DNA of 64,000 nt from Desulfurella acetivorans A63 (GTDB lineage Bacteria > Campylobacterota_A > Desulfurellia > Desulfurellales > Desulfurellaceae): NCBI GenBank assembly GCA_000517565.1, contig CP007051.1:1602001-1666000 (forward strand), written 5' to 3'. The position numbers were made by a program, and so were the translations under genes. A model generated the notes under the pieces. The model did not search any database. It saw only the letters and a list, made by a program, of their open reading frames with translations, and was not told the DNA's origin. Of the stretch, positions 1-64,000 are shown piece by piece (the stretch's first letter is position 1; each line of letters begins with the position of its first letter).

Positions 1-20
1 AAATATTTTAAGGTTTTCAT
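1..20 (-). CDS. 5' end of an unidentified gene leaving the left edge
   Basis: Only the first six codons lie in the window. On the minus strand an ATG at 20 opens the frame M-K-T-L-K-Y. It is preceded by a strong Shine-Dalgarno sequence, GGAGG (complement of 26-30), five bases before the start. The gene is divergent from the acyl-CoA synthetase gene, so 21-196 must hold its promoter. That stretch is almost pure A/T and I could not pick a convincing -35/-10 pair for the minus strand. Product unknown. Confidence 0.6.
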
Positions 21-196
21 ATGAGCCTCCTAATTTATTACTTAAATAAATTGAAATTTAATTCAGGTCAAATTATTTTTTTATTGTAATTTCAACTTAA
101 ATTAATTTTTTTAATCATAAATATATAATACATGGTTAACTATTTTTTTTAAACTTAATTATTAACTTTTATTTTAAATTTTTTTAAAAAAATTTC

Positions 197-225
197 TTGA
201 CACTAAAAATAAATTCTTATATTAT
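197..225 (+). promoter_or_regulatory. Sigma-70 promoter of acs
   Basis: A perfect -35 box TTGACA (197-202) is followed after 17 bases by TATTAT (220-225), one mismatch from the consensus -10. The expected transcript start is near 232, about 34 bases before the acs ATG. The TTG of the -35 box is in frame with acs and could be mistaken for an upstream start codon. Confidence 0.8.
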
Positions 226-265
226 TTTAAAAGAGAAATATAAAATTATACAAAGGGGGGATAGA

Positions 266-2239
266 ATGAACGGTCAGACTTCAAAAGGTGACGATTTATT
301 AATCAAAACATCAGAAGAGTTTCTTCAAAAAGCTAACTTAAATCCGAAGCTTTATGAAGAATACATTCAGTGGGCCAAAAACGATTGGGAAGGCTTTTGG
401 GATTATTTTGGAAAAAATGAAATTACATGGTTTGAACCTTTCAAAAAAGTATTTGATGATTCAAATGCTCCATTTTATAAATTTTTTGTAGGTGGAAAGT
501 TAAATATTAGCTATAATTGCATAGATAGGCACCTTTCTACATGGAAAAAAAACAGAGCCGCTATAATATGGGAAAGTGAAATAGGCGAAAGCAAAACAAT
601 AACATACAGAGAACTCTATTATCAGGTTAATAAATTTGCAAATGTTTTAAAAACTTTAGGTGTTAAAAAAGGCGATAGGGTTGTTCTTTATATGCCAATG
701 ATAGTAGAGCTTCCCATTGCTATGCTTGCATGTGCTAGAATTGGAGCTATACACAGTGTAGTTTTTGGCGGTTTTTCGCCAGCTGCACTAAAAGAGCGCA
801 TACTTGATGCAAACGCAAATGTAATAGTAACAGCAGACGGCGGAAGAAGAGGTGGTAGAGCCATACCGCTAAAAGATAGCGTAGACGAAGCAATTAAAGA
901 TTTAAAAAACATAAAATATGTGGTCGTTGTAAAACACATAGGCAGAGATGTTTTTATGAAAACGCTCAGGGATTTCTGGTGGAATGACCTCATGAGTGAC
1001 CCGGATTATGCTAAAAACTATTGCGAACCCGAAGTTATGGACTCTGAAGATCCGTTTTTTTTGCTTTACACTTCAGGATCAACTGGAAAGCCAAAAGGCG
1101 TTTTACATACAACTGCTGGTTATTTAATATGGAGAATTCTAACAGCTAAATGGGTATTTGACTTAAAAGACGAAGATACATTCTGGAGTACAGCCGATTT
1201 AGGTTGGATATCTGGGCATTCATATACATTGTATGGTCCATTGTCAGTAGGTTCAACAACATTAATTTACGAAGGGATTCCTATTTATCCAGATCCAGGC
1301 CAATGGTGGCGCTTAATTGAAAAATATAGTGTAAATGTCCTATACACAGCACCAACTGCCATCAGGGCACTTATGAAATATGGCGAAGATTACCCTAAAA
1401 AATACAATTTATCTTCTTTAAGACTTTTAACAACAGGCGGAGAAAGGCTAAATTCAGCTGCCTGGTTGTGGTATTACAAAAATGTAGGTAAAGAAAAATG
1501 TCCTATAATAGATGCATATGGCCAAACGGAAACAGCAGGCCACATGCTCTCATCTTTGCCAATATTACCACAAAAACCTGGTTCTGTAGGTATTCCCGTA
1601 CCTGGTGCGTTCCCGGAAATTGTTGACGATGAAGGCAATATAATAACTGAACCATACAAAACAGGCAATTTAGTATTTACAAAACCATGGCCATCAATGG
1701 TCAGAACACTCTGGCAAAATGACGAATTATACAAAAAAACTTACTGGAGCGCATTTGATGGTAAATATTACTTAACAGGAGATATTGCATACAAAGATGA
1801 AGATGGCTATTTCTGGATGGAAGGCAGAATTGATGATGTTGTAAATGTTTCGGCTCATAGAATAGGGTGCGCTGAAATTGAAAATGCACTTACAAGCTAT
1901 CCAGCCATTGCTGAAGCTGCTGTCGTTGGTGTACCAGATGATGTCACAGGCGAAGCGATTTTTGCATATGTAGTTCTAAAAGAAGGCGTAGATTTAACAC
2001 ATCATGATGAACTTGTCCGAGACATTAGGGATCATGTAGGCAGACAAATTGGACCAATTGCCAAGCCATCAGAAATTGTGTTTGTTGACCAGATGCCAAA
2101 AACAAGATCTGGAAAAATCGTTAGAAGGCTTTTAAAAGCCCTTGCAACAGATAAACCCATAACACAAGATATTTCAACTTTAGAAGACACAACAGTAATA
2201 GAAAAACTCAAAAAAGCTCTCAAAGAAAGAAACGATTAA
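266..2239 (+). CDS. acs: AMP-forming acyl-CoA synthetase, acetyl-CoA synthetase family
   Basis: Activates a short-chain acid (acetate or a close relative) with ATP and CoA, giving acyl-CoA, AMP and PPi. The protein has 657 residues, the usual Acs length. Visible motifs are the P-loop [10 protein letters not shown], the YGQTETAG adenylate motif, YLTGD, the [13 protein letters not shown] hinge, and the C-terminal PKTRSGKI, whose lysine is the one acetylated by Pat enzymes in other bacteria. The start is the ATG at 266 because the GGGGGG run at 255-260 gives a good ribosome site and the promoter lies just upstream. One oddity is that the canonical WWQTET motif reads YGQTET (Gly419), so the acyl pocket is probably wider than in strict acetate enzymes. 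The symbol is given by family; the substrate is less certain. Confidence 0.93.
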
Positions 2240-2242
2240 GAT

Positions 2243-2274
2243 ATATCTGGCTGGCTATTTTGCTAGCCAGATAT
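2243..2274 (+). terminator. Hairpin after acs
   Basis: A 13-bp near-perfect stem (ATATCTGGCTGGC, 2243-2255, with GCTAGCCAGATAT, 2262-2274) encloses a 6-base loop and starts three bases after the acs stop codon. The T-rich stretch begins only about 20 bases later, so intrinsic termination is likely but not textbook. The stem could also protect the 3' end. Confidence 0.65.
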
Positions 2275-2310
2275 CTACTCAATCAAATCTTTACAAATTT
2301 TTTTCATATT

Positions 2311-2341
2311 CTTGAAGATTTATTTACACTTTAAATTATAC
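2311..2341 (+). promoter_or_regulatory. Pho-box-like element and promoter of the alkaline phosphatase gene
   Basis: CTTGAAGATTTATTTACA (2311-2328) closely matches the CTTGAAGATTATTTAACA motif upstream of pstS, with one inserted T and an AA/CA change. A weak -10-like TTATAC follows at 2336-2341. There is no good -35, which is usual for activator-dependent Pho promoters. Binding by a PhoB/PhoP-type regulator is inferred from the phosphate-related genes that share the motif. Confidence 0.45.
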
Positions 2342-2371
2342 ACTTTCAACAAATAAAAAAAGGAGGAAAAT

Positions 2372-3970
2372 ATGGCTGAATTGACTCGCAGAAAAGCAAT
2401 TGAAATATTTGGGGCAACGCTTGCTACACTTTTAATTAACCCAAAAGTTTATTCAAGTCAGATTGATCAGATAGGACAGCCAATTACATTTGAAAAAACT
2501 GACACACCAGGTATAATATTTATAGTTGGCGATGGAATGCCCATTTCTACACTTACAGCCCTGCAGAGCCTAAGAAATAGCATTGACAAAACAACAACTT
2601 TTTATAAAAAGTTTCAAAGCAATGACGCTACAATCGCATATATGGGCACAGAATCTCTAAGCAGTATTGTAACAGACTCAGCACCTGCAAGTGCTGCATG
2701 GGCAACTGGCACAAAAACAGTAAATCATTTTTTAAGTGTATTGCCAAATGATAAAATTCTTAAAACAATAGCGGAACTTGCAAAAGAAAATGGCTATGAT
2801 GTTGGTTTTGTAACAACAACACGCGTTACACACGCAACGCCTGCTGCATGGTATTCTCATAATAAAGACAGAGATGATGAAGCAAATATTGCCCTTGAAG
2901 CTTTAAGGTTAAAACCTGCCGTGCTTATGGGTGGTGGGTTAAAGTATTTTAGTAAAGAAGCAAATCCTAAACTAAAAAAAGATACATTGTCAGATTTTAA
3001 AAAAGAAGGTTATGCTGTATACACAGATAAAAAGCAGCTAAAACAAATCGATTACAACAAGCCAATACTTGGTTTATTTGCAAAATCTCATATTGACTAT
3101 TACATTGATAGGTTAAATGATAAAAATCTTGAAAGTCAACCTTCTCTTGCTTTAATGAGTGCAATTGCCCTAAAAAAACTGCAAATGGCAAAAAAAGGCT
3201 TTGTACTGCAAATTGAAGCTGGCAGAATTGACCATGCAAATCATGCAAATGATTGCATGGGCGCGTTAATGGAAACAGCAGAGCTTGACCAAGTTTTAGA
3301 TGTGGTTGATGAGTATTTAAAAACTAACCCAAAAACGCTTGTTATTGTTACAAGCGACCATGGCACTGGAGGGTTTAATGTATTCGGTACTGGCGCAGAT
3401 TATAATGACTCAACAGAAGCCTTTTTAAAATATAAACAAGTAAAAGCAAGCATACCCTATATTACAAAAAAAATTGAAAATAAAGGCTCAAAAGAAGTCC
3501 AGGACATTGTAGAATACTACACTGGCTTTAAAATTGAACCCTCCGAAGCTCAATTAATAATTGACTCACGAAGCCCAGATTTTACAGGAATTACTGGAAA
3601 TTATCTGTATAGAGCCTATGATTCATGCGCGCTTGGTGCTGTGCTTGCAAAATGCGCATACCCATTATCAAAAGATGGAGATCAAACTGGTAAAGCAAAT
3701 TTGCGCAGGGGTAATGTGTATTTTGTTTCAACAACACACACAGGTGAAGACCAAGTAATTTTATCTTACGGATTCCGCTCAAGGGAGCTAATTGCTTCAA
3801 AAAGGATTGAAAACACTGACTTATTTAACGCCATGGCATCTTTTTTAAATATAAAACCCTACAAAAATCCCACTATGACAAAAAAAGAAGCAAAAGCTAT
3901 TATGCAAGCCTATTACAAAGACTACACATATGAAAAATTAGCTAAAAGCTTTCAATTGCATGTAACTTAA
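2372..3970 (+). CDS. phoA: Alkaline phosphatase (PhoA superfamily)
   Basis: Hydrolyses phosphomonoesters outside the cytoplasm to free phosphate. The 532-residue protein begins with a Tat-like leader: TRR at residues 5-7, a hydrophobic stretch to about residue 22, then a likely cleavage near residue 28. Family motifs are the metal-binding GDG at 53-55, the catalytic serine of TDS (Ser103), the metal-site histidines in RIDHANH and SDHGTGG, and the C-terminal STTHTGED. The start follows AAAGGAGG with good spacing. It stands alone behind its own promoter, which carries a motif shared with pstS. The C-terminal part is longer than in the 450-residue E. coli enzyme, as in many bacterial homologues. 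The fold is clear; substrate preference is not. Confidence 0.88.
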   Translation: MAELTRRKAIEIFGATLATLLINPKVYSSQIDQIGQPITFEKTDTPGIIFIVGDGMPISTLTALQSLRNSIDKTTTFYKKFQSNDATIAYMGTESLSSIVTDSAPASAAWATGTKTVNHFLSVLPNDKILKTIAELAKENGYDVGFVTTTRVTHATPAAWYSHNKDRDDEANIALEALRLKPAVLMGGGLKYFSKEANPKLKKDTLSDFKKEGYAVYTDKKQLKQIDYNKPILGLFAKSHIDYYIDRLNDKNLESQPSLALMSAIALKKLQMAKKGFVLQIEAGRIDHANHANDCMGALMETAELDQVLDVVDEYLKTNPKTLVIVTSDHGTGGFNVFGTGADYNDSTEAFLKYKQVKASIPYITKKIENKGSKEVQDIVEYYTGFKIEPSEAQLIIDSRSPDFTGITGNYLYRAYDSCALGAVLAKCAYPLSKDGDQTGKANLRRGNVYFVSTTHTGEDQVILSYGFRSRELIASKRIENTDLFNAMASFLNIKPYKNPTMTKKEAKAIMQAYYKDYTYEKLAKSFQLHVT

Positions 3971-4032
3971 AGATTGGATTTGGTAAATATAGTTTTTTGT
4001 AATTACTTTGGCTTAAAGCCAAGGAGCAAAAT

Positions 4033-5859
4033 ATGAAGGAGACAATAAATAAAATGCTTGATAGTCTAACACATGCATACCAGCCAATAGTAAATATTCA
4101 TACAGGTAAATCCATAGGTTTTGAAGCACTATTGAGAAACTTTTTAGAAAGTGGTTTTGAAAATATTGATGCGGTATTTAACTATGCATACGCAAACGAT
4201 AGCTTGTTTACGCTGGATATTAATTTAAGAAAAAAAGCTATACAAAAAATCAAAAACAGCGATATTTTTCAAAATGATACTTTGCTTTTTTATAATCTTG
4301 ACAATAGAACATTAACTTCAAAAGATTATGAATTTGGAAAAACAATAGAATTCTTGGACGAGCTTAATATATCACCATCAAATATTTGTTTTGAGGTTTC
4401 TGAGAAACATTATCTTGAATGTTCTGAATATTTAATCAATCTTTTAAATAATTATAAAAAACAGGGCTTTAGCATATCGATTGACGATTTTGGCGTAAAG
4501 TTTTCTGGTTTAGAGTATGTTTATAACTTTGAACCAGATTATGTAAAAATTGACAGATTTTTTATAAGCGATATAAATAAAAATCATAAAAAAAGATTAT
4601 TTGTAGAGCATATTATAAGCTTGTGCTCAAAACTTGGCATAAAAACCATAGCAGAGGGCATAGAAACACTTGAAGAAGTAAAAGAATGTAAAGAAATGGG
4701 TTTTAATTTTGCCCAAGGCTATTTTATAGAAAAACCGCAGATTGATCTATCTTCATTAAAATCTGTTTATGAACATATAAATGAGATAAAAAGCACAAGA
4801 TCGCAAACAGACACAGATCTAATTTTAGAAAATTTAAAATCAATAGAACCCATAAACATTAATGAAAGCATAATAAATTGTTTATACAGATTTAAAGACG
4901 CTTCCGTAAATTTACTGCCTGTAGTTGACAATAAAATGCGACCCATTGGTGTTATAACAGAAAAAGATCTTAAAAATTACGCTTACTCACCTTATGGAAA
5001 AGATTTGTTAACAAATAAAACATACAATAAACCCCTATCTGCGGTTATTACAAAAGCTCCAATCGTATGCGCTACAAGCAAAATAGAAGATATAATTGAA
5101 AGTTTTGTACAAACAGGATCTGTTAATACAAAAGAAATACCGCCAGTTTTAGTAGTACAAAATGAAAAATACATAGGTTGTCTTGATGCTGCAACTATAA
5201 TAAATATTGTCCATAAGTATAATTTAGTACGCGTTTCAAACCAAAATCCGCTTACAAAACTACCTGGTAATAATCCTATAAAAGATTATATACAAGAAGT
5301 TATAAACAAATCCAATCAGGCAGCTTTTATTTATTTTGATATAGACAAATTTAAAGTTTACAATGATACGTTTGGTTTCAGACAGGGAGATAGAATTATT
5401 TTATTCTTATCAGATATTTTACAAAAAACCTTTTCTCAAAAACATTATTTTGTAGGTCACATTGGAGGCGATGATTTTTTTGTAGGTTGTGATTTATCAA
5501 AAATTAGTTTTGAAGAGGTTTTTGAAAAATGCATAAAAGCACAAGATGATTTCAACTACGGAAGTAAGGTATTCTACCCAAAAGAAATTATTGATCAAGG
5601 CTATATCAAAGCAAAAGACAGGGATGGAATTGTTAAAAACTTTGGTTTTGTAAGTGTAAGCTTTGCTATTTTACACATTGCAAAACAAAGTGGCAACCCA
5701 GATGAAGAAAAAATTTCCAAACTGCTTGCTCTTTTAAAAAAACAGGCCAAATCTCTAAGCGCATTTAGTATAGCAACATTGCTTGAGCCAAATATTAATT
5801 TATTTGATTTTTACGAATTTAAAAAATCGCATGATTTTAGTATTAAACAAGCTAAGTGA
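4033..5859 (+). CDS. c-di-GMP signalling protein: EAL, CBS pair, GGDEF
   Basis: 608 residues in three parts. The N-terminal EAL phosphodiesterase domain (about 10-250) has EAL at 31-33, the Asn of DIN (N64), FEVSE, IDDFG, YVKID, AEGIE and AQGYF, so the metal and substrate ligands look complete and it is probably active in cleaving c-di-GMP. A pair of CBS domains (about 255-395) may sense a nucleotide. The C-terminal GGDEF domain has a normal FDIDKFK metal motif, but its signature reads GGDDF at about 478-482, so cyclase activity is doubtful. There is no signal peptide or membrane segment. An AAGGAG ribosome site precedes the ATG and is partly paired in a short hairpin (4006-4024). The TPR gene downstream is translationally coupled. 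Confidence 0.9.
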   Translation: MKETINKMLDSLTHAYQPIVNIHTGKSIGFEALLRNFLESGFENIDAVFNYAYANDSLFTLDINLRKKAIQKIKNSDIFQNDTLLFYNLDNRTLTSKDYEFGKTIEFLDELNISPSNICFEVSEKHYLECSEYLINLLNNYKKQGFSISIDDFGVKFSGLEYVYNFEPDYVKIDRFFISDINKNHKKRLFVEHIISLCSKLGIKTIAEGIETLEEVKECKEMGFNFAQGYFIEKPQIDLSSLKSVYEHINEIKSTRSQTDTDLILENLKSIEPININESIINCLYRFKDASVNLLPVVDNKMRPIGVITEKDLKNYAYSPYGKDLLTNKTYNKPLSAVITKAPIVCATSKIEDIIESFVQTGSVNTKEIPPVLVVQNEKYIGCLDAATIINIVHKYNLVRVSNQNPLTKLPGNNPIKDYIQEVINKSNQAAFIYFDIDKFKVYNDTFGFRQGDRIILFLSDILQKTFSQKHYFVGHIGGDDFFVGCDLSKISFEEVFEKCIKAQDDFNYGSKVFYPKEIIDQGYIKAKDRDGIVKNFGFVSVSFAILHIAKQSGNPDEEKISKLLALLKKQAKSLSAFSIATLLEPNINLFDFYEFKKSHDFSIKQAK

Positions 5860-6329
5860 GGTGTAATATAAAAACAATAAATGAGATCTTAAACTACCAC
5901 AAAGAAATTTTGAAAACAGCCACAGAACAAGAAAAAGGGGCTTTATACAATAGCATTGGTCAAATCTACTACTATAAAGGAAAAATAAAAACAGCTATAA
6001 AGTTTTTTAACCTCGCTGTAGAAATTGATAAAAAATACGATTTAAAATCCAATTTAGCTGTAGATTATTTAAACCTCGGTAATGCATATAGGGTTATTAG
6101 TGATTTTGAAAAAGCAAAGGAAAAGATAAAAAAAGGTTTGCATATTGCATTAAATCTTAAAGATGTACACTGGATTGCTTTGGGTTATAAATACTTAGCT
6201 TTATATCACCAAGCAAATGGCAATTTAGATATGTCCAAAGCCTTTTTAGATAAATCAAGTGAATTGCTTACTACAATTGGCGAACTTGCTGTAAAAAGAA
6301 AAATCCACAAATACCTTTACTTAGAATAA
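5856..6329 (+). CDS. Small TPR-repeat protein
   Basis: 157 residues made almost entirely of helical tetratricopeptide repeats, with units starting near residues 27 (GALYNSIGQIYY), 66 (AVDYLNLGNAYR) and 106 (ALGYKYLALYHQ). This suggests a protein-binding scaffold. Translation probably starts at GTG 5856, which overlaps the stop of the preceding c-di-GMP gene as GTGA. There is no separate ribosome site, so expression should be coupled. It may be a partner or adaptor of the EAL protein. No more specific function can be read. Confidence 0.75.
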   Translation: MRCNIKTINEILNYHKEILKTATEQEKGALYNSIGQIYYYKGKIKTAIKFFNLAVEIDKKYDLKSNLAVDYLNLGNAYRVISDFEKAKEKIKKGLHIALNLKDVHWIALGYKYLALYHQANGNLDMSKAFLDKSSELLTTIGELAVKRKIHKYLYLE

Positions 6330-6367
6330 AATAAAAGAAAGGGCTTCAATAAACCCTTTCTTTTATT
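6330..6367. terminator. Bidirectional terminator between convergent genes
   Basis: A perfect 14-bp stem pairs AATAAAAGAAAGGG (6330-6343) with its reverse complement at 6354-6367 around a 10-base loop. The A-rich and T-rich flanks give a T run on either strand, so it serves both the TPR gene (plus) and pstS (minus), which converge here. Confidence 0.9.
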
Positions 6368-6372
6368 AAGGT

Positions 6373-7404
6373 TTAAAAGCCGTTGTTACTTAAATATTTA
6401 AGTATTAAATTTTTTGTAGATTTAGGCAGAGGTATATAGCCTAAGCTTTCAGCTGCTTTGTCGCCATGTTCAAAAGCCCATTTAAAAAATTCTACAGCCT
6501 GTTTTTGTTCTGCTTTTTTTGTATTTGGGACAAGCACAAATGTACCAGAAACTATTGGCCATGTTTTTGCTCCGCCTTGGTTTATCAATACTTCACAAAA
6601 ACCATTTTTTTCCTGCCAGTTAGCTTTTGCTGCAGCCTCTTTAAATGCCGCTACACTTGGCTCTACCCATTTGCCTTCTTTATTTTGCAATACTACGCTT
6701 GTTAGGCGATTTTGTAACCAGAATGCATATTCAACATATCCAATTGCACCAGAAATTTGTTTTACATAGTTTGCTACACCCATATTACCTTTGCCACCTA
6801 CACCTACTGGCCAGTTTACAGATAAACCGTAATGAATTTTTTCATCCCACTCTTTGCTTACCTGGCTTAGCCAATAAGTAAAATTCCAGTTCGTTCCAGA
6901 ACCATCTGCCCTGTGTACAATGGTTATTGGCAAATTTGGCAATTTTAAGTGGGGGTTATCCTTTTTAATTAGAGGATCATCCCAATTTTTAATCTCACCC
7001 ATAAAAATTTTGGCTATGGTATTATTTGAAAGTCTAAGTTGATTATCCTTGATACCTGGTATGTTTACAACAACCAAAATTCCGCCTACAAGTGATGGGA
7101 ATTGTAATAGATTCTTTTCTTTTAATTCATCTGCTTTTAGACACATATCGCTTCCACCAAAAGCAACAACTCCCTGCGTTACCTGTTTAATGCCAGCACC
7201 TGATCCTACCCCTTGATAATTCACTTTATTACCCGTTGCCCTTTCAAACTCATAAGCCCACTTAGTATAAACTGGGTAGGGAAATGTCGCGCCTGCTCCA
7301 TTAATTGACCAGCCTGCTTGCGATACCTTTGCATCAAATAAAATACAACTAACCAAAAATACTGCAAGCATTAGCAGTTTTAACCACCTTTGTGGTTTTA
7401 ACAT
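6373..7404 (-). CDS. pstS: Phosphate ABC transporter substrate-binding protein
   Basis: Periplasmic phosphate receptor of the Pst high-affinity importer. It has 343 residues, with a signal peptide (hydrophobic core about 8-22) ending VSQA at residue 30. Recognition motifs are GAGATFPYP at the mature N-terminus, the VGSGAGI loop, and RADGSGTN, which supplies serine/threonine ligands to phosphate. The ATG at 7404 is chosen over the GTG two codons upstream because AGGAGG lies five bases before it. No pstCAB or phoU genes are present in the window, so the receptor gene is detached from its transporter. A Pho-like direct-repeat array lies upstream. Confidence 0.92.
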   Translation of the reverse strand: MLKPQRWLKLLMLAVFLVSCILFDAKVSQAGWSINGAGATFPYPVYTKWAYEFERATGNKVNYQGVGSGAGIKQVTQGVVAFGGSDMCLKADELKEKNLLQFPSLVGGILVVVNIPGIKDNQLRLSNNTIAKIFMGEIKNWDDPLIKKDNPHLKLPNLPITIVHRADGSGTNWNFTYWLSQVSKEWDEKIHYGLSVNWPVGVGGKGNMGVANYVKQISGAIGYVEYAFWLQNRLTSVVLQNKEGKWVEPSVAAFKEAAAKANWQEKNGFCEVLINQGGAKTWPIVSGTFVLVPNTKKAEQKQAVEFFKWAFEHGDKAAESLGYIPLPKSTKNLILKYLSNNGF

Positions 7405-7448
7405 AAACACCTCCTACAAAATAATGACTTTTTTGTCATCTTTTTTTT

Positions 7449-7491
7449 ATTATGCAATTTTTTTGTTAAATAATCTTCAAGATAATGTTAA
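7449..7491 (-). promoter_or_regulatory. Pho-box-like direct repeats and -10 of pstS
   Basis: Reading the minus strand from 7491 downward there are three consecutive 11-base units beginning TTAACA, TTGAAG and TTAACA. This is the 11-bp periodicity expected of tandem PhoB/PhoP binding sites. A -10-like CATAAT (complement of 7449-7454) follows, without a recognisable -35. The stretch TTGTTAAATAATCTTC at 7463-7478 (plus-strand reading) is repeated exactly at 10645-10660 upstream of the glycosidase operon. Regulator identity is inferred. Confidence 0.55.
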
Positions 7492-7505
7492 ATATTTGTA
7501 ATGTG

Positions 7506-8630
7506 TTATTTTGATTCGATTAGGAGTGTGTTTTTGCCCATTAGATATTTTTTACCACGCCAATAAACTTTTGTATTAAAAAATGGCACAAACCATATAA
7601 AACCTATTATTATGTCTTTTATTGGAGAAAAAAAATAATATATAGATTTTATATCAGAGCTAACTAAGTATCCTGTATAATAATCAAGCATGGCTTTAAA
7701 GATAGCTGAACCAACAAATAAATATAAAAAATCTTTTGAAAAACCAGAAATAATAAATCCAACTAAGGCTAAAAAGACAGGGTTTGATAATAGTTCACTC
7801 AAATAATAAAACCTGCCAATTTTATATCTCATCTTTGCCCAGCGCGTGTGTCTGTTTAAAAATTTTTTTGTATCCCAAAACTCATTTACATTATCAACAA
7901 AATAATTTGATATTGCTACTTTTTTATTCTTATCAGTTGCAAGTTTTCCAATCATAAAATCTTCTGCTAAATAATCTTTTAAATGCCAGAATCCTCCAGA
8001 TTCTTCTAAATCTTTTTTTCTAAAAAGAATGGATTTGCCAATTACGCATGGTATATTTGTTTTTGTATTCAAAAAAGCCATACCACAAACTACAAATGTG
8101 TTTAATTGAAGATTTTCAAGCAATGATCCAAAAGTAAGTGCTCCTTTTCCTCTAACCAAATTTGTAACAACACTAACTTCATTATTTTTTAAGTATTTTG
8201 CCGTTTGTTGAATATAATTTTTATCTACAATCACGTTGCTGTCACTTATGATTACAAAATCATACTTTGAGTTCATATAAGCTTTAAACATATTGTTTAT
8301 TTTTGGGTTTAATCCTACGCTGGTATCATCTATTACAATTGAAATGTCACAATCTTTGTACTTATCTTTGATTTTTTTTGCAATTTTATATGCAGGATCA
8401 GTGCACGATGATAAACAAAAAATTAACTCATATTTTGGGTAATCCAGGCTACAAAAGCTTTCAAGATTACTAAACAAATTATCATCAATTCCCTTTAGTG
8501 GTTTAATTATAGAAACACCTTCGGTAAATGAAAATGATAGCTTTTGCTTAACTAAAGAGGCAAGTGCAAGAATTTCTATAAAATATGCAATAAAACCAAT
8601 AGCAACCAAAACCAAAACCACATAAAGCAT
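7506..8630 (-). CDS. Membrane glycosyltransferase, GT21-like (ceramide glucosyltransferase/HpnI type)
   Basis: A 374-residue integral membrane transferase with one N-terminal transmembrane helix (about 2-25) and several at the C-terminus (about 280-350). Catalytic motifs are in family order: KPLKGID at 43-49, the DSN metal motif at 130-132, the catalytic EDF at 223-225, and the RxxRW motif RHTRW at 260-264. GT21 enzymes transfer sugars to membrane lipids such as ceramide, diacylglycerol or hopanoids. The start is ATG 8630, seven bases after AGGAGG; the GTG two codons earlier sits too close. It is last in an operon with a PHP phosphoesterase and a family 1 glycosidase behind a Pho-like promoter. 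The acceptor lipid cannot be read from sequence. Confidence 0.8.
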   Translation of the reverse strand: MLYVVLVLVAIGFIAYFIEILALASLVKQKLSFSFTEGVSIIKPLKGIDDNLFSNLESFCSLDYPKYELIFCLSSCTDPAYKIAKKIKDKYKDCDISIVIDDTSVGLNPKINNMFKAYMNSKYDFVIISDSNVIVDKNYIQQTAKYLKNNEVSVVTNLVRGKGALTFGSLLENLQLNTFVVCGMAFLNTKTNIPCVIGKSILFRKKDLEESGGFWHLKDYLAEDFMIGKLATDKNKKVAISNYFVDNVNEFWDTKKFLNRHTRWAKMRYKIGRFYYLSELLSNPVFLALVGFIISGFSKDFLYLFVGSAIFKAMLDYYTGYLVSSDIKSIYYFFSPIKDIIIGFIWFVPFFNTKVYWRGKKYLMGKNTLLIESK

Positions 8631-8642
8631 TTTCACACCTCC

Positions 8643-9353
8643 TTACTTTCTAAAAAATTTTATAGCAACTTTTGTATTATCTTTGATGCATTTTTTCACA
8701 CACTCAATTTCTTTTTTGCAATAAAGCAGCGTGCGCCATGAGTGTATATGTGAAGGTTTATGAAAATCACTATTTGCAACAAAAGGGTACGATTCAAGAC
8801 TTACCACATTGAACAAGTCTTTGTTGCAACCAATTTCCCATGCATCAATATACTTTGAAAAATATTTTCTATTATTCCAAAGATAAAGCGTTTCTTTGTC
8901 TAAACCCAAAACATGATAGGGATGAGCCGCTATTATTAAAGCATTTTGTTTTTTTGCTTCTAAAAATAGTTTTTTATAGCTTAACTCTGGCGGTATATAT
9001 TTTTTAATATCAATAAGCAAAATATGCGCTGATTTAGCGGCACTTATGTGGTTTTTTGTTATTTCAACACCAGGTATAACAAGCATATCATATTTATCCA
9101 GAGCCCTTTTTGATTCATACGCTATGTTTTCTAAATAATCTTCAAAGTTTTCTTCGCTTAAGCTTGCATTGATTGTATGTGCAGCCATGCCCATAAGATT
9201 TGTTTTATCTACCAGGTGATCTGTAATTGCAATGATATCATGACCTGTCTGGCCATAAATGTCTACAACTTTGCGTAAATTAAGAGATCCGTCTGAATAA
9301 TTTGTATGAATATGAAAATCGCACAAAAGACTTTCTTCTTTACAATTATCCAT
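8643..9353 (-). CDS. PHP-domain phosphoesterase
   Basis: A compact PHP metallo-phosphoesterase of 236 residues with the four family motifs: DFHIHTNYSDG (HxH at 14-16), ITDH at 43-46, HPYH, and NSDFHKP near the C-terminus. Such proteins hydrolyse phosphoesters with bound metal ions; the substrate is unknown. I start it at ATG 9353, with a GGAGA ribosome site eight bases before it and an 8-base overlap with the end of the upstream glycosidase gene. Longer in-frame starts would extend far into that gene and add residues with no PHP similarity. The gap to the downstream glycosyltransferase start is only 12 bases. Confidence 0.82.
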   Translation of the reverse strand: MDNCKEESLLCDFHIHTNYSDGSLNLRKVVDIYGQTGHDIIAITDHLVDKTNLMGMAAHTINASLSEENFEDYLENIAYESKRALDKYDMLVIPGVEITKNHISAAKSAHILLIDIKKYIPPELSYKKLFLEAKKQNALIIAAHPYHVLGLDKETLYLWNNRKYFSKYIDAWEIGCNKDLFNVVSLESYPFVANSDFHKPSHIHSWRTLLYCKKEIECVKKCIKDNTKVAIKFFRK

Positions 9354-10626
9354 CAAACATTCTCCAGTTTTTGACAATGTACGCATAAAAGGATGCAGAT
9401 AGGGTTGGTTTTCTTTTAAGCGTTTTTTCATCAACTCTAAAAAGTCCAAATTTGGCATTTAAACCTACAAACCATTCATAATTATCAATTAAAGACCAGT
9501 AAAAATAACCTTTTATGTTGATCCCATCAGCAATTGCTTCTTTTATTTTTTCAAGATGTGCTCTTATGAACTGAATTTTTTGAAAATCATTATTTGTTGC
9601 AATGCCATTTTCTGTTATTATAAGCGGTACTTTCAGTTTTGAAGCATATTTTAAAACCTTTAATATACCTTTTGGATAAATTTCCCAGCCCATATCAGTT
9701 ATTCCTATACCTTCTTTGTTCTGGTATATAATATCAACAAACTTATTTTTAAAATTAAATGGATTAAATTTTAGAAAAATTCGTGTGTAATAGTTTATTC
9801 CAAAAAAGTCTAGCTTATCTTTTACGGGTAAATCTATTTCAAAAGATTTTGAAAAAGGTAAATTAATAGATAAATGTCCACTTAAAAAAGCGTTAATTAT
9901 TGAGAAATTATAAAAATGTTTGGCAACTTTGGTTAGCAACATATCAAATTTATTTTTTCTATATGGTTTAAAGACTGCCATATTGTGGGCTATACCCACA
10001 TAAGGTTGATCTATGTAAGTGTGTATAATATCGTAAACTTTTGCATGTGATAAAAGTATATTTTTTAGAGCTTTTTGAGCTAATTCTTTGTTTTTAATAT
10101 TTGGTGGCATACAACCGTCCAAATAACCACCAAGCAATAAAATATACGGTTCATTAAATGTAATCCAGTACTTTACATTTTTTATCGTTTTTACCAATTT
10201 CTCAACATAAAAACAAAATTTATCCACGCTATTATCATTATGCCATGGATAGTTTTTAATAAACCATACAGGATGCGTAAAATGATGTATTGTAACAAAA
10301 GGTTCTATATTGTTTGATAATAATTCATCAATAATTTCCTGATAATGGGCAATACTTGCTACATTAAATATATCCTGACTTGGCTGAATCCTGCTCCACT
10401 CAATTGAAAATCTGTATGCATTTACACCAAGCTTCTTTATTAAATATAAATCTTGCTCATACATAGAATAATGATTTACAGCTTCTGGTTTTTCTTCAAA
10501 AAAGCTATCAAACAGGTGCCAATCTGCATAAGGGCTACCTTCTAATTGGAATGCACTTGTTGCAACGCCCCAAAAAAATGTTTTAGGATTTTCTAAAATA
10601 TAAATGCCACACACTCCTTTTGTCAT
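9346..10626 (-). CDS. Glycoside hydrolase family 1 (beta-glucosidase-like)
   Basis: A 426-residue GH1 enzyme with the N-terminal FFWGVATSAFQLEG, the acid/base glutamate in TFNEP (E159), the nucleophile in ITENG (E339), and YFYWSLIDNYEW near the C-terminus. It probably cleaves beta-glucosides or beta-galactosides. There is no signal peptide, so it is cytoplasmic. ATG 10626 has no Shine-Dalgarno, but TATGAT lies only eight bases upstream, so the transcript could be leaderless. An AAAGGAG sits inside codons 3-5 and could serve only a rare ATT start at codon 8. First gene of the operon with the PHP protein and glycosyltransferase. A role on glycolipid head groups is possible but inferred. Confidence 0.88.
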   Translation of the reverse strand: MTKGVCGIYILENPKTFFWGVATSAFQLEGSPYADWHLFDSFFEEKPEAVNHYSMYEQDLYLIKKLGVNAYRFSIEWSRIQPSQDIFNVASIAHYQEIIDELLSNNIEPFVTIHHFTHPVWFIKNYPWHNDNSVDKFCFYVEKLVKTIKNVKYWITFNEPYILLLGGYLDGCMPPNIKNKELAQKALKNILLSHAKVYDIIHTYIDQPYVGIAHNMAVFKPYRKNKFDMLLTKVAKHFYNFSIINAFLSGHLSINLPFSKSFEIDLPVKDKLDFFGINYYTRIFLKFNPFNFKNKFVDIIYQNKEGIGITDMGWEIYPKGILKVLKYASKLKVPLIITENGIATNNDFQKIQFIRAHLEKIKEAIADGINIKGYFYWSLIDNYEWFVGLNAKFGLFRVDEKTLKRKPTLSASFYAYIVKNWRMFDG

Positions 10627-10634
10627 GAATGGAT

Positions 10635-10670
10635 ATCATAGTAATTGTTAAATAATCTTCTGATTTTGGT
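10635..10670 (-). promoter_or_regulatory. Promoter with Pho-like motif for the GH1-PHP-GT operon
   Basis: On the minus strand the order is TTACC, GAAGATTATTTAACAA (complement of 10645-10660, identical over 16 bases to the pstS element) and then the -10 TATGAT (complement of 10635-10640). There is no -35 consensus, which fits an activator-dependent promoter. The expected transcript start falls within a base or two of the ATG at 10626. Confidence 0.5.
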
Positions 10671-10749
10671 AAAAAAAATGTAAAAGAAAGATCCTTTGTT
10701 TCATTCAGTATGGCCGACTCACTTGCGCTTTTTGAATAACATACCCTAT

Positions 10750-10887
10750 TGTCATTCTAAGAAGCGAAAGTGTTGCGGGGAATCTCCCTTGCTTGCTGCT
10801 GCCGTCATTGTAAGCACACGAAAGTATGCGAAGAATCCTATTACTTACTGCCCGCCTGTCATTCTGAAGCGTTAGCGAAGAATCTCT
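10750..10887. repeat. Three imperfect 53/54-bp tandem repeat units
   Basis: Units begin at 10750, 10803 and 10857. Each opens with (T/C)GTCATT(C/G)T(A/G)AG and ends with GAATCTC or a variant. The 17-base segments between them (TTGCTTGCTGCTGC and TTACTTACTGCCCGCC cores) also resemble each other. The third unit abuts the glnE stop codon. Base composition is visibly richer in G+C than the surroundings. The core resembles the short interspersed CATTCTGAGCGAAGCGAAGAATCT-type repeats I recall from many unrelated genomes; I cannot confirm other copies here. A frame of about 67 codons across it is not a credible gene. Confidence 0.8.
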
Positions 10888-13555
10888 ACTCTTGAAAATA
10901 CATATCAAATATTGTGCTAACTTTATCTTGTAGTTTTTTAATTTTAAATTCTAAATTATCTTGTTTTAGTAAAAACTTTAAAACTACCAATTTATCTTTT
11001 ATGTCATTTGGTATGAGTCTTGTTAAATTAAGTATTTTTGTAAAATATTCGTAGGTAGCTTTTAGAAATCTAACTTCTTTTATATAGGAAATTTTATCAA
11101 TCATCTCTTCAATGCTTTTTCCAAATTCAAAACAACTATTTTTAATGCATAAGTATTGCAAAATGAATTCTATGTCTACTATACCACCTCTTTCATTTTT
11201 TATATCAAAACCTTTATGTTTTTCTATTAATTCTTTCATTTCTCTTATACTTTTTTTATCAATAAAGCGAGCAAATTCATTAATTGAATCTGTTAAATCA
11301 CAATCGATATCACTATAAATTATTCTGGCTTTTTGAATGGCAAGCTTTTCCCAATCTTTAGCATATTTTGCCAGGTAACTTTTAAAATAATCAACCTCAC
11401 TAACAATCAAACCTTTTTCTCCAAACGGCCTCAATCTTAAATCAACACTATAGATTTTATTAAGCTCTCTTACGAGATTTGAAACCTCATAAATTTTTTT
11501 ATCATCAACGGTTTTTGCAAGAAAAACCAAATCTAAATCACTATTTACAAACAACTCTTCAATACCAAGTTTGCCATATGCCAAAACAATCAAATCTTTT
11601 ATTTGCAACTTTGTTATTGTGTGTTGTATATACTTTTGTGCAAAAACCGATAGAATTTTTTTATTTTTTTTATCTAAATTGCCGCTTAAAAGTTTTAGAA
11701 TCAAATTAAACTCTAATCTTTCTTTTTCTTGTTTTGAAAGCTGAATTATTTCTAAAGGCTGGTCTATATAAAAAAACTCGTCAATTAAAAACGGATATTG
11801 ATTTAATTTTTGATACAACCCAATAGAAAATGCCAAAAGTGCTGTTTGAAAAATAAAATCACTACCAAAAAAAGTATCGTAATAGTTTGGCAATATACTG
11901 TTAAAACCTGAAATTACATTTAAAAAAAGTTTACTGTTTAGGCTTTTTGGCATATTTTTTAATTGAAAATAAGCTTTTTCTATAGAATTAGTCAAAAATG
12001 TTGGATTGGTTTTAGCAAACCTTGATTTCCTTGCAATATCGCTCAATTGAATAGCTATCTGTTTATAATCGCTAAATTCCTCTTCAAAGAAATCTTCCAA
12101 AATTTCCATCGGTGAAAAAATAGGTATATTGTGTGCATAAAAAATTGATTTATAAATTTCATGTACAGAATCTGTTATTTGATTGTATATTCTTAAAAAT
12201 TCGTCCGCCTTCAAATTAAATTTTTTTGCAAAAATTTCTAGCTCCTCTTTATTTAATGGTAAATCTGCTGTTTGCTTCTCATCTTTTAGCTGTATTTTGT
12301 GTTCAACTAATCTTAAAAACAAATAGCAGGCTTTGAGTTTTTTAGCTTGTTTAAGGTATTTTTTAGTGTATAAAATATCCAAAACCTCAAGCGTTGAGCT
12401 AGTTTGCAAATCAGTATCCTTACCAGCATATATAAGCTGAAAATATTGGGCTATAAACTCAATTTCCCTAATCCCACCAAGTCCTAATTTTACATTTATT
12501 TTTAAAGGATTTATAAGATTATTTTTATAATTGGATAATTTTTCATGTTTGATTTTGTAGCGCATTGAGCGCACTTCTTCAATATAGTTTATATCTATAT
12601 TTTTAGTATATACGAAAGGTTTTATAACTGAAAAAAACTTATTAGCTGTGTTTTTATCTCCAGCTGAAAATCTAGCTTTAGTTAAGGCAAACTTTTCCCA
12701 AACCTGTCCAAAACTAAAATAATAATTTTCATATTCATCAATACTTAATGATAAACTAGAGTTATTCCCAAAAGGGCGCAGTCTCGTATCTACCCTAAAA
12801 ACAAAACTACCAAATTGCACATCAGAAATAATTGATACAATGTTTTGGGCAATTTTATTGTATTCTTGGGCGTCATCAAAATTATCATGAACAAACATTA
12901 TGTCTATATCACTAGAAAAATTAAGTTCTTTCGCACCCAACTTTCCCATGCTTATTATACAAAACTTTTTTTCTTTAAGCTTTTTTTGGCAAAAAGCAAT
13001 ATCTAAGGCTATTTCTAAACAGGCATCAGCTAGTTCAGATAGCTCTAAATACACTTCTTGGGATTTGCATACTTTTGCAATTTCTTTTGAAGCAATACGC
13101 AAATATTCCTTTTTTCTGTATTCTCTTAATATGTATTTTTTTTCATCCAAGGTTTTCTTTGACCTTATAAGCTTATATATCTCTTGTATAAATATCTGCT
13201 TTGTTTTATTGGTTACCAAATCTTCTAAAAGCCAGTAAAAGTATTCACTGTGGTTAATTAATAGTAAAGAAAGACTATTGCTTTGGGCGAATATGTTAAA
13301 AAGCAAATTTCTATAAAATTTGGAGACTTTTATTATCTCAAATAAAGTAGATTTAGCAGTCGTATTTTCCAGAAACCTCTGGAAAAAATCAAACGCCTGA
13401 TCTGGATCCGCACAAACACTTAAAGCATCTTTTATTTCTTCTATACAATTATAAAAATTCTCCAAAACTCCTAACTTTGAATTTATATATAGAAGTGATT
13501 TGTACGCTTTGCGTTTGTTTTTAAAAAGAGCTAAAAAATTTTCAAGACTAATCAC
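10886..13555 (-). CDS. glnE: Glutamine synthetase adenylyltransferase/deadenylase
   Basis: Adds and removes AMP on glutamine synthetase according to nitrogen status. The 889-residue protein has the expected two nucleotidyltransferase halves. The first has MGKLGAKELNFSSDIDI near residue 215 followed by DTRLRPFG; the second has YGKLGIEELFVNSDLDL near 667 followed by DLRLRPFGEKG. Both carry intact DxD metal motifs, so both activities should be present. It is slightly shorter than the 946-residue E. coli protein. Translation probably starts at GTG 13555, overlapping the secF stop as GTGA. No glnA or glnB lies nearby. The stop codon touches a tandem repeat block. Confidence 0.93.
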   Translation of the reverse strand: MISLENFLALFKNKRKAYKSLLYINSKLGVLENFYNCIEEIKDALSVCADPDQAFDFFQRFLENTTAKSTLFEIIKVSKFYRNLLFNIFAQSNSLSLLLINHSEYFYWLLEDLVTNKTKQIFIQEIYKLIRSKKTLDEKKYILREYRKKEYLRIASKEIAKVCKSQEVYLELSELADACLEIALDIAFCQKKLKEKKFCIISMGKLGAKELNFSSDIDIMFVHDNFDDAQEYNKIAQNIVSIISDVQFGSFVFRVDTRLRPFGNNSSLSLSIDEYENYYFSFGQVWEKFALTKARFSAGDKNTANKFFSVIKPFVYTKNIDINYIEEVRSMRYKIKHEKLSNYKNNLINPLKINVKLGLGGIREIEFIAQYFQLIYAGKDTDLQTSSTLEVLDILYTKKYLKQAKKLKACYLFLRLVEHKIQLKDEKQTADLPLNKEELEIFAKKFNLKADEFLRIYNQITDSVHEIYKSIFYAHNIPIFSPMEILEDFFEEEFSDYKQIAIQLSDIARKSRFAKTNPTFLTNSIEKAYFQLKNMPKSLNSKLFLNVISGFNSILPNYYDTFFGSDFIFQTALLAFSIGLYQKLNQYPFLIDEFFYIDQPLEIIQLSKQEKERLEFNLILKLLSGNLDKKNKKILSVFAQKYIQHTITKLQIKDLIVLAYGKLGIEELFVNSDLDLVFLAKTVDDKKIYEVSNLVRELNKIYSVDLRLRPFGEKGLIVSEVDYFKSYLAKYAKDWEKLAIQKARIIYSDIDCDLTDSINEFARFIDKKSIREMKELIEKHKGFDIKNERGGIVDIEFILQYLCIKNSCFEFGKSIEEMIDKISYIKEVRFLKATYEYFTKILNLTRLIPNDIKDKLVVLKFLLKQDNLEFKIKKLQDKVSTIFDMYFQE

Positions 13556-14514
13556 TCAATTTTATAGGAACGTTTAAACATTTCTTCAGATGCAACTTCT
13601 TGCTTTTTGGCTTCTGGTAGTAATGGTCCCTTGAATAAAAACAAAACTGGTGGTGCAATAAAAATAGATGAGTATGTACCAGTAATAAAACCTACAAGTA
13701 ATGCAAATGACATACCTCTAAGCACACTTCCGCCAAATAAAAATAAAATTAACGTTACCACAATAACAGTGCCTGATGTTATTACAGTTCGGCTTAATGT
13801 TTCGCTAATACCCATGTTTATAGCATCAATTTTGCTAAGCTTAGGATTATTTCTTAGTTTTTCTCTTATCCTGTCAAATATAATAACGGTATCGTTTACA
13901 GAATATCCTACAATGGTAAGCAAGGCAGCAATTACATCCAGTGTTAACTCATAATTAAATAAAGATAAAAAACCTAATGTAATAAGCACATCATGAACTA
14001 AAGATACAACTGAAGCTACAGCGAAATTAAACTTAAACCTGATTGCAATATAAATCAATATACCCAATAAAGAAAGTACAACAGCTATAATTGCTTTTTT
14101 TGCAAAATCACTACCAATTTTTGGACCAATTACATTTACTTTTAGTATTTGGTACGAGCCAGGACCATACTTTTCAAAAGCCTTTGCAATTTCTGCATTT
14201 AAGATATCGTTATTTACTTTACTAATAGGTATTTCTATCAGATATTGACCGTTTGTGTTACCATAATTTTCTATTGTCATGTGTTTAAAATAATTAGATT
14301 TTTCTAATAAAGACCTTACTTCACCCGTACCCAAATTATTTTTTACTTGCAGTATTAGAGCTGTTCCACCTTTAAACTCAATACCTACTTTAAATCCATT
14401 TTTTACAATTAATGAAGCTAAACCTAAAAAAATTAAAAATAAAGAAAAGAAAATTCCCCATTTAAACTTCGATACAAAATCTATTTTTAAGTCTGGTTTA
14501 AAAATGTGCAGCAT
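13552..14514 (-). CDS. secF: Protein translocase subunit SecF
   Basis: Proton-motive-force-driven partner of SecD that helps pull proteins across the inner membrane. 320 residues with one N-terminal helix, a periplasmic domain containing IEFKGGTALIL, and five C-terminal helices including the conserved VGYSVNDTVIIFDRIRE motif. An AGGAG site lies six bases before ATG 14514. It lies nine bases after secD and overlaps glnE. Confidence 0.96.
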   Translation of the reverse strand: MLHIFKPDLKIDFVSKFKWGIFFSLFLIFLGLASLIVKNGFKVGIEFKGGTALILQVKNNLGTGEVRSLLEKSNYFKHMTIENYGNTNGQYLIEIPISKVNNDILNAEIAKAFEKYGPGSYQILKVNVIGPKIGSDFAKKAIIAVVLSLLGILIYIAIRFKFNFAVASVVSLVHDVLITLGFLSLFNYELTLDVIAALLTIVGYSVNDTVIIFDRIREKLRNNPKLSKIDAINMGISETLSRTVITSGTVIVVTLILFLFGGSVLRGMSFALLVGFITGTYSSIFIAPPVLFLFKGPLLPEAKKQEVASEEMFKRSYKIE

Positions 14515-14523
14515 TATTTACTC

Positions 14524-16116
14524 CTAAATACTCAACTTCTTCAACGATTTATTAGAAAATAGTGCATCATAAATAACTTTGGTAAATGTTATTGCTGTAA
14601 ACATGTTTGCAATAAGCCCTATTGCTAGTGTTATAGCGAAACCTTTTATGGTTTCTGTTCCAAACTGGTAAAGTATAAATGCAGTAATTAGAGTTGTTAT
14701 ATGTGTATCAATAATCGTAATTAAAGACCTATCGTAACCAAGTTCCACTGCATCTTTTGGTGTCCGACCATGAAACAATTCTTCCCTTATTCGCTCAAAT
14801 ATAAGTACGTTTGTATCTACACTCATACCTACAGTTAGCGCCATACCTGCAATACCAGGTAAAGTAAGCGTAGCACCAAGCATTGCAAGAGTTCCAAGAA
14901 TTATAAGTAAGTTAAACATTAAAGCAAAATCTGCAAGCAATCCAAATAGTCTATAGTAAACTACCATAAATAAAAACACCGCAATACTGCCAATAATTAT
15001 TGCAAGCGTTGCACTTTTTATTGAGTCTTTTCCAAGTGTAGGACCTATTACAGTTTTTTCCAATACTTTAACAGGTGCTGGCAAAGAACCACTCCTTAAA
15101 ACAATAGCCAGGTCATGCGCCTGTTTAACAGTAAAATCTCCGCTTATTTCACCACTGCCATTCAAAATAGGCTCTCTAATGACGGGTGCTGAATAAACAG
15201 TGTTATCCAAAACAATAGCCAATCTTTTACCAACGTGAGTTGAAGTAAACTGTGCAAATGCCTGAGAACCTTGAGAGTTTAGCTCAAAAGACACTACAGG
15301 TTGATTTGTTTGGCTACTAAAACTTACATTAGCTTTTTTTATCATACTTCCTGTAACTACAGGTGCTTTTTTTACAACAATAGGCACTTTTGTTATTTCA
15401 CCAGTTGTAGGATTTTTAATGATTTGATACAAAACTTCATCATCTGGGGGTAATTGACCATTTAAGGCGTTTTCTACATTTACAGAATCATCAACTAAAT
15501 GAAGCTCCAAAACAGCCGTCTGCCCAATAAGTTTAATTGCACGCTCTGGATCTGAAATACCTGGCAATTCAACAACAATATCTCTTGATCCACTTGTTAC
15601 TACTGTGGGCTCTGCTACACCAAATTGGTCTATACGGTTTCTAATAACGCCAACTGCTTGATTTACAGCTTCTTTTTGCATACTTAAAGCTATTTTTGGC
15701 TTAAGCGTCATTATTATAGAGTTATTGACGGTTTTTGTTTCAAAATTACCAAAGTTACTTTGTATTAAATCCAATGCCCTATTAATATCATTTGGATCCA
15801 TTAAAGTAACATCTATAGAGGTTTTTTTTGCATTTACTTCAACTGTATTATAAGCTATTTTGGAATTATCAAACTGCTTTTTAAGGTTATCTGCAGCTTG
15901 CTGTAAAATACCTGCAATTGCTTTATCTGTTTCTACTTCCAGTGTTAAGTGCGTACCACCCTTTAAGTCAAGACCTAAATTTATAACCTTCTTGGGCATA
16001 AAACTAGGCAGATTCTCAAGTGTTTGTTGTGGTAAAAATGCATCAACCGCGTATGCGCCAAATATTACAAAAACAACGATAACTAAAACGAGTTTAAACC
16101 AGTCTGATTGCTTCAT
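14524..16116 (-). CDS. secD: Protein translocase subunit SecD
   Basis: 530 residues. One N-terminal helix is followed by a large periplasmic region starting with LGLDLKGGTHLTLEVE, a middle RIDQFGVAEPTV motif, and a C-terminal membrane domain with GMSVDTNVLIFERIREE. The length is usual for Campylobacterota and delta-type SecD. It sits in the standard yajC-secD-secF order. Confidence 0.96.
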   Translation of the reverse strand: MKQSDWFKLVLVIVVFVIFGAYAVDAFLPQQTLENLPSFMPKKVINLGLDLKGGTHLTLEVETDKAIAGILQQAADNLKKQFDNSKIAYNTVEVNAKKTSIDVTLMDPNDINRALDLIQSNFGNFETKTVNNSIIMTLKPKIALSMQKEAVNQAVGVIRNRIDQFGVAEPTVVTSGSRDIVVELPGISDPERAIKLIGQTAVLELHLVDDSVNVENALNGQLPPDDEVLYQIIKNPTTGEITKVPIVVKKAPVVTGSMIKKANVSFSSQTNQPVVSFELNSQGSQAFAQFTSTHVGKRLAIVLDNTVYSAPVIREPILNGSGEISGDFTVKQAHDLAIVLRSGSLPAPVKVLEKTVIGPTLGKDSIKSATLAIIIGSIAVFLFMVVYYRLFGLLADFALMFNLLIILGTLAMLGATLTLPGIAGMALTVGMSVDTNVLIFERIREELFHGRTPKDAVELGYDRSLITIIDTHITTLITAFILYQFGTETIKGFAITLAIGLIANMFTAITFTKVIYDALFSNKSLKKLSI

Positions 16117-16135
16117 ATCTTAAACCACTCAAAAT

Positions 16136-16438
16136 TTACGCTTTTGAGATGATGTTGTCTTTTAGAATTTTAATGTTTACATTTTCAGCTATTTCAATAG
16201 TAAAATCTTTTTCGCCTATATTTTTAATTTTGCCATAAATACCACTTGAGGTTATAACTGTATCGCCTTTTTGTAAACTTTCTATAAACTCTTTGTGCTT
16301 TTTTCTTTGCTTTTGCTGTGGTAATATAAGAAATAAGTAAAAAACAACAATAATTATAGCAAATGGTATAACAGTAGATAAAATAGGGTTTGGTGGCTGT
16401 GCAGGCTGTGCTGCATATGCAAGAGAAATAAAATGCAT
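16136..16438 (-). CDS. yajC: Preprotein translocase accessory subunit YajC
   Basis: A small (100-residue) inner-membrane protein with one transmembrane helix (about 22-40) followed by the family signature LPQQKQRKKHKEF and a DTVITSSGIYGKI segment. It associates with SecDF. AGGAGG lies five bases before ATG 16438. Gene order yajC-secD-secF is classical. Confidence 0.94.
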   Translation of the reverse strand: MHFISLAYAAQPAQPPNPILSTVIPFAIIIVVFYLFLILPQQKQRKKHKEFIESLQKGDTVITSSGIYGKIKNIGEKDFTIEIAENVNIKILKDNIISKA

Positions 16439-16448
16439 GATGTCCTCC

Positions 16449-16661
16449 TTAACGTTTGTTCAAAAAATACATAATAACTGTAAGTATTATACTTAAAAGT
16501 ATACTTGTTGCAAGCGGAAAATAAAATGTAAAGTTACCTTTCTTTATAATAATATCTCCTGGCAGTTTTCCAAAAGGCAACTTTGAAGAAAAACTAAATA
16601 ACAAACCAAACAAAATAAGCATCACGCCAGCAAAAATCAAAAGCTTTCCAATTGGTTGCAT
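16449..16661 (-). CDS. DUF2905 family small membrane protein
   Basis: 70 residues with two hydrophobic helices (about 6-26 and 45-65) and the family segment GKLPGDIIIKKGNFTFYFP between them. The family is widespread and of unknown function. The start is TAAATG-coupled to the ispF stop, with a GGAGGG ribosome site inside the ispF C-terminal codons. Confidence 0.88.
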   Translation of the reverse strand: MQPIGKLLIFAGVMLILFGLLFSFSSKLPFGKLPGDIIIKKGNFTFYFPLATSILLSIILTVIMYFLNKR

Positions 16662-17135
16662 TTAGCCCTCCAACAAAACAACTACATAAGATGCGATAGC
16701 TAAACTTTCTCCAATTTCTCCAATTTTCTCATTTGTTTTAGCCTTTATATTGACCAAATGCTCGCTGATATTAAGCAAGTTTGCAATATTTTTTTTTATA
16801 ATCTGCTTATAATTGACAAGTTTAGGCTTTTCAAGCAATATTGTTGCATCCATATTTATTATTTTAAAGCCGTTTTTATTGATTAAATCTAGCGTTTTTG
16901 TTACAAAAAAGCTACTACCTACATTTCTAAAGCGCTCATCTGTATCTGGAAAATACTCACCAATATCTCCAAGGCCAGCTGCACCAAGCATAGCATCTAC
17001 TAAAGCATGCAACAAACAATCACCGTCTGAGTGAGAATATGCGCCAAACTCGCTATTTATTTCAATACCACCAATAATTAACCTGCAATTTTTTTTAAGT
17101 CTATGCAAATCATAACCTATACCTACTCTAATCAT
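16662..17135 (-). CDS. ispF: 2-C-methyl-D-erythritol 2,4-cyclodiphosphate synthase
   Basis: Cyclises CDP-methylerythritol phosphate in the non-mevalonate isoprenoid pathway. 157 residues, the standard length, with the metal ligands of GYDLHR (D8, H10), the active-site loop AYSHSDGDCLLHA, and the C-terminal KAKTNEKIGEIGE. No Shine-Dalgarno precedes ATG 17135, but a strong promoter ends seven bases before it, suggesting a leaderless message. ispA lies elsewhere in the window. Confidence 0.96.
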   Translation of the reverse strand: MIRVGIGYDLHRLKKNCRLIIGGIEINSEFGAYSHSDGDCLLHALVDAMLGAAGLGDIGEYFPDTDERFRNVGSSFFVTKTLDLINKNGFKIINMDATILLEKPKLVNYKQIIKKNIANLLNISEHLVNIKAKTNEKIGEIGESLAIASYVVVLLEG

Positions 17136-17142
17136 AAGTAAT

Positions 17143-17171
17143 ATTATATCATTTTAAAAACTAACTGTAAA
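17143..17171 (-). promoter_or_regulatory. Promoter of ispF inside the 3' end of the upstream gene
   Basis: On the minus strand TTTACA (complement of 17166-17171), a 17-base spacer and TATAAT (complement of 17143-17148). The predicted transcript start coincides with the ispF ATG within a base. The -35 lies in the last codons of the Pat-like gene. Confidence 0.7.
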
Positions 17172-19469
17172 ACTCTTTGGTAAATTTTCATCTTTTTTTA
17201 TTTTAATTATAGCCCTTGTAAAATATAAACCTTCCTCTGATACAATTAAGTTAGGTAAGTCAAGTTGTTTAATTTCTGGTATATTCAAAAAAGTCTCACT
17301 GAGTCTTTCAAATAAGTCTCTTAAATCATTTTTAATATGCATTTTTAATATTTTTTTGTTATCTATTGCGTCTATTATTTCATCAATATCCCAAAGCGTT
17401 AAAGGTAAAATTCTAACAATTGGAGACTTGTACGCAATATTATTTTCTAACGGATAATAAGAAACTCCAATAATCGCACCAAAAATTTTATCATACGCAA
17501 TTCCAATGCTTATGTTATATAAACCCTCTTTGACGGTAGAAGTTTTTACACCAATCATCTCAAATAATGTCTTGGCTTCTATTTGCGTAAGTTGATATTG
17601 TTTTGAACCATACAATAAACTTCTAATATAATTGCGTGCTTGTTTTAAATTAAAGTTTTGCAAATCTTGTGCGTAAAATTCAGGCTTTTTTTTGTAATTT
17701 GCATACCATATGAGTTTACCTAAAGCTCTAAGCGACCGCTCGACAAATGGAAATACGGCTATCTTTTTTTTAAACCCAGCTTTTTCTAACACTCGATTTT
17801 TATAATGAAGGTAAGATAGCACATTTACTATAACAGTTTTATCGTGATCAATTGAATTTACGATATATAAAATTTCATTTAAAAAATTATCTAAAAATTC
17901 GTACGTAATATCTTTATACGGTGCAAAAATTACTACAATATAGTATGATTTTGAATTTTTCAAAACCTCAATTAAAGCTTTTTTATAAAAATCAATATCC
18001 GTACTATCAATATAAACGATTTTGTCAAGCATCAAATTGTTTGCTTCAAATGTGTCAGTTGCCATAAGGTTTGCACCAATAGAGTTTGATATCAACGATA
18101 CATAGTTGGATTCTGATAAAAAGTCACATGCATATGCAAGTAACACATCGTCTAAGAGTTCTTCCAATGTCTCTGCCCTTATAATACCCGTCTGCTTAAA
18201 TAAGCCATCTACTGTAAAATCTGTATTTGAAAAAATAAGACTCTCGTGTCTTGAAGCACTTAAACTGATTAATGTTCTTCCGGCTTTAACGGCAAAAATA
18301 GGTTTATGTTTGGAAATTTTTCTTGAAAGCATTGAAAACGTTATGGGATCGCCAAAAGAATCAAGGTATAAAACTATGATATCAATATTATTATCATCCT
18401 GCCATACATAAAGCAAATCGTTTGCAGACACATCAGCTTTATCCCCAACACTAACAAAACACCCCACACCTAAGCCAATATAATCAAAATAGCCCACAAG
18501 GCTTATACCAAGCAAATTAGAGTGCGTAGCAATCGCAATACTGCCTTCTTTTGGTATAACAATAGGACTGATGTTTATTTTATTATCTTTAGTGTTATAA
18601 AATAAACCCGTAGAGTTTGGGCCAATTAATCTAATACCCTGTTTTTTAACTAGATTTACGACTTTAGATTTAATTGGTTCATTTAGTTTTGCTGTAATGA
18701 TAAGCACTTTTAGGGTTTCCAGTTCAGTAATGTGAATTATATTTTCACAATCAACAACATCAACAATAATCAAATCAGGTTTTATAGCTCGTATATTTTT
18801 AATTACATTATTATCTTTTGCCAATATAACAGCATCATTACGAAATTGTTTAATATTTTGCCAAAGTACATTATCCTCGCCAATATAAACAATCTTTTTT
18901 GGTTTAAATGCAGCAACCAAAGAAGCCTGTGTAGCTAGTTTTTCTCTTAGTAAATGCTCAGACATCACTTTGCTAAACTTAGCAAGTGGTAATTTCAAAT
19001 GAATACTTGTTAAATCAAGTTTTTCATGCATTATTTCAAATCCGCTATTTTTAAAAACGCTAATCATATTGTAATTGTCTGATAAAACAAATGCTTCAAG
19101 CTCTTTTATTCCCCTAAGCCACGCATGTTTTGCAAGCTCTTCAAGCAGTAGAGTCCCTATGCCTTTGCCTTGAAACTCATCCTTAACCATAAAACTAACT
19201 TCAGCAGATTGCAAGTCCTCTGTGGCATTGTAATTTGCAATACCTACAATACTGCCCTTTACTATACACACAAGCGAAACATTGTAGGCATCATTTTTTA
19301 TCAATGAATTTAGCAACTTATCATCCAACTGGCTTGTTGCACCAAAAAATCTGTAGTAACGGCTTTCTGGTGAAGTTTGCAAAAACAATTCTCTTACTTT
19401 TTCTTTTTCGCTTAATTTGACTTTTCTAATGCTACATAGTGTACCATCTCTTAAAATCAATTTTTTCAT
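17154..19469 (-). CDS. Pat-like protein: GNAT acetyltransferase fused to a degenerate ADP-forming acyl-CoA synthetase
   Basis: 771 residues. An N-terminal GNAT domain (about 1-165) carries the acetyl-CoA loop QGKGIGTL. It is followed by a CoA-binding Rossmann domain (about 185-290) and ligase domains (about 300-590) that keep a histidine (H408, in ASRHES) at the phospho-His position. The C-terminal ATP-grasp region starts normally (LTQIEAKTLFEMIGV), but roughly 90 residues of the nucleotide-binding part appear missing before the PIVRILPLT segment. The synthetase half should therefore be inactive and may sense acyl-CoA. This layout is typical of protein lysine acetyltransferases that switch off Acs; an acs-family gene lies 15 kb away. 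A reduced ligase without an acetyltransferase role is the alternative. Confidence 0.8.
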   Translation of the reverse strand: MKKLILRDGTLCSIRKVKLSEKEKVRELFLQTSPESRYYRFFGATSQLDDKLLNSLIKNDAYNVSLVCIVKGSIVGIANYNATEDLQSAEVSFMVKDEFQGKGIGTLLLEELAKHAWLRGIKELEAFVLSDNYNMISVFKNSGFEIMHEKLDLTSIHLKLPLAKFSKVMSEHLLREKLATQASLVAAFKPKKIVYIGEDNVLWQNIKQFRNDAVILAKDNNVIKNIRAIKPDLIIVDVVDCENIIHITELETLKVLIITAKLNEPIKSKVVNLVKKQGIRLIGPNSTGLFYNTKDNKINISPIVIPKEGSIAIATHSNLLGISLVGYFDYIGLGVGCFVSVGDKADVSANDLLYVWQDDNNIDIIVLYLDSFGDPITFSMLSRKISKHKPIFAVKAGRTLISLSASRHESLIFSNTDFTVDGLFKQTGIIRAETLEELLDDVLLAYACDFLSESNYVSLISNSIGANLMATDTFEANNLMLDKIVYIDSTDIDFYKKALIEVLKNSKSYYIVVIFAPYKDITYEFLDNFLNEILYIVNSIDHDKTVIVNVLSYLHYKNRVLEKAGFKKKIAVFPFVERSLRALGKLIWYANYKKKPEFYAQDLQNFNLKQARNYIRSLLYGSKQYQLTQIEAKTLFEMIGVKTSTVKEGLYNISIGIAYDKIFGAIIGVSYYPLENNIAYKSPIVRILPLTLWDIDEIIDAIDNKKILKMHIKNDLRDLFERLSETFLNIPEIKQLDLPNLIVSEEGLYFTRAIIKIKKDENLPKSFTVSF

Positions 19470-19500
19470 GCAACTTTATCTTTTATAAATTCTAAGATAT

Positions 19501-19529
19501 ATTAATGCATACTTATTTTTATTTGTCAA
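19501..19529 (-). promoter_or_regulatory. Promoter of the Pat-like gene
   Basis: On the minus strand TTGACA (complement of 19524-19529), a 17-base spacer and ATTAAT (complement of 19501-19506). The transcript would start about 25 bases before the ATG at 19469. It is divergent from the ACT-gene promoter, the two -35 boxes being about 25 bases apart. Confidence 0.65.
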
Positions 19530-19553
19530 TTAATTAGTGCTAAAAGGTTTAGC

Positions 19554-19582
19554 TTGATAAATTTGATAGATAAAACTATAAT
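19554..19582 (+). promoter_or_regulatory. Promoter of the ACT/CoA-ligase operon
   Basis: TTGATA (19554-19559), a 17-base spacer and a perfect TATAAT (19577-19582). The transcript start near 19589 leaves about 17 bases before the ATG at 19606, containing the AGGAGG ribosome site. Confidence 0.8.
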
Positions 19583-19605
19583 GTTTGTTTATAAGGAGGT
19601 GTTTA

Positions 19606-20040
19606 ATGGATTACAAAATAACGCAAATTTCTGTATTTATAGAAAATAAAAAAGGCAGGTTTTATAATGTAACAAAAATTCTCAAGGAAAATAATATAAA
19701 TATAAGGGCTTTAAATCTTGCAGATACAAACGATTTTGGCATATTGAGGTTTTGCGTTAATAAGCCAGAAGTAGCATACGAAGCTTTAAAAAAAGAACAT
19801 TTTATTGTTAAAAAAAACGAAATACTTGCAGCTTTAATGGAAGATAGACCCGGTGGTTTAATGGAATTACTTGAAATTATAAATGAAGCCGACTTAAATA
19901 TAGAGTATGTTTATACTTTTGTAAATGCAAAAGCAGGTCACGCTGTTATATTATTAAAATTTGAAAATATTGATGAAGCATATGAAAAATTAAAAAACAA
20001 AATACATTTTTTAGACCAGGAATACTTTATTGAAAATTAA
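19606..20040 (+). CDS. Tandem ACT-domain protein
   Basis: 144 residues forming two ACT domains (about 3-70 and 73-140; the second starts [16 protein letters not shown]). ACT domains bind amino acids and regulate enzymes. Proteins of this type are often encoded beside phenylacetate-CoA ligases and indolepyruvate oxidoreductases, and here the ligase gene follows after 14 bases. It may sense an aromatic amino acid. The start is ATG 19606 after AGGAGG; an in-frame TTG upstream would place the ribosome site inside the gene. Confidence 0.85.
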
Positions 20041-20054
20041 AAGGAGTTAATCTT

Positions 20055-21350
20055 ATGTTTGAACCCGAAGTTGAATTGTTAAATAGAGAACAAATTGAAG
20101 AGCTTCAATTAGAAAGATTAAAAAAAACGGTTCATTATGCTTATAATAATGTAAGAGCTTACAAAGAAAAATTAGACAGCATCAAAATAAAGCCACAAGA
20201 TATAAAAAGTTTACAAGATATTATTAAACTGCCTTTCACAACAAAAGAAGATTTTAGGCAAAATTACCCTTACGGTATGTTTGCCAAAGATGTAAAATCA
20301 CTTGCAAGGATCCATGCTTCAAGTGGCACAACAGGAAAATCAACAATAGTTGGCTATACAAAAAAAGATCTTGATACTTGGAGCAACTTGGTTGCAAGAC
20401 TAGCTGCATGCGCAGGTGTAGGCAGCGATGATATTGTTCATATAGCTTTTGGATATGGTTTATTTACAGGTGGCTTTGGGCTTCATTATGGACTTGAAAA
20501 GCTCGGTGCAACCGTTATACCTGTCTCAAGTGGCAATACAAGAAGGCAGATCCAACTTATAACAGATTTAAAACCAACTGTGCTTGTATGCACACCAAGT
20601 TATGCTTTGCATATCGCTGAAACCTTAAGGAAAGAGAATATTGATCCAAACAGTATTAGTTTAAGAATAGGTCTATTTGGTGCAGAGCCTTGGAGTGAGC
20701 AAATGAGAAAAAAACTAGAAGAAGCTTTGCCAATTAAAGCATACGATAATTACGGTTTAAGTGAGGTTATGGGTCCTGGTGTTAGTGCTGAGTGCACCTA
20801 TCAAAACGGTATGCATATTTTTGAAGATCACTTCCTGGTAGAAATCATAGACCCGGACACTCTTGATCCAGTAAAAGAAGGAGAATATGGAGAACTTGTC
20901 ATTACTACACTTACAAAAGAGGCTTTGCCTGTTATAAGATACAGAACAAGGGATATTACAAAACTGGATAAGTCAAAATGTGCCTGCGGTAGATACATGG
21001 CTCGAATGTCAAAACCAATAGGAAGAAGTGATGATATGATGATAATAAGAGGCGTCAATGTTTTCCCTACACAAATAGAAGAAGCATTGTTTAATATTGA
21101 AGGTGTTATGAGTGCTTACCAGATAGTTTTAGAAAAAGAAGAAGCTTTAGATAAAGCTACTTTACTTGTAGAAGTAAATGAAAATATCTTTTTTGATGAA
21201 ATGAAACAACAAAGACTTATGCTCGAAAAAATAAAATATGAACTTAAAACTATACTTGGTATAGAACTTGATGTAAAACTTGTAGAACCATACAGCTTGG
21301 AGCGCAGCGAAGGAAAAGCAAAACGTATTATTGACAAAAGAGGGATATAA
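20055..21350 (+). CDS. paaK: Phenylacetate-CoA ligase family protein
   Basis: An AMP-dependent ligase of 431 residues that activates aryl acids such as phenylacetate with CoA. Motifs include [15 protein letters not shown] (P-loop), [31 protein letters not shown], a CACG zinc-like cysteine pair, [20 protein letters not shown], and the catalytic lysine region [10 protein letters not shown] at the C-terminus. A second paralogue lies at 53776-55047 beside iorBA. AAGGAG is positioned before ATG 20055. In an anaerobe the enzyme may also run in reverse with aryl-acetyl-CoA from amino-acid oxidation. Confidence 0.9.
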
Positions 21351-21353
21351 ATT

Positions 21354-21830
21354 ATGAAAACTCTATGGGCTCCCTGGAGAATGGCTTATATTTTAAGTGA
21401 AAAAAAACCAGGAAGTTGTGTTTTTTGCGATGCTTTAAACCAACAAAAAGATGAAGACAATTATATATTATACAGAAGCAAACATTGTTTTGTTATTATG
21501 AATATATTTCCATACAATCCGGGACATATCATGGTAGTTCCAAATAGACACATAAACCACATAAAATTATTAACCAATGATGAAAGTATTGATGTTTTTA
21601 AAACTGTTCAAAATTTTTGTGATATTCTAGAAAAAGCATTTAAACCAAATGGCTTAAATATAGGAATGAATTTAGGTAGCGCATCAGGAGCTGGTATAGC
21701 AGATCATATACATTTTCATATAGTGCCACGATGGATTGGAGATACAAATTTTATGAGCACAGTTTGCGATACAAAGGTAATATCCGAAGGTTTACGTGCT
21801 ACATATAACAAAATTAAGGAGTTTATTTGA
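21354..21830 (+). CDS. HIT family nucleotide hydrolase or phosphorylase
   Basis: 158 residues with the histidine triad DHIHFHIVPRW and an upstream N-x-G-x-x-S-G-A-G loop (NLGSASGAG). The N-terminal LWAPWRMAYI and CVFCDA match the Ap4A phosphorylase-like branch, in which the cysteines help bind zinc. Likely cytoplasmic turnover of dinucleoside polyphosphates or adenylated compounds. Three bases separate it from the ligase gene, and its stop overlaps the next start. Confidence 0.88.
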   Translation: MKTLWAPWRMAYILSEKKPGSCVFCDALNQQKDEDNYILYRSKHCFVIMNIFPYNPGHIMVVPNRHINHIKLLTNDESIDVFKTVQNFCDILEKAFKPNGLNIGMNLGSASGAGIADHIHFHIVPRWIGDTNFMSTVCDTKVISEGLRATYNKIKEFI

Positions 21831-22120
21831 AATTACTCAAAAACTTGAGTTTTCTGGTTATTGGTGCTTTTGCTTTTATAATTAGCTATTATAACAAGCA
21901 AATTGAAGTTAATTTAAATATATTTGGTTTCGTAATACAATGTCCTATATGGCTTGTAATAGGTGTATTTTTTTTATTAGGTTTGATTGCAAGTCAAATT
22001 GTGTGTCTTATTGATGATATAGATTACACTAAAAAAATAAAAGAATACAAAAAAGAAATAAAACAACTAAAAGACGAAGTTATTGCACTAAGAAAACTTA
22101 CACTAAATAAAGATGAGTAA
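21827..22120 (+). CDS. lapA: LapA-like inner-membrane protein
   Basis: 97 residues with two transmembrane helices (about 6-22 and 38-60) followed by a charged coiled coil (about 65-92), the LapA/DUF1049 pattern. LapA works with LapB in controlling lipopolysaccharide synthesis. Translation starts at TTG 21827, five bases after AAGGAG and overlapping the HIT stop. The following gene is LapB-like, which supports the call. Confidence 0.82.
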   Translation: MKLLKNLSFLVIGAFAFIISYYNKQIEVNLNIFGFVIQCPIWLVIGVFFLLGLIASQIVCLIDDIDYTKKIKEYKKEIKQLKDEVIALRKLTLNKDE

Positions 22121-23222
22121 TTTTTTTAAATTTAATGATATATTACTTATAAGCGCAGCAATAATGCTAATAATAGTTATATACTACATAGTAAAAGAAC
22201 AGAAAAGAAAAATTGAAAAAAAGAAGATTACCGCTTATTTAAAAGGCATAAACTATATAATTGAAGATAAAACGGACAAAGCAATAGAAGAGCTCACAAG
22301 CGCAATAGAGCTTGAACCAGATATTGTGGATGTATATATTAGTATTGGCAATCTTTTTAGAAAAAAAGGAGAAATCAATAGGGCTTTAATTATCCATAAA
22401 GGTTTACTTGCAAGAAAATTAGATAGAGAAAAAAAAATTGAAGTTTATATAAATATAGGTATAGATTATAAAAAAGCAGGACTCTACGATAGAGCGAAAG
22501 AAACATTCAAAAATGCTTTGTCTTTAGATCCAAAAAATAATACATTAAAAAAGTACTTAGAAGAGGTGTATGAGGATTCAAAAGATTGGGAAAGTGCACT
22601 TGTATGGCAAAAAAGATTTGGTGAAGATAAAAAAATCACGGCACATATTTACTGTGAGCTTGGCAAAAAAGCTTTAAGAGAATCAAATGATTACAATTTA
22701 GCTTATGATTACTTTAAAAAAGCATTTGTTGAAGATAAAAACTGTTTTGATGCTTTGCTTAATCTGGGTAAAATATCTTATGCAAATCAAGACAAAAAAA
22801 GAGCTTTTCAATTTTGGTTTGATGCAGTAAAAGTAAAAGATGAGTTTTTTAATCTTATTTTAGACAATATAATAGACAAGAATGATTTATACGAATTTTT
22901 AAAAAGCATACTCGTTTACAACCCTAAATCATACTATATACTTTTTTTTAGTTCAATGTATCTTTTAAAACTTGGAAAGTATAAAAAAGCTTTATCTATT
23001 TTAAATATTATTTTAAAATCAGGTCACTATACACAAAGCGCTATTGTTTTAGCTGTTAAGTGTCTTTCAAATCAAACTGATAATAAAAAACTTCAAATAC
23101 TTGCATCCAAATTACAGGTTAATATAAAATACACATGTAAATCGTGTGGTTACTCAACACATTTATTTTTCTGGAAATGCCCAAAATGCAGAAATTGGGA
23201 CAGTGCAAAAGTGGAGCTTTAG
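22113..23222 (+). CDS. lapB: LapB-like TPR protein with C-terminal zinc ribbon
   Basis: 369 residues: an N-terminal membrane anchor (about 8-27), tetratricopeptide repeats through most of the chain (for example IEELTSAIELEPD and AKETFKNALSLDPKNN), and a rubredoxin-like ribbon at the C-terminus (CKSCG and CPKC). This is exactly the LapB/YciM layout. LapB tunes lipopolysaccharide production by controlling LpxC turnover in enterobacteria. It overlaps lapA by eight bases. Confidence 0.85.
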   Translation: MSNFFKFNDILLISAAIMLIIVIYYIVKEQKRKIEKKKITAYLKGINYIIEDKTDKAIEELTSAIELEPDIVDVYISIGNLFRKKGEINRALIIHKGLLARKLDREKKIEVYINIGIDYKKAGLYDRAKETFKNALSLDPKNNTLKKYLEEVYEDSKDWESALVWQKRFGEDKKITAHIYCELGKKALRESNDYNLAYDYFKKAFVEDKNCFDALLNLGKISYANQDKKRAFQFWFDAVKVKDEFFNLILDNIIDKNDLYEFLKSILVYNPKSYYILFFSSMYLLKLGKYKKALSILNIILKSGHYTQSAIVLAVKCLSNQTDNKKLQILASKLQVNIKYTCKSCGYSTHLFFWKCPKCRNWDSAKVEL

Positions 23223-23780
23223 ATGTTTTATGCATTAGAAGGAAAAATAACCGATAAAAAAAATGGTTTTGTTGTAATGAACATATCTGGGATACATTTT
23301 AGCATAACAGTAAGCTTGATCACTTACTTTAATCTCGAGCTTGGAAAAAAGGTAAAGTTATTTGTAGAGTTAATCGCAAGTGAAACTGGTTTTAGACTGT
23401 ATGGTTTTTTAAACGAAGAAGAAAAATATTTATTCAACGAACTAAGAAAAATATCAAAAATTGGTGCAAAAACAGCTATATCTATATTATCAAAATTTTC
23501 ACCACAAGAATTTAAACATATCATTGCAAATAAAAAAGTAGAGCAACTCATAAGCGTACCGGGCATTGGTAAAAAAACAGCCAGTGCAATTATATTTGAA
23601 TTATCAGATAAGGTACTTGAAACAGATGAAAAGCTTATTGAATTGTTGGATGTTTTAACCAATAGTTTAGGTTTTTCAAAAGATCAGGTTTTGCCTGTGT
23701 TAGATAAAATATACAGACAAAATCCGAATTTAGATACAGCTGAGCTCATCAAAATTTGTCTTAAAAATTTGCGACAATGA
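23223..23780 (+). CDS. ruvA: Holliday junction branch migration protein RuvA
   Basis: Binds Holliday junctions and loads RuvB. 185 residues with the N-terminal OB fold (MFYALEGKI), tandem helix-hairpin-helix motifs (FNELRKISKIGAKTA and SVPGIGKKTASAI), and a short C-terminal domain III (about 140-185) that would contact RuvB. It starts directly after the lapB stop codon; no strong ribosome site is visible. ruvB is not in the window. Confidence 0.95.
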   Translation: MFYALEGKITDKKNGFVVMNISGIHFSITVSLITYFNLELGKKVKLFVELIASETGFRLYGFLNEEEKYLFNELRKISKIGAKTAISILSKFSPQEFKHIIANKKVEQLISVPGIGKKTASAIIFELSDKVLETDEKLIELLDVLTNSLGFSKDQVLPVLDKIYRQNPNLDTAELIKICLKNLRQ

Positions 23781-25105
23781 AACCTTTAAGTGTTTTTGAA
23801 CTAACAAAACAAATTAAAGATTTGCTTGAGTGGAATTTTAACGAAGTATTTGTAGAAGGCGAAATATCAAACTTGAAAATTTCAAGCGCTCAACATGTGT
23901 ACTTTAATTTAGTTGACCAAAAAGCCAGATTAATGTGTGTCATCTTTAAATCAAATATTGATGAAAATGTTAAAAAACAGCTGGTAAATGGTCAAAAAGT
24001 TATAGCACTTGGAAGAATCAGCCTATATGAGCCTCATGGACAATACCATTTAGTAATTTCTTATATTCAAAGCATTGGTGATGGTCTAAAGTACAAAAAA
24101 CTTGAAGAAGACAAAAAATTCTTACTTGAAAAAGGCTACCTTGAAAACAAAAAACCGCTACCATTTTTTCCTAAAAAAGTAATTATAATAACAAGTCTTC
24201 AAGCTGCTGCACTAAAGGATATTTTAAATATACTAAAAAGACGCAGCCCTGGACTCGAAATACTGATATATCCTGCAACAGTACAGGGTGAAAATGCAAA
24301 AAAAGAAATACTAAAAGCAATTGAGTTTGTCAATGAAAATTATGCCAAACTATCTCTTGATGTATGTATTCTAACACGTGGCGGCGGTTCTGTTGATGAA
24401 TTGTGGATATTTAACGATCTGGATATTGCAATCGCATTTAAAAATTGTAAAATCCCTACCATAAGCGCTATTGGCCATCAAATAGATCAAACATTATGCG
24501 ACCTTGTAGCAGATAAAATAGCAGAAACCCCATCTGCGGCTGCAGAAATTTTAACAAAAGCTTACGTAGATCTACATAAAACCGTATTAATGCTAAAAAA
24601 ATCCGTTTTTTCAAATTTTTACAGGATTTTAAATTCAAAAAAAGCAAATTTTGAAAGCTTAAAACTTACAAAAATAATTAAATTAGTAGAAAATTATATA
24701 GAAGTTAATATGTTAAAAATCGATAATTTTAGTGCTTTACTTGAGCACAGAATACAAAACATTATATTCAACAAAAGTAAAAAAATTAAATCTCTAGAAA
24801 ACAGGATAAAGCTTCAAAATCCAATAGCAAAGCTAAATACACAAAAAATTACTTATTTAAAGTTTCAAAATTTAATTGTTTCTAATATGCAAGTACTGCT
24901 TGAGAAAAAAAAACATACACTTTTAAACTTAACCGCTAAAATTACAGCTTTAAGCCCAAAAAATGTTTTAAAAAGGGGATTTTCGATAACATACACAAAA
25001 GATAAAAAAATTATAAAAAGCATAAATGATGTAAAAGAAAATGACTATTTATATACAGTTTTATACGACGGCAAAATTGAGTCAGTTGTATCAAAAAAAC
25101 TTTAA
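23777..25105 (+). CDS. xseA: Exodeoxyribonuclease VII large subunit
   Basis: 442 residues with an N-terminal OB fold (FVEGEISNLK), the catalytic central domain (VIIITSLQAAALKDIL, LTRGGGSVDELWIFND and AIGHQIDQTLCDLVAD), and a long coiled-coil region before a C-terminal KRGFSITYT segment. It degrades single-stranded DNA together with XseB, which is encoded separately at 31326-31541. ATG 23777 overlaps the ruvA stop. It converges on the DUF1634 gene with adjoining stop codons and no room for a terminator. Confidence 0.95.
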   Translation: MKPLSVFELTKQIKDLLEWNFNEVFVEGEISNLKISSAQHVYFNLVDQKARLMCVIFKSNIDENVKKQLVNGQKVIALGRISLYEPHGQYHLVISYIQSIGDGLKYKKLEEDKKFLLEKGYLENKKPLPFFPKKVIIITSLQAAALKDILNILKRRSPGLEILIYPATVQGENAKKEILKAIEFVNENYAKLSLDVCILTRGGGSVDELWIFNDLDIAIAFKNCKIPTISAIGHQIDQTLCDLVADKIAETPSAAAEILTKAYVDLHKTVLMLKKSVFSNFYRILNSKKANFESLKLTKIIKLVENYIEVNMLKIDNFSALLEHRIQNIIFNKSKKIKSLENRIKLQNPIAKLNTQKITYLKFQNLIVSNMQVLLEKKKHTLLNLTAKITALSPKNVLKRGFSITYTKDKKIIKSINDVKENDYLYTVLYDGKIESVVSKKL

Positions 25106-25435
25106 TTAGTGCACACCAAAATACACGCTAAAAATTAGTATTAATAAAACTAAAATAGAATAAAAACAAAAGCGCAAATCACCTTCTATAAAATATCCAA
25201 TTGCCAAAAACAAAACTCTTACAACTGGTGTTAACATTAAAATTACAATGCCTGCAAACAACGTAGCATTGGGATCAAGCGCTATTAATCCATTCATTAT
25301 ACCAAAAAAACTTCTATCCAATACATTGCTTTTTTTGAAAAAACTTTCAATTATTGCAACACAAAACAAAAACATGCTTGAGTAAACACCAACTGCAAGC
25401 GTTTTTGCAATAAATTTATTTAAATCAAATTTCAT
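25106..25435 (-). CDS. DUF1634 family membrane protein
   Basis: 109 residues with three predicted transmembrane helices (about 12-32, 57-77 and 85-105) and the family's central LTPVVRVL. DUF1634 proteins are usually encoded next to TauE/SafE exporters, as here, where the two genes overlap by four bases. Probably an accessory to that exporter. It is the last gene of the long minus-strand run. Confidence 0.82.
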   Translation of the reverse strand: MKFDLNKFIAKTLAVGVYSSMFLFCVAIIESFFKKSNVLDRSFFGIMNGLIALDPNATLFAGIVILMLTPVVRVLFLAIGYFIEGDLRFCFYSILVLLILIFSVYFGVH

Positions 25436-26247
25436 TTTACACCTTTCACAAACATTTCAATTGCCAAATATATCAAAAATAGAATAAAAATATTTTTTAC
25501 CCTTGCAGGTGATACTTTTTTAATTATAGGCATAGAAAGCTTTGAACCCAATATAACACCAAAAACGATCAAAGCCACATAAAGCGGTTTTTCTATGTAT
25601 CCTTTTCCAAAATATATAAAGGCGCCAGCAGCTGCTGTAACACCAATCATGAAGTTACTAGTTGCAGCAGCAACTTTTATGGGTACTTTACAAAATGCAT
25701 TCATAGCAGGCACTTTTAATACACCACCACCAATACCCAACATACCAGAAAAAGCACCGGCAAAAGCACTTATAGCCAATCCTGCGCCTAAATTTTTAAC
25801 ATCATACTCTATATTTTTATTTAACGCATAATCAAAATAACTGCTTGCATAAATACTTTTTGTTTGAACGATGGATGTAGCCTGTTCATTGTCTTTGTGA
25901 AAATACATAAAATAAGCAATAAATGCCATAACAAAGGAAAAAATGAGGGCAATTACATTGCCTTTTAAAAAAGTTCCAATAAAGCTACCTGCAATAGCAC
26001 CAAGCGTTGTAGCTAGCTCCAATGTTACCCCAAGCCTCATATTTGTTATTTTATTATAAACATTTACACTTGCAACAGAACTACTTGTTGCTATTATAGA
26101 AATAAGACTTATTGCTACAGCCTGATGTATGGGATAATGCAAAAAAATAACAAGAAGCGGAACAACAAATGTGCCGCCACCAATTCCCAATAAAGCGCCA
26201 AAAATACCACTGAGCATACCCATTAAAACAAGAGCTATTTCAAACAT
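25432..26247 (-). CDS. TauE/SafE family sulfite or sulfur-anion exporter
   Basis: A 271-residue polytopic membrane protein with the duplicated family motifs GIFGALLGIGGGTFVVPLL near the N-terminus and GAFSGMLGIGGGVLKVPAM in the second half, and about seven or eight helices. These carriers move sulfite or organosulfonates out of the cell. A role in detoxifying sulfur species would suit a sulfur-metabolising host but is inference. Partner DUF1634 gene follows. Confidence 0.88.
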   Translation of the reverse strand: MFEIALVLMGMLSGIFGALLGIGGGTFVVPLLVIFLHYPIHQAVAISLISIIATSSSVASVNVYNKITNMRLGVTLELATTLGAIAGSFIGTFLKGNVIALIFSFVMAFIAYFMYFHKDNEQATSIVQTKSIYASSYFDYALNKNIEYDVKNLGAGLAISAFAGAFSGMLGIGGGVLKVPAMNAFCKVPIKVAAATSNFMIGVTAAAGAFIYFGKGYIEKPLYVALIVFGVILGSKLSMPIIKKVSPARVKNIFILFLIYLAIEMFVKGVK

Positions 26248-27094
26248 AAAGTTTTTTCCTATACACTATTTTAGCCACAAAATAAGAAAAAAAAGCAAGC
26301 AACAATCCACAAACATCATCTATAAAATAATGGTATCTAAGAGCAAGCGTTGAAACAATTAATACAATAACTATTAACAATACAGCATATCCAGCATTTT
26401 TTCTAATATCAAATATTAGCATATCCGTCAAAACAGATATTGCTACATGTCCACTCGGAAAACAATCTTGTTTAATATGCTCAAATCTATCCAAAAATGT
26501 GGATATAAAATTATATACAATACCTCCCTGGATAGGCTGGCTAAATACAATAGAGTATCTAGGTCCAATTGCAGGTACAAGTATGTAGCCAATGTATGAA
26601 ATATAATAAGCCAAAGAAAGGGCAAATAAAGAATATTCAAGTTTTAAATAGTATTTTTTCTTATACAAAAAATACAGTAAAATTAACGGCAAAAAATAAT
26701 AAAAAGTATAAAAAATAGAAAAAATATCGTTGAAAATTGGTTTGTTAAATATATAAAAATATTCTGCAATAGGTTTTGAAAAAAACATTTTATCAATCCC
26801 AATCAAATAACTGTCTTTGTTTCTTGGTTGTATAAAAGGTACAATTAATGCAAGTGATTCAAATATAAAGCCTAAAAAAACTACAGGGTAAAAATACCTG
26901 AATATAGATAAAAAGTAGCTTTTATCTGGCTTTAATAATATAATAATAACAATGATTATAATAAAAATATATGAAAAAATTAAAAATAGATAAGATGGTA
27001 TTTGAGATCTGAAAATAAATACCAGACATATTATAAAAAAATAATAGGTTAAATTTACAACATCAAACGGTTTTATATCAAAACTTTCACGCAT
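26240..27094 (-). CDS. PAP2-superfamily membrane lipid phosphatase or transferase
   Basis: 284 residues and about six transmembrane helices. The PAP2 signature is present as FPSGHVAIS and, further on, RYHYFIDDV. The HYFID form resembles the AUR1/inositol-phosphorylceramide synthase branch, so a head-group transferase is as likely as a phosphatidate phosphatase. The gene start lies inside the 3' end of a lipid kinase gene (22-base overlap), which implies linked roles in lipid phosphate metabolism. No close substrate assignment is possible. Confidence 0.82.
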   Translation of the reverse strand: MRESFDIKPFDVVNLTYYFFIICLVFIFRSQIPSYLFLIFSYIFIIIIVIIILLKPDKSYFLSIFRYFYPVVFLGFIFESLALIVPFIQPRNKDSYLIGIDKMFFSKPIAEYFYIFNKPIFNDIFSIFYTFYYFLPLILLYFLYKKKYYLKLEYSLFALSLAYYISYIGYILVPAIGPRYSIVFSQPIQGGIVYNFISTFLDRFEHIKQDCFPSGHVAISVLTDMLIFDIRKNAGYAVLLIVIVLIVSTLALRYHYFIDDVCGLLLAFFSYFVAKIVYRKKLYV

Positions 27095-27918
27095 TTTTTG
27101 CTAGCCTTTATCTTTGCTGGAGAAAAACCTGCAAAATCACCATCTACCTGTATTGGTATATCAAAAGTATCAATAGAAATTTCATCAGCAAAAAAACATT
27201 CATGCAAATTTGAATTAATGTCAAAAAACAAAAAAATTGCAGTTTTTGTCATATTCCATAGACTTTTTTTTGTGTGAAACAAGCAAACATATAAATTTTT
27301 CTCAAAACAATTTGCTTTCTTGAAAATGGGAAAATTACCACCGTATTTTTTAGCATTTGTAGCTATTACACTGTAACAGCGCTTTTTCCCAAAAGCCGTT
27401 TTAACACTTATTAGTTTATCAAATGATTTTACACTTTTTATGCCACTTAAAATATAGGATAGCTTTCCTGAATATTCTTTTAGAGAATGATTTACATCAA
27501 GTACAGCAGCAGCATCTATACCAACACCTGCCATTAACACAAAGTACCTATTATTTAACTCTCCCAAATGAACATTAACATAATTTTGCTTTAAATAACG
27601 CTTTGCACATTTTAGGGCATTTCTTGGTAAACCAAGCTCCAGTGCAAATACATCGGAAGTCCCACAAGGCAACACACCAAGTTTAATATCTTTATCTACA
27701 ATACCATTTACAACTTCATTTAGCGTACCATCACCACCATAAGAACACACAATTTTATATGATGAATTAATTTTTTTTGCTATCTCAAAACCATCCATTG
27801 GCCTTTTTGTGTAAAAAATATCCACTTTTTTAAATGATTCATTAAATATCTGTTTTATTTGCATAAGTTTATTAATTGAAAATCTACGGGCTTTTGGGTT
27901 GGCAATTATTGCTATCAT
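27073..27918 (-). CDS. Diacylglycerol kinase-like lipid kinase (DAGK catalytic family)
   Basis: 281 residues with IANPKA at the N-terminus, the catalytic GGDGTLNEVVNG motif near residue 60, LPCGTSDVFALELGLP, and GVGIDAA. Enzymes of this family phosphorylate diacylglycerol, sphingoid or related lipids at the inner membrane. It overlaps the PAP2 gene, so a kinase/phosphatase pair acting on the same lipid pool is plausible. ATG 27918 overlaps the MBL gene stop. Confidence 0.87.
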   Translation of the reverse strand: MIAIIANPKARRFSINKLMQIKQIFNESFKKVDIFYTKRPMDGFEIAKKINSSYKIVCSYGGDGTLNEVVNGIVDKDIKLGVLPCGTSDVFALELGLPRNALKCAKRYLKQNYVNVHLGELNNRYFVLMAGVGIDAAAVLDVNHSLKEYSGKLSYILSGIKSVKSFDKLISVKTAFGKKRCYSVIATNAKKYGGNFPIFKKANCFEKNLYVCLFHTKKSLWNMTKTAIFLFFDINSNLHECFFADEISIDTFDIPIQVDGDFAGFSPAKIKASKKCVKVLI

Positions 27919-28703
27919 ATATTTTCTAACTCCACTATCATATTATCCCATGCTGCAATTACATTTGTATTTGTCTTTTGGGATATTTCTTTCGCAACAA
28001 GGTGAGGGCTTTCATTTAAAAAACCCATACCAAAATGTGTTAAAATCAATATTTTTGGTTTAAAAATTTCCAAAAACTTATACATATCGCTTGCAGATAG
28101 ATGCATATATCCTGGCATCTGATTTTTAAAAACTGTATTTACAATAACAACATCGGCTCTATAATCTATAGCTAATTGATCAGTATATAAAGTATCTGCA
28201 ATATATGCAAACGAGTAACTATCTGATTTAAATACTGCACCAAATGTTGGTGTAGTGTGTAGGTGGGTTAATTTTGTAGAAATTTTAAGATCACCAATAG
28301 CATAATCTGTATATTCTTTTAAATAAAGTATATTAAATTTGTCTCTATTGTAATGTAAAACTACAGGATCTTCATCCAATGCTGCAGATGGCGCAAACAA
28401 ATACCTGGTGCGTTTTCCAGATATTACCATTGACTCCATTATAGAATTAATATCTGCGCAGTGGTCTAGATGTCTGTGACTTAAAAAAATACCATCAACC
28501 TTAGACATGTTAATCTTATTTTTCAATGCTGTAACCAAAGCACCAGGTCCTGGGTCTATAACAAATGTTTTACCACCTAAATGAAACCAAATCCCGCCAC
28601 TTTTGCGTATCTGGTAAAATACACTAAATCTTCCACCTGCCGTGCCTAAAAAAATAATCTTATCTTTGCCATTTTTAAAATTTCTATCTTTCAAAATACG
28701 CAT
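27915..28703 (-). CDS. MBL-fold metallo-hydrolase (RNase Z-like)
   Basis: About 262 residues with IIFLGTAGGRF at the N-terminus, the metal motif SHRHLDHCAD, ADTLYTD, and ILTHFGMG near the end. The fold is that of beta-lactamase/RNase Z/PhnP-like phosphodiesterases; the substrate is unknown. Start choice is uncertain. ATG 28703 overlaps the end of mtaB by 20 bases and has only a weak ribosome site; a TTG at 28736 would overlap by 53. Confidence 0.8.
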   Translation of the reverse strand: MRILKDRNFKNGKDKIIFLGTAGGRFSVFYQIRKSGGIWFHLGGKTFVIDPGPGALVTALKNKINMSKVDGIFLSHRHLDHCADINSIMESMVISGKRTRYLFAPSAALDEDPVVLHYNRDKFNILYLKEYTDYAIGDLKISTKLTHLHTTPTFGAVFKSDSYSFAYIADTLYTDQLAIDYRADVVIVNTVFKNQMPGYMHLSASDMYKFLEIFKPKILILTHFGMGFLNESPHLVAKEISQKTNTNVIAAWDNMIVELENI

Positions 28704-29913
28704 AAACACCATCAAAATTAGTAATCTTTCCTTCAATTAAGCCTTTTTCCTCTATTTTTGTCAACACCTTAAAGTATTGGCTTGCAAGGGCTAAATTATA
28801 CTCATCATTTTGAACAAAGGTGCGCTTTTGTTGTACAATAATTTGTGTACTTTTATTTATAAATTGTTGCATTTTTTGTTTGAACTTAATATTTATGAGT
28901 TCTTTAAGTTTATTTGATCTTTCTTTTAAAGTATTATTATTTACGTAATTTGAAACTTCTTTTGTAAAAGGTCTATGAGAATATGTAAAAATATGTGCAA
29001 ACACAATATCATTATTCTCAACAAACTTATATGTAGTTAAAAAATCCTCATCAGTTTCTTCAAAACCAACAATTATATCTGTCCCTATAAATATACCCTT
29101 TTTTGAAGCATAATCTACAATTTTTTCAAAATCATAAGCAGTATAGTTTCTGTGTGCTAATTTAAGTATCCTATCACTGGCTGATTGAAGGGGTATATGT
29201 AGATGCTTTGCAAATTTTCCTGAAGCTATTATGTTAATAAGCTCTTTATCAACATACATAGGCTCAATTGAGCTTAACCTGATTCTAAAATTATACTTTA
29301 GTGAATCAATTTTTCTAAGCAGTTCTTTTAAGTTTTCATATGAGCCTATGTTTGTGCCTGTTAATACTATCTCGCCAAATCCTTGCTTTATAAAGTTTTC
29401 TATTTCTTTAATAACCAAAGAAGAATCTTTGCATCTTTGAATACCTCTTAAGTGAGCCACAACACAATAAGAACAAAAATTGCTGCAACCTTCTTGAATT
29501 TTTACAAATGGACGGCTTTTTTGCCAAAAAGATACAACTTTGTCTATATTGTAAGTTTTTGTTGGTAAAGATGTATCTACACTACGCTGGATAGCGCTTA
29601 ATATATCGTATTTGTACTTATTGCCTACAATATGAAGATTATTTGCATCAAAATAATCGTCTTTGTTAATTAGGTAACTATCGCAACCAGTGTAAATAAT
29701 ATGTGAATTCGGATTTTGCCTTTGAAGTTTTCTTAAAGTATGTCTTGATTGATCAGAAGCAGACTTTGTAACCGCGCATGAATTAATAACATAAATATCC
29801 GCTTTAGTCGACTTATCAACAACTTTATATTGATTAACAATAGACTCAATCATTAATTGCGTTTCATATTGATTTGTTTTGCAACCAAAGGTATAAAAAG
29901 CTATTGTTTTCAT
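28684..29913 (-). CDS. mtaB: tRNA t6A37 methylthiotransferase MtaB
   Basis: A radical-SAM enzyme that adds a methylthio group to t6A37 in tRNA. 409 residues with the N-terminal cluster-binding domain (FGCKTNQYE and INSCAVT), the SAM-cluster motif CSNFCSYC with the typical IQEG before it and RG shortly after, and a TRAM-like C-terminus. The length and the CKTNQ motif favour MtaB over MiaB and RimO. It lies directly downstream of hisB. Confidence 0.92.
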   Translation of the reverse strand: MKTIAFYTFGCKTNQYETQLMIESIVNQYKVVDKSTKADIYVINSCAVTKSASDQSRHTLRKLQRQNPNSHIIYTGCDSYLINKDDYFDANNLHIVGNKYKYDILSAIQRSVDTSLPTKTYNIDKVVSFWQKSRPFVKIQEGCSNFCSYCVVAHLRGIQRCKDSSLVIKEIENFIKQGFGEIVLTGTNIGSYENLKELLRKIDSLKYNFRIRLSSIEPMYVDKELINIIASGKFAKHLHIPLQSASDRILKLAHRNYTAYDFEKIVDYASKKGIFIGTDIIVGFEETDEDFLTTYKFVENNDIVFAHIFTYSHRPFTKEVSNYVNNNTLKERSNKLKELINIKFKQKMQQFINKSTQIIVQQKRTFVQNDEYNLALASQYFKVLTKIEEKGLIEGKITNFDGVYAYFER

Positions 29914-30477
29914 CTAAAGCGTAAGTTTTGTTGATAAAATTTCAGTTGAAGGCATACAGGCACTCTTTAAGCTTTTTGCTACAGATTTAAATACAGCTTC
30001 AACAATATGGTGTTTATTGTAGCCAGCAAGTTGCTTTATGTGCAAAACAATGCGAGCATTGCTTACAAACGCTCTCCAAAACTCTTCAATGAGTTCTACA
30101 TCAAAATTTAATATAGCTCCACTTACTTGGCAATCATACATTAAATAAACCCTGTTTGCCAAGTCAACACTTGATAATACCAAAGCATCATCCATAGGTA
30201 TAATGCTATAGCCAAATCTCTCAAAATTGGCTTTCCTTGTTTCTTCAAAAAAAGCCTGACCTAACACAATACCAACATCCTCAACTAAATGGTGGTAATC
30301 AACATCAATATCACCGCTTGCTTTCACATTTAAATCGAAATTGCTATGTCGTGAGAGTGTTTCTAACATATGATTAAAAAAACCAATACCTGTATCGATA
30401 TTATATTTAGCAGAACCATTAATACTAAGCTCGATTTTTATATTAGTTTCTTTTGTTTTTCTTTCAATCTTTGTCAT
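29914..30477 (-). CDS. hisB: Imidazoleglycerol-phosphate dehydratase
   Basis: A histidine biosynthesis step. 187 residues, the monofunctional form without a phosphatase domain. Conserved motifs are GIGFFNHMLETLSRH, DYHHLVEDVGIVLG, and later YNKHHIVEAVFKS, which provide the manganese-binding histidines. No other his gene is in the window, so the pathway is scattered. It adjoins ispA and mtaB with no gap. Confidence 0.96.
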   Translation of the reverse strand: MTKIERKTKETNIKIELSINGSAKYNIDTGIGFFNHMLETLSRHSNFDLNVKASGDIDVDYHHLVEDVGIVLGQAFFEETRKANFERFGYSIIPMDDALVLSSVDLANRVYLMYDCQVSGAILNFDVELIEEFWRAFVSNARIVLHIKQLAGYNKHHIVEAVFKSVAKSLKSACMPSTEILSTKLTL

Positions 30478-31329
30478 CTAACTAGCCCTTTTTACAATAA
30501 ATTCAGCTAATTCAATTAATCTTTCATGACCTTGGATATTTTTTAATGCATCAATCGCCAAACCTTTAAGTTTATTTGCTAGATCCAGACTTTTTTCAAT
30601 ACCATAGACTTTCGGGTATGTAAGTGTGTTATTGTCAATATCCTTTTTATCTTTGCCCAAAACTTTTTTATCGGATACTATATCTAAATAATCATCTATG
30701 ATCTGGTAAGACATACCCAAATATAAGCCAAATTTTGAAAAAGGGCGTTCATCTTGATCTGAAAGAATAGCTCCAATCTCACAGCACGCTTGCAAAAACC
30801 TCGCGGTTTTATTTTTATGTATAAAGTTAACAAGCCATTTTTGTGGTTTATTCAATTTGTTTTTACTTGAAAGGATATCTGCTGCCTGACCTAAAACCAT
30901 ACCATAAATGCCCGTTTTTTCGGATAATGTTTTAATTATCTTAACAATTTTCTCAGGTGATATTTTGGCGCTTGAAATCATATAAAATGCATTTGTATTC
31001 AAACCATCACCGGCCAAAATTGCCAGATCTTCACCAAAAACTATGTGATTAGTAGGTAAATTTCTTCTAAGTAATGCATTATCCATAGCAGGTAAATCAT
31101 CATGTATAAGAGAATACGCATGCAACATTTCAAGGCCCATAGCAATTTTATAGTCATCTTCGCTAACTTGTCTTTTTAACTCTATGATGGTTAACATTAA
31201 AAGAGCCCTTAAGCGTTTCCCACCATTCAAAAGGCTGTAACAAAAGGCCTCATTAAAACTTTCTATATATAATCTTTGTTTACTACAATACTGACTTAGC
31301 TTAGAATCAATGATTTGTTTGTAACTCAT
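30478..31329 (-). CDS. ispA: Polyprenyl (farnesyl/geranyl) diphosphate synthase
   Basis: 283 residues. The first aspartate-rich motif is DDLPAMDNALLRR and the second is DDYLDIVSDKK, with GGKRLR upstream, which defines short-chain isoprenyl diphosphate synthases. It condenses IPP with DMAPP/GPP. The order xseB-ispA with a 4-base overlap is the common bacterial arrangement. Product chain length cannot be fixed by eye. Confidence 0.94.
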   Translation of the reverse strand: MSYKQIIDSKLSQYCSKQRLYIESFNEAFCYSLLNGGKRLRALLMLTIIELKRQVSEDDYKIAMGLEMLHAYSLIHDDLPAMDNALLRRNLPTNHIVFGEDLAILAGDGLNTNAFYMISSAKISPEKIVKIIKTLSEKTGIYGMVLGQAADILSSKNKLNKPQKWLVNFIHKNKTARFLQACCEIGAILSDQDERPFSKFGLYLGMSYQIIDDYLDIVSDKKVLGKDKKDIDNNTLTYPKVYGIEKSLDLANKLKGLAIDALKNIQGHERLIELAEFIVKRAS

Positions 31330-31541
31330 TCTAGATCTTCCATTTCAACTTCACTATCTTTCATAATAACTTTAACTTTATTTTCTGCCTTTTGAAGTGT
31401 CAAAGAACAAAACTTTGACAATTCCATACCCTCTTCAAAGTATTTTAAAGCATCTTCCAAATTTAAATTTTCTTGTTCTAATTTTTGAGCTATTTCTTCA
31501 AGGCGTTTTAGAGCCTGTTCAAAACTAAGTTCTTGATTCAT
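31326..31541 (-). CDS. xseB: Exodeoxyribonuclease VII small subunit
   Basis: 71 residues of helical coiled coil with the family pattern SFEQALKRLEEIAQKLEQ followed by LEDALKYFEEGMEL. Partner of XseA. ATG 31541 overlaps the epimerase stop codon by four bases, and the stop overlaps ispA. Confidence 0.94.
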   Translation of the reverse strand: MNQELSFEQALKRLEEIAQKLEQENLNLEDALKYFEEGMELSKFCSLTLQKAENKVKVIMKDSEVEMEDLE

Positions 31542-32515
31542 CTATCCTGCTCTTTTGTACTTATATCTTTTAAAAACGATGCGTTTTCTACATACCAATC
31601 GCATAATCTTTTTATTCCTTCTTCAATAGTTACCTTTGGTGTAAAGTCCAGCATTGAATTAATTTTTGAAAAATCAGCACGTGTGGCTAAAACATCTGCT
31701 TTGTGAAACTCTTTGTGCACAATTTTTGCCTTTTTACCTAAATTTTGTTCAATGAGACTTATTATATAATTAAGAGAATAAGAAGTGTTTGCCCCTACAT
31801 TGAAAGCTTCGCAACCAACTTTTTTTAGTCCTTTAATTGTTGCATCCACTGCATCATCAATATATGTAAAATCTCTTGACTGACTACCATCTCCAAAAAT
31901 AATTACTGGTTCTTCTTCGTATATCCATTTTATAAATCTAAATATACTCATATCCGGTCTGCCATATGGACCATATACTGTAAAGTATCTTAGCATGGTA
32001 ACATCTATACCATATAGCTGGTAATAGGAATAAGCAATTGCTTCCATTGCTTTTTTACTTGCAGCATATACTGACAATGGTTTGTTTACGCAATAGTCTT
32101 CTCTAAACGGTAATGACTCACCTGCATAAAGCGATGAAGTAGACGCAAGCACTACTTTTTCAACACCAAAACGCTTTGCAAGCTCAAATAAATTCAGCGT
32201 TCCGAGTGTATTTGTAGATAAATAAACAAAAGGATTTTGCATAGAATATCTAACGCCAGCACGGGCAGCTAAATTTATTATACTATCAAACTTGTGCATT
32301 TGAAATATGAGCTTTAGCACATCAAAATTTTCAACATCTGCTTCATAAAATATGAAATTTTTATAACCTTTTAATATAGATAGTCTTTTTTGTTTCATTT
32401 TTACATCGTAGTATTGATTTAGATTATCTATACCTACACAGGTTTTTCCTTGCTCAAGCAACGCACGCGTTGTAGAAAATCCTATAAAACCAGCACATCC
32501 TGGTATAAAAATCAC
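31538..32515 (-). CDS. NAD-dependent nucleotide-sugar epimerase (UDP-glucuronate 4-epimerase-like)
   Basis: An extended SDR enzyme of 325 residues. The dinucleotide loop is GCAGFIG at the N-terminus, the catalytic motif is YAASKKA with an upstream STSSLYAG, and NQYYDVKMKQKR near residue 35 is typical of UDP-glucuronate epimerases. It probably inverts C4 of a UDP-uronic sugar made by the dehydrogenase encoded just upstream, giving a precursor for surface polysaccharide. Substrate (with or without N-acetyl) uncertain. Confidence 0.88.
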   Translation of the reverse strand: MIFIPGCAGFIGFSTTRALLEQGKTCVGIDNLNQYYDVKMKQKRLSILKGYKNFIFYEADVENFDVLKLIFQMHKFDSIINLAARAGVRYSMQNPFVYLSTNTLGTLNLFELAKRFGVEKVVLASTSSLYAGESLPFREDYCVNKPLSVYAASKKAMEAIAYSYYQLYGIDVTMLRYFTVYGPYGRPDMSIFRFIKWIYEEEPVIIFGDGSQSRDFTYIDDAVDATIKGLKKVGCEAFNVGANTSYSLNYIISLIEQNLGKKAKIVHKEFHKADVLATRADFSKINSMLDFTPKVTIEEGIKRLCDWYVENASFLKDISTKEQDR

Positions 32516-32518
32516 TTT

Positions 32519-33802
32519 TTAAAGCCTCCACAAATAAACTGTGTCTGGTAAGTCTTTCTTGTCAACCACACTTTTTACATCTATCAAGCATGAGTTATCC
32601 TTCAAACATTTAAGCCATAACTTTTCTTTTATAAATTCATCATGCTTTACAGCTAATATCACACAATCATATTGCTTTAGCAATGGTGAGTCTATAAGGG
32701 CAATATTGCCATAATGGGATAACACTTCTTCTTTTATAACATGAGGGTCATAGACTTCAACATTCATATTGAAGTTTCTAAGCTCTCTATATATATCAAA
32801 TACCAGGCTGTTTCTTGTATCTTTTATGTTTTCTTTAAATGTAAAGCCCAGTATCAAACAATTATGGCCTAAATTTTTTTGCATAATAAGCTTTACTGAT
32901 TCTTGAGCAATATAGCAACCCATAGAATCATTAAGTCTTCTTCCAGCTAATATAACCTGGGGTAAATACCCTAATTCCTGAGCTTTGTATGTTAAATAAT
33001 ACGGGTCAACACTTATACAATGGCCACCAACAAGACCTGGTTCAAATTTTAAAAAATTCCATTTAGTCGCAGCTGCATCAAGGACTTCTTTTGTATCAAG
33101 TCCCATTTTATGAAAAATTAAACTCAGCTCGTTCATTAATGCAATATTTAAATCCCTTTGTGTATTTTCAATTACTTTTGCTGCTTCTGCTGTTTTTATG
33201 TTTGGGGCTTTGTACACATTTGTAATCTTACCGTATATTTTTGACAAAATCTCCAAACTTTCTTCATTTGAAGCTGATACCACTTTAGTTATATTTTCAA
33301 GTGTGTGTAACCTATCGCCTGGATTTATACGCTCTGGCGAGTAACCTACAAAAAAGTCATTTAAGTAGCTTAAACCTGAAGTTTTCTGTAGTATTGGAAC
33401 ACATATATCTTCTGTTACACCAGGGTATACGGTTGATTCATATACAACAATTGAGCCTTTAGCCAAATTTTTTCCAACGATATAACTTGCGCTTTCAACA
33501 AGGCTTAAATCTGGCAATTTGCTTTTTAAAATAGGCGTTGGAACTGTAACAATAATAACACTTGACTCTTTTAAAAAAGATGCGTCGTTTGTGTAAAAAA
33601 TATTTGGTGATTTTATAGAACTGCTATCGGTTTCACCTGTTATATCAAAGCCTTTATTAAGTTCATCTATACGTTTTTTATTTATATCAAAGCCAATTAC
33701 ACTAAAATATCTAGCAAGGCTTACTGCCAGAGGCAAACCAACATAACCAAGCCCTACAACTGCAATTTTTTTTTGTTTTTTTTCAAACCCCTCTATGGTC
33801 AT
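32519..33802 (-). CDS. Nucleotide-sugar 6-dehydrogenase (UDP-GlcNAc/UDP-glucose dehydrogenase family)
   Basis: 427 residues with AVVGLGYVGLPLA, YESTVYPGVTED, the ETAE/K-type region KTAEAAKVIENTQRDLNIALMNE (given in part), the catalytic cysteine in GGHCISVDPYYL, and a C-terminal FTFKENIKDTRNS. The N-terminal GFDINKKRI and overall length favour the WbpA/TviB/WecC group acting on UDP-N-acetyl sugars. With the downstream epimerase it would make a UDP-uronate of the galacto series. TAAATG-coupled to the stress protein gene. Confidence 0.9.
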   Translation of the reverse strand: MTIEGFEKKQKKIAVVGLGYVGLPLAVSLARYFSVIGFDINKKRIDELNKGFDITGETDSSSIKSPNIFYTNDASFLKESSVIIVTVPTPILKSKLPDLSLVESASYIVGKNLAKGSIVVYESTVYPGVTEDICVPILQKTSGLSYLNDFFVGYSPERINPGDRLHTLENITKVVSASNEESLEILSKIYGKITNVYKAPNIKTAEAAKVIENTQRDLNIALMNELSLIFHKMGLDTKEVLDAAATKWNFLKFEPGLVGGHCISVDPYYLTYKAQELGYLPQVILAGRRLNDSMGCYIAQESVKLIMQKNLGHNCLILGFTFKENIKDTRNSLVFDIYRELRNFNMNVEVYDPHVIKEEVLSHYGNIALIDSPLLKQYDCVILAVKHDEFIKEKLWLKCLKDNSCLIDVKSVVDKKDLPDTVYLWRL

Positions 33803-34246
33803 TTACATTTTCACCACTAAAATAGGTTTCTTTGACATTCTTAAAACTTTTTCCGTAGTTGAACCAAAAACAAATCGCTCAAGCGCACTTTTGCCTTGTG
33901 CACCCATAACTATCAAGTCAATGTCATTATTTGTTGCAAACTCAACAATTTTCTTTGGAGCATCACCAACTTCAATGTGCATATCAAAATTATCAAAATC
34001 TTTCAAAATCTTATTTTTTATATGTTCAAAGTAGTTTTCTGCCTCTTGCCTCATTGAAGCTTCTATTTTATCAAGTGGCAGAGATGGTACATAGCCAAGT
34101 GCAGCTTGTAAATCAGTTATTACATAATAAATGTGCAATTTTGCACCATAGGCTTTTGCCAAACTAAGCGCGTACTCAATAGCTTTTTGAGCATTTTCAC
34201 TCAAATCTGTAGGAATAAGTATGTTTTTTGGGCTAAAACCTTGCAT
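33803..34246 (-). CDS. Universal stress protein, ATP-binding type
   Basis: 147 residues with one Usp domain. The N-terminal ILIPTDLSENA and the nucleotide loop GAQGKSALERFVFGSTTEKV (G2xG9xGST pattern) mark the ATP-binding subgroup. Cytoplasmic; role in stress survival only by family. 12 bases after asd, with a GGAGG-type ribosome site. Confidence 0.93.
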   Translation of the reverse strand: MQGFSPKNILIPTDLSENAQKAIEYALSLAKAYGAKLHIYYVITDLQAALGYVPSLPLDKIEASMRQEAENYFEHIKNKILKDFDNFDMHIEVGDAPKKIVEFATNNDIDLIVMGAQGKSALERFVFGSTTEKVLRMSKKPILVVKM

Positions 34247-34258
34247 AGAAAGCCTCCT

Positions 34259-35281
34259 TTATAAATATTTTTCGATCAAAATCTGAGCTATCTGCACAGC
34301 ATTATAAGCTGCACCTTTAAGTAAGTTGTCTGCTACTACCCACAGATTAAGTCCATTTTCGATTGACTCGTCACGTCTTATGCGTCCAACAAATGTCTCT
34401 CCTCTGCCGCTAACTTCTATAGGCGTTGGATAAATTAGGCTTTTTGGATCATCCATAAGCACACAACCTGCAGCTTCTTTTATAAGTTTTCTAACTTCGT
34501 TTATATCAAATGGCTTTTTGGTTTCAACATTGACAGATTCTGAGTGTCCCCTTAAAACAGGAACTCTAACGCATGTTGCGGTGACTTTTATTGAATCATC
34601 GTGGAAAATCTTTTTAGTTTCGTTAACCATTTTCATTTCTTCTTTTGTGTAGTCATTTTCTAAAAATACATCTATGTGTGGTAAACAATTAAAAGCTATT
34701 TTTTTTGGGAAAACCTTTGGCTTATATGAATCATACTTAAATTCAAAAAACGCTTTTGTTTCGTCAATTAATTCTTCCATTGCCCTTCTTCCTGCACCGC
34801 TTGTTGCCTGGTATGTGGAAACGACAATCCTTTTGATGCCAAAATTATCATATATTGGTTTTAGCGCTACAACCATCTGTATGGTAGAACAATTCGGGTT
34901 AGCTATAATGCCTTTGTTTTTATACAAAGCAATATCTTCTGCATTTACTTCCGGTACAACAAGCGGTATATCTTTATCCATTCTAAAGTAACTTGTATTA
35001 TCTACCACAACCGCTCCAGATCTTGCAGCAATAGGAGCATACTTTGCACTAACGCTGCCTCCAGCACTAAAAAGCGCTATATCTATATCTTTAAACGATT
35101 CTTCATTCAACACTTCTACAGGTATTTCTTGGCCTTTGAAAGTGACATTTTTACCAATCGAACGCTCTGAGGCAAGAGGTAAAAGTTTTTTTACAGGGAA
35201 ATTAAAATCTTCAAGTGTTTTAATCATATCCTCGCCAACTGCTCCTGTTGCACCAACAACTGCTACATTGTAACTTTTCAT
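34259..35281 (-). CDS. asd: Aspartate-semialdehyde dehydrogenase
   Basis: Reduces aspartyl phosphate in the lysine, threonine, methionine and diaminopimelate pathway. 340 residues with VVGATGAVGEDM, the catalytic cysteine in NPNCSTIQM, TYQATSGAGRRAMEEL, and VRVPVLRGHSE, whose His is the general base. A GGGGG ribosome site lies just before ATG 35281. First gene behind an extended -10 promoter. Confidence 0.96.
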   Translation of the reverse strand: MKSYNVAVVGATGAVGEDMIKTLEDFNFPVKKLLPLASERSIGKNVTFKGQEIPVEVLNEESFKDIDIALFSAGGSVSAKYAPIAARSGAVVVDNTSYFRMDKDIPLVVPEVNAEDIALYKNKGIIANPNCSTIQMVVALKPIYDNFGIKRIVVSTYQATSGAGRRAMEELIDETKAFFEFKYDSYKPKVFPKKIAFNCLPHIDVFLENDYTKEEMKMVNETKKIFHDDSIKVTATCVRVPVLRGHSESVNVETKKPFDINEVRKLIKEAAGCVLMDDPKSLIYPTPIEVSGRGETFVGRIRRDESIENGLNLWVVADNLLKGAAYNAVQIAQILIEKYL

Positions 35282-35316
35282 TGCAAACCCCCAAAATTTG
35301 CGCTTATTTGTTTATG

Positions 35317-35344
35317 ATTATAGCATTATTATTGTAAAAATCAA
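35317..35344 (-). promoter_or_regulatory. Extended -10 promoter of asd
   Basis: On the minus strand TTGATT (complement of 35339-35344), a 16-base spacer, then TGC-TATAAT (complement of 35317-35325). The perfect -10 with its TG extension is strong. The -35 overlaps the stop codon of the upstream CCA-transferase fusion gene. Transcription would start near 35310. Confidence 0.8.
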
Positions 35345-37887
35345 TTCAAATATTTGTTTTTTATATAATCAATAGCTTCTTGCTTGCTTGTGAATTCACC
35401 TTCAATTTGTTTTTCAAAGCAATCATTAAGAATTTTGCCAAAAATTGCTGAAGGTTTGAATCCTAAAGTAATTAAATCTTTACCTGACACGAGAGGTTTT
35501 ATAAATTGTAAATCCCTTATATAAGAAATTAGCGCTTCTTTTACATAATTACTTTTGGATATTGCAAAAGCAGCAATTTGTGCTTCAAGAGCCATAGGCT
35601 TTAAAAAAAAATAAATCTCGCTTTTTTTTCTTCTTTTTGATAAAAATACATTTATCTGTATCATCTGGCTGTATATTTTTTCTATTTTGCTATCAACAAT
35701 GCCTAAAATATTTGTTAAATTGAACTTTTTTCTAAAGCAAAACTTCAATATTGAAAAATAAATAGCTTCTATCCTGAATTCTATAGGGCAAAAAAAAGTG
35801 CACATTTTAACAAAATCTTTACCAGTATTAATTAAATTGAAACAATTTTCATCAATATAAAATTCTTTGTGAAGATATTTAAAAATTTTATAATCGTTGA
35901 TTTTCTTTAGAATTTCTACAACTTTTTCTTCTTTTAATACTAAACTAAACTCTAGAAATAACCTATTTTTAGAAACCGTATTCAAAACTCCAAGCTCTAA
36001 AGCATTTTTCATTAGTTTTTCTGTTTGTTGACCCAATAAAAAATTAAACTTTTCTGCAAATCGCAAAGCTCTAAGTACCCTTGTTGGATCCTCTATAAAA
36101 CTTAAATTATGTAAAATTCGTATCTTTTTATCTTTGATGTCTTTTACTCCACCAAAATAATCTATAAGCTCGCCAAAATTTTCATTCAAACTTATAGCAA
36201 GTGTATTGATTGTAAAGTCTCTTCTATATAAATCTAATTTTAGCGAACTTTCCTCGACATGTGGCAACCCAGATGATATTTCATCGTAATACTCTTGTCT
36301 AGCCGTTGCAAAATCAATTTTTTCACCGTTGATAATAACGCTTGCTGTTTTAAACTCATTGTGAGCAATTAGTTTTCCACCAACAATTGTTGAAAATTCT
36401 TTAGCAAATTCTATAGCATTACCTTCAATTACTATATCAATATCTTTAATGGGTATATCCATAATAAGATCTCTAACCATTCCACCTACTGCATAAGCTT
36501 TCATTTTTAACTTTAGAGCAACTTCTGATATAATTGTAAAGAAATTGTAAATTTTTTCGTCTAATTTATTTTTTAGCTTCAAATCAACCTTTAGTGTTTT
36601 GCGCATGAGTTTTTGTTCAGTTTGATTAATTAAATTTAAAATATTGGTCCTTGTCAAAACACCAACAACTTCATTGTTCCTAAGCACAGGTATTATGCGC
36701 TGCTTTTCTTCAATTATTATTGTTTTTATTTTTGCTAATGGTACATCTTCATTTACAGTATAAAAATCGGTTACCATAAACTTTTCTACAGGCTCATCTG
36801 CATAATTATGATAAATTGCCCTCTGAAGCGTTGGTCTTGAGATAATACCTGCTAAATTTCCTTTATCCAACACAACTAAAGAGTTTATACCATATTTTGC
36901 CATTATTTCGTTGCAGGAGGCAACAGTGTCTGTTTTTTCAACGCATTTAGCAGGTGTGCTCATAATATCTTTTGCTTTTGTTATATACAAAAAACTATCT
37001 CTTATAGCAAGTGTTGCTTCATCAAGCGTTTCAATAAGGGTAAGATCTTTTACTGTTGCACTTGCTGCCAAACTATGTCCACCACCATTGAATGTTTTTA
37101 AAATCCTTGCTACATCAACTTTCTCGTTTATAGAACGACCAATGATAAAAATTCGAGACTGCATCCTGAAAACACAAATAGCAGCATCTGCTTTTTTCAT
37201 ACTCAAAAATGTATTTACTAAGTTTGCTGCTTCTGACACATATTCGCTATACTGAGCAAAACTTAATACAATACTAATATTGTTATACTCAAATATACGA
37301 GCATTATGTATTAACTCATTTAATAGGTATACCTGCGATTCTTCTATTGTTTCTTCCAATACACTCGATACTACATCAAGCTTTGCCCCTTTTTCAAGCA
37401 AATATGCACATACTTCAAAATCATATACTGTTGTGGATGGGTATAGCAATTTTCCTGTGTCTTCATATATTCCAAGCATAAATAACGTTGCTTCTTCTGC
37501 GCTAAAATCTATATTGCGTTCTTTTAACTTCATGACAACCTGTGTTGTGTTTGCACCAGTTTTTTTGCAGTAAAACTCATGACAGTTTATATCGCCATCT
37601 GGATGGTGGTCAAAACATATAACTTTAACTTTATCAACTATCTTTGCAAATTCACCTATTCGTGACTTTTGACGCGTATCAACAACAATCAATGTATCAA
37701 TACTTTCAAGGTCCACCTTTTGAAAGTCCGCATAAGCGTATATTGTTGACTGGATAAGAAAATTTTTTTTTGAACGTTTTGGTAAATTTGGAAAAACAAT
37801 TGTAGCGTCTGGATAAAGCAGTTTAGCTGCTATTGCACTTGCTATTGCATCAAAATCAGGTTCAACGTGGCATGTAATTACCTTCAT
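35341..37887 (-). CDS. DHH phosphoesterase-CBS-CCA/poly(A) nucleotidyltransferase fusion
   Basis: 848 residues in three parts. An N-terminal DHH/DHHA1 domain (about 1-300) has VEPDFDAIASA, VDTR, FDHHPDGD and GGGHSLAASA. A CBS pair (about 305-430) follows. A tRNA nucleotidyltransferase/poly(A) polymerase domain (about 455-848) has VGGMVRD, KDIDIVIEG (metal aspartates) and RRDFTINTLA. This layout is known in Aquificae and some delta-type bacteria, where such enzymes add CCA or its terminal A to tRNA. The DHH part could be an exonuclease trimming the same RNAs. Whether it adds C, A or both cannot be judged here. Confidence 0.92.
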   Translation of the reverse strand: MKVITCHVEPDFDAIASAIAAKLLYPDATIVFPNLPKRSKKNFLIQSTIYAYADFQKVDLESIDTLIVVDTRQKSRIGEFAKIVDKVKVICFDHHPDGDINCHEFYCKKTGANTTQVVMKLKERNIDFSAEEATLFMLGIYEDTGKLLYPSTTVYDFEVCAYLLEKGAKLDVVSSVLEETIEESQVYLLNELIHNARIFEYNNISIVLSFAQYSEYVSEAANLVNTFLSMKKADAAICVFRMQSRIFIIGRSINEKVDVARILKTFNGGGHSLAASATVKDLTLIETLDEATLAIRDSFLYITKAKDIMSTPAKCVEKTDTVASCNEIMAKYGINSLVVLDKGNLAGIISRPTLQRAIYHNYADEPVEKFMVTDFYTVNEDVPLAKIKTIIIEEKQRIIPVLRNNEVVGVLTRTNILNLINQTEQKLMRKTLKVDLKLKNKLDEKIYNFFTIISEVALKLKMKAYAVGGMVRDLIMDIPIKDIDIVIEGNAIEFAKEFSTIVGGKLIAHNEFKTASVIINGEKIDFATARQEYYDEISSGLPHVEESSLKLDLYRRDFTINTLAISLNENFGELIDYFGGVKDIKDKKIRILHNLSFIEDPTRVLRALRFAEKFNFLLGQQTEKLMKNALELGVLNTVSKNRLFLEFSLVLKEEKVVEILKKINDYKIFKYLHKEFYIDENCFNLINTGKDFVKMCTFFCPIEFRIEAIYFSILKFCFRKKFNLTNILGIVDSKIEKIYSQMIQINVFLSKRRKKSEIYFFLKPMALEAQIAAFAISKSNYVKEALISYIRDLQFIKPLVSGKDLITLGFKPSAIFGKILNDCFEKQIEGEFTSKQEAIDYIKNKYLN

Positions 37888-37888
37888 T

Positions 37889-38731
37889 TTATTCTTTGTA
37901 ATAATCAGTTTCTTTAAAAGCTTTATTTAAAGCCTCATCACTAACAAAAGTATAGCGTTGAGTTGTATTTAAACTTGAATGACCAAGCAACTCTTGAATA
38001 ATTTTTATATTGGCTCCTCTTTCAAGCAAATGCGTAGCATATAAGTGTCTCAAGCTATGGGGGTGTAGGTCAAAGCCCTTAGCCCTCGATTCTTGTTTTA
38101 TTATTTTCCAGATTGCTGCTCTTGTAAATGGCCTGCCTTGCCTGCTTAGAAATAAATAATCCTTTGATTCGCTATTTAAATAATTGCTACGTGTATTTGC
38201 TATGTAATCTTTAATCTTTGAAAGAACATCCATTGACACAGGTAAAAGACGCATTTTAGAACCCTTTGTTACAACACGTATTAAACCTGCATCAAAGTAA
38301 ATATCGCTTATTTTTAAATTTATCAGTTCGCTAACCCTTAAACCTGTAGCATAAAAAAAAAGCAAAATCAAACCATTTCGTGTATCCGTAAAAAGAGTTT
38401 TTAAAAACTCATAATCAATTGGTTTTTCTATTTTAAAGTTTACTTTTACATTTTTTAGATAACTTAAATCAATTTCAAGCTGGTAATGCTTTCTTATAAA
38501 TGTTAAAAAAGCTCTAAGACTTGATAGTTTTCTATTTAAAGAAGCTGGCTTGTATAATTTTTTTAGATTATTTACATAATCAAACAAATTAATATTGTCA
38601 AGTTGTCTATCTTTAAAATATTCACAAAATGGTTTTAAATCGCTTTCGTATGACTCAACAGTTTTTACTGACAAACCTTTATTGGCACTTAAGAATATGC
38701 AAAAATCAGATAAAATCTGTTTAAGATCCAT
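37889..38731 (-). CDS. Tyrosine recombinase of the XerC/XerD family
   Basis: 280 residues with an N-terminal SAM-like core-binding domain (SANKGLSVKTVESYESDL) and a catalytic domain that keeps all active residues: Arg in ATGLRVSEL, Lys in VVTKGSKMR, HSLRHLYATHL, GHSSLNTTQRY with the nucleophilic Tyr. Likely the chromosome-dimer recombinase acting at dif. ATG 38731 gives the family's normal length and lies one base after the stop of a small upstream gene (TAA-T-ATG), implying coupling. Starts up to 20 codons further upstream are possible but would overlap that gene. No other Xer gene is visible. Confidence 0.88.
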   Translation of the reverse strand: MDLKQILSDFCIFLSANKGLSVKTVESYESDLKPFCEYFKDRQLDNINLFDYVNNLKKLYKPASLNRKLSSLRAFLTFIRKHYQLEIDLSYLKNVKVNFKIEKPIDYEFLKTLFTDTRNGLILLFFYATGLRVSELINLKISDIYFDAGLIRVVTKGSKMRLLPVSMDVLSKIKDYIANTRSNYLNSESKDYLFLSRQGRPFTRAAIWKIIKQESRAKGFDLHPHSLRHLYATHLLERGANIKIIQELLGHSSLNTTQRYTFVSDEALNKAFKETDYYKE

Positions 38732-38732
38732 A

Positions 38733-38879
38733 TTATCCAAATACATCAAAACCACTTGAAAAACATCCACCAAGTGACATTTGAAAATCACTTTTATCTT
38801 TAAGTTTCAATTTTAAAAAAAATTGTAAAATATAAGGCAAAACGAGCACAATAAGTATACCAACTAATAAAAGCTTCAC
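38733..38879 (-). CDS. 48-residue predicted membrane peptide
   Basis: A short gene in the gap before the recombinase. GTG 38879 is preceded by AAAAGAGG with five bases of spacing. The frame encodes a hydrophobic helix (about residues 3-22, LLLVGILIVLVLPYILQFF), a basic/charged turn (KLKLKDKSD), and a C-terminal SLGGCFSSGFDVFG. The TAA stop at 38733-38735 is one base from the recombinase start. The good ribosome site, membrane-helix pattern and tight junctions support a real gene. I recognise no family. Confidence 0.6.
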   Translation of the reverse strand: MKLLLVGILIVLVLPYILQFFLKLKLKDKSDFQMSLGGCFSSGFDVFG

Positions 38880-38890
38880 AAAAACCTCTT

Positions 38891-39541
38891 TTAAATTTTT
38901 ATCTTTAAAAAATTCTCTAATTCTTTTAAGTAATTTTCAAATAAAGGCAATAGTTTATCAAATGTAGGTCTTTTAGGCATAAAAAACAACTTCTTTGTGT
39001 TTTCAAGGTTTATCAAAAAATGCTTTTCCACGTCTTCAAAAACATTTTGCGATTGTTTTATGTTCAAAAGGTAAAGTATATACTTTGAAATCAAATAAAA
39101 ATTATATAAAGACCTGTATGCAATATCTTCTACAGTCTTTCTCTCAAGTGTAAGTTCTAAAAAACTCGAGCGAACTGCTAATATTTTACTTGCTATTTCT
39201 CTTTTTATTTGATTCCTTAATGCTTGTGATTCTATATCAATATTTTGGACAGGGTTTTTACCATACAAAACCTTGATATTTTCTTTCAATTCCAGGATTT
39301 CCATACAAAAATAGTCTTTGTTTTGTTCTAAAAAGTCAACTTCAAAAAGCAACGGAGAAATATAAAGTTTTTTAAATTTTTTTAAATGTTGCTTTAGTAA
39401 TTTTATGTCATCCACCAACACTCTATCAAGAACTACCAAAATGCCATTTTTTGAAATACTTGCACTTATTCCTAAGTTGTGAAGGCAAACAGACTGCAAC
39501 CTTTCTTTAAATAAATTTTTCAAACTCTCAACTATATCCAT
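38891..39541 (-). CDS. Conserved hypothetical protein, possibly nucleotidyltransferase-like
   Basis: 216 residues, mostly helical and without signal or membrane segments. The middle part (about 60-135: CMEILELKENIKVLYGK, then LRNQIKREIASKILAVRSSF) resembles, from memory, a family of uncharacterised proteins annotated as nucleotidyltransferase-like, in which an EFLD..E..LLYG segment precedes LR.Q.E.ELR.KLL.LR. I see no clear GS/DxD catalytic motif at the N-terminus, so activity is doubtful. It overlaps the tgt stop by 14 bases and is followed by the small membrane peptide gene. Confidence 0.75.
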   Translation of the reverse strand: MDIVESLKNLFKERLQSVCLHNLGISASISKNGILVVLDRVLVDDIKLLKQHLKKFKKLYISPLLFEVDFLEQNKDYFCMEILELKENIKVLYGKNPVQNIDIESQALRNQIKREIASKILAVRSSFLELTLERKTVEDIAYRSLYNFYLISKYILYLLNIKQSQNVFEDVEKHFLINLENTKKLFFMPKRPTFDKLLPLFENYLKELENFLKIKI

Positions 39542-40631
39542 ATTTCCTCTTGTCTAAAAAACTTTTGCTAAACTCAGCAAAACTATTATTTTTAATAGCT
39601 TGCCCTATGCGTTGCATCAAATTATAATAATAACTTAAATTGTGAATTGTTGCAAGCGTATAAAAGCTTAATTCCTTTGATTTATAAAGATGCCTCAAAA
39701 AAGCTCTTGAGTAGTTTTTGCACGTATAGCAATCGCAGTTTTCATCTATAGGGGATTCATCTTTTGCATAAGCAGCATTTTTTATGTTTATATTACCAAA
39801 ATCGGTAAATAAATAGCCATTTCTTGCATTTCTTGTGGGCATTACGCAATCAAACATATCTACACCAAAACCAACAAGCCTTACAATATCTTCTGGCCTA
39901 CCAACTCCCATGGCATACCTTGGTTTATCTTCTGGTAAATATTGCATAACAGAAGCCACAGTGTCATACATTTCTTGCGTAGACTCTCCAACACTTAAAC
40001 CACCAATAGCTATACCATCAAAATCCATACCTGCAATCTCAAGAGCGCTTTTTTTTCTTAAATCTTCAAATACACCACCTTGCACAATACCAAAAACAGC
40101 AGTATGTGGTGGCCTTTTTATTACAGAAGAGCGTTTTGCCCAATTTAGTGTTATGTTTAATGATTTTTCTACAAAGCTTTTATCAAGGCTGTATGCTGGA
40201 CACTCATCAAGAACCATAGCAATATCGCTTTTAAATCGAAACTGTATATCAAGCACTTTTTCTGGTGTAAACAAGTGATAAGACCCATCAATGTGCGATT
40301 TAAAAACAACACCTTCTTGGGTAACTTTTCTTAAATCCGACAAGCTAAAAACCTGAAAACCGCCGCTATCTGTTAAAATAGAACCCTTAAAATTTGTAAA
40401 TTTATGCAACCCTCCAAAAGCTTCAATTATTTCAACGCCTGGCCTTAAATACAAATGGTATGTATTGGACAACATTAGTTTATAACCAATATCAATAAGT
40501 GTATCTGGCAAAAGCGCCTTTACTATACCTTGCGTACCAACAGGCATAAACGCAGGCAACTCAATTTCATCTTTTAGCCACAACAAAGACAGTCTTGCAT
40601 TATCTGAAGTTTTCAAACACTTAAATTGCAT
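39528..40631 (-). CDS. tgt: tRNA-guanine (queuine) transglycosylase
   Basis: Exchanges G34 for preQ1 in tRNA. 367 residues, the usual length. Motifs are LSNTYHLYLRPG, the catalytic region ILTDSGGFQVFSL, GVGRPEDIVRLVGFGVDMFDC with the nucleophilic Asp, MPTRNARNGYLFT, and the zinc site CDCYTCKNYSRAFLRHL. A TTAGG ribosome site precedes ATG 40631. Confidence 0.96.
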   Translation of the reverse strand: MQFKCLKTSDNARLSLLWLKDEIELPAFMPVGTQGIVKALLPDTLIDIGYKLMLSNTYHLYLRPGVEIIEAFGGLHKFTNFKGSILTDSGGFQVFSLSDLRKVTQEGVVFKSHIDGSYHLFTPEKVLDIQFRFKSDIAMVLDECPAYSLDKSFVEKSLNITLNWAKRSSVIKRPPHTAVFGIVQGGVFEDLRKKSALEIAGMDFDGIAIGGLSVGESTQEMYDTVASVMQYLPEDKPRYAMGVGRPEDIVRLVGFGVDMFDCVMPTRNARNGYLFTDFGNINIKNAAYAKDESPIDENCDCYTCKNYSRAFLRHLYKSKELSFYTLATIHNLSYYYNLMQRIGQAIKNNSFAEFSKSFLDKRKYGYS

Positions 40632-40637
40632 AATTAC

Positions 40638-41381
40638 CTAATTATTTCTGATGTAGATTTTATCTAAATCGCTTGAACAAACAAACAATTTTTGGTTTGA
40701 ATAATATGCAAATGTTGGTTTTTCAAATTTAAATGATTTTACTAGCATTAAATCTTTATTTAAAATAAAAACTCTGTTTACTTGTTGAGATGTTACACTT
40801 AAATAACCATTATTAAAACTAATATAATCAATTGGTACACTAAAATCCTTGCTTGTCAAAACTTGTTTATTTATATTGTAGGATTTAATACTGTGTCCTA
40901 CAACTACAAAAATTTCATTGTCATTGGTTGCAATTGACGAAGCACCTTTAATATTAAATAAAAATTTTACTTTATAATTTTGTACTTTTAAAATATCCCC
41001 TGTATCAAGCAAAACCAAAATATCATTGCCAAAGTTTGCAATTTGTCTGATCTTTCCAGAAAACTTAACTACTTTTAAAAGCTTAGATGGCCTTTGGTAG
41101 AAAAATAAATTATCTTTTGTTGATACTACAATCATATTTTGATAGGTTAATATGCTTGATGGATCATTTAAATCCAAAAACTCCAATTCCAATATATGAC
41201 CGTATTTATCTAGCATGCTTATATAGCCATCTTTTTGGACAACATACAATATACCATTGCTGTATGAGAGACTCAAAGGTTTTTTTAAACCATACACACT
41301 ATAATCGTTTCCAAATTTAAAACTTGTTATAACAATAAATATTACAATTCCAGCAATACAGGCATACTCTTTTTTGGACAT
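40638..41381 (-). CDS. Membrane-anchored beta-propeller-like protein, unknown function
   Basis: 247 residues. An N-terminal hydrophobic segment (about 6-22) would anchor or export the protein. The rest is repeated short beta strands with YVVQKDGYISMLDKYGHIL-like units recurring roughly every 35-40 residues, which suggests a propeller of about five or six blades. No catalytic motif. The stop is six bases from tgt and the start overlaps the purE stop by one base. Function unknown. Confidence 0.72.
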   Translation of the reverse strand: MSKKEYACIAGIVIFIVITSFKFGNDYSVYGLKKPLSLSYSNGILYVVQKDGYISMLDKYGHILELEFLDLNDPSSILTYQNMIVVSTKDNLFFYQRPSKLLKVVKFSGKIRQIANFGNDILVLLDTGDILKVQNYKVKFLFNIKGASSIATNDNEIFVVVGHSIKSYNINKQVLTSKDFSVPIDYISFNNGYLSVTSQQVNRVFILNKDLMLVKSFKFEKPTFAYYSNQKLFVCSSDLDKIYIRNN

Positions 41382-41854
41382 TACAAATCTTCGTTAATTT
41401 TGCGTATATTTTCTTCTTCTTTTTTAATGTAATCAAGTAATTTTTGCTTTAAATCAGGGTCTTGTTGCGCAAACATCCTTGCTACAAATAATGCTGCGTT
41501 ATGTGCACCTTTTTTGCCAATACCCATAGATGCAACAGGTACACCTTTTGGCATTTGAGTAATAGAAAGCAGTGCATCAAGCCCAAACATCTCACTATCA
41601 ACCGGTACACCAATTACTGGCAAAATTGAATATGATGCAACAAAACCCGGCAATGCTGCAGAAAGCCCTGCTATTGCGATTATGCAATCAAATTCAGCAT
41701 TTACTTTTTGAACTATTTCTTTTACATACTCTGGACTTCTGTGGGCACTTGCAATGTAAACCTTATATTCGATACCAAACTCTTCCAATGTTTTTTTTGC
41801 TTCATAGATAATGTTTTCATCGCTTTTACTGCCGGATATAATTGCTACTTTCAT
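41381..41854 (-). CDS. purE: N5-carboxyaminoimidazole ribonucleotide mutase
   Basis: Purine synthesis step converting N5-CAIR to CAIR (class I PurE). 157 residues with AIISGSKSD, ASAHRSPE, IAIAGLSAALPG and GVPVDSE. The start is ATG 41854 with AGGAGG six bases upstream; an in-frame TTG six codons earlier would put the ribosome site inside the coding region. purD lies directly upstream in the same operon. Confidence 0.95.
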   Translation of the reverse strand: MKVAIISGSKSDENIIYEAKKTLEEFGIEYKVYIASAHRSPEYVKEIVQKVNAEFDCIIAIAGLSAALPGFVASYSILPVIGVPVDSEMFGLDALLSITQMPKGVPVASMGIGKKGAHNAALFVARMFAQQDPDLKQKLLDYIKKEEENIRKINEDL

Positions 41855-41868
41855 AATTTTCCTCCTTT

Positions 41869-43128
41869 TCAAAAGTACTTTAGTGCTTTTTTGCCAATAT
41901 CGCGTCTAAAATGCATTCCATCAAAGTGAATATTCTCAATTGCCTTATAAGCCTTTTCTATAGCTTTTTTAAAGTCTTTATCAAGTGCCACTACATTCAA
42001 CACTCTGCCACCGTTTGTATATATTTTTGAATCTTTTTTGTATGTTCCTGCATGAAACACAATTGCGTCAGTAACATTTTCCAGGCCATATATAGGCTTG
42101 TCTTTCTCGTAAGGCCCCGGATAGCCTTTGCTAGCTAAAACCACACTTACGCAGAATTTATCTTCGAACTCTATTTTATAATCACCTAAATTGCCATTTG
42201 CACATCTAAGCATAATATCTAACAAATCACTTTTTAATAAAGGCAAAACCACCTGAGTTTCTGGATCTCCAAACCTGCAATTGTATTCAAGCACATAAGG
42301 CTTGTTATCTACAACCATTAAACCTGCATACAAAACTCCCCTGTAATCAATCCCTTCACTTTTTAAAGCATCTAAGGTTTGCTCTATTAAAGAATCGCAC
42401 TTACTTTGTATAGCGTTTACTATTGGCGCTTTTGCATAAGCTCCCATACCGCCCGTATTTGGACCCAAATCATTATCAAAAACCCTTTTGTGGTCTTGCG
42501 AAGCAACCATTGGGACAAATTTTTTGCCATCACAAAAAACCATATAAGACAATTCTTCGCCGTCTAAGAACTCTTCTATAACAACTCTACTTCCTGCTTC
42601 GCCAAACTTTTTATTGGCAAAACAATCATTGAGGTGAGCAAGAGCTTCGTATTCATTATTGGCAATAGCTACACCTTTTCCTGCTGCCAAACCATCTGCT
42701 TTTATAACCAATGGATAAATTGCCTTTTTTATATACCTATACGCTTCATCAAAATTATCAAATGTTTCATAGGCCGCCGTTGGTATAGAGTATTTTTTGC
42801 ATAAATTTTTGCAAAATATTTTACTTGACTCAATTGCTGAAGCTATTTTTGTGGGGCCAAATGCTAGTATGCCAGCATAATTTAGATAATCTACAATACC
42901 TTTTGCCAAAGGCTCTTCTGGTCCAACAACAACAAATTCAATCGAATTTTTTTTACAAAACTTTGCTAAAGCTTCAAAATCAAGCACTGATATATCAACA
43001 TTTGTTGCCAATTGTGATGTACCAGCGTTTCCTTTTGCGCAGTAAATTTTCTCACAACGCTTGCTTTGTGAGAGTTTATAACAAATGGCATGTTCTCTTG
43101 CTCCATTACCAACAACAAGTACATTCAT
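41869..43128 (-). CDS. purD: Phosphoribosylamine-glycine ligase
   Basis: An ATP-grasp enzyme of de novo purine synthesis. 419 residues with NVLVVGNGAREHA, the VVGPEEPLAKGIVD loop, KADGLAAGKGV, and GPNTGGMGAYAKAP near residue 190. The start is ATG 43128 after GGGAG; an upstream GTG would overlap the lipoprotein gene further. It overlaps the lipoprotein gene by four bases, linking purine and Mla-type genes in one transcript. Confidence 0.95.
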   Translation of the reverse strand: MNVLVVGNGAREHAICYKLSQSKRCEKIYCAKGNAGTSQLATNVDISVLDFEALAKFCKKNSIEFVVVGPEEPLAKGIVDYLNYAGILAFGPTKIASAIESSKIFCKNLCKKYSIPTAAYETFDNFDEAYRYIKKAIYPLVIKADGLAAGKGVAIANNEYEALAHLNDCFANKKFGEAGSRVVIEEFLDGEELSYMVFCDGKKFVPMVASQDHKRVFDNDLGPNTGGMGAYAKAPIVNAIQSKCDSLIEQTLDALKSEGIDYRGVLYAGLMVVDNKPYVLEYNCRFGDPETQVVLPLLKSDLLDIMLRCANGNLGDYKIEFEDKFCVSVVLASKGYPGPYEKDKPIYGLENVTDAIVFHAGTYKKDSKIYTNGGRVLNVVALDKDFKKAIEKAYKAIENIHFDGMHFRRDIGKKALKYF

Positions 43129-43688
43129 TTTAACACTCCCAATAACCATTCATTTAGGTTTTCTAAAAATTCCTGTGTTGCTTTACCTGCTGCATCCAGC
43201 ATCGATTCATTTGTATTCTTTTTAAAATCCTTTTTATAATCAAACATTTTGCTTGCTAAAAGCTCATATTGAGAGTTATACAAAAAAGCCCTTGCTTTAA
43301 AGTAAAAAAAACTTTCTTTATTATTAAAATGTGGCTCATAATTAAAAAGTAGAATTTTAAGCCTGTATTTTGCATAAGGGTCTTGCTTGATATATCTTAT
43401 ATTTTCAAGTATAAAATCTTTTAGCATTGTTGGGGGAGAATTTATCCACTTAGAGTAAGCAAAATAATTATAAACACCATTTGACTCATACAAAATGTAG
43501 TTGTTTTTAAGTCTATTTGACTCTACGTTATCTAAGTTAACCGAATTTATCTTTATTTCATTTTTTTGGCTTACATTAGAAACCTCAGGCTGCAGGTAAT
43601 TATATCCGGTATTGTTTACGTTTTTAACCCTTACAGAACAAGAAGCTAAAAATAAGCCTAATAAAATAAAAAATACAATTTTTTTCAT
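43125..43688 (-). CDS. Outer-membrane lipoprotein of an Mla/Pqi-type lipid transporter
   Basis: 187 residues with a lipoprotein signal peptide and lipobox LASC (Cys17). Location directly after an MCE protein gene (4-base overlap) and its size match the ABC-type transport auxiliary lipoprotein (PqiC-like) family. It would sit in the outer membrane and receive phospholipid from the MlaD channel. The call rests mainly on context plus the lipobox; sequence motifs are weak. Confidence 0.72.
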   Translation of the reverse strand: MKKIVFFILLGLFLASCSVRVKNVNNTGYNYLQPEVSNVSQKNEIKINSVNLDNVESNRLKNNYILYESNGVYNYFAYSKWINSPPTMLKDFILENIRYIKQDPYAKYRLKILLFNYEPHFNNKESFFYFKARAFLYNSQYELLASKMFDYKKDFKKNTNESMLDAAGKATQEFLENLNEWLLGVLK

Positions 43689-44617
43689 TGATTACTCCTT
43701 TCAGTTGGCGATGGAGTTTTGGGTTTCCCATATATTATGTAAGTAGGATTTGATCTTAATTCATTAACAAGCTCATCAGTAGTTTTTACTGTTTTATTGA
43801 TGTTTTCTATCATGCGATTTAAATTATACATACTTTCATGTGTAAAATAATTTATTTGATTTTTATTTTCATTTATTAACTGACTCAAATCAGAACTTAT
43901 CTGGGTAAGATTTTTTGAACTTTCCTGCAATGTGGCTATGAGCTTATTTGTAGATTGAAAAGCACTATCTGCGCTTTCTCCTGCCTGTTTTATAGATTGT
44001 ATAGCTTCGTTTGCTTTATTTAATGTTGAATTTAAATTTTGCAAATCAATAGATAATTCTTTGCTTGCTTTGTTTGTGTTGTTTAGAATTGATGATATTT
44101 GCTGTCTGTTTTCTTTATTAAAAACTTCATTCATGTTTTTAATAAGGGTGTTTGCACTATCTAATACATTTGGTAAAGCTTGAGAAATTTTTTGCAACTC
44201 ACTCATCTGTGATTTTATAATTGGGTACTCGTTGTGGTCAACACTGGTTAAAAGAGGTGCGTTTTTTGTCCCACCCGTTAAATCAATAGAAGCAAGGCCC
44301 GTTAAACCCTGAGCTGAAACTGTGGCTACTGTATCAGTTTTTATTGGTATATTGCTTTTTACTTTTATAAAAATTCTTACAATTTCTGGGTTGTTTGGGT
44401 CTATATCTATTTTTTCAACATTACCAACATTTACACCTTTGTATTTTACAAGAGAATTACTGGATAAACCATTTACAGAATATTTTGTTAAAATAAGGTA
44501 AGTCTTGTAAGATTCATTTGTCCTGTAGCCAAACAACCAAAGAACTATAATTACTATTGCAAAACTCAATATAATTACAAAACTGCCAACAAGTATATAA
44601 TTAGGCTTTGTTTCCAT
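43685..44617 (-). CDS. mlaD: MCE-domain lipid transport protein (MlaD family)
   Basis: 310 residues: one N-terminal transmembrane helix (about 8-30), an MCE domain (about 38-120) with VKYKGVNVGNVEKIDID and GLTGLASIDLTGG, then a long coiled-coil tail (about 140-290) rich in N, S and Q. MCE rings form periplasmic channels for phospholipids. The tail is longer than in E. coli MlaD and resembles PqiB/Ttg2C-type extensions. It overlaps the ATPase gene by 17 bases. Confidence 0.92.
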   Translation of the reverse strand: METKPNYILVGSFVIILSFAIVIIVLWLFGYRTNESYKTYLILTKYSVNGLSSNSLVKYKGVNVGNVEKIDIDPNNPEIVRIFIKVKSNIPIKTDTVATVSAQGLTGLASIDLTGGTKNAPLLTSVDHNEYPIIKSQMSELQKISQALPNVLDSANTLIKNMNEVFNKENRQQISSILNNTNKASKELSIDLQNLNSTLNKANEAIQSIKQAGESADSAFQSTNKLIATLQESSKNLTQISSDLSQLINENKNQINYFTHESMYNLNRMIENINKTVKTTDELVNELRSNPTYIIYGKPKTPSPTERSNQ

Positions 44618-45371
44618 CCAAAAACCTCTTACCCCGCTCTCCCATAAACAGCTCTTTTACCCAGGCATCGTCTACAGTGTGTATTTTATCTGGTGTATCA
44701 CAAAAAATAATTGTTTTATTTGCAATAATGGCAACTCTATCAGCTATTAAAAGCGAAGACAAATCGTGCGTTATCATAATTACACTAATACCTAAAAGCT
44801 CAACAAGTTTCTTTATCGTTTTGTCAAACTCATCTGCACTTATAGGATCAAGACCGCTAACTGGCTCATCCAAAAATAGAATCTTTGGGTCAACAGCCAG
44901 TGCACGTGCAAGTGCTGCTTTTTTTTTCATACCCCCTGAGAGCTCACTTGGGTACAACCAGTAAACGTCTTCGTCTAAATCAGAAATTTTTATCTTTAAC
45001 ATAGCCATATTTTTTGCCGTTTCATCGTCTATATTATAGCGTTTTTTTATCACATATACAATATTTTCACCAACACTTAAGCTACTAAACAATGCAGCTG
45101 ACTGAAACATTACACCAATCTTGTTTTTTATAGCCTGTTTTTGTTTAAAACTCAATTGTTTAATATTTATACCATCTATAATAATATCACCTTGTTTTGG
45201 CTCTTTAAGTAAAATTAATTCTTTTAAAAGCGTAGTTTTGCCAGAACCAGAACCGCCAATTATGGCTAAAATTTCCCCTTTGTAAACATCAAGGTTTAAA
45301 TTTTGGTGTATTATTCGCTCATTGTATGCACTTTGCAGGTTTCTAACGCTAATTATTATATCTTTAACCAT
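44601..45371 (-). CDS. mlaF: ABC transporter ATPase of the Mla lipid transport system
   Basis: 256 residues with Walker A GGSGSGKTT, Q-loop, signature LSGGMKKKAALARAL, and Walker B ILFLDEPVSGLD followed by the His switch in ITHDLSS. It energises phospholipid transport together with the MlaE permease and the MCE protein encoded on either side. The GG before the basic run (GGMKKKAA) is typical of MlaF. Confidence 0.94.
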   Translation of the reverse strand: MVKDIIISVRNLQSAYNERIIHQNLNLDVYKGEILAIIGGSGSGKTTLLKELILLKEPKQGDIIIDGINIKQLSFKQKQAIKNKIGVMFQSAALFSSLSVGENIVYVIKKRYNIDDETAKNMAMLKIKISDLDEDVYWLYPSELSGGMKKKAALARALAVDPKILFLDEPVSGLDPISADEFDKTIKKLVELLGISVIMITHDLSSLLIADRVAIIANKTIIFCDTPDKIHTVDDAWVKELFMGERGKRFLDGNKA

Positions 45372-46420
45372 CTATAAATCACACTAAATATTGCATCTAT
45401 TACAATCACGCTAAATATACTTTTTACAACACTCGCGGTTACATGTGTACCTATACTTTCTGCTTTTTGCTCAACTTTAAATCCTTCACTTGTACCAATC
45501 AATGCTATTACAATACCAAACACAGGACCCTTAACTATACCGGATAAAAAAGATTTTATCGTAACAACACGGCTTGCCCTATCTAAAAACTCTGCGTAGT
45601 TTACACCCAATATAAGATTTGATATAATCATCCCGCCAAAAATCCCAATAATATCGGCAAATACTATCAAAAGTGGCATAACGATAAAAAGTGAAAGTAT
45701 GCGCGGCAACACCAATAGCGTATATGGCGATACGCCCATTGTATCAAGTGTATCAACTTCTTCCTGGACTTTCATTAAGCCAAGCGTAGCAGTATAGCTG
45801 CTTGCGCTTCTGCCTGAAACAATTATTGCAACAATCAATGGGCCAAGTTCTCTAACAATTGAAATACTAACCAGATCAACTATAAAAATATTTGCACCAA
45901 ACTGCCTTAGTTGAGCAGCAGACTGATATGCAATAACAAGACCAATTAAAAAAGACAAAACACCTACAATACCAATTGCACCCACGCCCATATTTTGTAT
46001 ATCTTTTATAAAAGTGCGAAATTCAAAATCCGAAATTTTTGAGATAAAATCAATTGTTGATTTGCCTATAAAATTCAAAAAAAACAAATAATCTTTAAGT
46101 TTTTTTTCTAAATAATTACTAAAGCGCAACAAAAGGCTTTTCTTTTTTACCTTCGGGATTTTAGCAAGATTGTTTAAAACAAGCTCAAGTACACTTTCTA
46201 CTTTTTCATTTTTGCCACTTAACTTTGATTTATCAAAATTTTGTAATATTAAAAGTCCACCAAATGTGTCTATCTCATCAACTAGCGAGATATCGACACG
46301 CTCAAAACCAACAAAATCTGAAATTTTTTTTTGAATGCCTTTTGTATTTTCAACAACCCACTTACCTTTTAAGTATAAAATTTTATCTTTTAATTCAAAA
46401 AACTCGTGATTTTGACCCAT
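45356..46420 (-). CDS. mlaE: MlaE-type permease with N-terminal STAS domain
   Basis: 354 residues. The first 90 or so resemble a STAS domain (LVDEIDTFGGLLIL), i.e. MlaB fused to the permease. The permease part has FIKDIQNMGVGAIGIVGV, RELGPLIVAIIVSGR, and EEVDTLDTMGVSPYTLLVLPR, all typical of MlaE, with five or six helices. The separate MlaB of E. coli is therefore replaced by fusion. It directly follows the PerR/Fur gene. Confidence 0.93.
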   Translation of the reverse strand: MGQNHEFFELKDKILYLKGKWVVENTKGIQKKISDFVGFERVDISLVDEIDTFGGLLILQNFDKSKLSGKNEKVESVLELVLNNLAKIPKVKKKSLLLRFSNYLEKKLKDYLFFLNFIGKSTIDFISKISDFEFRTFIKDIQNMGVGAIGIVGVLSFLIGLVIAYQSAAQLRQFGANIFIVDLVSISIVRELGPLIVAIIVSGRSASSYTATLGLMKVQEEVDTLDTMGVSPYTLLVLPRILSLFIVMPLLIVFADIIGIFGGMIISNLILGVNYAEFLDRASRVVTIKSFLSGIVKGPVFGIVIALIGTSEGFKVEQKAESIGTHVTASVVKSIFSVIVIDAIFSVIYRWLKI

Positions 46421-46795
46421 TTACTTTGCGCAATTTGGGCACAGACCATAAAATATAGTAGAGTGATAATCAACTTTGTAGCCTTTCTTGTTTAACTCTT
46501 CATCTAAAGCTTTATTGTATAGTATGTCTAAATCTAGCACAGCCCCACACTTTGTGCACTTGAAATGATAGTGTGGTTCTGTTTTTGCATCGTAGCGCAA
46601 AATATTCTTGTCACTTTTTATCTCTATTACTTTGCCCTCTTCTGCCAAAATACGCAAATTTCTATAAACCGTTGCTATAGAAATCTTTGGATACCTGGGT
46701 TTTATCGAGTAATAGAGTTCTTCTGGTGTAGGATGATCATAGCGGGATTTAAGCTCTTCATACACCATGGCACGCTGTTTTGTATTTTTTCTCAT
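46421..46795 (-). CDS. Fur-family metalloregulator, PerR-like
   Basis: 124 residues: a winged-helix DNA-binding domain (HPTPEELYYSIKP, then ISIATVYRNLRILAEEG) and a metal-binding domain with HYHFKCTKCG and a C-terminal CPNC that form the structural zinc site. The spacing and the Asp residues after CGAVLDLD favour a peroxide or iron sensor of PerR type over Zur or Nur. It sits between the glutamate synthase genes and the mla genes. An AGGGGG ribosome site precedes ATG 46795. Confidence 0.88.
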   Translation of the reverse strand: MRKNTKQRAMVYEELKSRYDHPTPEELYYSIKPRYPKISIATVYRNLRILAEEGKVIEIKSDKNILRYDAKTEPHYHFKCTKCGAVLDLDILYNKALDEELNKKGYKVDYHSTIFYGLCPNCAK

Positions 46796-46814
46796 GTGTT
46801 TAACCCCCTAATAT

Positions 46815-47558
46815 TTAAGGCCCCGGGATATACAAATTTCCGTAGGGCCTTTTACTTTTCGGCGTGATTTTTACAAACTCATCTTTTATTATCTTATCGC
46901 AATCAAAACCAAAAAGATCGCAAAATTTCTTTACATTTGTTAAGATTTTTTGCATATCTTTGTCGTCTGGCTTGCTTATTAATACTTCGCTAGAGCAAAG
47001 CGATTCATCTACGCCATGTCTTACAAAAATAGCTCCACCATGCATACCTGTACCTAAATAATTACCAGTTAAGCGTTTTTTATCTCTATTTAGTCCAAGC
47101 AGTATTAGTGTGCCGCCTGCCATATACTCACCCATAAAAGCACCGGCGCAACCGCCTATTACTACTGTTGGGCTTACATCTTCTTTGTAGGCTTTCATGT
47201 GAATACATGCCCTATAGCCAACATTGCCTTTGACAAATATTGAACCACCTCTCATGCTATAGCCCAATACATCGCCTGCATTACCATGAATGATGATTTC
47301 TCCAGAACTCATAGTGTTGCCTATACCATCTTGAGCATCTTCGTTTACAATAATGGTGGGTCCTTCCATAAATGCACCTAAATCATTTCCTGGTACGCCG
47401 TTAATTACTATTTCTACGGGTTTTGCTATACCACAACCAATATAGTATTGTCCGCAAACACCATCAATTATAATTTTATTTTCACCTTCTTCAATTACAC
47501 GCCTTATTATATCATTTAAAACATTGTATTTAAGATTACTTGCATCAATCCTCTTCAT
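46815..47558 (-). CDS. Glutamate synthase GXGXG-domain subunit (archaeal-type split form)
   Basis: A 247-residue protein forming the right-handed beta-helix of the large glutamate synthase subunit. The G-rich turns ISSGEIIIHGNAGD-type (here SSGEIIIHGNAGDVLGYSM) and GVPGNDLGAFM recur. In bacterial GltB this is the C-terminal domain; here it is a separate gene. The start is ATG 47558 after GGGG, giving a 14-base overlap with the glutaminase gene. A longer frame to 47624 would lie inside that gene. Its last codons lie inside a GC-rich inverted repeat. Confidence 0.88.
   Translation of the reverse strand: MKRIDASNLKYNVLNDIIRRVIEEGENKIIIDGVCGQYYIGCGIAKPVEIVINGVPGNDLGAFMEGPTIIVNEDAQDGIGNTMSSGEIIIHGNAGDVLGYSMRGGSIFVKGNVGYRACIHMKAYKEDVSPTVVIGGCAGAFMGEYMAGGTLILLGLNRDKKRLTGNYLGTGMHGGAIFVRHGVDESLCSSEVLISKPDDKDMQKILTNVKKFCDLFGFDCDKIIKDEFVKITPKSKRPYGNLYIPGP
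46817..46851. other. GC-rich inverted repeat across the end of the GXGXG gene
   Basis: AAGGCCC (46817-46823) and GGGCCTT (46845-46851) form a perfect 7-bp stem with a 21-base loop, unusual in such AT-rich DNA. On the minus strand the stem ends at the stop codon and is followed by AAATATTAG, without a real U run. It may be a weak terminator or attenuator between the glutamate synthase genes and the fur/mla genes. Confidence 0.4.
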
Positions 47559-48708
47559 CTTGTACCCCATAATAAACATTATAAGCTTCATCAGTAAGTC
47601 TTGCGATAACAGGTTCACCCGCATCTGGAGAACTTATATCTTTTATATCACTGCAAATATGCTTTATAGCTGCTTCTTCGCTTGAAAAATAATATACATC
47701 ATCCTTTTTTCCTACAACCAGCGGTCTTAATTTAATTCTATCATTTAAAGCCATTATACCACCTTTAAATGTCAATAAAATTGAAAAAGGACCGTTAAGA
47801 AGTGCTCTGCCATATATTATCCTTAAAGCTTTGTAAAGTTTTTTCTGATCTTGTGGCATCCTTTCTATCTCTTCCCACAAAGGAGCACTGAATATTTTGG
47901 CTAACAACTCTATTGGTATCTTATGTTTTCTTACAATTAAATCTGCCAGATAAACAATTGCTTCTGTATCAGTTTTTTGAGTGCACTTATAACCATGCAT
48001 CTCCAAATATCGCTTATTGGCACCGTAGGATGAAATCTCTCCATTGTGCACAACTGTCCAATCAAGCAAACCAAATGGATGTGCGCCACCCCACCATCCA
48101 GGTGTATTGGTAGGAAAACGGTTATGGGCTGTCCAGCAATAAGCCTTGTAACGTTCAATCCTGAAAAAGTTTGCAATTTCATCGGGATAACCTATACCTT
48201 TAAATATACCCATGTTTTTACCGCTTGATATAACAAAAGCACCATTTATATTTTCGTTTATAAAAAACACAAGCTTGTTTATAAATTCATCGGCATCAGT
48301 TTCGCTCATGTACTCGCTTTCTGCTTTTGTGCCCTGGGCTCTTGGCAATACAAAATATACAAAAAACATAGGTCGTTTCCTATTTTTCATTCCCCTTGTG
48401 GGAATACCGCTGCGTTCTGCAACCATTACTCTGCGCTCTAAAAAATCCTCTACAGCACGCTTTGCTAAATCGTCATCAATCATCAAATGTAATGCATAAT
48501 AATTTTTAAATTCTGGGTATATACCATATGCGGCATATCCTGAGCCCAAACCATTGCCTCTATCGCGCATTATATCAATTGCAGAAACAATTTTATTGCC
48601 ATCTATAAGATCACCTTTTGTGTTAAAAATCCCAAAAATACCGCAACCCGAAGCATCTTTTGGATCATTGGAAATGGCAAAACTTTGAATCTTTTCTATC
48701 TCAACCAT
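47545..48708 (-). CDS. Glutamate synthase glutaminase-domain subunit (archaeal-type split form)
   Basis: 387 residues of the class II (Ntn) glutamine amidotransferase domain that releases ammonia from glutamine. The putative nucleophile is Cys22 in SGCGIFGIF, so a 21-residue leader must be removed or tolerated, unlike GltB where processing exposes the Cys. Other motifs are RDRGNGLGSGYA, AHNRFPTNTPGWWGGAHPF, VVHNGEISSYGANKRYL and TDTEAIVYLAD. An AGGTAGG ribosome site precedes ATG 48708. Confidence 0.9.
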   Translation of the reverse strand: MVEIEKIQSFAISNDPKDASGCGIFGIFNTKGDLIDGNKIVSAIDIMRDRGNGLGSGYAAYGIYPEFKNYYALHLMIDDDLAKRAVEDFLERRVMVAERSGIPTRGMKNRKRPMFFVYFVLPRAQGTKAESEYMSETDADEFINKLVFFINENINGAFVISSGKNMGIFKGIGYPDEIANFFRIERYKAYCWTAHNRFPTNTPGWWGGAHPFGLLDWTVVHNGEISSYGANKRYLEMHGYKCTQKTDTEAIVYLADLIVRKHKIPIELLAKIFSAPLWEEIERMPQDQKKLYKALRIIYGRALLNGPFSILLTFKGGIMALNDRIKLRPLVVGKKDDVYYFSSEEAAIKHICSDIKDISSPDAGEPVIARLTDEAYNVYYGVQDEED

Positions 48709-48714
48709 ATATAC

Positions 48715-49971
48715 CTACCTTTGTAATTTTCTATCAAGCCTTAACACTCTAAAAGCTTTATCAAAATATTTCCACCCAAAATCATTGTTTAAAAATGTAT
48801 CTTTTATCCATGAAACGTCAAACTTTTTTTCTATCATCCAATTAAACATACCTGCTTTTTCAACATTATTTACAAGAATAACACCAATTAATTTGTTATC
48901 TCTAATAATAAACTTTCTATATTTGTCATCTTTTTTGTATTCAAGTACCTCATCAGTATCGCTTTCAATCAGCCCCATAGAAATAAATCCAACTTTACCA
49001 ATTTCAATTGAATTCATCGCAAAACCACCGCCAAACTTTACCTCATGTCCGCTTGCATTCAGGCCTGCAATATAGCCTTCCCTGGCTGCAAGCGGCAAAA
49101 TAGGAATAGGCCTTCTAACATTTACTACAATATCATAAATACTTGCAACATCACCAGCTGCATAGCAATCATCACATGCTTTTAGATAATCATCAACCAC
49201 AATGCCTCTATCAAGCTTTATGTTTTGATCAACAAAAGCTACATTTGGCGCAACACCCACACTAAGTAAGCATGCATCGCATAATATTTTTTTACCACTT
49301 GAAAGCGTAACCTGACTAACAGTTTTATCACCATCAAGCTCAACAACAGAGTCATTTAAAATTATATCTACTCCACTTAGCTTCAATTGTTCCTGGATCA
49401 ACACTGCCGCATAATCATCAAGTGCTGGAAACAATACTCTTTTTGCAAGCTCGACCAATACTACCTTTTTTCCTATTTTTGACAAATCATAAGCCATTTT
49501 TGTGCCAATTAAGCCAGCCCCTACTATAACAATAGAGTTTATTTTGACTAAATCCTCTTTAAGTTTTTTTGCCCCTTTAATATTTGTCAATGTATAAACA
49601 CCATCTAAATCGATACCTGTAATATTTTTTGGCATTATAGCATTTGCACCACTTGCAATAATAAGCTTGTCATAGTTAATGTTTTCTTTATTGGATAAAA
49701 TTACTGTTTTTTGTTTTGTATCAACTTTTTCAACAGTTTGTCCAAGTAATGTTTGTATATTATTTTTATCAAAAAAATCATTTCTTCTATAAAACATTCT
49801 TTCTTCAGAAAAACTTACTTCTCCAATTACCCAATTTGGCAAAAGCGGTCTAGAATATGGCCTTGTTTGTTCATCTGATATTATTAAAATTTCACCTTGA
49901 GTATCATTTTGCCTAATGGCAGTGGCTGCGTTAATACCTGCAACAGAATTTCCTATTATTACATACTTCAT
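48715..49971 (-). CDS. FAD/NAD(P)-dependent oxidoreductase of the glutamate synthase cluster
   Basis: 418 residues with two Rossmann folds: IIGNSVAGINAA at the N-terminus for FAD and IVIVGAGLIGTKMA near 150 for NAD(P)H, plus the ACDDCYAAGDVA motif. It belongs to the NirB/rubredoxin-reductase-like class I pyridine nucleotide disulfide oxidoreductases without the CxxC. Its position between ferredoxin-like and glutaminase genes suggests it passes electrons from NAD(P)H to the glutamate synthase, replacing GltD. Confidence 0.87.
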   Translation of the reverse strand: MKYVIIGNSVAGINAATAIRQNDTQGEILIISDEQTRPYSRPLLPNWVIGEVSFSEERMFYRRNDFFDKNNIQTLLGQTVEKVDTKQKTVILSNKENINYDKLIIASGANAIMPKNITGIDLDGVYTLTNIKGAKKLKEDLVKINSIVIVGAGLIGTKMAYDLSKIGKKVVLVELAKRVLFPALDDYAAVLIQEQLKLSGVDIILNDSVVELDGDKTVSQVTLSSGKKILCDACLLSVGVAPNVAFVDQNIKLDRGIVVDDYLKACDDCYAAGDVASIYDIVVNVRRPIPILPLAAREGYIAGLNASGHEVKFGGGFAMNSIEIGKVGFISMGLIESDTDEVLEYKKDDKYRKFIIRDNKLIGVILVNNVEKAGMFNWMIEKKFDVSWIKDTFLNNDFGWKYFDKAFRVLRLDRKLQR

Positions 49972-49979
49972 TTAACTCC

Positions 49980-50414
49980 TCACAACTCTTCAAAAGTTAA
50001 AGCTTCATTGGGGCATGCTTCAACACATGCTGGAATACTTCTATCTGGACATAAATCGCATTTGATAGATAAACCCCAGTCATCATTTTTGCCTTGTTTT
50101 ATAACACCATACGGACAAACCATAATACACATCCAACAACCTACACATGTCTGAGTATTAACAACAACATAACCTCTTTCATCCCTATGCATAGAACCAT
50201 TCTGGCAGGCAAAAATACATGGCGCATCATCACAATGTCTGCACATTATTGAAGCAGAATATGGATAATTAAATTCCACTGTGCATCTTGATAATACATT
50301 TTCTTTTTTTACAGCTTTGATAATATCTTTTGATACAGAATGCTCTGTTTTGCAAGCTACCTCGCATAAATGACAATATACACAATTATCTTCATTTATT
50401 TTAACAAGCTTCAT
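49980..50414 (-). CDS. Four-cluster 4Fe-4S ferredoxin protein
   Basis: 144 residues with sixteen cysteines in four cluster motifs (CVYCHLCEVAC, CRHCDDAPCIFAC, CVGCWMCIMVC, CDLCPDRSIPACVEAC), like the DmsB/HycB electron-transfer subunits. There is no signal peptide. It would carry electrons between the FAD oxidoreductase and the FMN subunit of glutamate synthase encoded on each side. Confidence 0.9.
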   Translation of the reverse strand: MKLVKINEDNCVYCHLCEVACKTEHSVSKDIIKAVKKENVLSRCTVEFNYPYSASIMCRHCDDAPCIFACQNGSMHRDERGYVVVNTQTCVGCWMCIMVCPYGVIKQGKNDDWGLSIKCDLCPDRSIPACVEACPNEALTFEEL

Positions 50415-50418
50415 TTTA

Positions 50419-51936
50419 TTATTCTCCTGCGTGCAATATACCTAATATTTCCATTTCTTTTTCACTTAAATCAAAACCTCTTAAGGCGAGCCTGTTGCCT
50501 TTTAGTGATTCTATAGAGTTTATGCCCATAGCGCCAAGCGTTTCTTTTATCTCTAAAGCCCAAACATTTACTAAATTAACAAGCCTTTGAGTAGCAATGT
50601 TTGGATTTTGGCGCTTTGACAAAAATGGGTCTTGTGTTGCAATACCCCATGCGCATTTTCCAGTGTGGCACTGCTGACACATAGTACAACCTATAGCAAT
50701 AAGCGTAGCTGTGCCAATGTATACTGCATCTGCACCTAATGCAATTGCTTTTATTACATCCATCGAGTTTCTAATCCCGCCTGATGCAACTAGTGAAATC
50801 TTGCCTCTTAAGCCTTCCTGTCTTAATCTATCATCGACGCTTGCAAGGGCAAGCTCTATAGGAAGTCCAACATTATCCCTTATAACCTGGGGCGATGCGC
50901 CTGTCCCACCCTTAAAACCATCAAGGACAATTACATCAGCGCCCGCTTGGGCTACACCACTTGCAATTGCAGCAATGTTATGCACACATGCAATTTTAAC
51001 AAAAATAGGCTTTTTATACTCCGTAGCTTCTTTTAAGGCGTATATAAGTTGTCTTAAATCTTCAATCGAGTAAATATCATGGTGCGGAGCAGGACTTAGC
51101 GCATCGGTTCCTTTTGGTATCATTCTCGTTTGGGCAATAGAAGCTGTAACTTTTTCGCCGGGCAAATGACCACCTATGCCTGGCTTTGCACCCTGGCCAA
51201 TTTTAATTTCAATTGCGCTTGCTACATCAAGGTACTCTTTGTAAACCCCAAAACGTCCACTTGCCACCTGAACTATTATATTGCCTTCAAATTTATAGTG
51301 GTCTTTGTGAAGGCCACCTTCGCCAGAGTTGAAGTACGTACCAAGCTCAACTGCTGCCCTGCCTATAGCTTCAATAACGTTGTAATTCAGCGCACCATAG
51401 CTCATTGCAGCAAACATTATTGGTATTTCCAATTCAAGCTGAGGGTATAAAACAGTTTTTAATTTACCATCTTCTATCTCTAAATAATCAACTTTTTTAC
51501 CTAAAAATGTTTTTAACTCCATTGGTTCCCTTAAAGGATCAATTGATGGGTTTGTTACTTGTGAAGCATTTATAAGCATATGATCCCAATACACAATATA
51601 CGGTTTATCTGAACCCATAGAAACAACTGGTGCCCCGCCAAAAGCTGCCCTTTTTTTGACACCAACCACATTCCATTTGCCCCAGCTTTCGTTAATACGA
51701 TAAGGGTTTTCGCGGTTTTCTATTGTAATGGCCTCTGTTGGACAAAACGCAGCGCATCTATTACAACCTACGCATTTCGCATCCCAGTTCCATATTTTAT
51801 CTTCTTCTTCATCGTAAAATGTAGCATCAAAAGAGCATTGCTCAACACACGCTTTACACTTAATACACCTATCTGGATCCCTTATAACATGAAAATCTGG
51901 CGGTGTATAAGTTTTAACATCTTTCATCCACTTCAC
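50419..51936 (-). CDS. Glutamate synthase FMN-domain subunit with N-terminal ferredoxin domain
   Basis: 505 residues. The N-terminal 80 residues hold two 4Fe-4S motifs (CIKCKACVEQC and CVGCNRCAAFC). The remainder is the FMN/iron-sulfur domain of glutamate synthase, with GEGGLHKDHY, KIGQGAKPGIGGHLPGEKV, DGFKGGTGASP, ASGGIRNSMDVIKAIALGADAVYIG and the cluster region CTMCQQCHTGKCAWG. It makes glutamate from 2-oxoglutarate and ammonia channelled from the glutaminase subunit. Translation starts at GTG 51936, seven bases after GGGGAG. First gene of the operon. Confidence 0.93.
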   Translation of the reverse strand: MKWMKDVKTYTPPDFHVIRDPDRCIKCKACVEQCSFDATFYDEEEDKIWNWDAKCVGCNRCAAFCPTEAITIENRENPYRINESWGKWNVVGVKKRAAFGGAPVVSMGSDKPYIVYWDHMLINASQVTNPSIDPLREPMELKTFLGKKVDYLEIEDGKLKTVLYPQLELEIPIMFAAMSYGALNYNVIEAIGRAAVELGTYFNSGEGGLHKDHYKFEGNIIVQVASGRFGVYKEYLDVASAIEIKIGQGAKPGIGGHLPGEKVTASIAQTRMIPKGTDALSPAPHHDIYSIEDLRQLIYALKEATEYKKPIFVKIACVHNIAAIASGVAQAGADVIVLDGFKGGTGASPQVIRDNVGLPIELALASVDDRLRQEGLRGKISLVASGGIRNSMDVIKAIALGADAVYIGTATLIAIGCTMCQQCHTGKCAWGIATQDPFLSKRQNPNIATQRLVNLVNVWALEIKETLGAMGINSIESLKGNRLALRGFDLSEKEMEILGILHAGE

Positions 51937-51977
51937 GTTATTACTCCCCTTAAACAGAAATATAATTTAAGGATAAA

Positions 51978-52006
51978 TACATACAATAAAAAATAATCAT
52001 TGTCAA
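51978..52006 (-). promoter_or_regulatory. Promoter of the glutamate synthase operon
   Basis: On the minus strand a perfect TTGACA (complement of 52001-52006), a 17-base spacer and a weak -10 TATGTA (complement of 51978-51983). The transcript start would be near 51971, leaving a leader of about 35 bases with the GGGGAG ribosome site. Confidence 0.55.
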
Positions 52007-52061
52007 TACTGTTAATTATTTAAATAAAAATATTAAAAAAATGTAATATATTTGATATGCA

Positions 52062-52880
52062 CTATAACTTTTTAATCAATATTACAATACGCCTGTTAAC
52101 CGGATCTTGGGGCAATGTTCCTGGCATAGGCCTTGTATCACCATAGCCAACAACACTACTAAAGCGCTCCGAAACAATACCTTGAGATTCAAGTATCTTT
52201 CTTGCTTCATTTGCTCTACCAATAGATAAATCCCAATTAGATAAACCAGAAACAACTGGTGTATAATTTGCATAACCTTCTATGACAATTTTATTTGGAA
52301 GAGGTCTGATATTAGAAGCTATTATCTTCAATATATCAATTGTATATGGTTCTGGTTTAATGGAACCATTTGCAAACATTGGTCTATCATTTTTATCAAA
52401 TAGAATAATATTCAAACCTTCTTCATTAATCGAATATTTTATCTGCACACCATAAGGAGCAATTTCTTTATTTGACTTAATAGCTTCTTGAATTTTACCC
52501 AGGATTGATGTCATTTGATTTTGCATTTCGTATTTATTTTCATATCTTTTTATTTGGGAAGCTTGATTATTTATAGTTATGGGTTTATTCTCAGAAGGCA
52601 CCTGTCTGACCACAAGCTGTTTTGAGCCTATATCAAATACTCCTTTTGATGGATTTAAACCGCTTCCTTGAGATACGCTTACAGATTGCATAGGGTGTGT
52701 AAAGTAATACTCAATAATTTTTCTTTGCTTTTCGTTTGTTGCTGCAACAAGCCACATAACAAGGAAAAAAGCCATCATTGAAGTCATAAAATCGCCATAG
52801 GCTATCTCCCATACGCTTGATTCTGGTGGTTTTGACTTCTTGCATTTCTTCTTTCGCACTAAATTGGTACTGTCTGCCAT
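52062..52880 (-). CDS. motB: Flagellar motor stator protein MotB
   Basis: 272 residues. A basic cytoplasmic N-terminus leads into a single helix containing the ion-binding aspartate in WEIAYGDFMTSMMAFFLVMWL (given in part), then a plug/linker and a C-terminal OmpA-type peptidoglycan-binding domain with LSNWDLSIGRANEARKIL and GYGDTRP. It anchors the stator to the cell wall. Start abuts the motA stop. Confidence 0.95.
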   Translation of the reverse strand: MADSTNLVRKKKCKKSKPPESSVWEIAYGDFMTSMMAFFLVMWLVAATNEKQRKIIEYYFTHPMQSVSVSQGSGLNPSKGVFDIGSKQLVVRQVPSENKPITINNQASQIKRYENKYEMQNQMTSILGKIQEAIKSNKEIAPYGVQIKYSINEEGLNIILFDKNDRPMFANGSIKPEPYTIDILKIIASNIRPLPNKIVIEGYANYTPVVSGLSNWDLSIGRANEARKILESQGIVSERFSSVVGYGDTRPMPGTLPQDPVNRRIVILIKKL

Positions 52881-53729
52881 TTAGCGCCTCTCTTTTGCAA
52901 GCTTTTCTACCTCATCAAATTCAGTGCGATATACTGGCGGTACAGTTTGTCTTACTGATTCCATAGCAATAATAGGTGCGTCACCTTTTGCAATAGAAAT
53001 AATGCCAACTTTAAGTGATTTTAAATATCCCACAAAATCTTCATTTTTTAGTTCCTGTACGGTAGCCATTGGACCAATCACCACATAACAAAGTAGTAAG
53101 CCCAAAAAAGTACCTGTAAGCGCACCTGCAACATGGTGACCTACTTCTAAAATAGAACCCCCCAGTGCGCCCATGGTTAAAATAACACCCATAACAGCTG
53201 CAACAATACCCATACCAGGCATACTCTCGGCAATTTTTGCCACCATTTTTGGTGCTACAGATATCTCTTTTTCTACAACTTCAATATTAGAGTCAAGCAT
53301 TTCATCAAGTTTTTCTATTTCAATACCTGTTACAATGTTTCTTATTGCATCAATCACAAATTCTCTTATTTCTTTGTTTTTGAGCAAAAAGGTATTAGAC
53401 TGCATAATAGGGCTTTCTTCTGGCTTATCAACAATGGCTTCAAGTGATAATATGCCATCTTTTCTTACTTTAACTGATAAGTTGTAAATAAATAGTAATA
53501 ATTCCAAATATACTTTTTTATTAAAAGGGTTTGGCTTTGCAAACCCAACAATAACCTTTATAGCATCCTTCATAATAGAAGGTGTAGTAGAAGCAACAAG
53601 TATACCCGCTGCACCGCCAAATAAGACGATATATTCCGATACCTGTATTAAAACAAGTGGCTTTCCGCCGCCCAAAACAAAACCTGTTAAAATAGCAGCA
53701 ATGGTAAGTACAACACCGATTACATTCAT
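52881..53729 (-). CDS. motA: Flagellar motor stator protein MotA
   Basis: 282 residues with four transmembrane helices, VLGGGKP near the N-terminus, the cytoplasmic loop containing KVRKDGILSLEA, and MPGMGIVAAVMGVILTMGAL. Forms the ion channel with MotB. A GGGG ribosome site lies five bases before ATG 53729. No other flagellar structural gene is in the window; the Maf glycosyltransferase gene lies 4 kb away. Confidence 0.95.
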   Translation of the reverse strand: MNVIGVVLTIAAILTGFVLGGGKPLVLIQVSEYIVLFGGAAGILVASTTPSIMKDAIKVIVGFAKPNPFNKKVYLELLLFIYNLSVKVRKDGILSLEAIVDKPEESPIMQSNTFLLKNKEIREFVIDAIRNIVTGIEIEKLDEMLDSNIEVVEKEISVAPKMVAKIAESMPGMGIVAAVMGVILTMGALGGSILEVGHHVAGALTGTFLGLLLCYVVIGPMATVQELKNEDFVGYLKSLKVGIISIAKGDAPIIAMESVRQTVPPVYRTEFDEVEKLAKERR

Positions 53730-53775
53730 TTATACCCCACACTAATACAATCGGAATATATGCAAAAAAAATAAG

Positions 53776-55047
53776 TTATTTCTGTCTTTTGTCAATAACT
53801 CTTACCATTTTGCCTGGCATTCTTTGTATTGTATTTTCTGGAACAATTTGCAATATGCAATGAAAACCCAATAAATCATAGAGAGCGTTTTCCAGCCTAT
53901 TTCTTGCTTCAGATGAAAAACCATTTGTTTTTTCTAAAATTATTGTAATCTCATCTTTACCTTTCGTGTTTTCAAGCACAATTTGATAGTATGGGCCAAT
54001 TGTTTCATACTGAAGTAAAATCTGTTCAATTTGAGATGGATAAAAATTAACACCTTTAACTTTTAACATATCATCCGTGCGTCCTTTTAGTCGAGAAACT
54101 CTTAAATGTGTCCTTCCACAATCGCACTTGTCTCTTGAAACAATTTTTGTTATATCTTTTGTACGGTACCTTATTAGCGGCAAACCTTCCCTTGTTAGAG
54201 TTGTGATAACAAGCTCGCCTTCTTTTCCATCATCAAGGGGATTTAGTGTATTTGGGTCTACAATTTCTGCAATATAGTGATCTTCCCATATATGTATGCC
54301 AGATTTTGCCTCACAATCAATACCCATGCCAACACCACCAGTTTCCGTCATGCCTATAATATCAAATGTTTTAACCCTCATCTGACTTTCAATGCGAGCC
54401 CTAAGTTCATCTGACCATGTCTCTGCTCCCAAAATGGCTACGCGTAAATTTGTTTTAGAAAAATCAAAGTTGTTTTGTTTTGCAACTTCTATTAACCTTT
54501 GTGGGTACGAAGCAATCGAGCAAATGGCAGTTGTTTGAAAATCTTTTATGAATTTAAGCTGGAGTAGAGTCCTACCTGCACCCATTGGTATAATAAAAGC
54601 ACCGATCTTTTGAGCACCAAAGTGGAATCCAAATCCACCATTAAATAAACCAAAAGATGGCATTATCTGGATTCTATCTTTTTTGTCAACGCCAGCTGCA
54701 TAAAAACACCTTGCAACAATTTCTGCCCAATTTTCCACATCGGACTGGCTCATAGCATTCACTACAGGCGTGCCTGTTGTGCCTGAGCTTGTATGTATTC
54801 TTACTATTTTGTCTGTATAGGTAATATGATTCAGAGGGTAAGCTTCTCTGAGTTCTTCTTTTGTTGTAAAAGGTAATTTTTTTAAGTCATCAAGGCTTTT
54901 TATGTCATCTGGCTCAATTGAATCATACTTTGATTTAAGAGATGAATTAGAGTTTTTTATTAAAGAAAGTGTTTGTTTTAAGCGATCAAGCTGAAGTTTT
55001 TGGATCTCTTCTTGAGGCATTGTCTCAAAATGTTCATTGAATATCAT
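53776..55047 (-). CDS. paaK: Phenylacetate-CoA ligase family protein (iorBA-linked)
   Basis: 423 residues. Motifs: RIHTSSGTTGTPVVNAMSQ (P-loop), GAETWSDELRARIE, GMTETGGVGMGID, YRTKDITKI, CDCG, GRTDDMLKVKGVNFYPSQIE and the C-terminal RMPGKMVRVID. It shares the family layout with the ligase at 20055-21350. Encoded after iorA and iorB with a 14-base overlap, so it likely acts on the aryl-acetyl group produced or consumed by IorAB, either activating aryl acids or conserving energy from the CoA thioester. The start is ATG 55047 with AAGGGG seven bases before it. Confidence 0.9.
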   Translation of the reverse strand: MIFNEHFETMPQEEIQKLQLDRLKQTLSLIKNSNSSLKSKYDSIEPDDIKSLDDLKKLPFTTKEELREAYPLNHITYTDKIVRIHTSSGTTGTPVVNAMSQSDVENWAEIVARCFYAAGVDKKDRIQIMPSFGLFNGGFGFHFGAQKIGAFIIPMGAGRTLLQLKFIKDFQTTAICSIASYPQRLIEVAKQNNFDFSKTNLRVAILGAETWSDELRARIESQMRVKTFDIIGMTETGGVGMGIDCEAKSGIHIWEDHYIAEIVDPNTLNPLDDGKEGELVITTLTREGLPLIRYRTKDITKIVSRDKCDCGRTHLRVSRLKGRTDDMLKVKGVNFYPSQIEQILLQYETIGPYYQIVLENTKGKDEITIILEKTNGFSSEARNRLENALYDLLGFHCILQIVPENTIQRMPGKMVRVIDKRQK

Positions 55048-55465
55048 TATTAAACCCCTTGTTAAAAAATTCTGCATCATTTTTATTAATTAAACTAATG
55101 GCTTTTTGATAATCAATATTTAATACCTTTGCTAATTTGGCAAACATATAAATATTTAACATTTTTGGGTTGGATTTTAAAATATACTCCTGTTCTTTTT
55201 CAGACAAAAATATAATATTTTGCGAATATAAATAAGCAAGCTTTTTGAGTGAGTTATTTAACAAAACAACTAAATCTGCCTTTTTGTAACCAATAGTTGG
55301 GCTTTTGTAATCACCAATTTTTAAGTGTACCTCTACAAGACCACCTTTTTTTGCCATACCATGGATCTCGCTTGATAGTATATTTTGACCATCAAACGAT
55401 TTAATAATCAGCCTTGATAGATAAAGTACACCTTCACCGCCCCTTCCCAGTAAAACAATTTTCAT
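55034..55465 (-). CDS. iorB: Indolepyruvate ferredoxin oxidoreductase, beta subunit
   Basis: 143 residues, shorter than the roughly 190 of many IorB proteins. The N-terminal IVLLGRGGEGVLYLSRL and HGMAKKGGLVEVHLKIG match the gamma-type domain of 2-oxoacid oxidoreductases. With IorA it oxidises aryl-pyruvates to aryl-acetyl-CoA. The start is ATG 55465, overlapping the iorA stop (ATGA), with AAAGGT upstream. The short C-terminus may lack the last helices. Confidence 0.88.
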   Translation of the reverse strand: MKIVLLGRGGEGVLYLSRLIIKSFDGQNILSSEIHGMAKKGGLVEVHLKIGDYKSPTIGYKKADLVVLLNNSLKKLAYLYSQNIIFLSEKEQEYILKSNPKMLNIYMFAKLAKVLNIDYQKAISLINKNDAEFFNKGFNNDIQ

Positions 55466-57231
55466 TTTAGTACCTTTATGGAGCCAAATGGGCAACTATA
55501 TATACACTGAGCACAATCGATGCATGTTTTTCTATCAATTTCCACCTGTTTAGTATCCTCATTGAATATAAGCGATTGACACTCAAACTCATCGATACAT
55601 AATTTACAGCCTTTGCAATCATTATCCACAAAAACTTTAATAATTGGGTTATTTTTTAAACCTTCATCTGTATTGACACACAAATGTCTAAATATAATAA
55701 CAGCTATTGAAGAATTTTTTTCAATATAATCTTTTGATTGTTTTAGTACTTCAATGCTTTTTTTAAAATCATACGGATCTACAATTTCTAAAAAACCAAT
55801 ATCTAAATTTCTAACTATTTTTTCTATAGATATAGGTTTTACTGCCTCGCCAAGAGAATTAACCGGACTTGATAGTGTTTTTTGATTACCTGTCATAGCA
55901 ACTGTAGAGTTATCAAGTATTACAAGCAAAAATTTAGCATTATTATGAATGGCATCAATCAAAGCACTAAGTCCTGTGTGGAAAAAAGTGGAATCCCCAA
56001 TAATTGCCACTACATGATGGTTTTTATTGGAAAGCTTAAACGCTTTATTAAAACCAAAAGCAAAAGATACACTTGCGCCCATACAGAAAACAGTATCTGT
56101 TACGCCTAAATTTACACCAAGCGTGTAACAACCTATATCGCCGGCAAAAATGGCATCAGAATAAACTTGCTTTATCTCAAAAAAAGCGCTTCTATGGGCA
56201 CAACCCGGACACAAAGAAGGCGGTTTATCTTTAAAATCGATATTAACTGGCACAAAAGAATCCAAAACGCCAATATTGTATAAAATTTGTTCACATACAT
56301 CCATACTAAGCTCGCCTTCTTTTGGCACAATATTGTTTCTTCTGCCTTGTGTATTTAGCTGTAACTCTATTAATGGATAAGTTTCCTCAATAGCTATAGC
56401 TTTTTCAAATCTTGATAAATCAATATTTGGCAAAGGATAGGGCATGTCTGCCTTGGCAAGTGTAACTTTATCTTGTAATTTATGCTCTTGTATTAGCTCA
56501 TATAGGTTACTGTAGACCAAACCACTTGATACAAGTAAAATATTTCCAAAAAAATCGAATTTTAATGAGTTTTTCGAAGCAATACTGAAGAGTTTTTCAT
56601 TTAATTTTTTATGTAATATAAACCTTAATTTGGGTGTTGCAGCAAACCTAGCTGGGTCTTTTTTAAACTCTGCATTTAAAGTAATATTTTCAATATTGTC
56701 TTGCACAACAATATTTTGTCTTCCATGCGAGATACGCGTTGTGGTCCTAAGCATTACTGGTAGTTTATAGGTTCTGCTTAACTCAACAGCTTTTTTTGAA
56801 AAGTCATAGGCTTCTTTTATATCTGATGGATCAAAAACGGGAATTTTTGCAAATAAAGCTAACATACGAGAATCTTGCTCGGTTTGCGAAGAATATGGGC
56901 CTGGATCATCTGCTGCAACTACTACAAATGCCCCTTGTGTACCCACAAGAGAAGCGCTCATTAATGGATCAAGTGCAACATTAAGGCCTACCTGTTTGCA
57001 AAAAAAAGCTGAATCAATACCCGTAAAACTTGCGCTTAAAGCTTCTTCCAATGCTACTTTTTCGTTTATAGACCACTCAATATAAGCATTCAAATTGTAT
57101 TTTGATTTTAAATATAGGCCGTAGCGCAAAATCTCGCTTGAAGGCGTTCCGGGATAAGCACTTGCAAACCTCACATTGCTCTCTAAGAGCGCCTGAGCTA
57201 TCGCTTCATTGCCAGACAAAATCTCGATCAT
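55462..57231 (-). CDS. iorA: Indolepyruvate ferredoxin oxidoreductase, alpha subunit
   Basis: 589 residues. The N-terminal pyrimidine-binding domain has SGNEAIAQALLE and AYPGTPSSEIL. The TPP domain has CPGCAHRS, AGDIGCYTLG, and VAIIGDSTFFHTGL with the ILDNSTVAMTG metal loop. The C-terminal two-cluster ferredoxin domain has CKGCKLC and CIDCAQCIYSCPFG. It decarboxylates aryl 2-oxoacids from aromatic amino acids and reduces ferredoxin. The start is ATG 57231; no Shine-Dalgarno is visible, but a possible -10 ends seven bases upstream, suggesting a leaderless message. Confidence 0.93.
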   Translation of the reverse strand: MIEILSGNEAIAQALLESNVRFASAYPGTPSSEILRYGLYLKSKYNLNAYIEWSINEKVALEEALSASFTGIDSAFFCKQVGLNVALDPLMSASLVGTQGAFVVVAADDPGPYSSQTEQDSRMLALFAKIPVFDPSDIKEAYDFSKKAVELSRTYKLPVMLRTTTRISHGRQNIVVQDNIENITLNAEFKKDPARFAATPKLRFILHKKLNEKLFSIASKNSLKFDFFGNILLVSSGLVYSNLYELIQEHKLQDKVTLAKADMPYPLPNIDLSRFEKAIAIEETYPLIELQLNTQGRRNNIVPKEGELSMDVCEQILYNIGVLDSFVPVNIDFKDKPPSLCPGCAHRSAFFEIKQVYSDAIFAGDIGCYTLGVNLGVTDTVFCMGASVSFAFGFNKAFKLSNKNHHVVAIIGDSTFFHTGLSALIDAIHNNAKFLLVILDNSTVAMTGNQKTLSSPVNSLGEAVKPISIEKIVRNLDIGFLEIVDPYDFKKSIEVLKQSKDYIEKNSSIAVIIFRHLCVNTDEGLKNNPIIKVFVDNDCKGCKLCIDEFECQSLIFNEDTKQVEIDRKTCIDCAQCIYSCPFGSIKVLK

Positions 57232-57238
57232 GAATATA

Positions 57239-57266
57239 CTTTTAGCAAAAAATACAAATTTTGCAA
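57239..57266 (-). promoter_or_regulatory. Possible promoter of iorA
   Basis: On the minus strand TTGCAA (complement of 57261-57266), a 16-base spacer and TAAAAG (complement of 57239-57244), seven bases before the iorA ATG. The boxes are imperfect. If used, transcription would begin at or next to the start codon. Confidence 0.4.
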
Positions 57267-57302
57267 GCACCTTGAAAAAAAAGCTTTTTTTAATAAAATG
57301 TG

Positions 57303-57308
57303 TATAAT
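57303..57308 (+). promoter_or_regulatory. -10 element before the Maf glycosyltransferase gene
   Basis: A perfect TATAAT at 57303-57308 preceded by TG. I see no matching -35 at the usual distance; TTGAAA lies too far upstream (25-base spacer). Transcription would start near 57315, just ahead of the AAGGAG ribosome site. Confidence 0.5.
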
Positions 57309-57327
57309 AAAGCAACAAGGAGTTAAA

Positions 57328-60018
57328 ATGTTAGAAAAAAACGCATTGGTTATTGATAAAAAAGCTACATACTTAAAGAAGTTACTTGAAAATATAAATC
57401 CAAAACCAATTCAAGTAAGTAAAGAAATCTATACAAAGCCTCAATTAAAACACGAAGATGTGGTAGTATTGTCTGGTTTTGGAAGTGGACATATTGCAAA
57501 ACGTTTGATTGAAGATTTTCCAAAAAATACGATTATTTGTTATGAAACGGATTTAGAAGGCCTAAAATATGTTCTTGACAATGTTGATGTATCGGACTGT
57601 TTTGTGCATGATAATTTCTTTTTCTTTGCAAGCGATGAAGAAAACATAGAAAATACCATAACCGCAACATTTAATTTATTTGTCGGAAAATTTAACTTTG
57701 GAAATCTCCAGATCATTACAAACCCACTTTTAGAGCCATCAAAATCTCAAAAAATTAATGATATTATTCAAAAGCTATATACCCCGATACTATTAAACCG
57801 AAACACACTTTTATTAAAATCTCAGTACATAATAGAAAATATTGTAAAAAATATATCCGATGTTGCTTTAGGCTTTAATCTTGATTATTTAAAAAATAGG
57901 GCCAAAAATAAGCCTGCATTAATTGTTGCATCTGGTCCATCTCTATCAAACGATATAGAAACAATAAAAAAATACCACAATAGATTTATTGTAATTGCAG
58001 TTGATTCTGTAATTAATATTCTAGAGCAAAACAACATCAAACCCGACATTATCTGCGGCCTTGACTATCAGCAAGTTACGCTTGAAAAATACTCTCCTTT
58101 AATGAAAAAAACTCAAGCTGACGATAGTATCTTTGTATTTGAGCCAGCTATATTTTACCAGATACCAAAATTATTTAAAAATAAAGTTTTCAAAACGGAA
58201 GAAAACAGCTTTTTGGAGTTGCTCGATATAAAACCTAACTACGAAGTTTTTCCAATTAATGCCGTAACGCACTTGGCTGTAAATGTTGCCTATATTCTTG
58301 GTGCAAACCCTATTGTATTTGTTGGTCAGGATTGGGCATACACTAAAGCCCAGCATCACGCAAAAGGCACTATTTTGCCTCAGGGTCTTCCAGAAAAATT
58401 AATCTGGGTAAAAGGCAATTATGAAGAAAAGGTCCCAACAGATGAAAATTTATTTTCAGGTCTTACCATAATGTCTGAGATTGCAAATTTTTTAACCTCA
58501 AAAGGCATACAGGTTATAAACGCAACAAGTGGTGGTGCATATATAGAAAATACACAAATAGAAAAACTTGAAGAATTTGCAAAAAGGATCAAAAAAAATG
58601 CTACTATAACAATAAAATTCACTAAAAAGCCATCTTTGTCAATATACATTAAAAAACTGAAAAACATACTTTTAGAAATGAACAAAGCGATTCATAAAGC
58701 AGATAAAGCTCTAAAGATAAACCAAAACATACAAAAAACATATGAAAAAACTAAAAATATGGAAAAAATCAGATCAAAAGTAGAAGAATCCAATAAAATC
58801 AATAATGAATTATACAACAACCCTGTAATGACCAAATTTGTATTTTTTTACTATTTTCAAGAATTTTACAATTATTTCAAAGAAGAAATTGACATAGAAA
58901 ACCAAACTCTGGAAAAAAGATTAGAACAGTCAAATAAATACTTTGAGTTAATAAAAACTCTCACTCAAAACCTGATCGAGCTTGTTCAAAAAACAATTAA
59001 ATACCTTGAACTAAAAAATGCTTTTTTGCAAAAATTTGAAGAAAATGTAAAAAACAATGATAAAGTGTTTGACTTACTGATGAACTGCTATGATTTTAGC
59101 GATATATACTTTGGTCTTGAAATATTAGATAAAATAAATATACAAAACAATTCAAAACTCATATTTGCAAAGGCAAAACTTTTATCAAACTACAGATATT
59201 TTCACAAACATGCGGTGGAATTGTATGAAAAAGCCATTGAAATTGACCCGGATTTTGAGTTAGCCAGAAACGAGCTTGCTGTTGAGAAGTACAAAATTAT
59301 TTCTCATCTCATTCTTGCAAAAGATGCTATTTTAAACAGAAATGATTTTATTACTGCAAAAAGACTCGTAGAAAGAGCAAAAGATTATGACCCAGACAAT
59401 GAGCACACCATACAGTGGCTATCAATGATAAACAACTTAGAACAAATGCAAACAATGCAAGAGCGCCAAAAGGTAATAAAAGAACAGCTCAAAATCGAAG
59501 GTACTATACCCGAATACGATAAAGCAATTGAATTATTAAAACAAAATAAAATTGATGAAGCCTACAGTGTGCTTGAAAATCTAAACAAAAAATACCCGGC
59601 TTTTGGTGATGCGCTTTTTTTAATGGGAAGCATTTTAATCGACAAAAAAGATTTTGATAAAGCCCTTTATTTACTCAATCAGGCGAAAAACCTTCTTCCG
59701 TACCATCCATTTGTTTATGTTGCACTTGCAAAAATTTATATGTCAAAAGAAATTTACGATAAAGCAAAGGAAGCATTAGAAACTGCATTGAGTCTAAATC
59801 CTGCCTTAAAAGACGAAATTGGAGAAAATCTTGGAGATTTGTATTACGAGTTTGGTGAGTACGAAAAGGCTTTATCACTTTATGAATCACACCTGCAAAT
59901 AACTCAAGATAAAATAAAATTACTTATGAAAATAGCACTATGCTATAAAGGTTTGGGATTGATCCAAAGCTACAATCAGATTTTATCAAAACTACAAGAA
60001 CTGTCAACAAATGCCTAA
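57328..60018 (+). CDS. Maf-type flagellin glycosyltransferase (DUF115) with C-terminal TPRs
   Basis: 896 residues. The central DUF115 domain (about 190-430) has KPALIVASGPSLSNDIE, a CGLDYQQVTLEKY-like segment (the usual position of a DP.. motif), and FVGQDWAYTKAQHHAKG, the pattern of motility-associated Maf enzymes that attach nonulosonic acids to flagellin. A helical region (about 430-610) follows, then TPR units (about 620-896) such as AVELYEKAIEIDPDFELAR and ALYLLNQAKNLLPYHPF. The start is ATG 57328, five bases after AAGGAG. The TPR extension is not present in all Maf proteins and may select the acceptor. motAB lie nearby but flagellin does not. Confidence 0.85.
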   Translation: MLEKNALVIDKKATYLKKLLENINPKPIQVSKEIYTKPQLKHEDVVVLSGFGSGHIAKRLIEDFPKNTIICYETDLEGLKYVLDNVDVSDCFVHDNFFFFASDEENIENTITATFNLFVGKFNFGNLQIITNPLLEPSKSQKINDIIQKLYTPILLNRNTLLLKSQYIIENIVKNISDVALGFNLDYLKNRAKNKPALIVASGPSLSNDIETIKKYHNRFIVIAVDSVINILEQNNIKPDIICGLDYQQVTLEKYSPLMKKTQADDSIFVFEPAIFYQIPKLFKNKVFKTEENSFLELLDIKPNYEVFPINAVTHLAVNVAYILGANPIVFVGQDWAYTKAQHHAKGTILPQGLPEKLIWVKGNYEEKVPTDENLFSGLTIMSEIANFLTSKGIQVINATSGGAYIENTQIEKLEEFAKRIKKNATITIKFTKKPSLSIYIKKLKNILLEMNKAIHKADKALKINQNIQKTYEKTKNMEKIRSKVEESNKINNELYNNPVMTKFVFFYYFQEFYNYFKEEIDIENQTLEKRLEQSNKYFELIKTLTQNLIELVQKTIKYLELKNAFLQKFEENVKNNDKVFDLLMNCYDFSDIYFGLEILDKINIQNNSKLIFAKAKLLSNYRYFHKHAVELYEKAIEIDPDFELARNELAVEKYKIISHLILAKDAILNRNDFITAKRLVERAKDYDPDNEHTIQWLSMINNLEQMQTMQERQKVIKEQLKIEGTIPEYDKAIELLKQNKIDEAYSVLENLNKKYPAFGDALFLMGSILIDKKDFDKALYLLNQAKNLLPYHPFVYVALAKIYMSKEIYDKAKEALETALSLNPALKDEIGENLGDLYYEFGEYEKALSLYESHLQITQDKIKLLMKIALCYKGLGLIQSYNQILSKLQELSTNA

Positions 60019-60062
60019 AAAACTTTAAAAAATAAAAATGAAAAGATGCAGATTTTGATAAA

Positions 60063-60094
60063 TTTACCCACTGACATTGCTGTCAGCAGGTAAA
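60063..60094. terminator. Bidirectional hairpin between convergent genes
   Basis: A symmetric hairpin: TTTACC (60063-60068) with GGTAAA (60089-60094) and CTGACA (60071-60076) with TGTCAG (60081-60086), separated by a CA/CA internal loop and closed by TTGC. T-rich sequence follows on the plus strand. It lies between the stop codons of the Maf gene and the HU gene. Confidence 0.85.
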
Positions 60095-60105
60095 TGCTTT
60101 GATTT

Positions 60106-60414
60106 TTACTTTTTCTTGCCTTTAGAAGCAGGTTTTTCTTGTTTATTGATTTCTTCTTTAAAAACTGCACCTACTTTAAATGCAGGCAATTTAAAAGCAG
60201 GGATGGTTATTGCTTCGCCAGTTTGAGGATTTCTACCTTTTCTTTGAGCTCTATTTGATACATAAAAACTACCAAAGCCTGTAAAAAGAACACTCTCGCC
60301 AGATTTCAGTGTTTCCACTATTGTAGATAGAGTAGCATCTAAGAATTCTTTCGCTTTTTCCTGAGAAATATTGGTTTTCTTAGCCAATACTTTTACAAAC
60401 TCGTTCTTTGTCAT
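60106..60414 (-). CDS. HU/IHF-family histone-like DNA-binding protein
   Basis: 102 residues with MTKNEFVKVLAKKT, FTGFGSFYVSNRAQRKGRNPQTGE-type arm (GFGSF then RKGRNPQTG) and a FKVGAVFKE end, the HU fold. A lysine-rich tail (residues about 88-102) extends beyond the usual 90-residue HU. It bends and compacts DNA as a dimer. A strong sigma-70 promoter with an inverted repeat over the -10 lies upstream, and an AGGGAGG ribosome site precedes the ATG. Confidence 0.94.
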   Translation of the reverse strand: MTKNEFVKVLAKKTNISQEKAKEFLDATLSTIVETLKSGESVLFTGFGSFYVSNRAQRKGRNPQTGEAITIPAFKLPAFKVGAVFKEEINKQEKPASKGKKK

Positions 60415-60433
60415 AGAAACCTCCCTTTATTGG

Positions 60434-60475
60434 ATAAACTCTTCATAGTTTAATGAGTTTATATTGATTTGTCAA
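60434..60475 (-). promoter_or_regulatory. HU gene promoter with overlapping inverted repeat
   Basis: On the minus strand TTGACA (complement of 60470-60475), a 17-base spacer and TAAACT (complement of 60447-60452). A perfect 8-bp inverted repeat, ATAAACTC (60434-60441) and GAGTTTAT (60455-60462), brackets the -10 with a 13-base centre, a good place for a repressor to bind. Confidence 0.6.
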
Positions 60476-60482
60476 AGAAAAA

Positions 60483-60692
60483 TTAATCATTTTTTAGCTT
60501 TTGGTTTCTACCAATAAAAAAATACAAAATTGATCCCAAAAATGGCAAAACGATAACAAGAACAAGCCATATAACTTTGGTTAATCCATCTTTAAAATCG
60601 CTTTTTAGTATATCTATTAAAGCAAAAAGCCACAATGCAACTGCAATTAACGATAATAAACCCATAACAAAAAAACCTTCAAATAATCCCAT
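60483..60692 (-). CDS. Small membrane protein with PLDc_N domain
   Basis: 69 residues with two transmembrane helices (about 8-28 and 40-60) and the FALIDILKSDF and WLVLVIVLPFLGSILYFFIGR segments of the phospholipase D N-terminal (PLDc_N) family, but without any catalytic HKD domain. Stand-alone members are common and of unknown function. A GGAG ribosome site precedes ATG 60692. Confidence 0.85.
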   Translation of the reverse strand: MGLFEGFFVMGLLSLIAVALWLFALIDILKSDFKDGLTKVIWLVLVIVLPFLGSILYFFIGRNQKLKND

Positions 60693-60732
60693 ATCAACTC
60701 CACTAAGTAAATTTGAAAAATTGTAATAAAAT

Positions 60733-62511
60733 TTATCGCTTATTGCAAGGTGTTTTGTGTTCTAAAAATAATTTGTAACTTTTTGAAAAATCACGATATA
60801 TAGGGTCATTGTAGCTTTTATGACAAACAACACACTGACCAACTTCATAAATTTTTACAAGCTCATCTTTATTAAAAGCTCTTTCACCTTTTACAGGAAA
60901 ACTTTGCATTTGCCTGCCATGCTCGTTGACTATCATATCAAGCGGTACATCGCCTAAACCACTTGCTTTTGCATCAAATGTAGGCGTAAATTTAAACTGT
61001 TTGGTATATGGATTAAAGCTCAAATTACCCGTCCCAAAGCCCATTGTACTAGGATTATGATGACAATCTTCACAACTTCTAGATTGTAATTGTGTTGTGT
61101 GTGGATCTATTGTAGCTACACTTAAACCCCTAATTTGTTTAACAAATTTAAAGTCTTTATTAAAAATAGTGATAAAATCCTGGCAACCAGGTTCAACTGG
61201 CATAACTTTCCCATGCGGGTCAAATGCCAGCTGAGGTGTTTCAAAACGCACATAGCTATTTAGCTCAGCATAAGCACCAGGTGTGTCTTTGTACTTTATC
61301 CAATTAAGTTGTTTTAGACCTTCAAAATTGACAATATGGCAACCATAGCACTGTGGCGCCCATGCAGAATGACAAGCCTGACAGGATAAATTTTTATGCC
61401 CAGCAAATGTATGATAGGGTTTATTATTTACAAGCGGAATCGGTATTGCTTTGCCTGTTTCTTTACTAAAAAATATAGCTTTGCCGTTAATCTTTTGAAC
61501 ATTGTAAATTATCTGACCTGTGCGTTCTTCAAAAGCTGCATAATCACCTGCTTTTAATGGCACTTTACCATTAAGAAAAGCTAATTTCAAAGCCAATGAA
61601 TTTGGAGGCACTTGCACAAAATGAGGTTCATGGCAGTCTTTACAGGTAATTCCTACCTGTTGTGTCATGTTTTTGTAGTGAAGACCAAGACCCATTGTAT
61701 CAGACATTGTATGGCAATCAATACAACTCATATGTGCTTTAGTATAATGAACATCGCCTGGTAAATCTAAATAATACCTATCTGGGTTACCTAAAATATT
61801 ATAATGTGATGGACCACCATCCATAAATGGTGTGCCATATTCTTCTGTTTCATAGTGACCAAAGTACGATAAACCAATTCTACCTGATCTGTTATGGCAC
61901 TTTACGCATGTTGCATCGCTTATATGCGTGGTTAGCTCTACATGAGGATTTCCTTTAACCCATTTAGCATGACAATCAAGACAACCTCCGCCGCGTTCTT
62001 GTATTTCTTTTGTTGGACCCTGACCGTAGGGTTTATATAAATGACAGGCTCCACAATTTTTTTCATAATATTGAATAGCTTTGTTTTCTTTGTATTTGCC
62101 TTCATATAAATCCTTAACAGTAACATCACTTGAAAGATTATCCGTGTAGCCAAATTTATGTAAAACTGCAGAAATTATACCCCTATTTGTTGCCATAAGT
62201 GAAGTTTCTACTTCCTCAACCTGCTCTTTATGACACTTACCGCAGGTTTGGGCAGCATACCTTAAATCTGCTGGGTTTTTAATCAAACCTTTGTGTGCTT
62301 GGGCTTCATTTGTTGTATAAGGATTGCCGCCATGGCACACAACGCATCCTATCTGGTCAACCGGGTGAGCCTTATCCATATGAATATCTTTATGGCATAC
62401 AAAGCAGGATTCCTTTTGAGGATTTACATGTGGTTTTTGACTTTGCCTGTACACTGCTATAAATAAAATCGCTATAGTTAACACAACAAGTATTACTATT
62501 GTTTTTTTCAT
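60733..62511 (-). CDS. Dodecaheme c-type cytochrome, membrane-anchored
   Basis: 592 residues with an N-terminal signal/anchor helix (about 4-22) and twelve CxxCH heme sites: CFVCH, CVVCH, CGKCH, CGACH, CLDCH, CVKCH, CIDCH, CKDCH, CQACH, CYGCH, CEDCH, CVVCH. It should sit on the periplasmic side and conduct electrons. Its start overlaps the stop of a b6-type cytochrome b gene, so the two form a quinol-to-multiheme unit. The terminal acceptor is not evident. It does not match the length or heme pattern of NrfA or octaheme reductases that I know. Confidence 0.93.
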   Translation of the reverse strand: MKKTIVILVVLTIAILFIAVYRQSQKPHVNPQKESCFVCHKDIHMDKAHPVDQIGCVVCHGGNPYTTNEAQAHKGLIKNPADLRYAAQTCGKCHKEQVEEVETSLMATNRGIISAVLHKFGYTDNLSSDVTVKDLYEGKYKENKAIQYYEKNCGACHLYKPYGQGPTKEIQERGGGCLDCHAKWVKGNPHVELTTHISDATCVKCHNRSGRIGLSYFGHYETEEYGTPFMDGGPSHYNILGNPDRYYLDLPGDVHYTKAHMSCIDCHTMSDTMGLGLHYKNMTQQVGITCKDCHEPHFVQVPPNSLALKLAFLNGKVPLKAGDYAAFEERTGQIIYNVQKINGKAIFFSKETGKAIPIPLVNNKPYHTFAGHKNLSCQACHSAWAPQCYGCHIVNFEGLKQLNWIKYKDTPGAYAELNSYVRFETPQLAFDPHGKVMPVEPGCQDFITIFNKDFKFVKQIRGLSVATIDPHTTQLQSRSCEDCHHNPSTMGFGTGNLSFNPYTKQFKFTPTFDAKASGLGDVPLDMIVNEHGRQMQSFPVKGERAFNKDELVKIYEVGQCVVCHKSYNDPIYRDFSKSYKLFLEHKTPCNKR

Positions 62512-63359
62512 TGTCTAAAAATCATTATATAAAAAATCATAATAAAATACAAAACAAAACCAAATAAAAATAAACGCTTCAAGATATGGCCTTTTTGAGT
62601 TGGCAATAAAGCAAAAGACAGTAAACCAAAAAAAGGAAGTATTATACCCGCAATAAAAGGAGCTATATATATCAAGCTTTCCTGTATTGGCCAAAAAAAC
62701 CACGGACCCCATATAATTGGTCGTTTTGCACTTGATACTATATCAAAAGGAGCACTGATAGGTAGCAGAGCACTTAGTAAAACTGTTACAAAAAAAGCTA
62801 TCAGTGTATTTTCAAAGTTTGTAAACATGCGTTTTATATGGTAATAATTAAGTAAGATAAGTATAATAGGTAATATACTAATATGGTAAAAATAAAAGTA
62901 CAAAGAAGGATACTGCTGAGAGTAAAATAAGCTGGCAATATACTGACCAAAAAAAGGCACAGATAAAATAATATGCTGCATAATAAGCGAAGCAGAATCA
63001 CTTTCATTGTTTGCTCTCAGCACAAAGCCAGTAAACATTTCAAAAAAAGAAACTACAAGTATTGCAGCCAAAGCAAACCAATATACATACTTTTTGCCTA
63101 CATAATCATCTATTTGCACATGCCATATCGTATGAATAAGTAGAAAAATAAAAAAAAGCTCACTTGAATAAAAGTGAGCTGAGCGAATCAACCATCCATA
63201 CCTATAGGCATCTTCAATCAAAAACATACTATTCTGTGCTGTTTCAAATGTTGTGGGATCATACCTATAAAGCAGCATTACACCAGATATTATTGATATA
63301 CCTAAAAAGGCCAGCGTAAGCCAGCCAATATAATATGTAAAATCCTGTTTCTTGAACAT
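62508..63359 (-). CDS. b6-type diheme cytochrome b
   Basis: A 283-residue membrane protein with seven or eight helices. Four histidines form two heme sites: H62 and H76 in the second helix (13 residues between) and H159 and H174 in the fourth (14 between). The 14-residue spacing is characteristic of cytochrome b6 as opposed to mitochondrial-type b. The last helices resemble subunit-IV-like extensions. No Rieske gene is nearby; the partner is the 12-heme cytochrome encoded next. It probably oxidises menaquinol. It directly follows the phosphomannomutase gene (TAA-ATG). Confidence 0.88.
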   Translation of the reverse strand: MFKKQDFTYYIGWLTLAFLGISIISGVMLLYRYDPTTFETAQNSMFLIEDAYRYGWLIRSAHFYSSELFFIFLLIHTIWHVQIDDYVGKKYVYWFALAAILVVSFFEMFTGFVLRANNESDSASLIMQHIILSVPFFGQYIASLFYSQQYPSLYFYFYHISILPIILILLNYYHIKRMFTNFENTLIAFFVTVLLSALLPISAPFDIVSSAKRPIIWGPWFFWPIQESLIYIAPFIAGIILPFFGLLSFALLPTQKGHILKRLFLFGFVLYFIMIFYIMIFRQ

Positions 63360-64000
63360 TTAAACGGAATCAATTGTCCTTTTAACTATATCTAGCGTAT
63401 CATTTTTTAGTTTTTCTAAATTTTCTGGACTATTTGCTTCAAATCGTAGTACAAGTGCAGGCTGAGTGTTACTTGATCTTACAAGCCCCCACCCATCTTT
63501 TGTATTGAATCTTATACCATCAATTGTTATTATATTTGTTATAGCATATTTTTCTTTGTTTTTTATATAGTAATCTTCAATTTCTTTTGTAACTAATACT
63601 TTTTTCTCTTCTGGGCAGTCTATTCTGATTTCTGGCGTATTAAATGTTTTTGGCAAATCATTTTTCCACTTTTGTAAATCTATGCGCTCTTTTGCCAAAA
63701 TTTCAAGCAATCTCAATGAAACATATATAGCATCATCATAACCAAAATACCTATCGGCAAAAAATATATGCCCACTCATTTCACCGCCAAGCAAAGCTTT
63801 TTCTTCTTTCATTTTTGCTTTAATTAAAGAGTGGCCTGCTTTCCACATAATAGCTTTTCCACCTGCTTGCTCAATTTTGTCATATAACACTTGAGAACAT
63901 TTAACTTCGCCAATAATTGTTGCGCCTTTGTGTTCTTTTAAAATATGCTGGGCAAAAAGCAACAATAGTTGGTCTCCATACATAGTTTCTTCATTTTTTA
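63360..64000 (-). CDS. Phosphomannomutase/phosphoglucomutase, C-terminal part (runs off the window)
   Basis: The frame is open to the right edge (five more codons, K-N-E-E-T, lie before the first in-window Met), so the N-terminal half, with the phosphoserine, is outside. Visible are YGDQLLLLFA after the metal-binding loop, the sugar-binding GGEMSGHIFF, and the phosphate-binding VRSSNTQPALVLRFEA at the C-terminus, which define the AlgC/ManB alpha-D-phosphohexomutases. It interconverts hexose 1- and 6-phosphates for polysaccharide synthesis. The cytochrome b gene follows immediately. Confidence 0.92.
   Translation of the reverse strand, partial: KNEETMYGDQLLLLFAQHILKEHKGATIIGEVKCSQVLYDKIEQAGGKAIMWKAGHSLIKAKMKEEKALLGGEMSGHIFFADRYFGYDDAIYVSLRLLEILAKERIDLQKWKNDLPKTFNTPEIRIDCPEEKKVLVTKEIEDYYIKNKEKYAITNIITIDGIRFNTKDGWGLVRSSNTQPALVLRFEANSPENLEKLKNDTLDIVKRTIDSV

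Follow-up and report, generated by a model that had tools for sequence, protein, structure and literature searches.

The closest described systems to the locus analyzed here are the plcP-agt and plcP-pgt operons of rhizobia, Roseobacter and SAR11, in which plcP, encoding a metallophosphoesterase, adjoins the gene of a lipid glycosyltransferase, either agt or pgt, under the control of Pho boxes (PMC4796936, PMC3972451). Pgt, whose gene has its own Pho box, is a GT21 family enzyme acting on diacylglycerol (PMC8231724, PMC3972451) or on ceramide, and both GT21 and GT28 are among the families known to contain glycoglycerolipid synthases (PMC8231724). In Desulfovibrio alaskensis G20, low phosphate leads to the replacement of phospholipids by glycosyl-diacylglycerols and ornithine lipids (PMC5193443).

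The operon described here encodes a family 1 glycosidase (GH1), a PHP-family phosphoesterase and a GT21 glycosyltransferase, and has pstS as its next downstream gene. Like the plcP operons, it places a phosphoesterase beside a lipid glycosyltransferase, the latter of the same family as Pgt, and is preceded by a Pho-box-like element. It differs from them in that its phosphoesterase has the PHP fold and is unrelated to PlcP, no calcineurin-like metallophosphoesterase gene (PlcP; PF00149/PF12850) being present in the trio of the window, in that GH1 is added, and in the lineages that carry it. It also differs from the system of D. alaskensis G20, which uses Agt (glycosyltransferase group I), the text of PMC5193443 naming neither a PHP nor a GH1 protein. 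The relevant features of the window, that is, the whole 64-kb stretch of DNA analyzed, are the following:

2290..2328, plus strand: box upstream of phoA, TTTACA-n5-TTTTCA-n5-TTGAAG-n5-TTTACA
2372..3970, plus strand: phoA-type alkaline phosphatase gene (PF00245, 238 bits)
4033..5859, plus strand: gene for an EAL-CBS-GGDEF protein, a candidate accessory member whose relatives neighbor the trio in numerous other genomes
6373..7410, minus strand: pstS, phosphate-binding protein gene (TIGR00975, 350 bits, over the NCBIfam cutoff)
7464..7502, minus strand: same box upstream of pstS, ATTACA-n5-TTAACA-n5-TTGAAG-n5-TTAACA
7506..8636, minus strand: GT21 membrane glycosyltransferase gene, of the ceramide glucosyltransferase/HpnI/Pgt fold family (PF13506, 138 bits)
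8643..9353, minus strand: PHP-family phosphoesterase gene of the TM0559/2anu group (PF02811, 30.4 bits versus a cutoff of 26.4)
9346..10626, minus strand: GH1 beta-glycosidase gene (PF00232, 283 bits)
10646..10684, minus strand: Pho-box-like promoter element of the trio, TTTACA-n5-TTTACC-n5-CAGAAG-n5-TTAACA

The three minus-strand genes are tightly packed, as had been proposed in the initial annotation, whose family assignments also hold. The PHP gene starts at the ATG at 9353, overlapping the GH1 stop by 8 nt (ATGGATAA), and is separated from the GT gene by 6 nt, a further 95 nt separating the GT gene from pstS. A longer PHP reading frame starting at 9458, inside GH1, was rejected; the extra 5' stretch contains a stop codon in the congener G002. 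The exact start of GH1 is uncertain; its message may be leaderless, or translation may begin at a rare start codon. Its ATG at 10626 lies only 8 nt past a -10-like TATGAT and is not kept in G002 (window 10590-10635), and an SD-like AAAGGAG near the start is followed by ATT in the window and by ATA in G002. The region separating glnE from the trio promoter (window 10700-10890) contains short, degenerate repeats (GATTCTTCGC...CAGAATGAC type) that resemble an intergenic repeat element.

A 15-bp motif, GAAGATTATTTAACA, is present in exactly two copies in the window, at 7464-7478 and 10646-10660, confirming the earlier observation that the trio shares a promoter motif with pstS. With up to 2 mismatches allowed, 4 matches are found in the window against 0.85 expected. 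It forms the 3' portion of a 39-bp box made up of four half-sites at 11-bp intervals; phoA has this box as well, and the three promoters (phoA, pstS and trio) conform to the consensus WTTACA-n5-TTWWCM-n5-YWGAAG-n5-TTWACA. An 11-bp repeat register is a typical feature of PhoB/PhoP-type boxes, and a Pho box of this kind upstream of the trio is a feature shared with PlcP-type operons. A PhoB/PhoP-type regulator of the OmpR family would be expected to bind the box and to co-induce phoA, pstS and the trio, presumably when phosphate is low.

When the pattern was searched in the whole genome (G000) with up to 3 mismatches, 15 matches were recovered, compared with 2 for the reversed pattern; the zero-mismatch matches, three in number, are the sites from which the pattern was derived. 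Of the remaining matches, two immediately precede further pstS genes, one of which is followed by pst permease genes, and these two constitute an independent check, since the pattern was built without those genes. At least three pstS genes occur in G000, each with a version of the 11-bp-repeat box (L177, L189; G000 979318 and 69895).

Within the genus, the trio proteins of congener G002 are 96-98% identical and encoded in the same order, and the trio box is kept with 1 mismatch, though its flanks diverge. In congener G001, all that is left is a 28-codon remnant of the C-terminal end of GT (71% identical), immediately before pstS (L115 5257-5340), a deletion scar from loss of the entire trio. 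Neither the PHP gene nor a close GT relative was found in any of the 16 order-mates searched. Relatives of the PHP domain occur in the genus of the window, in another sampled phylum, in Verrucomicrobiota and in Aquificaceae. In that other phylum (the phylum of G284), profile searches recovered PHP in 27 of 148 genomes. All 27 carriers encode a GT21 gene after PHP on the same strand, with a gap of about 0-305 nt, and in most of them GH1 precedes PHP by no more than about 700 nt in the same orientation, a divergent block being found in one family. GH1 relatives of the trio type are rare outside the PHP carriers: both genes occur together in 23 genomes, PHP alone in 4, GH1 alone in 3 and neither in 118 (Fisher 8e-20, a value uncorrected for relatedness).

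The neighborhoods of these PHP-GT pairs point to phosphate metabolism. Conserved neighbors in the 27 genomes encode PstS, PstC/A, PstB, PhoA, PhoB/PhoR-like proteins, PsiE, OlsF-like acyltransferases, EAL/CBS/GGDEF proteins and a calcineurin-like phosphoesterase. Genes of the pst, phoA or psiE type occur in 16 of the 27 trio loci but are missing from all 53 loci that encode other PHP proteins, a contrast that is somewhat favored by some of the queries having been taken from trio loci themselves. Several trio loci also have olsF-like ornithine-lipid synthase genes nearby, reminiscent of the ornithine lipids formed by D. alaskensis G20. As separate observations, a cluster of EAL/CBS/GGDEF homologues lies near the trio in 14 other loci, suggesting a link of c-di-GMP-type proteins to phosphate or lipid genes, and a calcineurin-like phosphoesterase (PF12850) lies beside the trio in 10 loci (L142-L151, neighbor cluster 7), where it could be a second phosphate-recovering enzyme.

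The PHP protein is cytoplasmic and is 45-47% identical over the whole domain to TM0559 of Thermotoga maritima (PDB 2anu), a member of the same PHP group without an assigned function. Its AlphaFold model (pLDDT 88.8) has 2anu as best match (TM-score 0.88), followed at a distance by PHP phosphoesterases including RNase AM and an AMP-binding PHP protein. Residues of the metal-ligand type are complete (H14, H16, D21, H46, E97, H144, D196 and H198) and invariant in 29 sequences. Against the NCBIfam models of known PHP enzymes (HisJ, PolX, RNase AM/RNM, nucleoside bisphosphate phosphatase and CehA/McbA) the protein scores under the cutoff in every case, the highest score being that for CehA/McbA (46.6 versus a cutoff of 80). 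A scan of viral_contigs with PHP gave no match.

A second type of association was found in a scan of the genome collection, where contigs of the Verrucomicrobiota type encode the same PHP domain fused to a GT28 MGDG-synthase-like transferase. The fusion reading frames span about 660-700 residues, with the GT28/MGDG-synthase part N-terminal and PHP C-terminal; 20 such loci were counted by ORF reading, both domains being confirmed by Pfam in six. A GH1 gene lies downstream of the fusion at L038, one of these loci. L037 and L048 lie within pst clusters. At L113, PHP is located directly before pstC-pstA-pstB-phoU, sharing its last base with pstC, and pstS belongs to the same operon, with no glycosyltransferase adjoining PHP. 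In this operon, genes for a STAS-domain protein and a SpoIIE-type phosphatase precede PHP (L113 6573-8710). In Aquificaceae (L050), the genes near PHP include a Porin_O_P gene and one for a response regulator. PHP is the constant element of all these arrangements and phosphate genes are a frequent companion, while two unrelated lipid glycosyltransferase families, GT21 and GT28, alternate beside it.

Taken together, the context supports well a role of the trio in a lipid pathway, and we assign a probability of roughly 0.6 to its being a phosphate-starvation membrane-remodelling operon, by which phospholipids would be swapped for sugar lipids. A function of this kind had been put forward in the initial annotation, and it is largely borne out by the phosphate-gene context in another phylum, the GT28 fusion and the shared box, with the chemistry predicted from these. 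Since the partners of PHP are two transferase folds that share diacylglycerol as substrate, the simplest role for PHP would be the supply of diacylglycerol from phospholipid. Acting in the cytoplasm as a phospholipase C or a phosphatidate phosphatase, PHP would, somewhat more probably than otherwise, cleave a phospholipid into diacylglycerol and recoverable phosphate, filling the place that the unrelated PlcP occupies in plcP-agt/pgt operons. Points that tell against this scheme are the PAP2-family proteins of the genome, an alternative route to diacylglycerol, and loci with a missing component, namely L113, where PHP adjoins no glycosyltransferase, and the 4 genomes of the other phylum in which GH1 was not found. 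The earlier suggestion that the phosphoesterase frees head-group phosphate is retained as to phosphate release, while its main product is more likely to be the acceptor diacylglycerol.

Two other activities of PHP were weighed. It may hydrolyze soluble phospholipid head-group phosphates or glycerophosphodiesters, with diacylglycerol coming from other enzymes. This activity would suit a phosphoesterase fold that is frequently found in a phosphate context; moreover, the genome encodes three PAP2-family proteins available for diacylglycerol supply, so diacylglycerol need not come from PHP. We consider it unlikely, as fusion to a diacylglycerol-using transferase points to a hand-over of the lipid acceptor. 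Less likely still, PHP could hydrolyze the UDP or UMP left over from glycosyl transfer, which would pull the reaction forward and recover phosphate, and could thus pair with any nucleotide-sugar transferase. Such an activity would account for the pairing with both GT21 and GT28, and the distant structural neighbors of known function (RNase AM, the AMP-binding PHP protein) are indeed nucleotide or nucleic-acid phosphoesterases. The loci, however, are all tied to lipid transferases or phosphate uptake rather than to glycosyltransferases in general, and L113 has no transferase nearby.

In the favored lipid-remodelling pathway, the GT21 enzyme would very probably attach a hexose such as glucose, supplied by a nucleotide sugar, to diacylglycerol, a reaction predicted from its family and context. 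The protein matches PF13506 well above threshold (cutoff 21.7) as well as human ceramide glucosyltransferase (E 4e-43), and has hydrophobic segments at its N- and C-terminus. The GT21 motifs DSN, AED[FY] and RH[TS]RW, comprising the Asp motifs and the (Q/R)xxRW signature, are present in all trio relatives examined and in the window GT, where they read DSN, AED and RHTRW. The top NCBIfam match is HpnI (TIGR03472, 223 bits), which would make the operon one for glucosaminyl bacteriohopanetetrol. This hopanoid role was rejected as very unlikely: the score is below the curated cutoff of 310, the trio GTs (all 215-266 bits against TIGR03472) form a single clade (100/100) separate from the HpnI-scoring group, and no match to the squalene-hopene cyclase model TIGR01507 was obtained in the genome, a search of limited sensitivity given the weak controls of that model.

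The GH1 protein contains both catalytic Glu motifs (TFNEP and ITENG), and its best full-length single-domain PDB match is BGPh of Pyrococcus horikoshii (1vff), a membrane-associated enzyme with a preference for long alkyl glucosides (PMC4687101). BGPh and the archaeal GH1 enzymes of the steryl-glucosidase type are glycosidases of the lipid interface (PMC4687101), although, unlike the GH1 of the window, they have no known link to phosphate genes. A further parallel is SFR2/GGGT of plants, a GH1-family enzyme that acts on glycosyl-diacylglycerol in the membrane and transglycosylates galactolipids (PMC11525325); SFR2 is a eukaryotic transferase, and its likeness to the window GH1 is one of description rather than of compared sequences. 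The cytoplasmic GH1 of the trio may, in a similar manner, transglycosylate the glycolipid into a diglycosyl lipid, or it might turn the glycolipid over, which we hold to be slightly less probable. The trimming or recycling of sugar proposed at first is therefore kept in the form of turnover, next to transglycosylation as another option. As a glycosyltransferase and a hydrolyzing GH1 made together would amount to a futile cycle, the GH1 step is the weak one, and the co-production of both enzymes is a mild argument for transglycosylation. Catabolism of imported beta-glucosides, suggested by GH1 being mostly a beta-glucosidase family, was rejected as very unlikely, as this GH1 is the only one in the whole genome and no signal peptide-like segment was seen in it, no sugar transporter, PTS or kinase occurs among the conserved neighbors, and the trios of the 27 genomes in the other phylum, far from being tied to unrelated sugar catabolism, are tied to phosphate genes and a lipid transferase.

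The substrates of functionally characterized PHP enzymes are nucleotides, histidinol phosphate or nucleic acids, and to our knowledge none acts on lipids, which speaks against the proposed activity. The trio PHP looks like a lipid-cleaving enzyme of a previously undescribed kind. In the literature searched, mostly open-access papers, we found no description of a PHP enzyme in lipid remodelling or linked to MGDG-type synthases, nor of a GH1-PHP-GT21 trio or a PHP-GT28 fusion. As a tentative and rather doubtful extension, PHPs of the TM0559 type could represent a new class of phospholipase C (or phosphatidate phosphatase), unrelated to PlcP, that hands diacylglycerol to GT21 or to the fused GT28, with GH1 as a bacterial SFR2-like transglycosylase forming diglycosyl lipids without further nucleotide sugar.

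These results provide a testable function for TM0559 (2anu), a solved but uncharacterized structure, and for its relatives. If the proposed role is correct, bacteria would have adopted a phosphoesterase fold unrelated to that of PlcP to turn over phospholipids when stressed for phosphate, and lipid remodelling would extend beyond the organisms found via PlcP searches. Also, the presence of GH1 suggests that a glycosidase takes part in glycolipid metabolism; other known cases of this are mainly from plants (SFR2).
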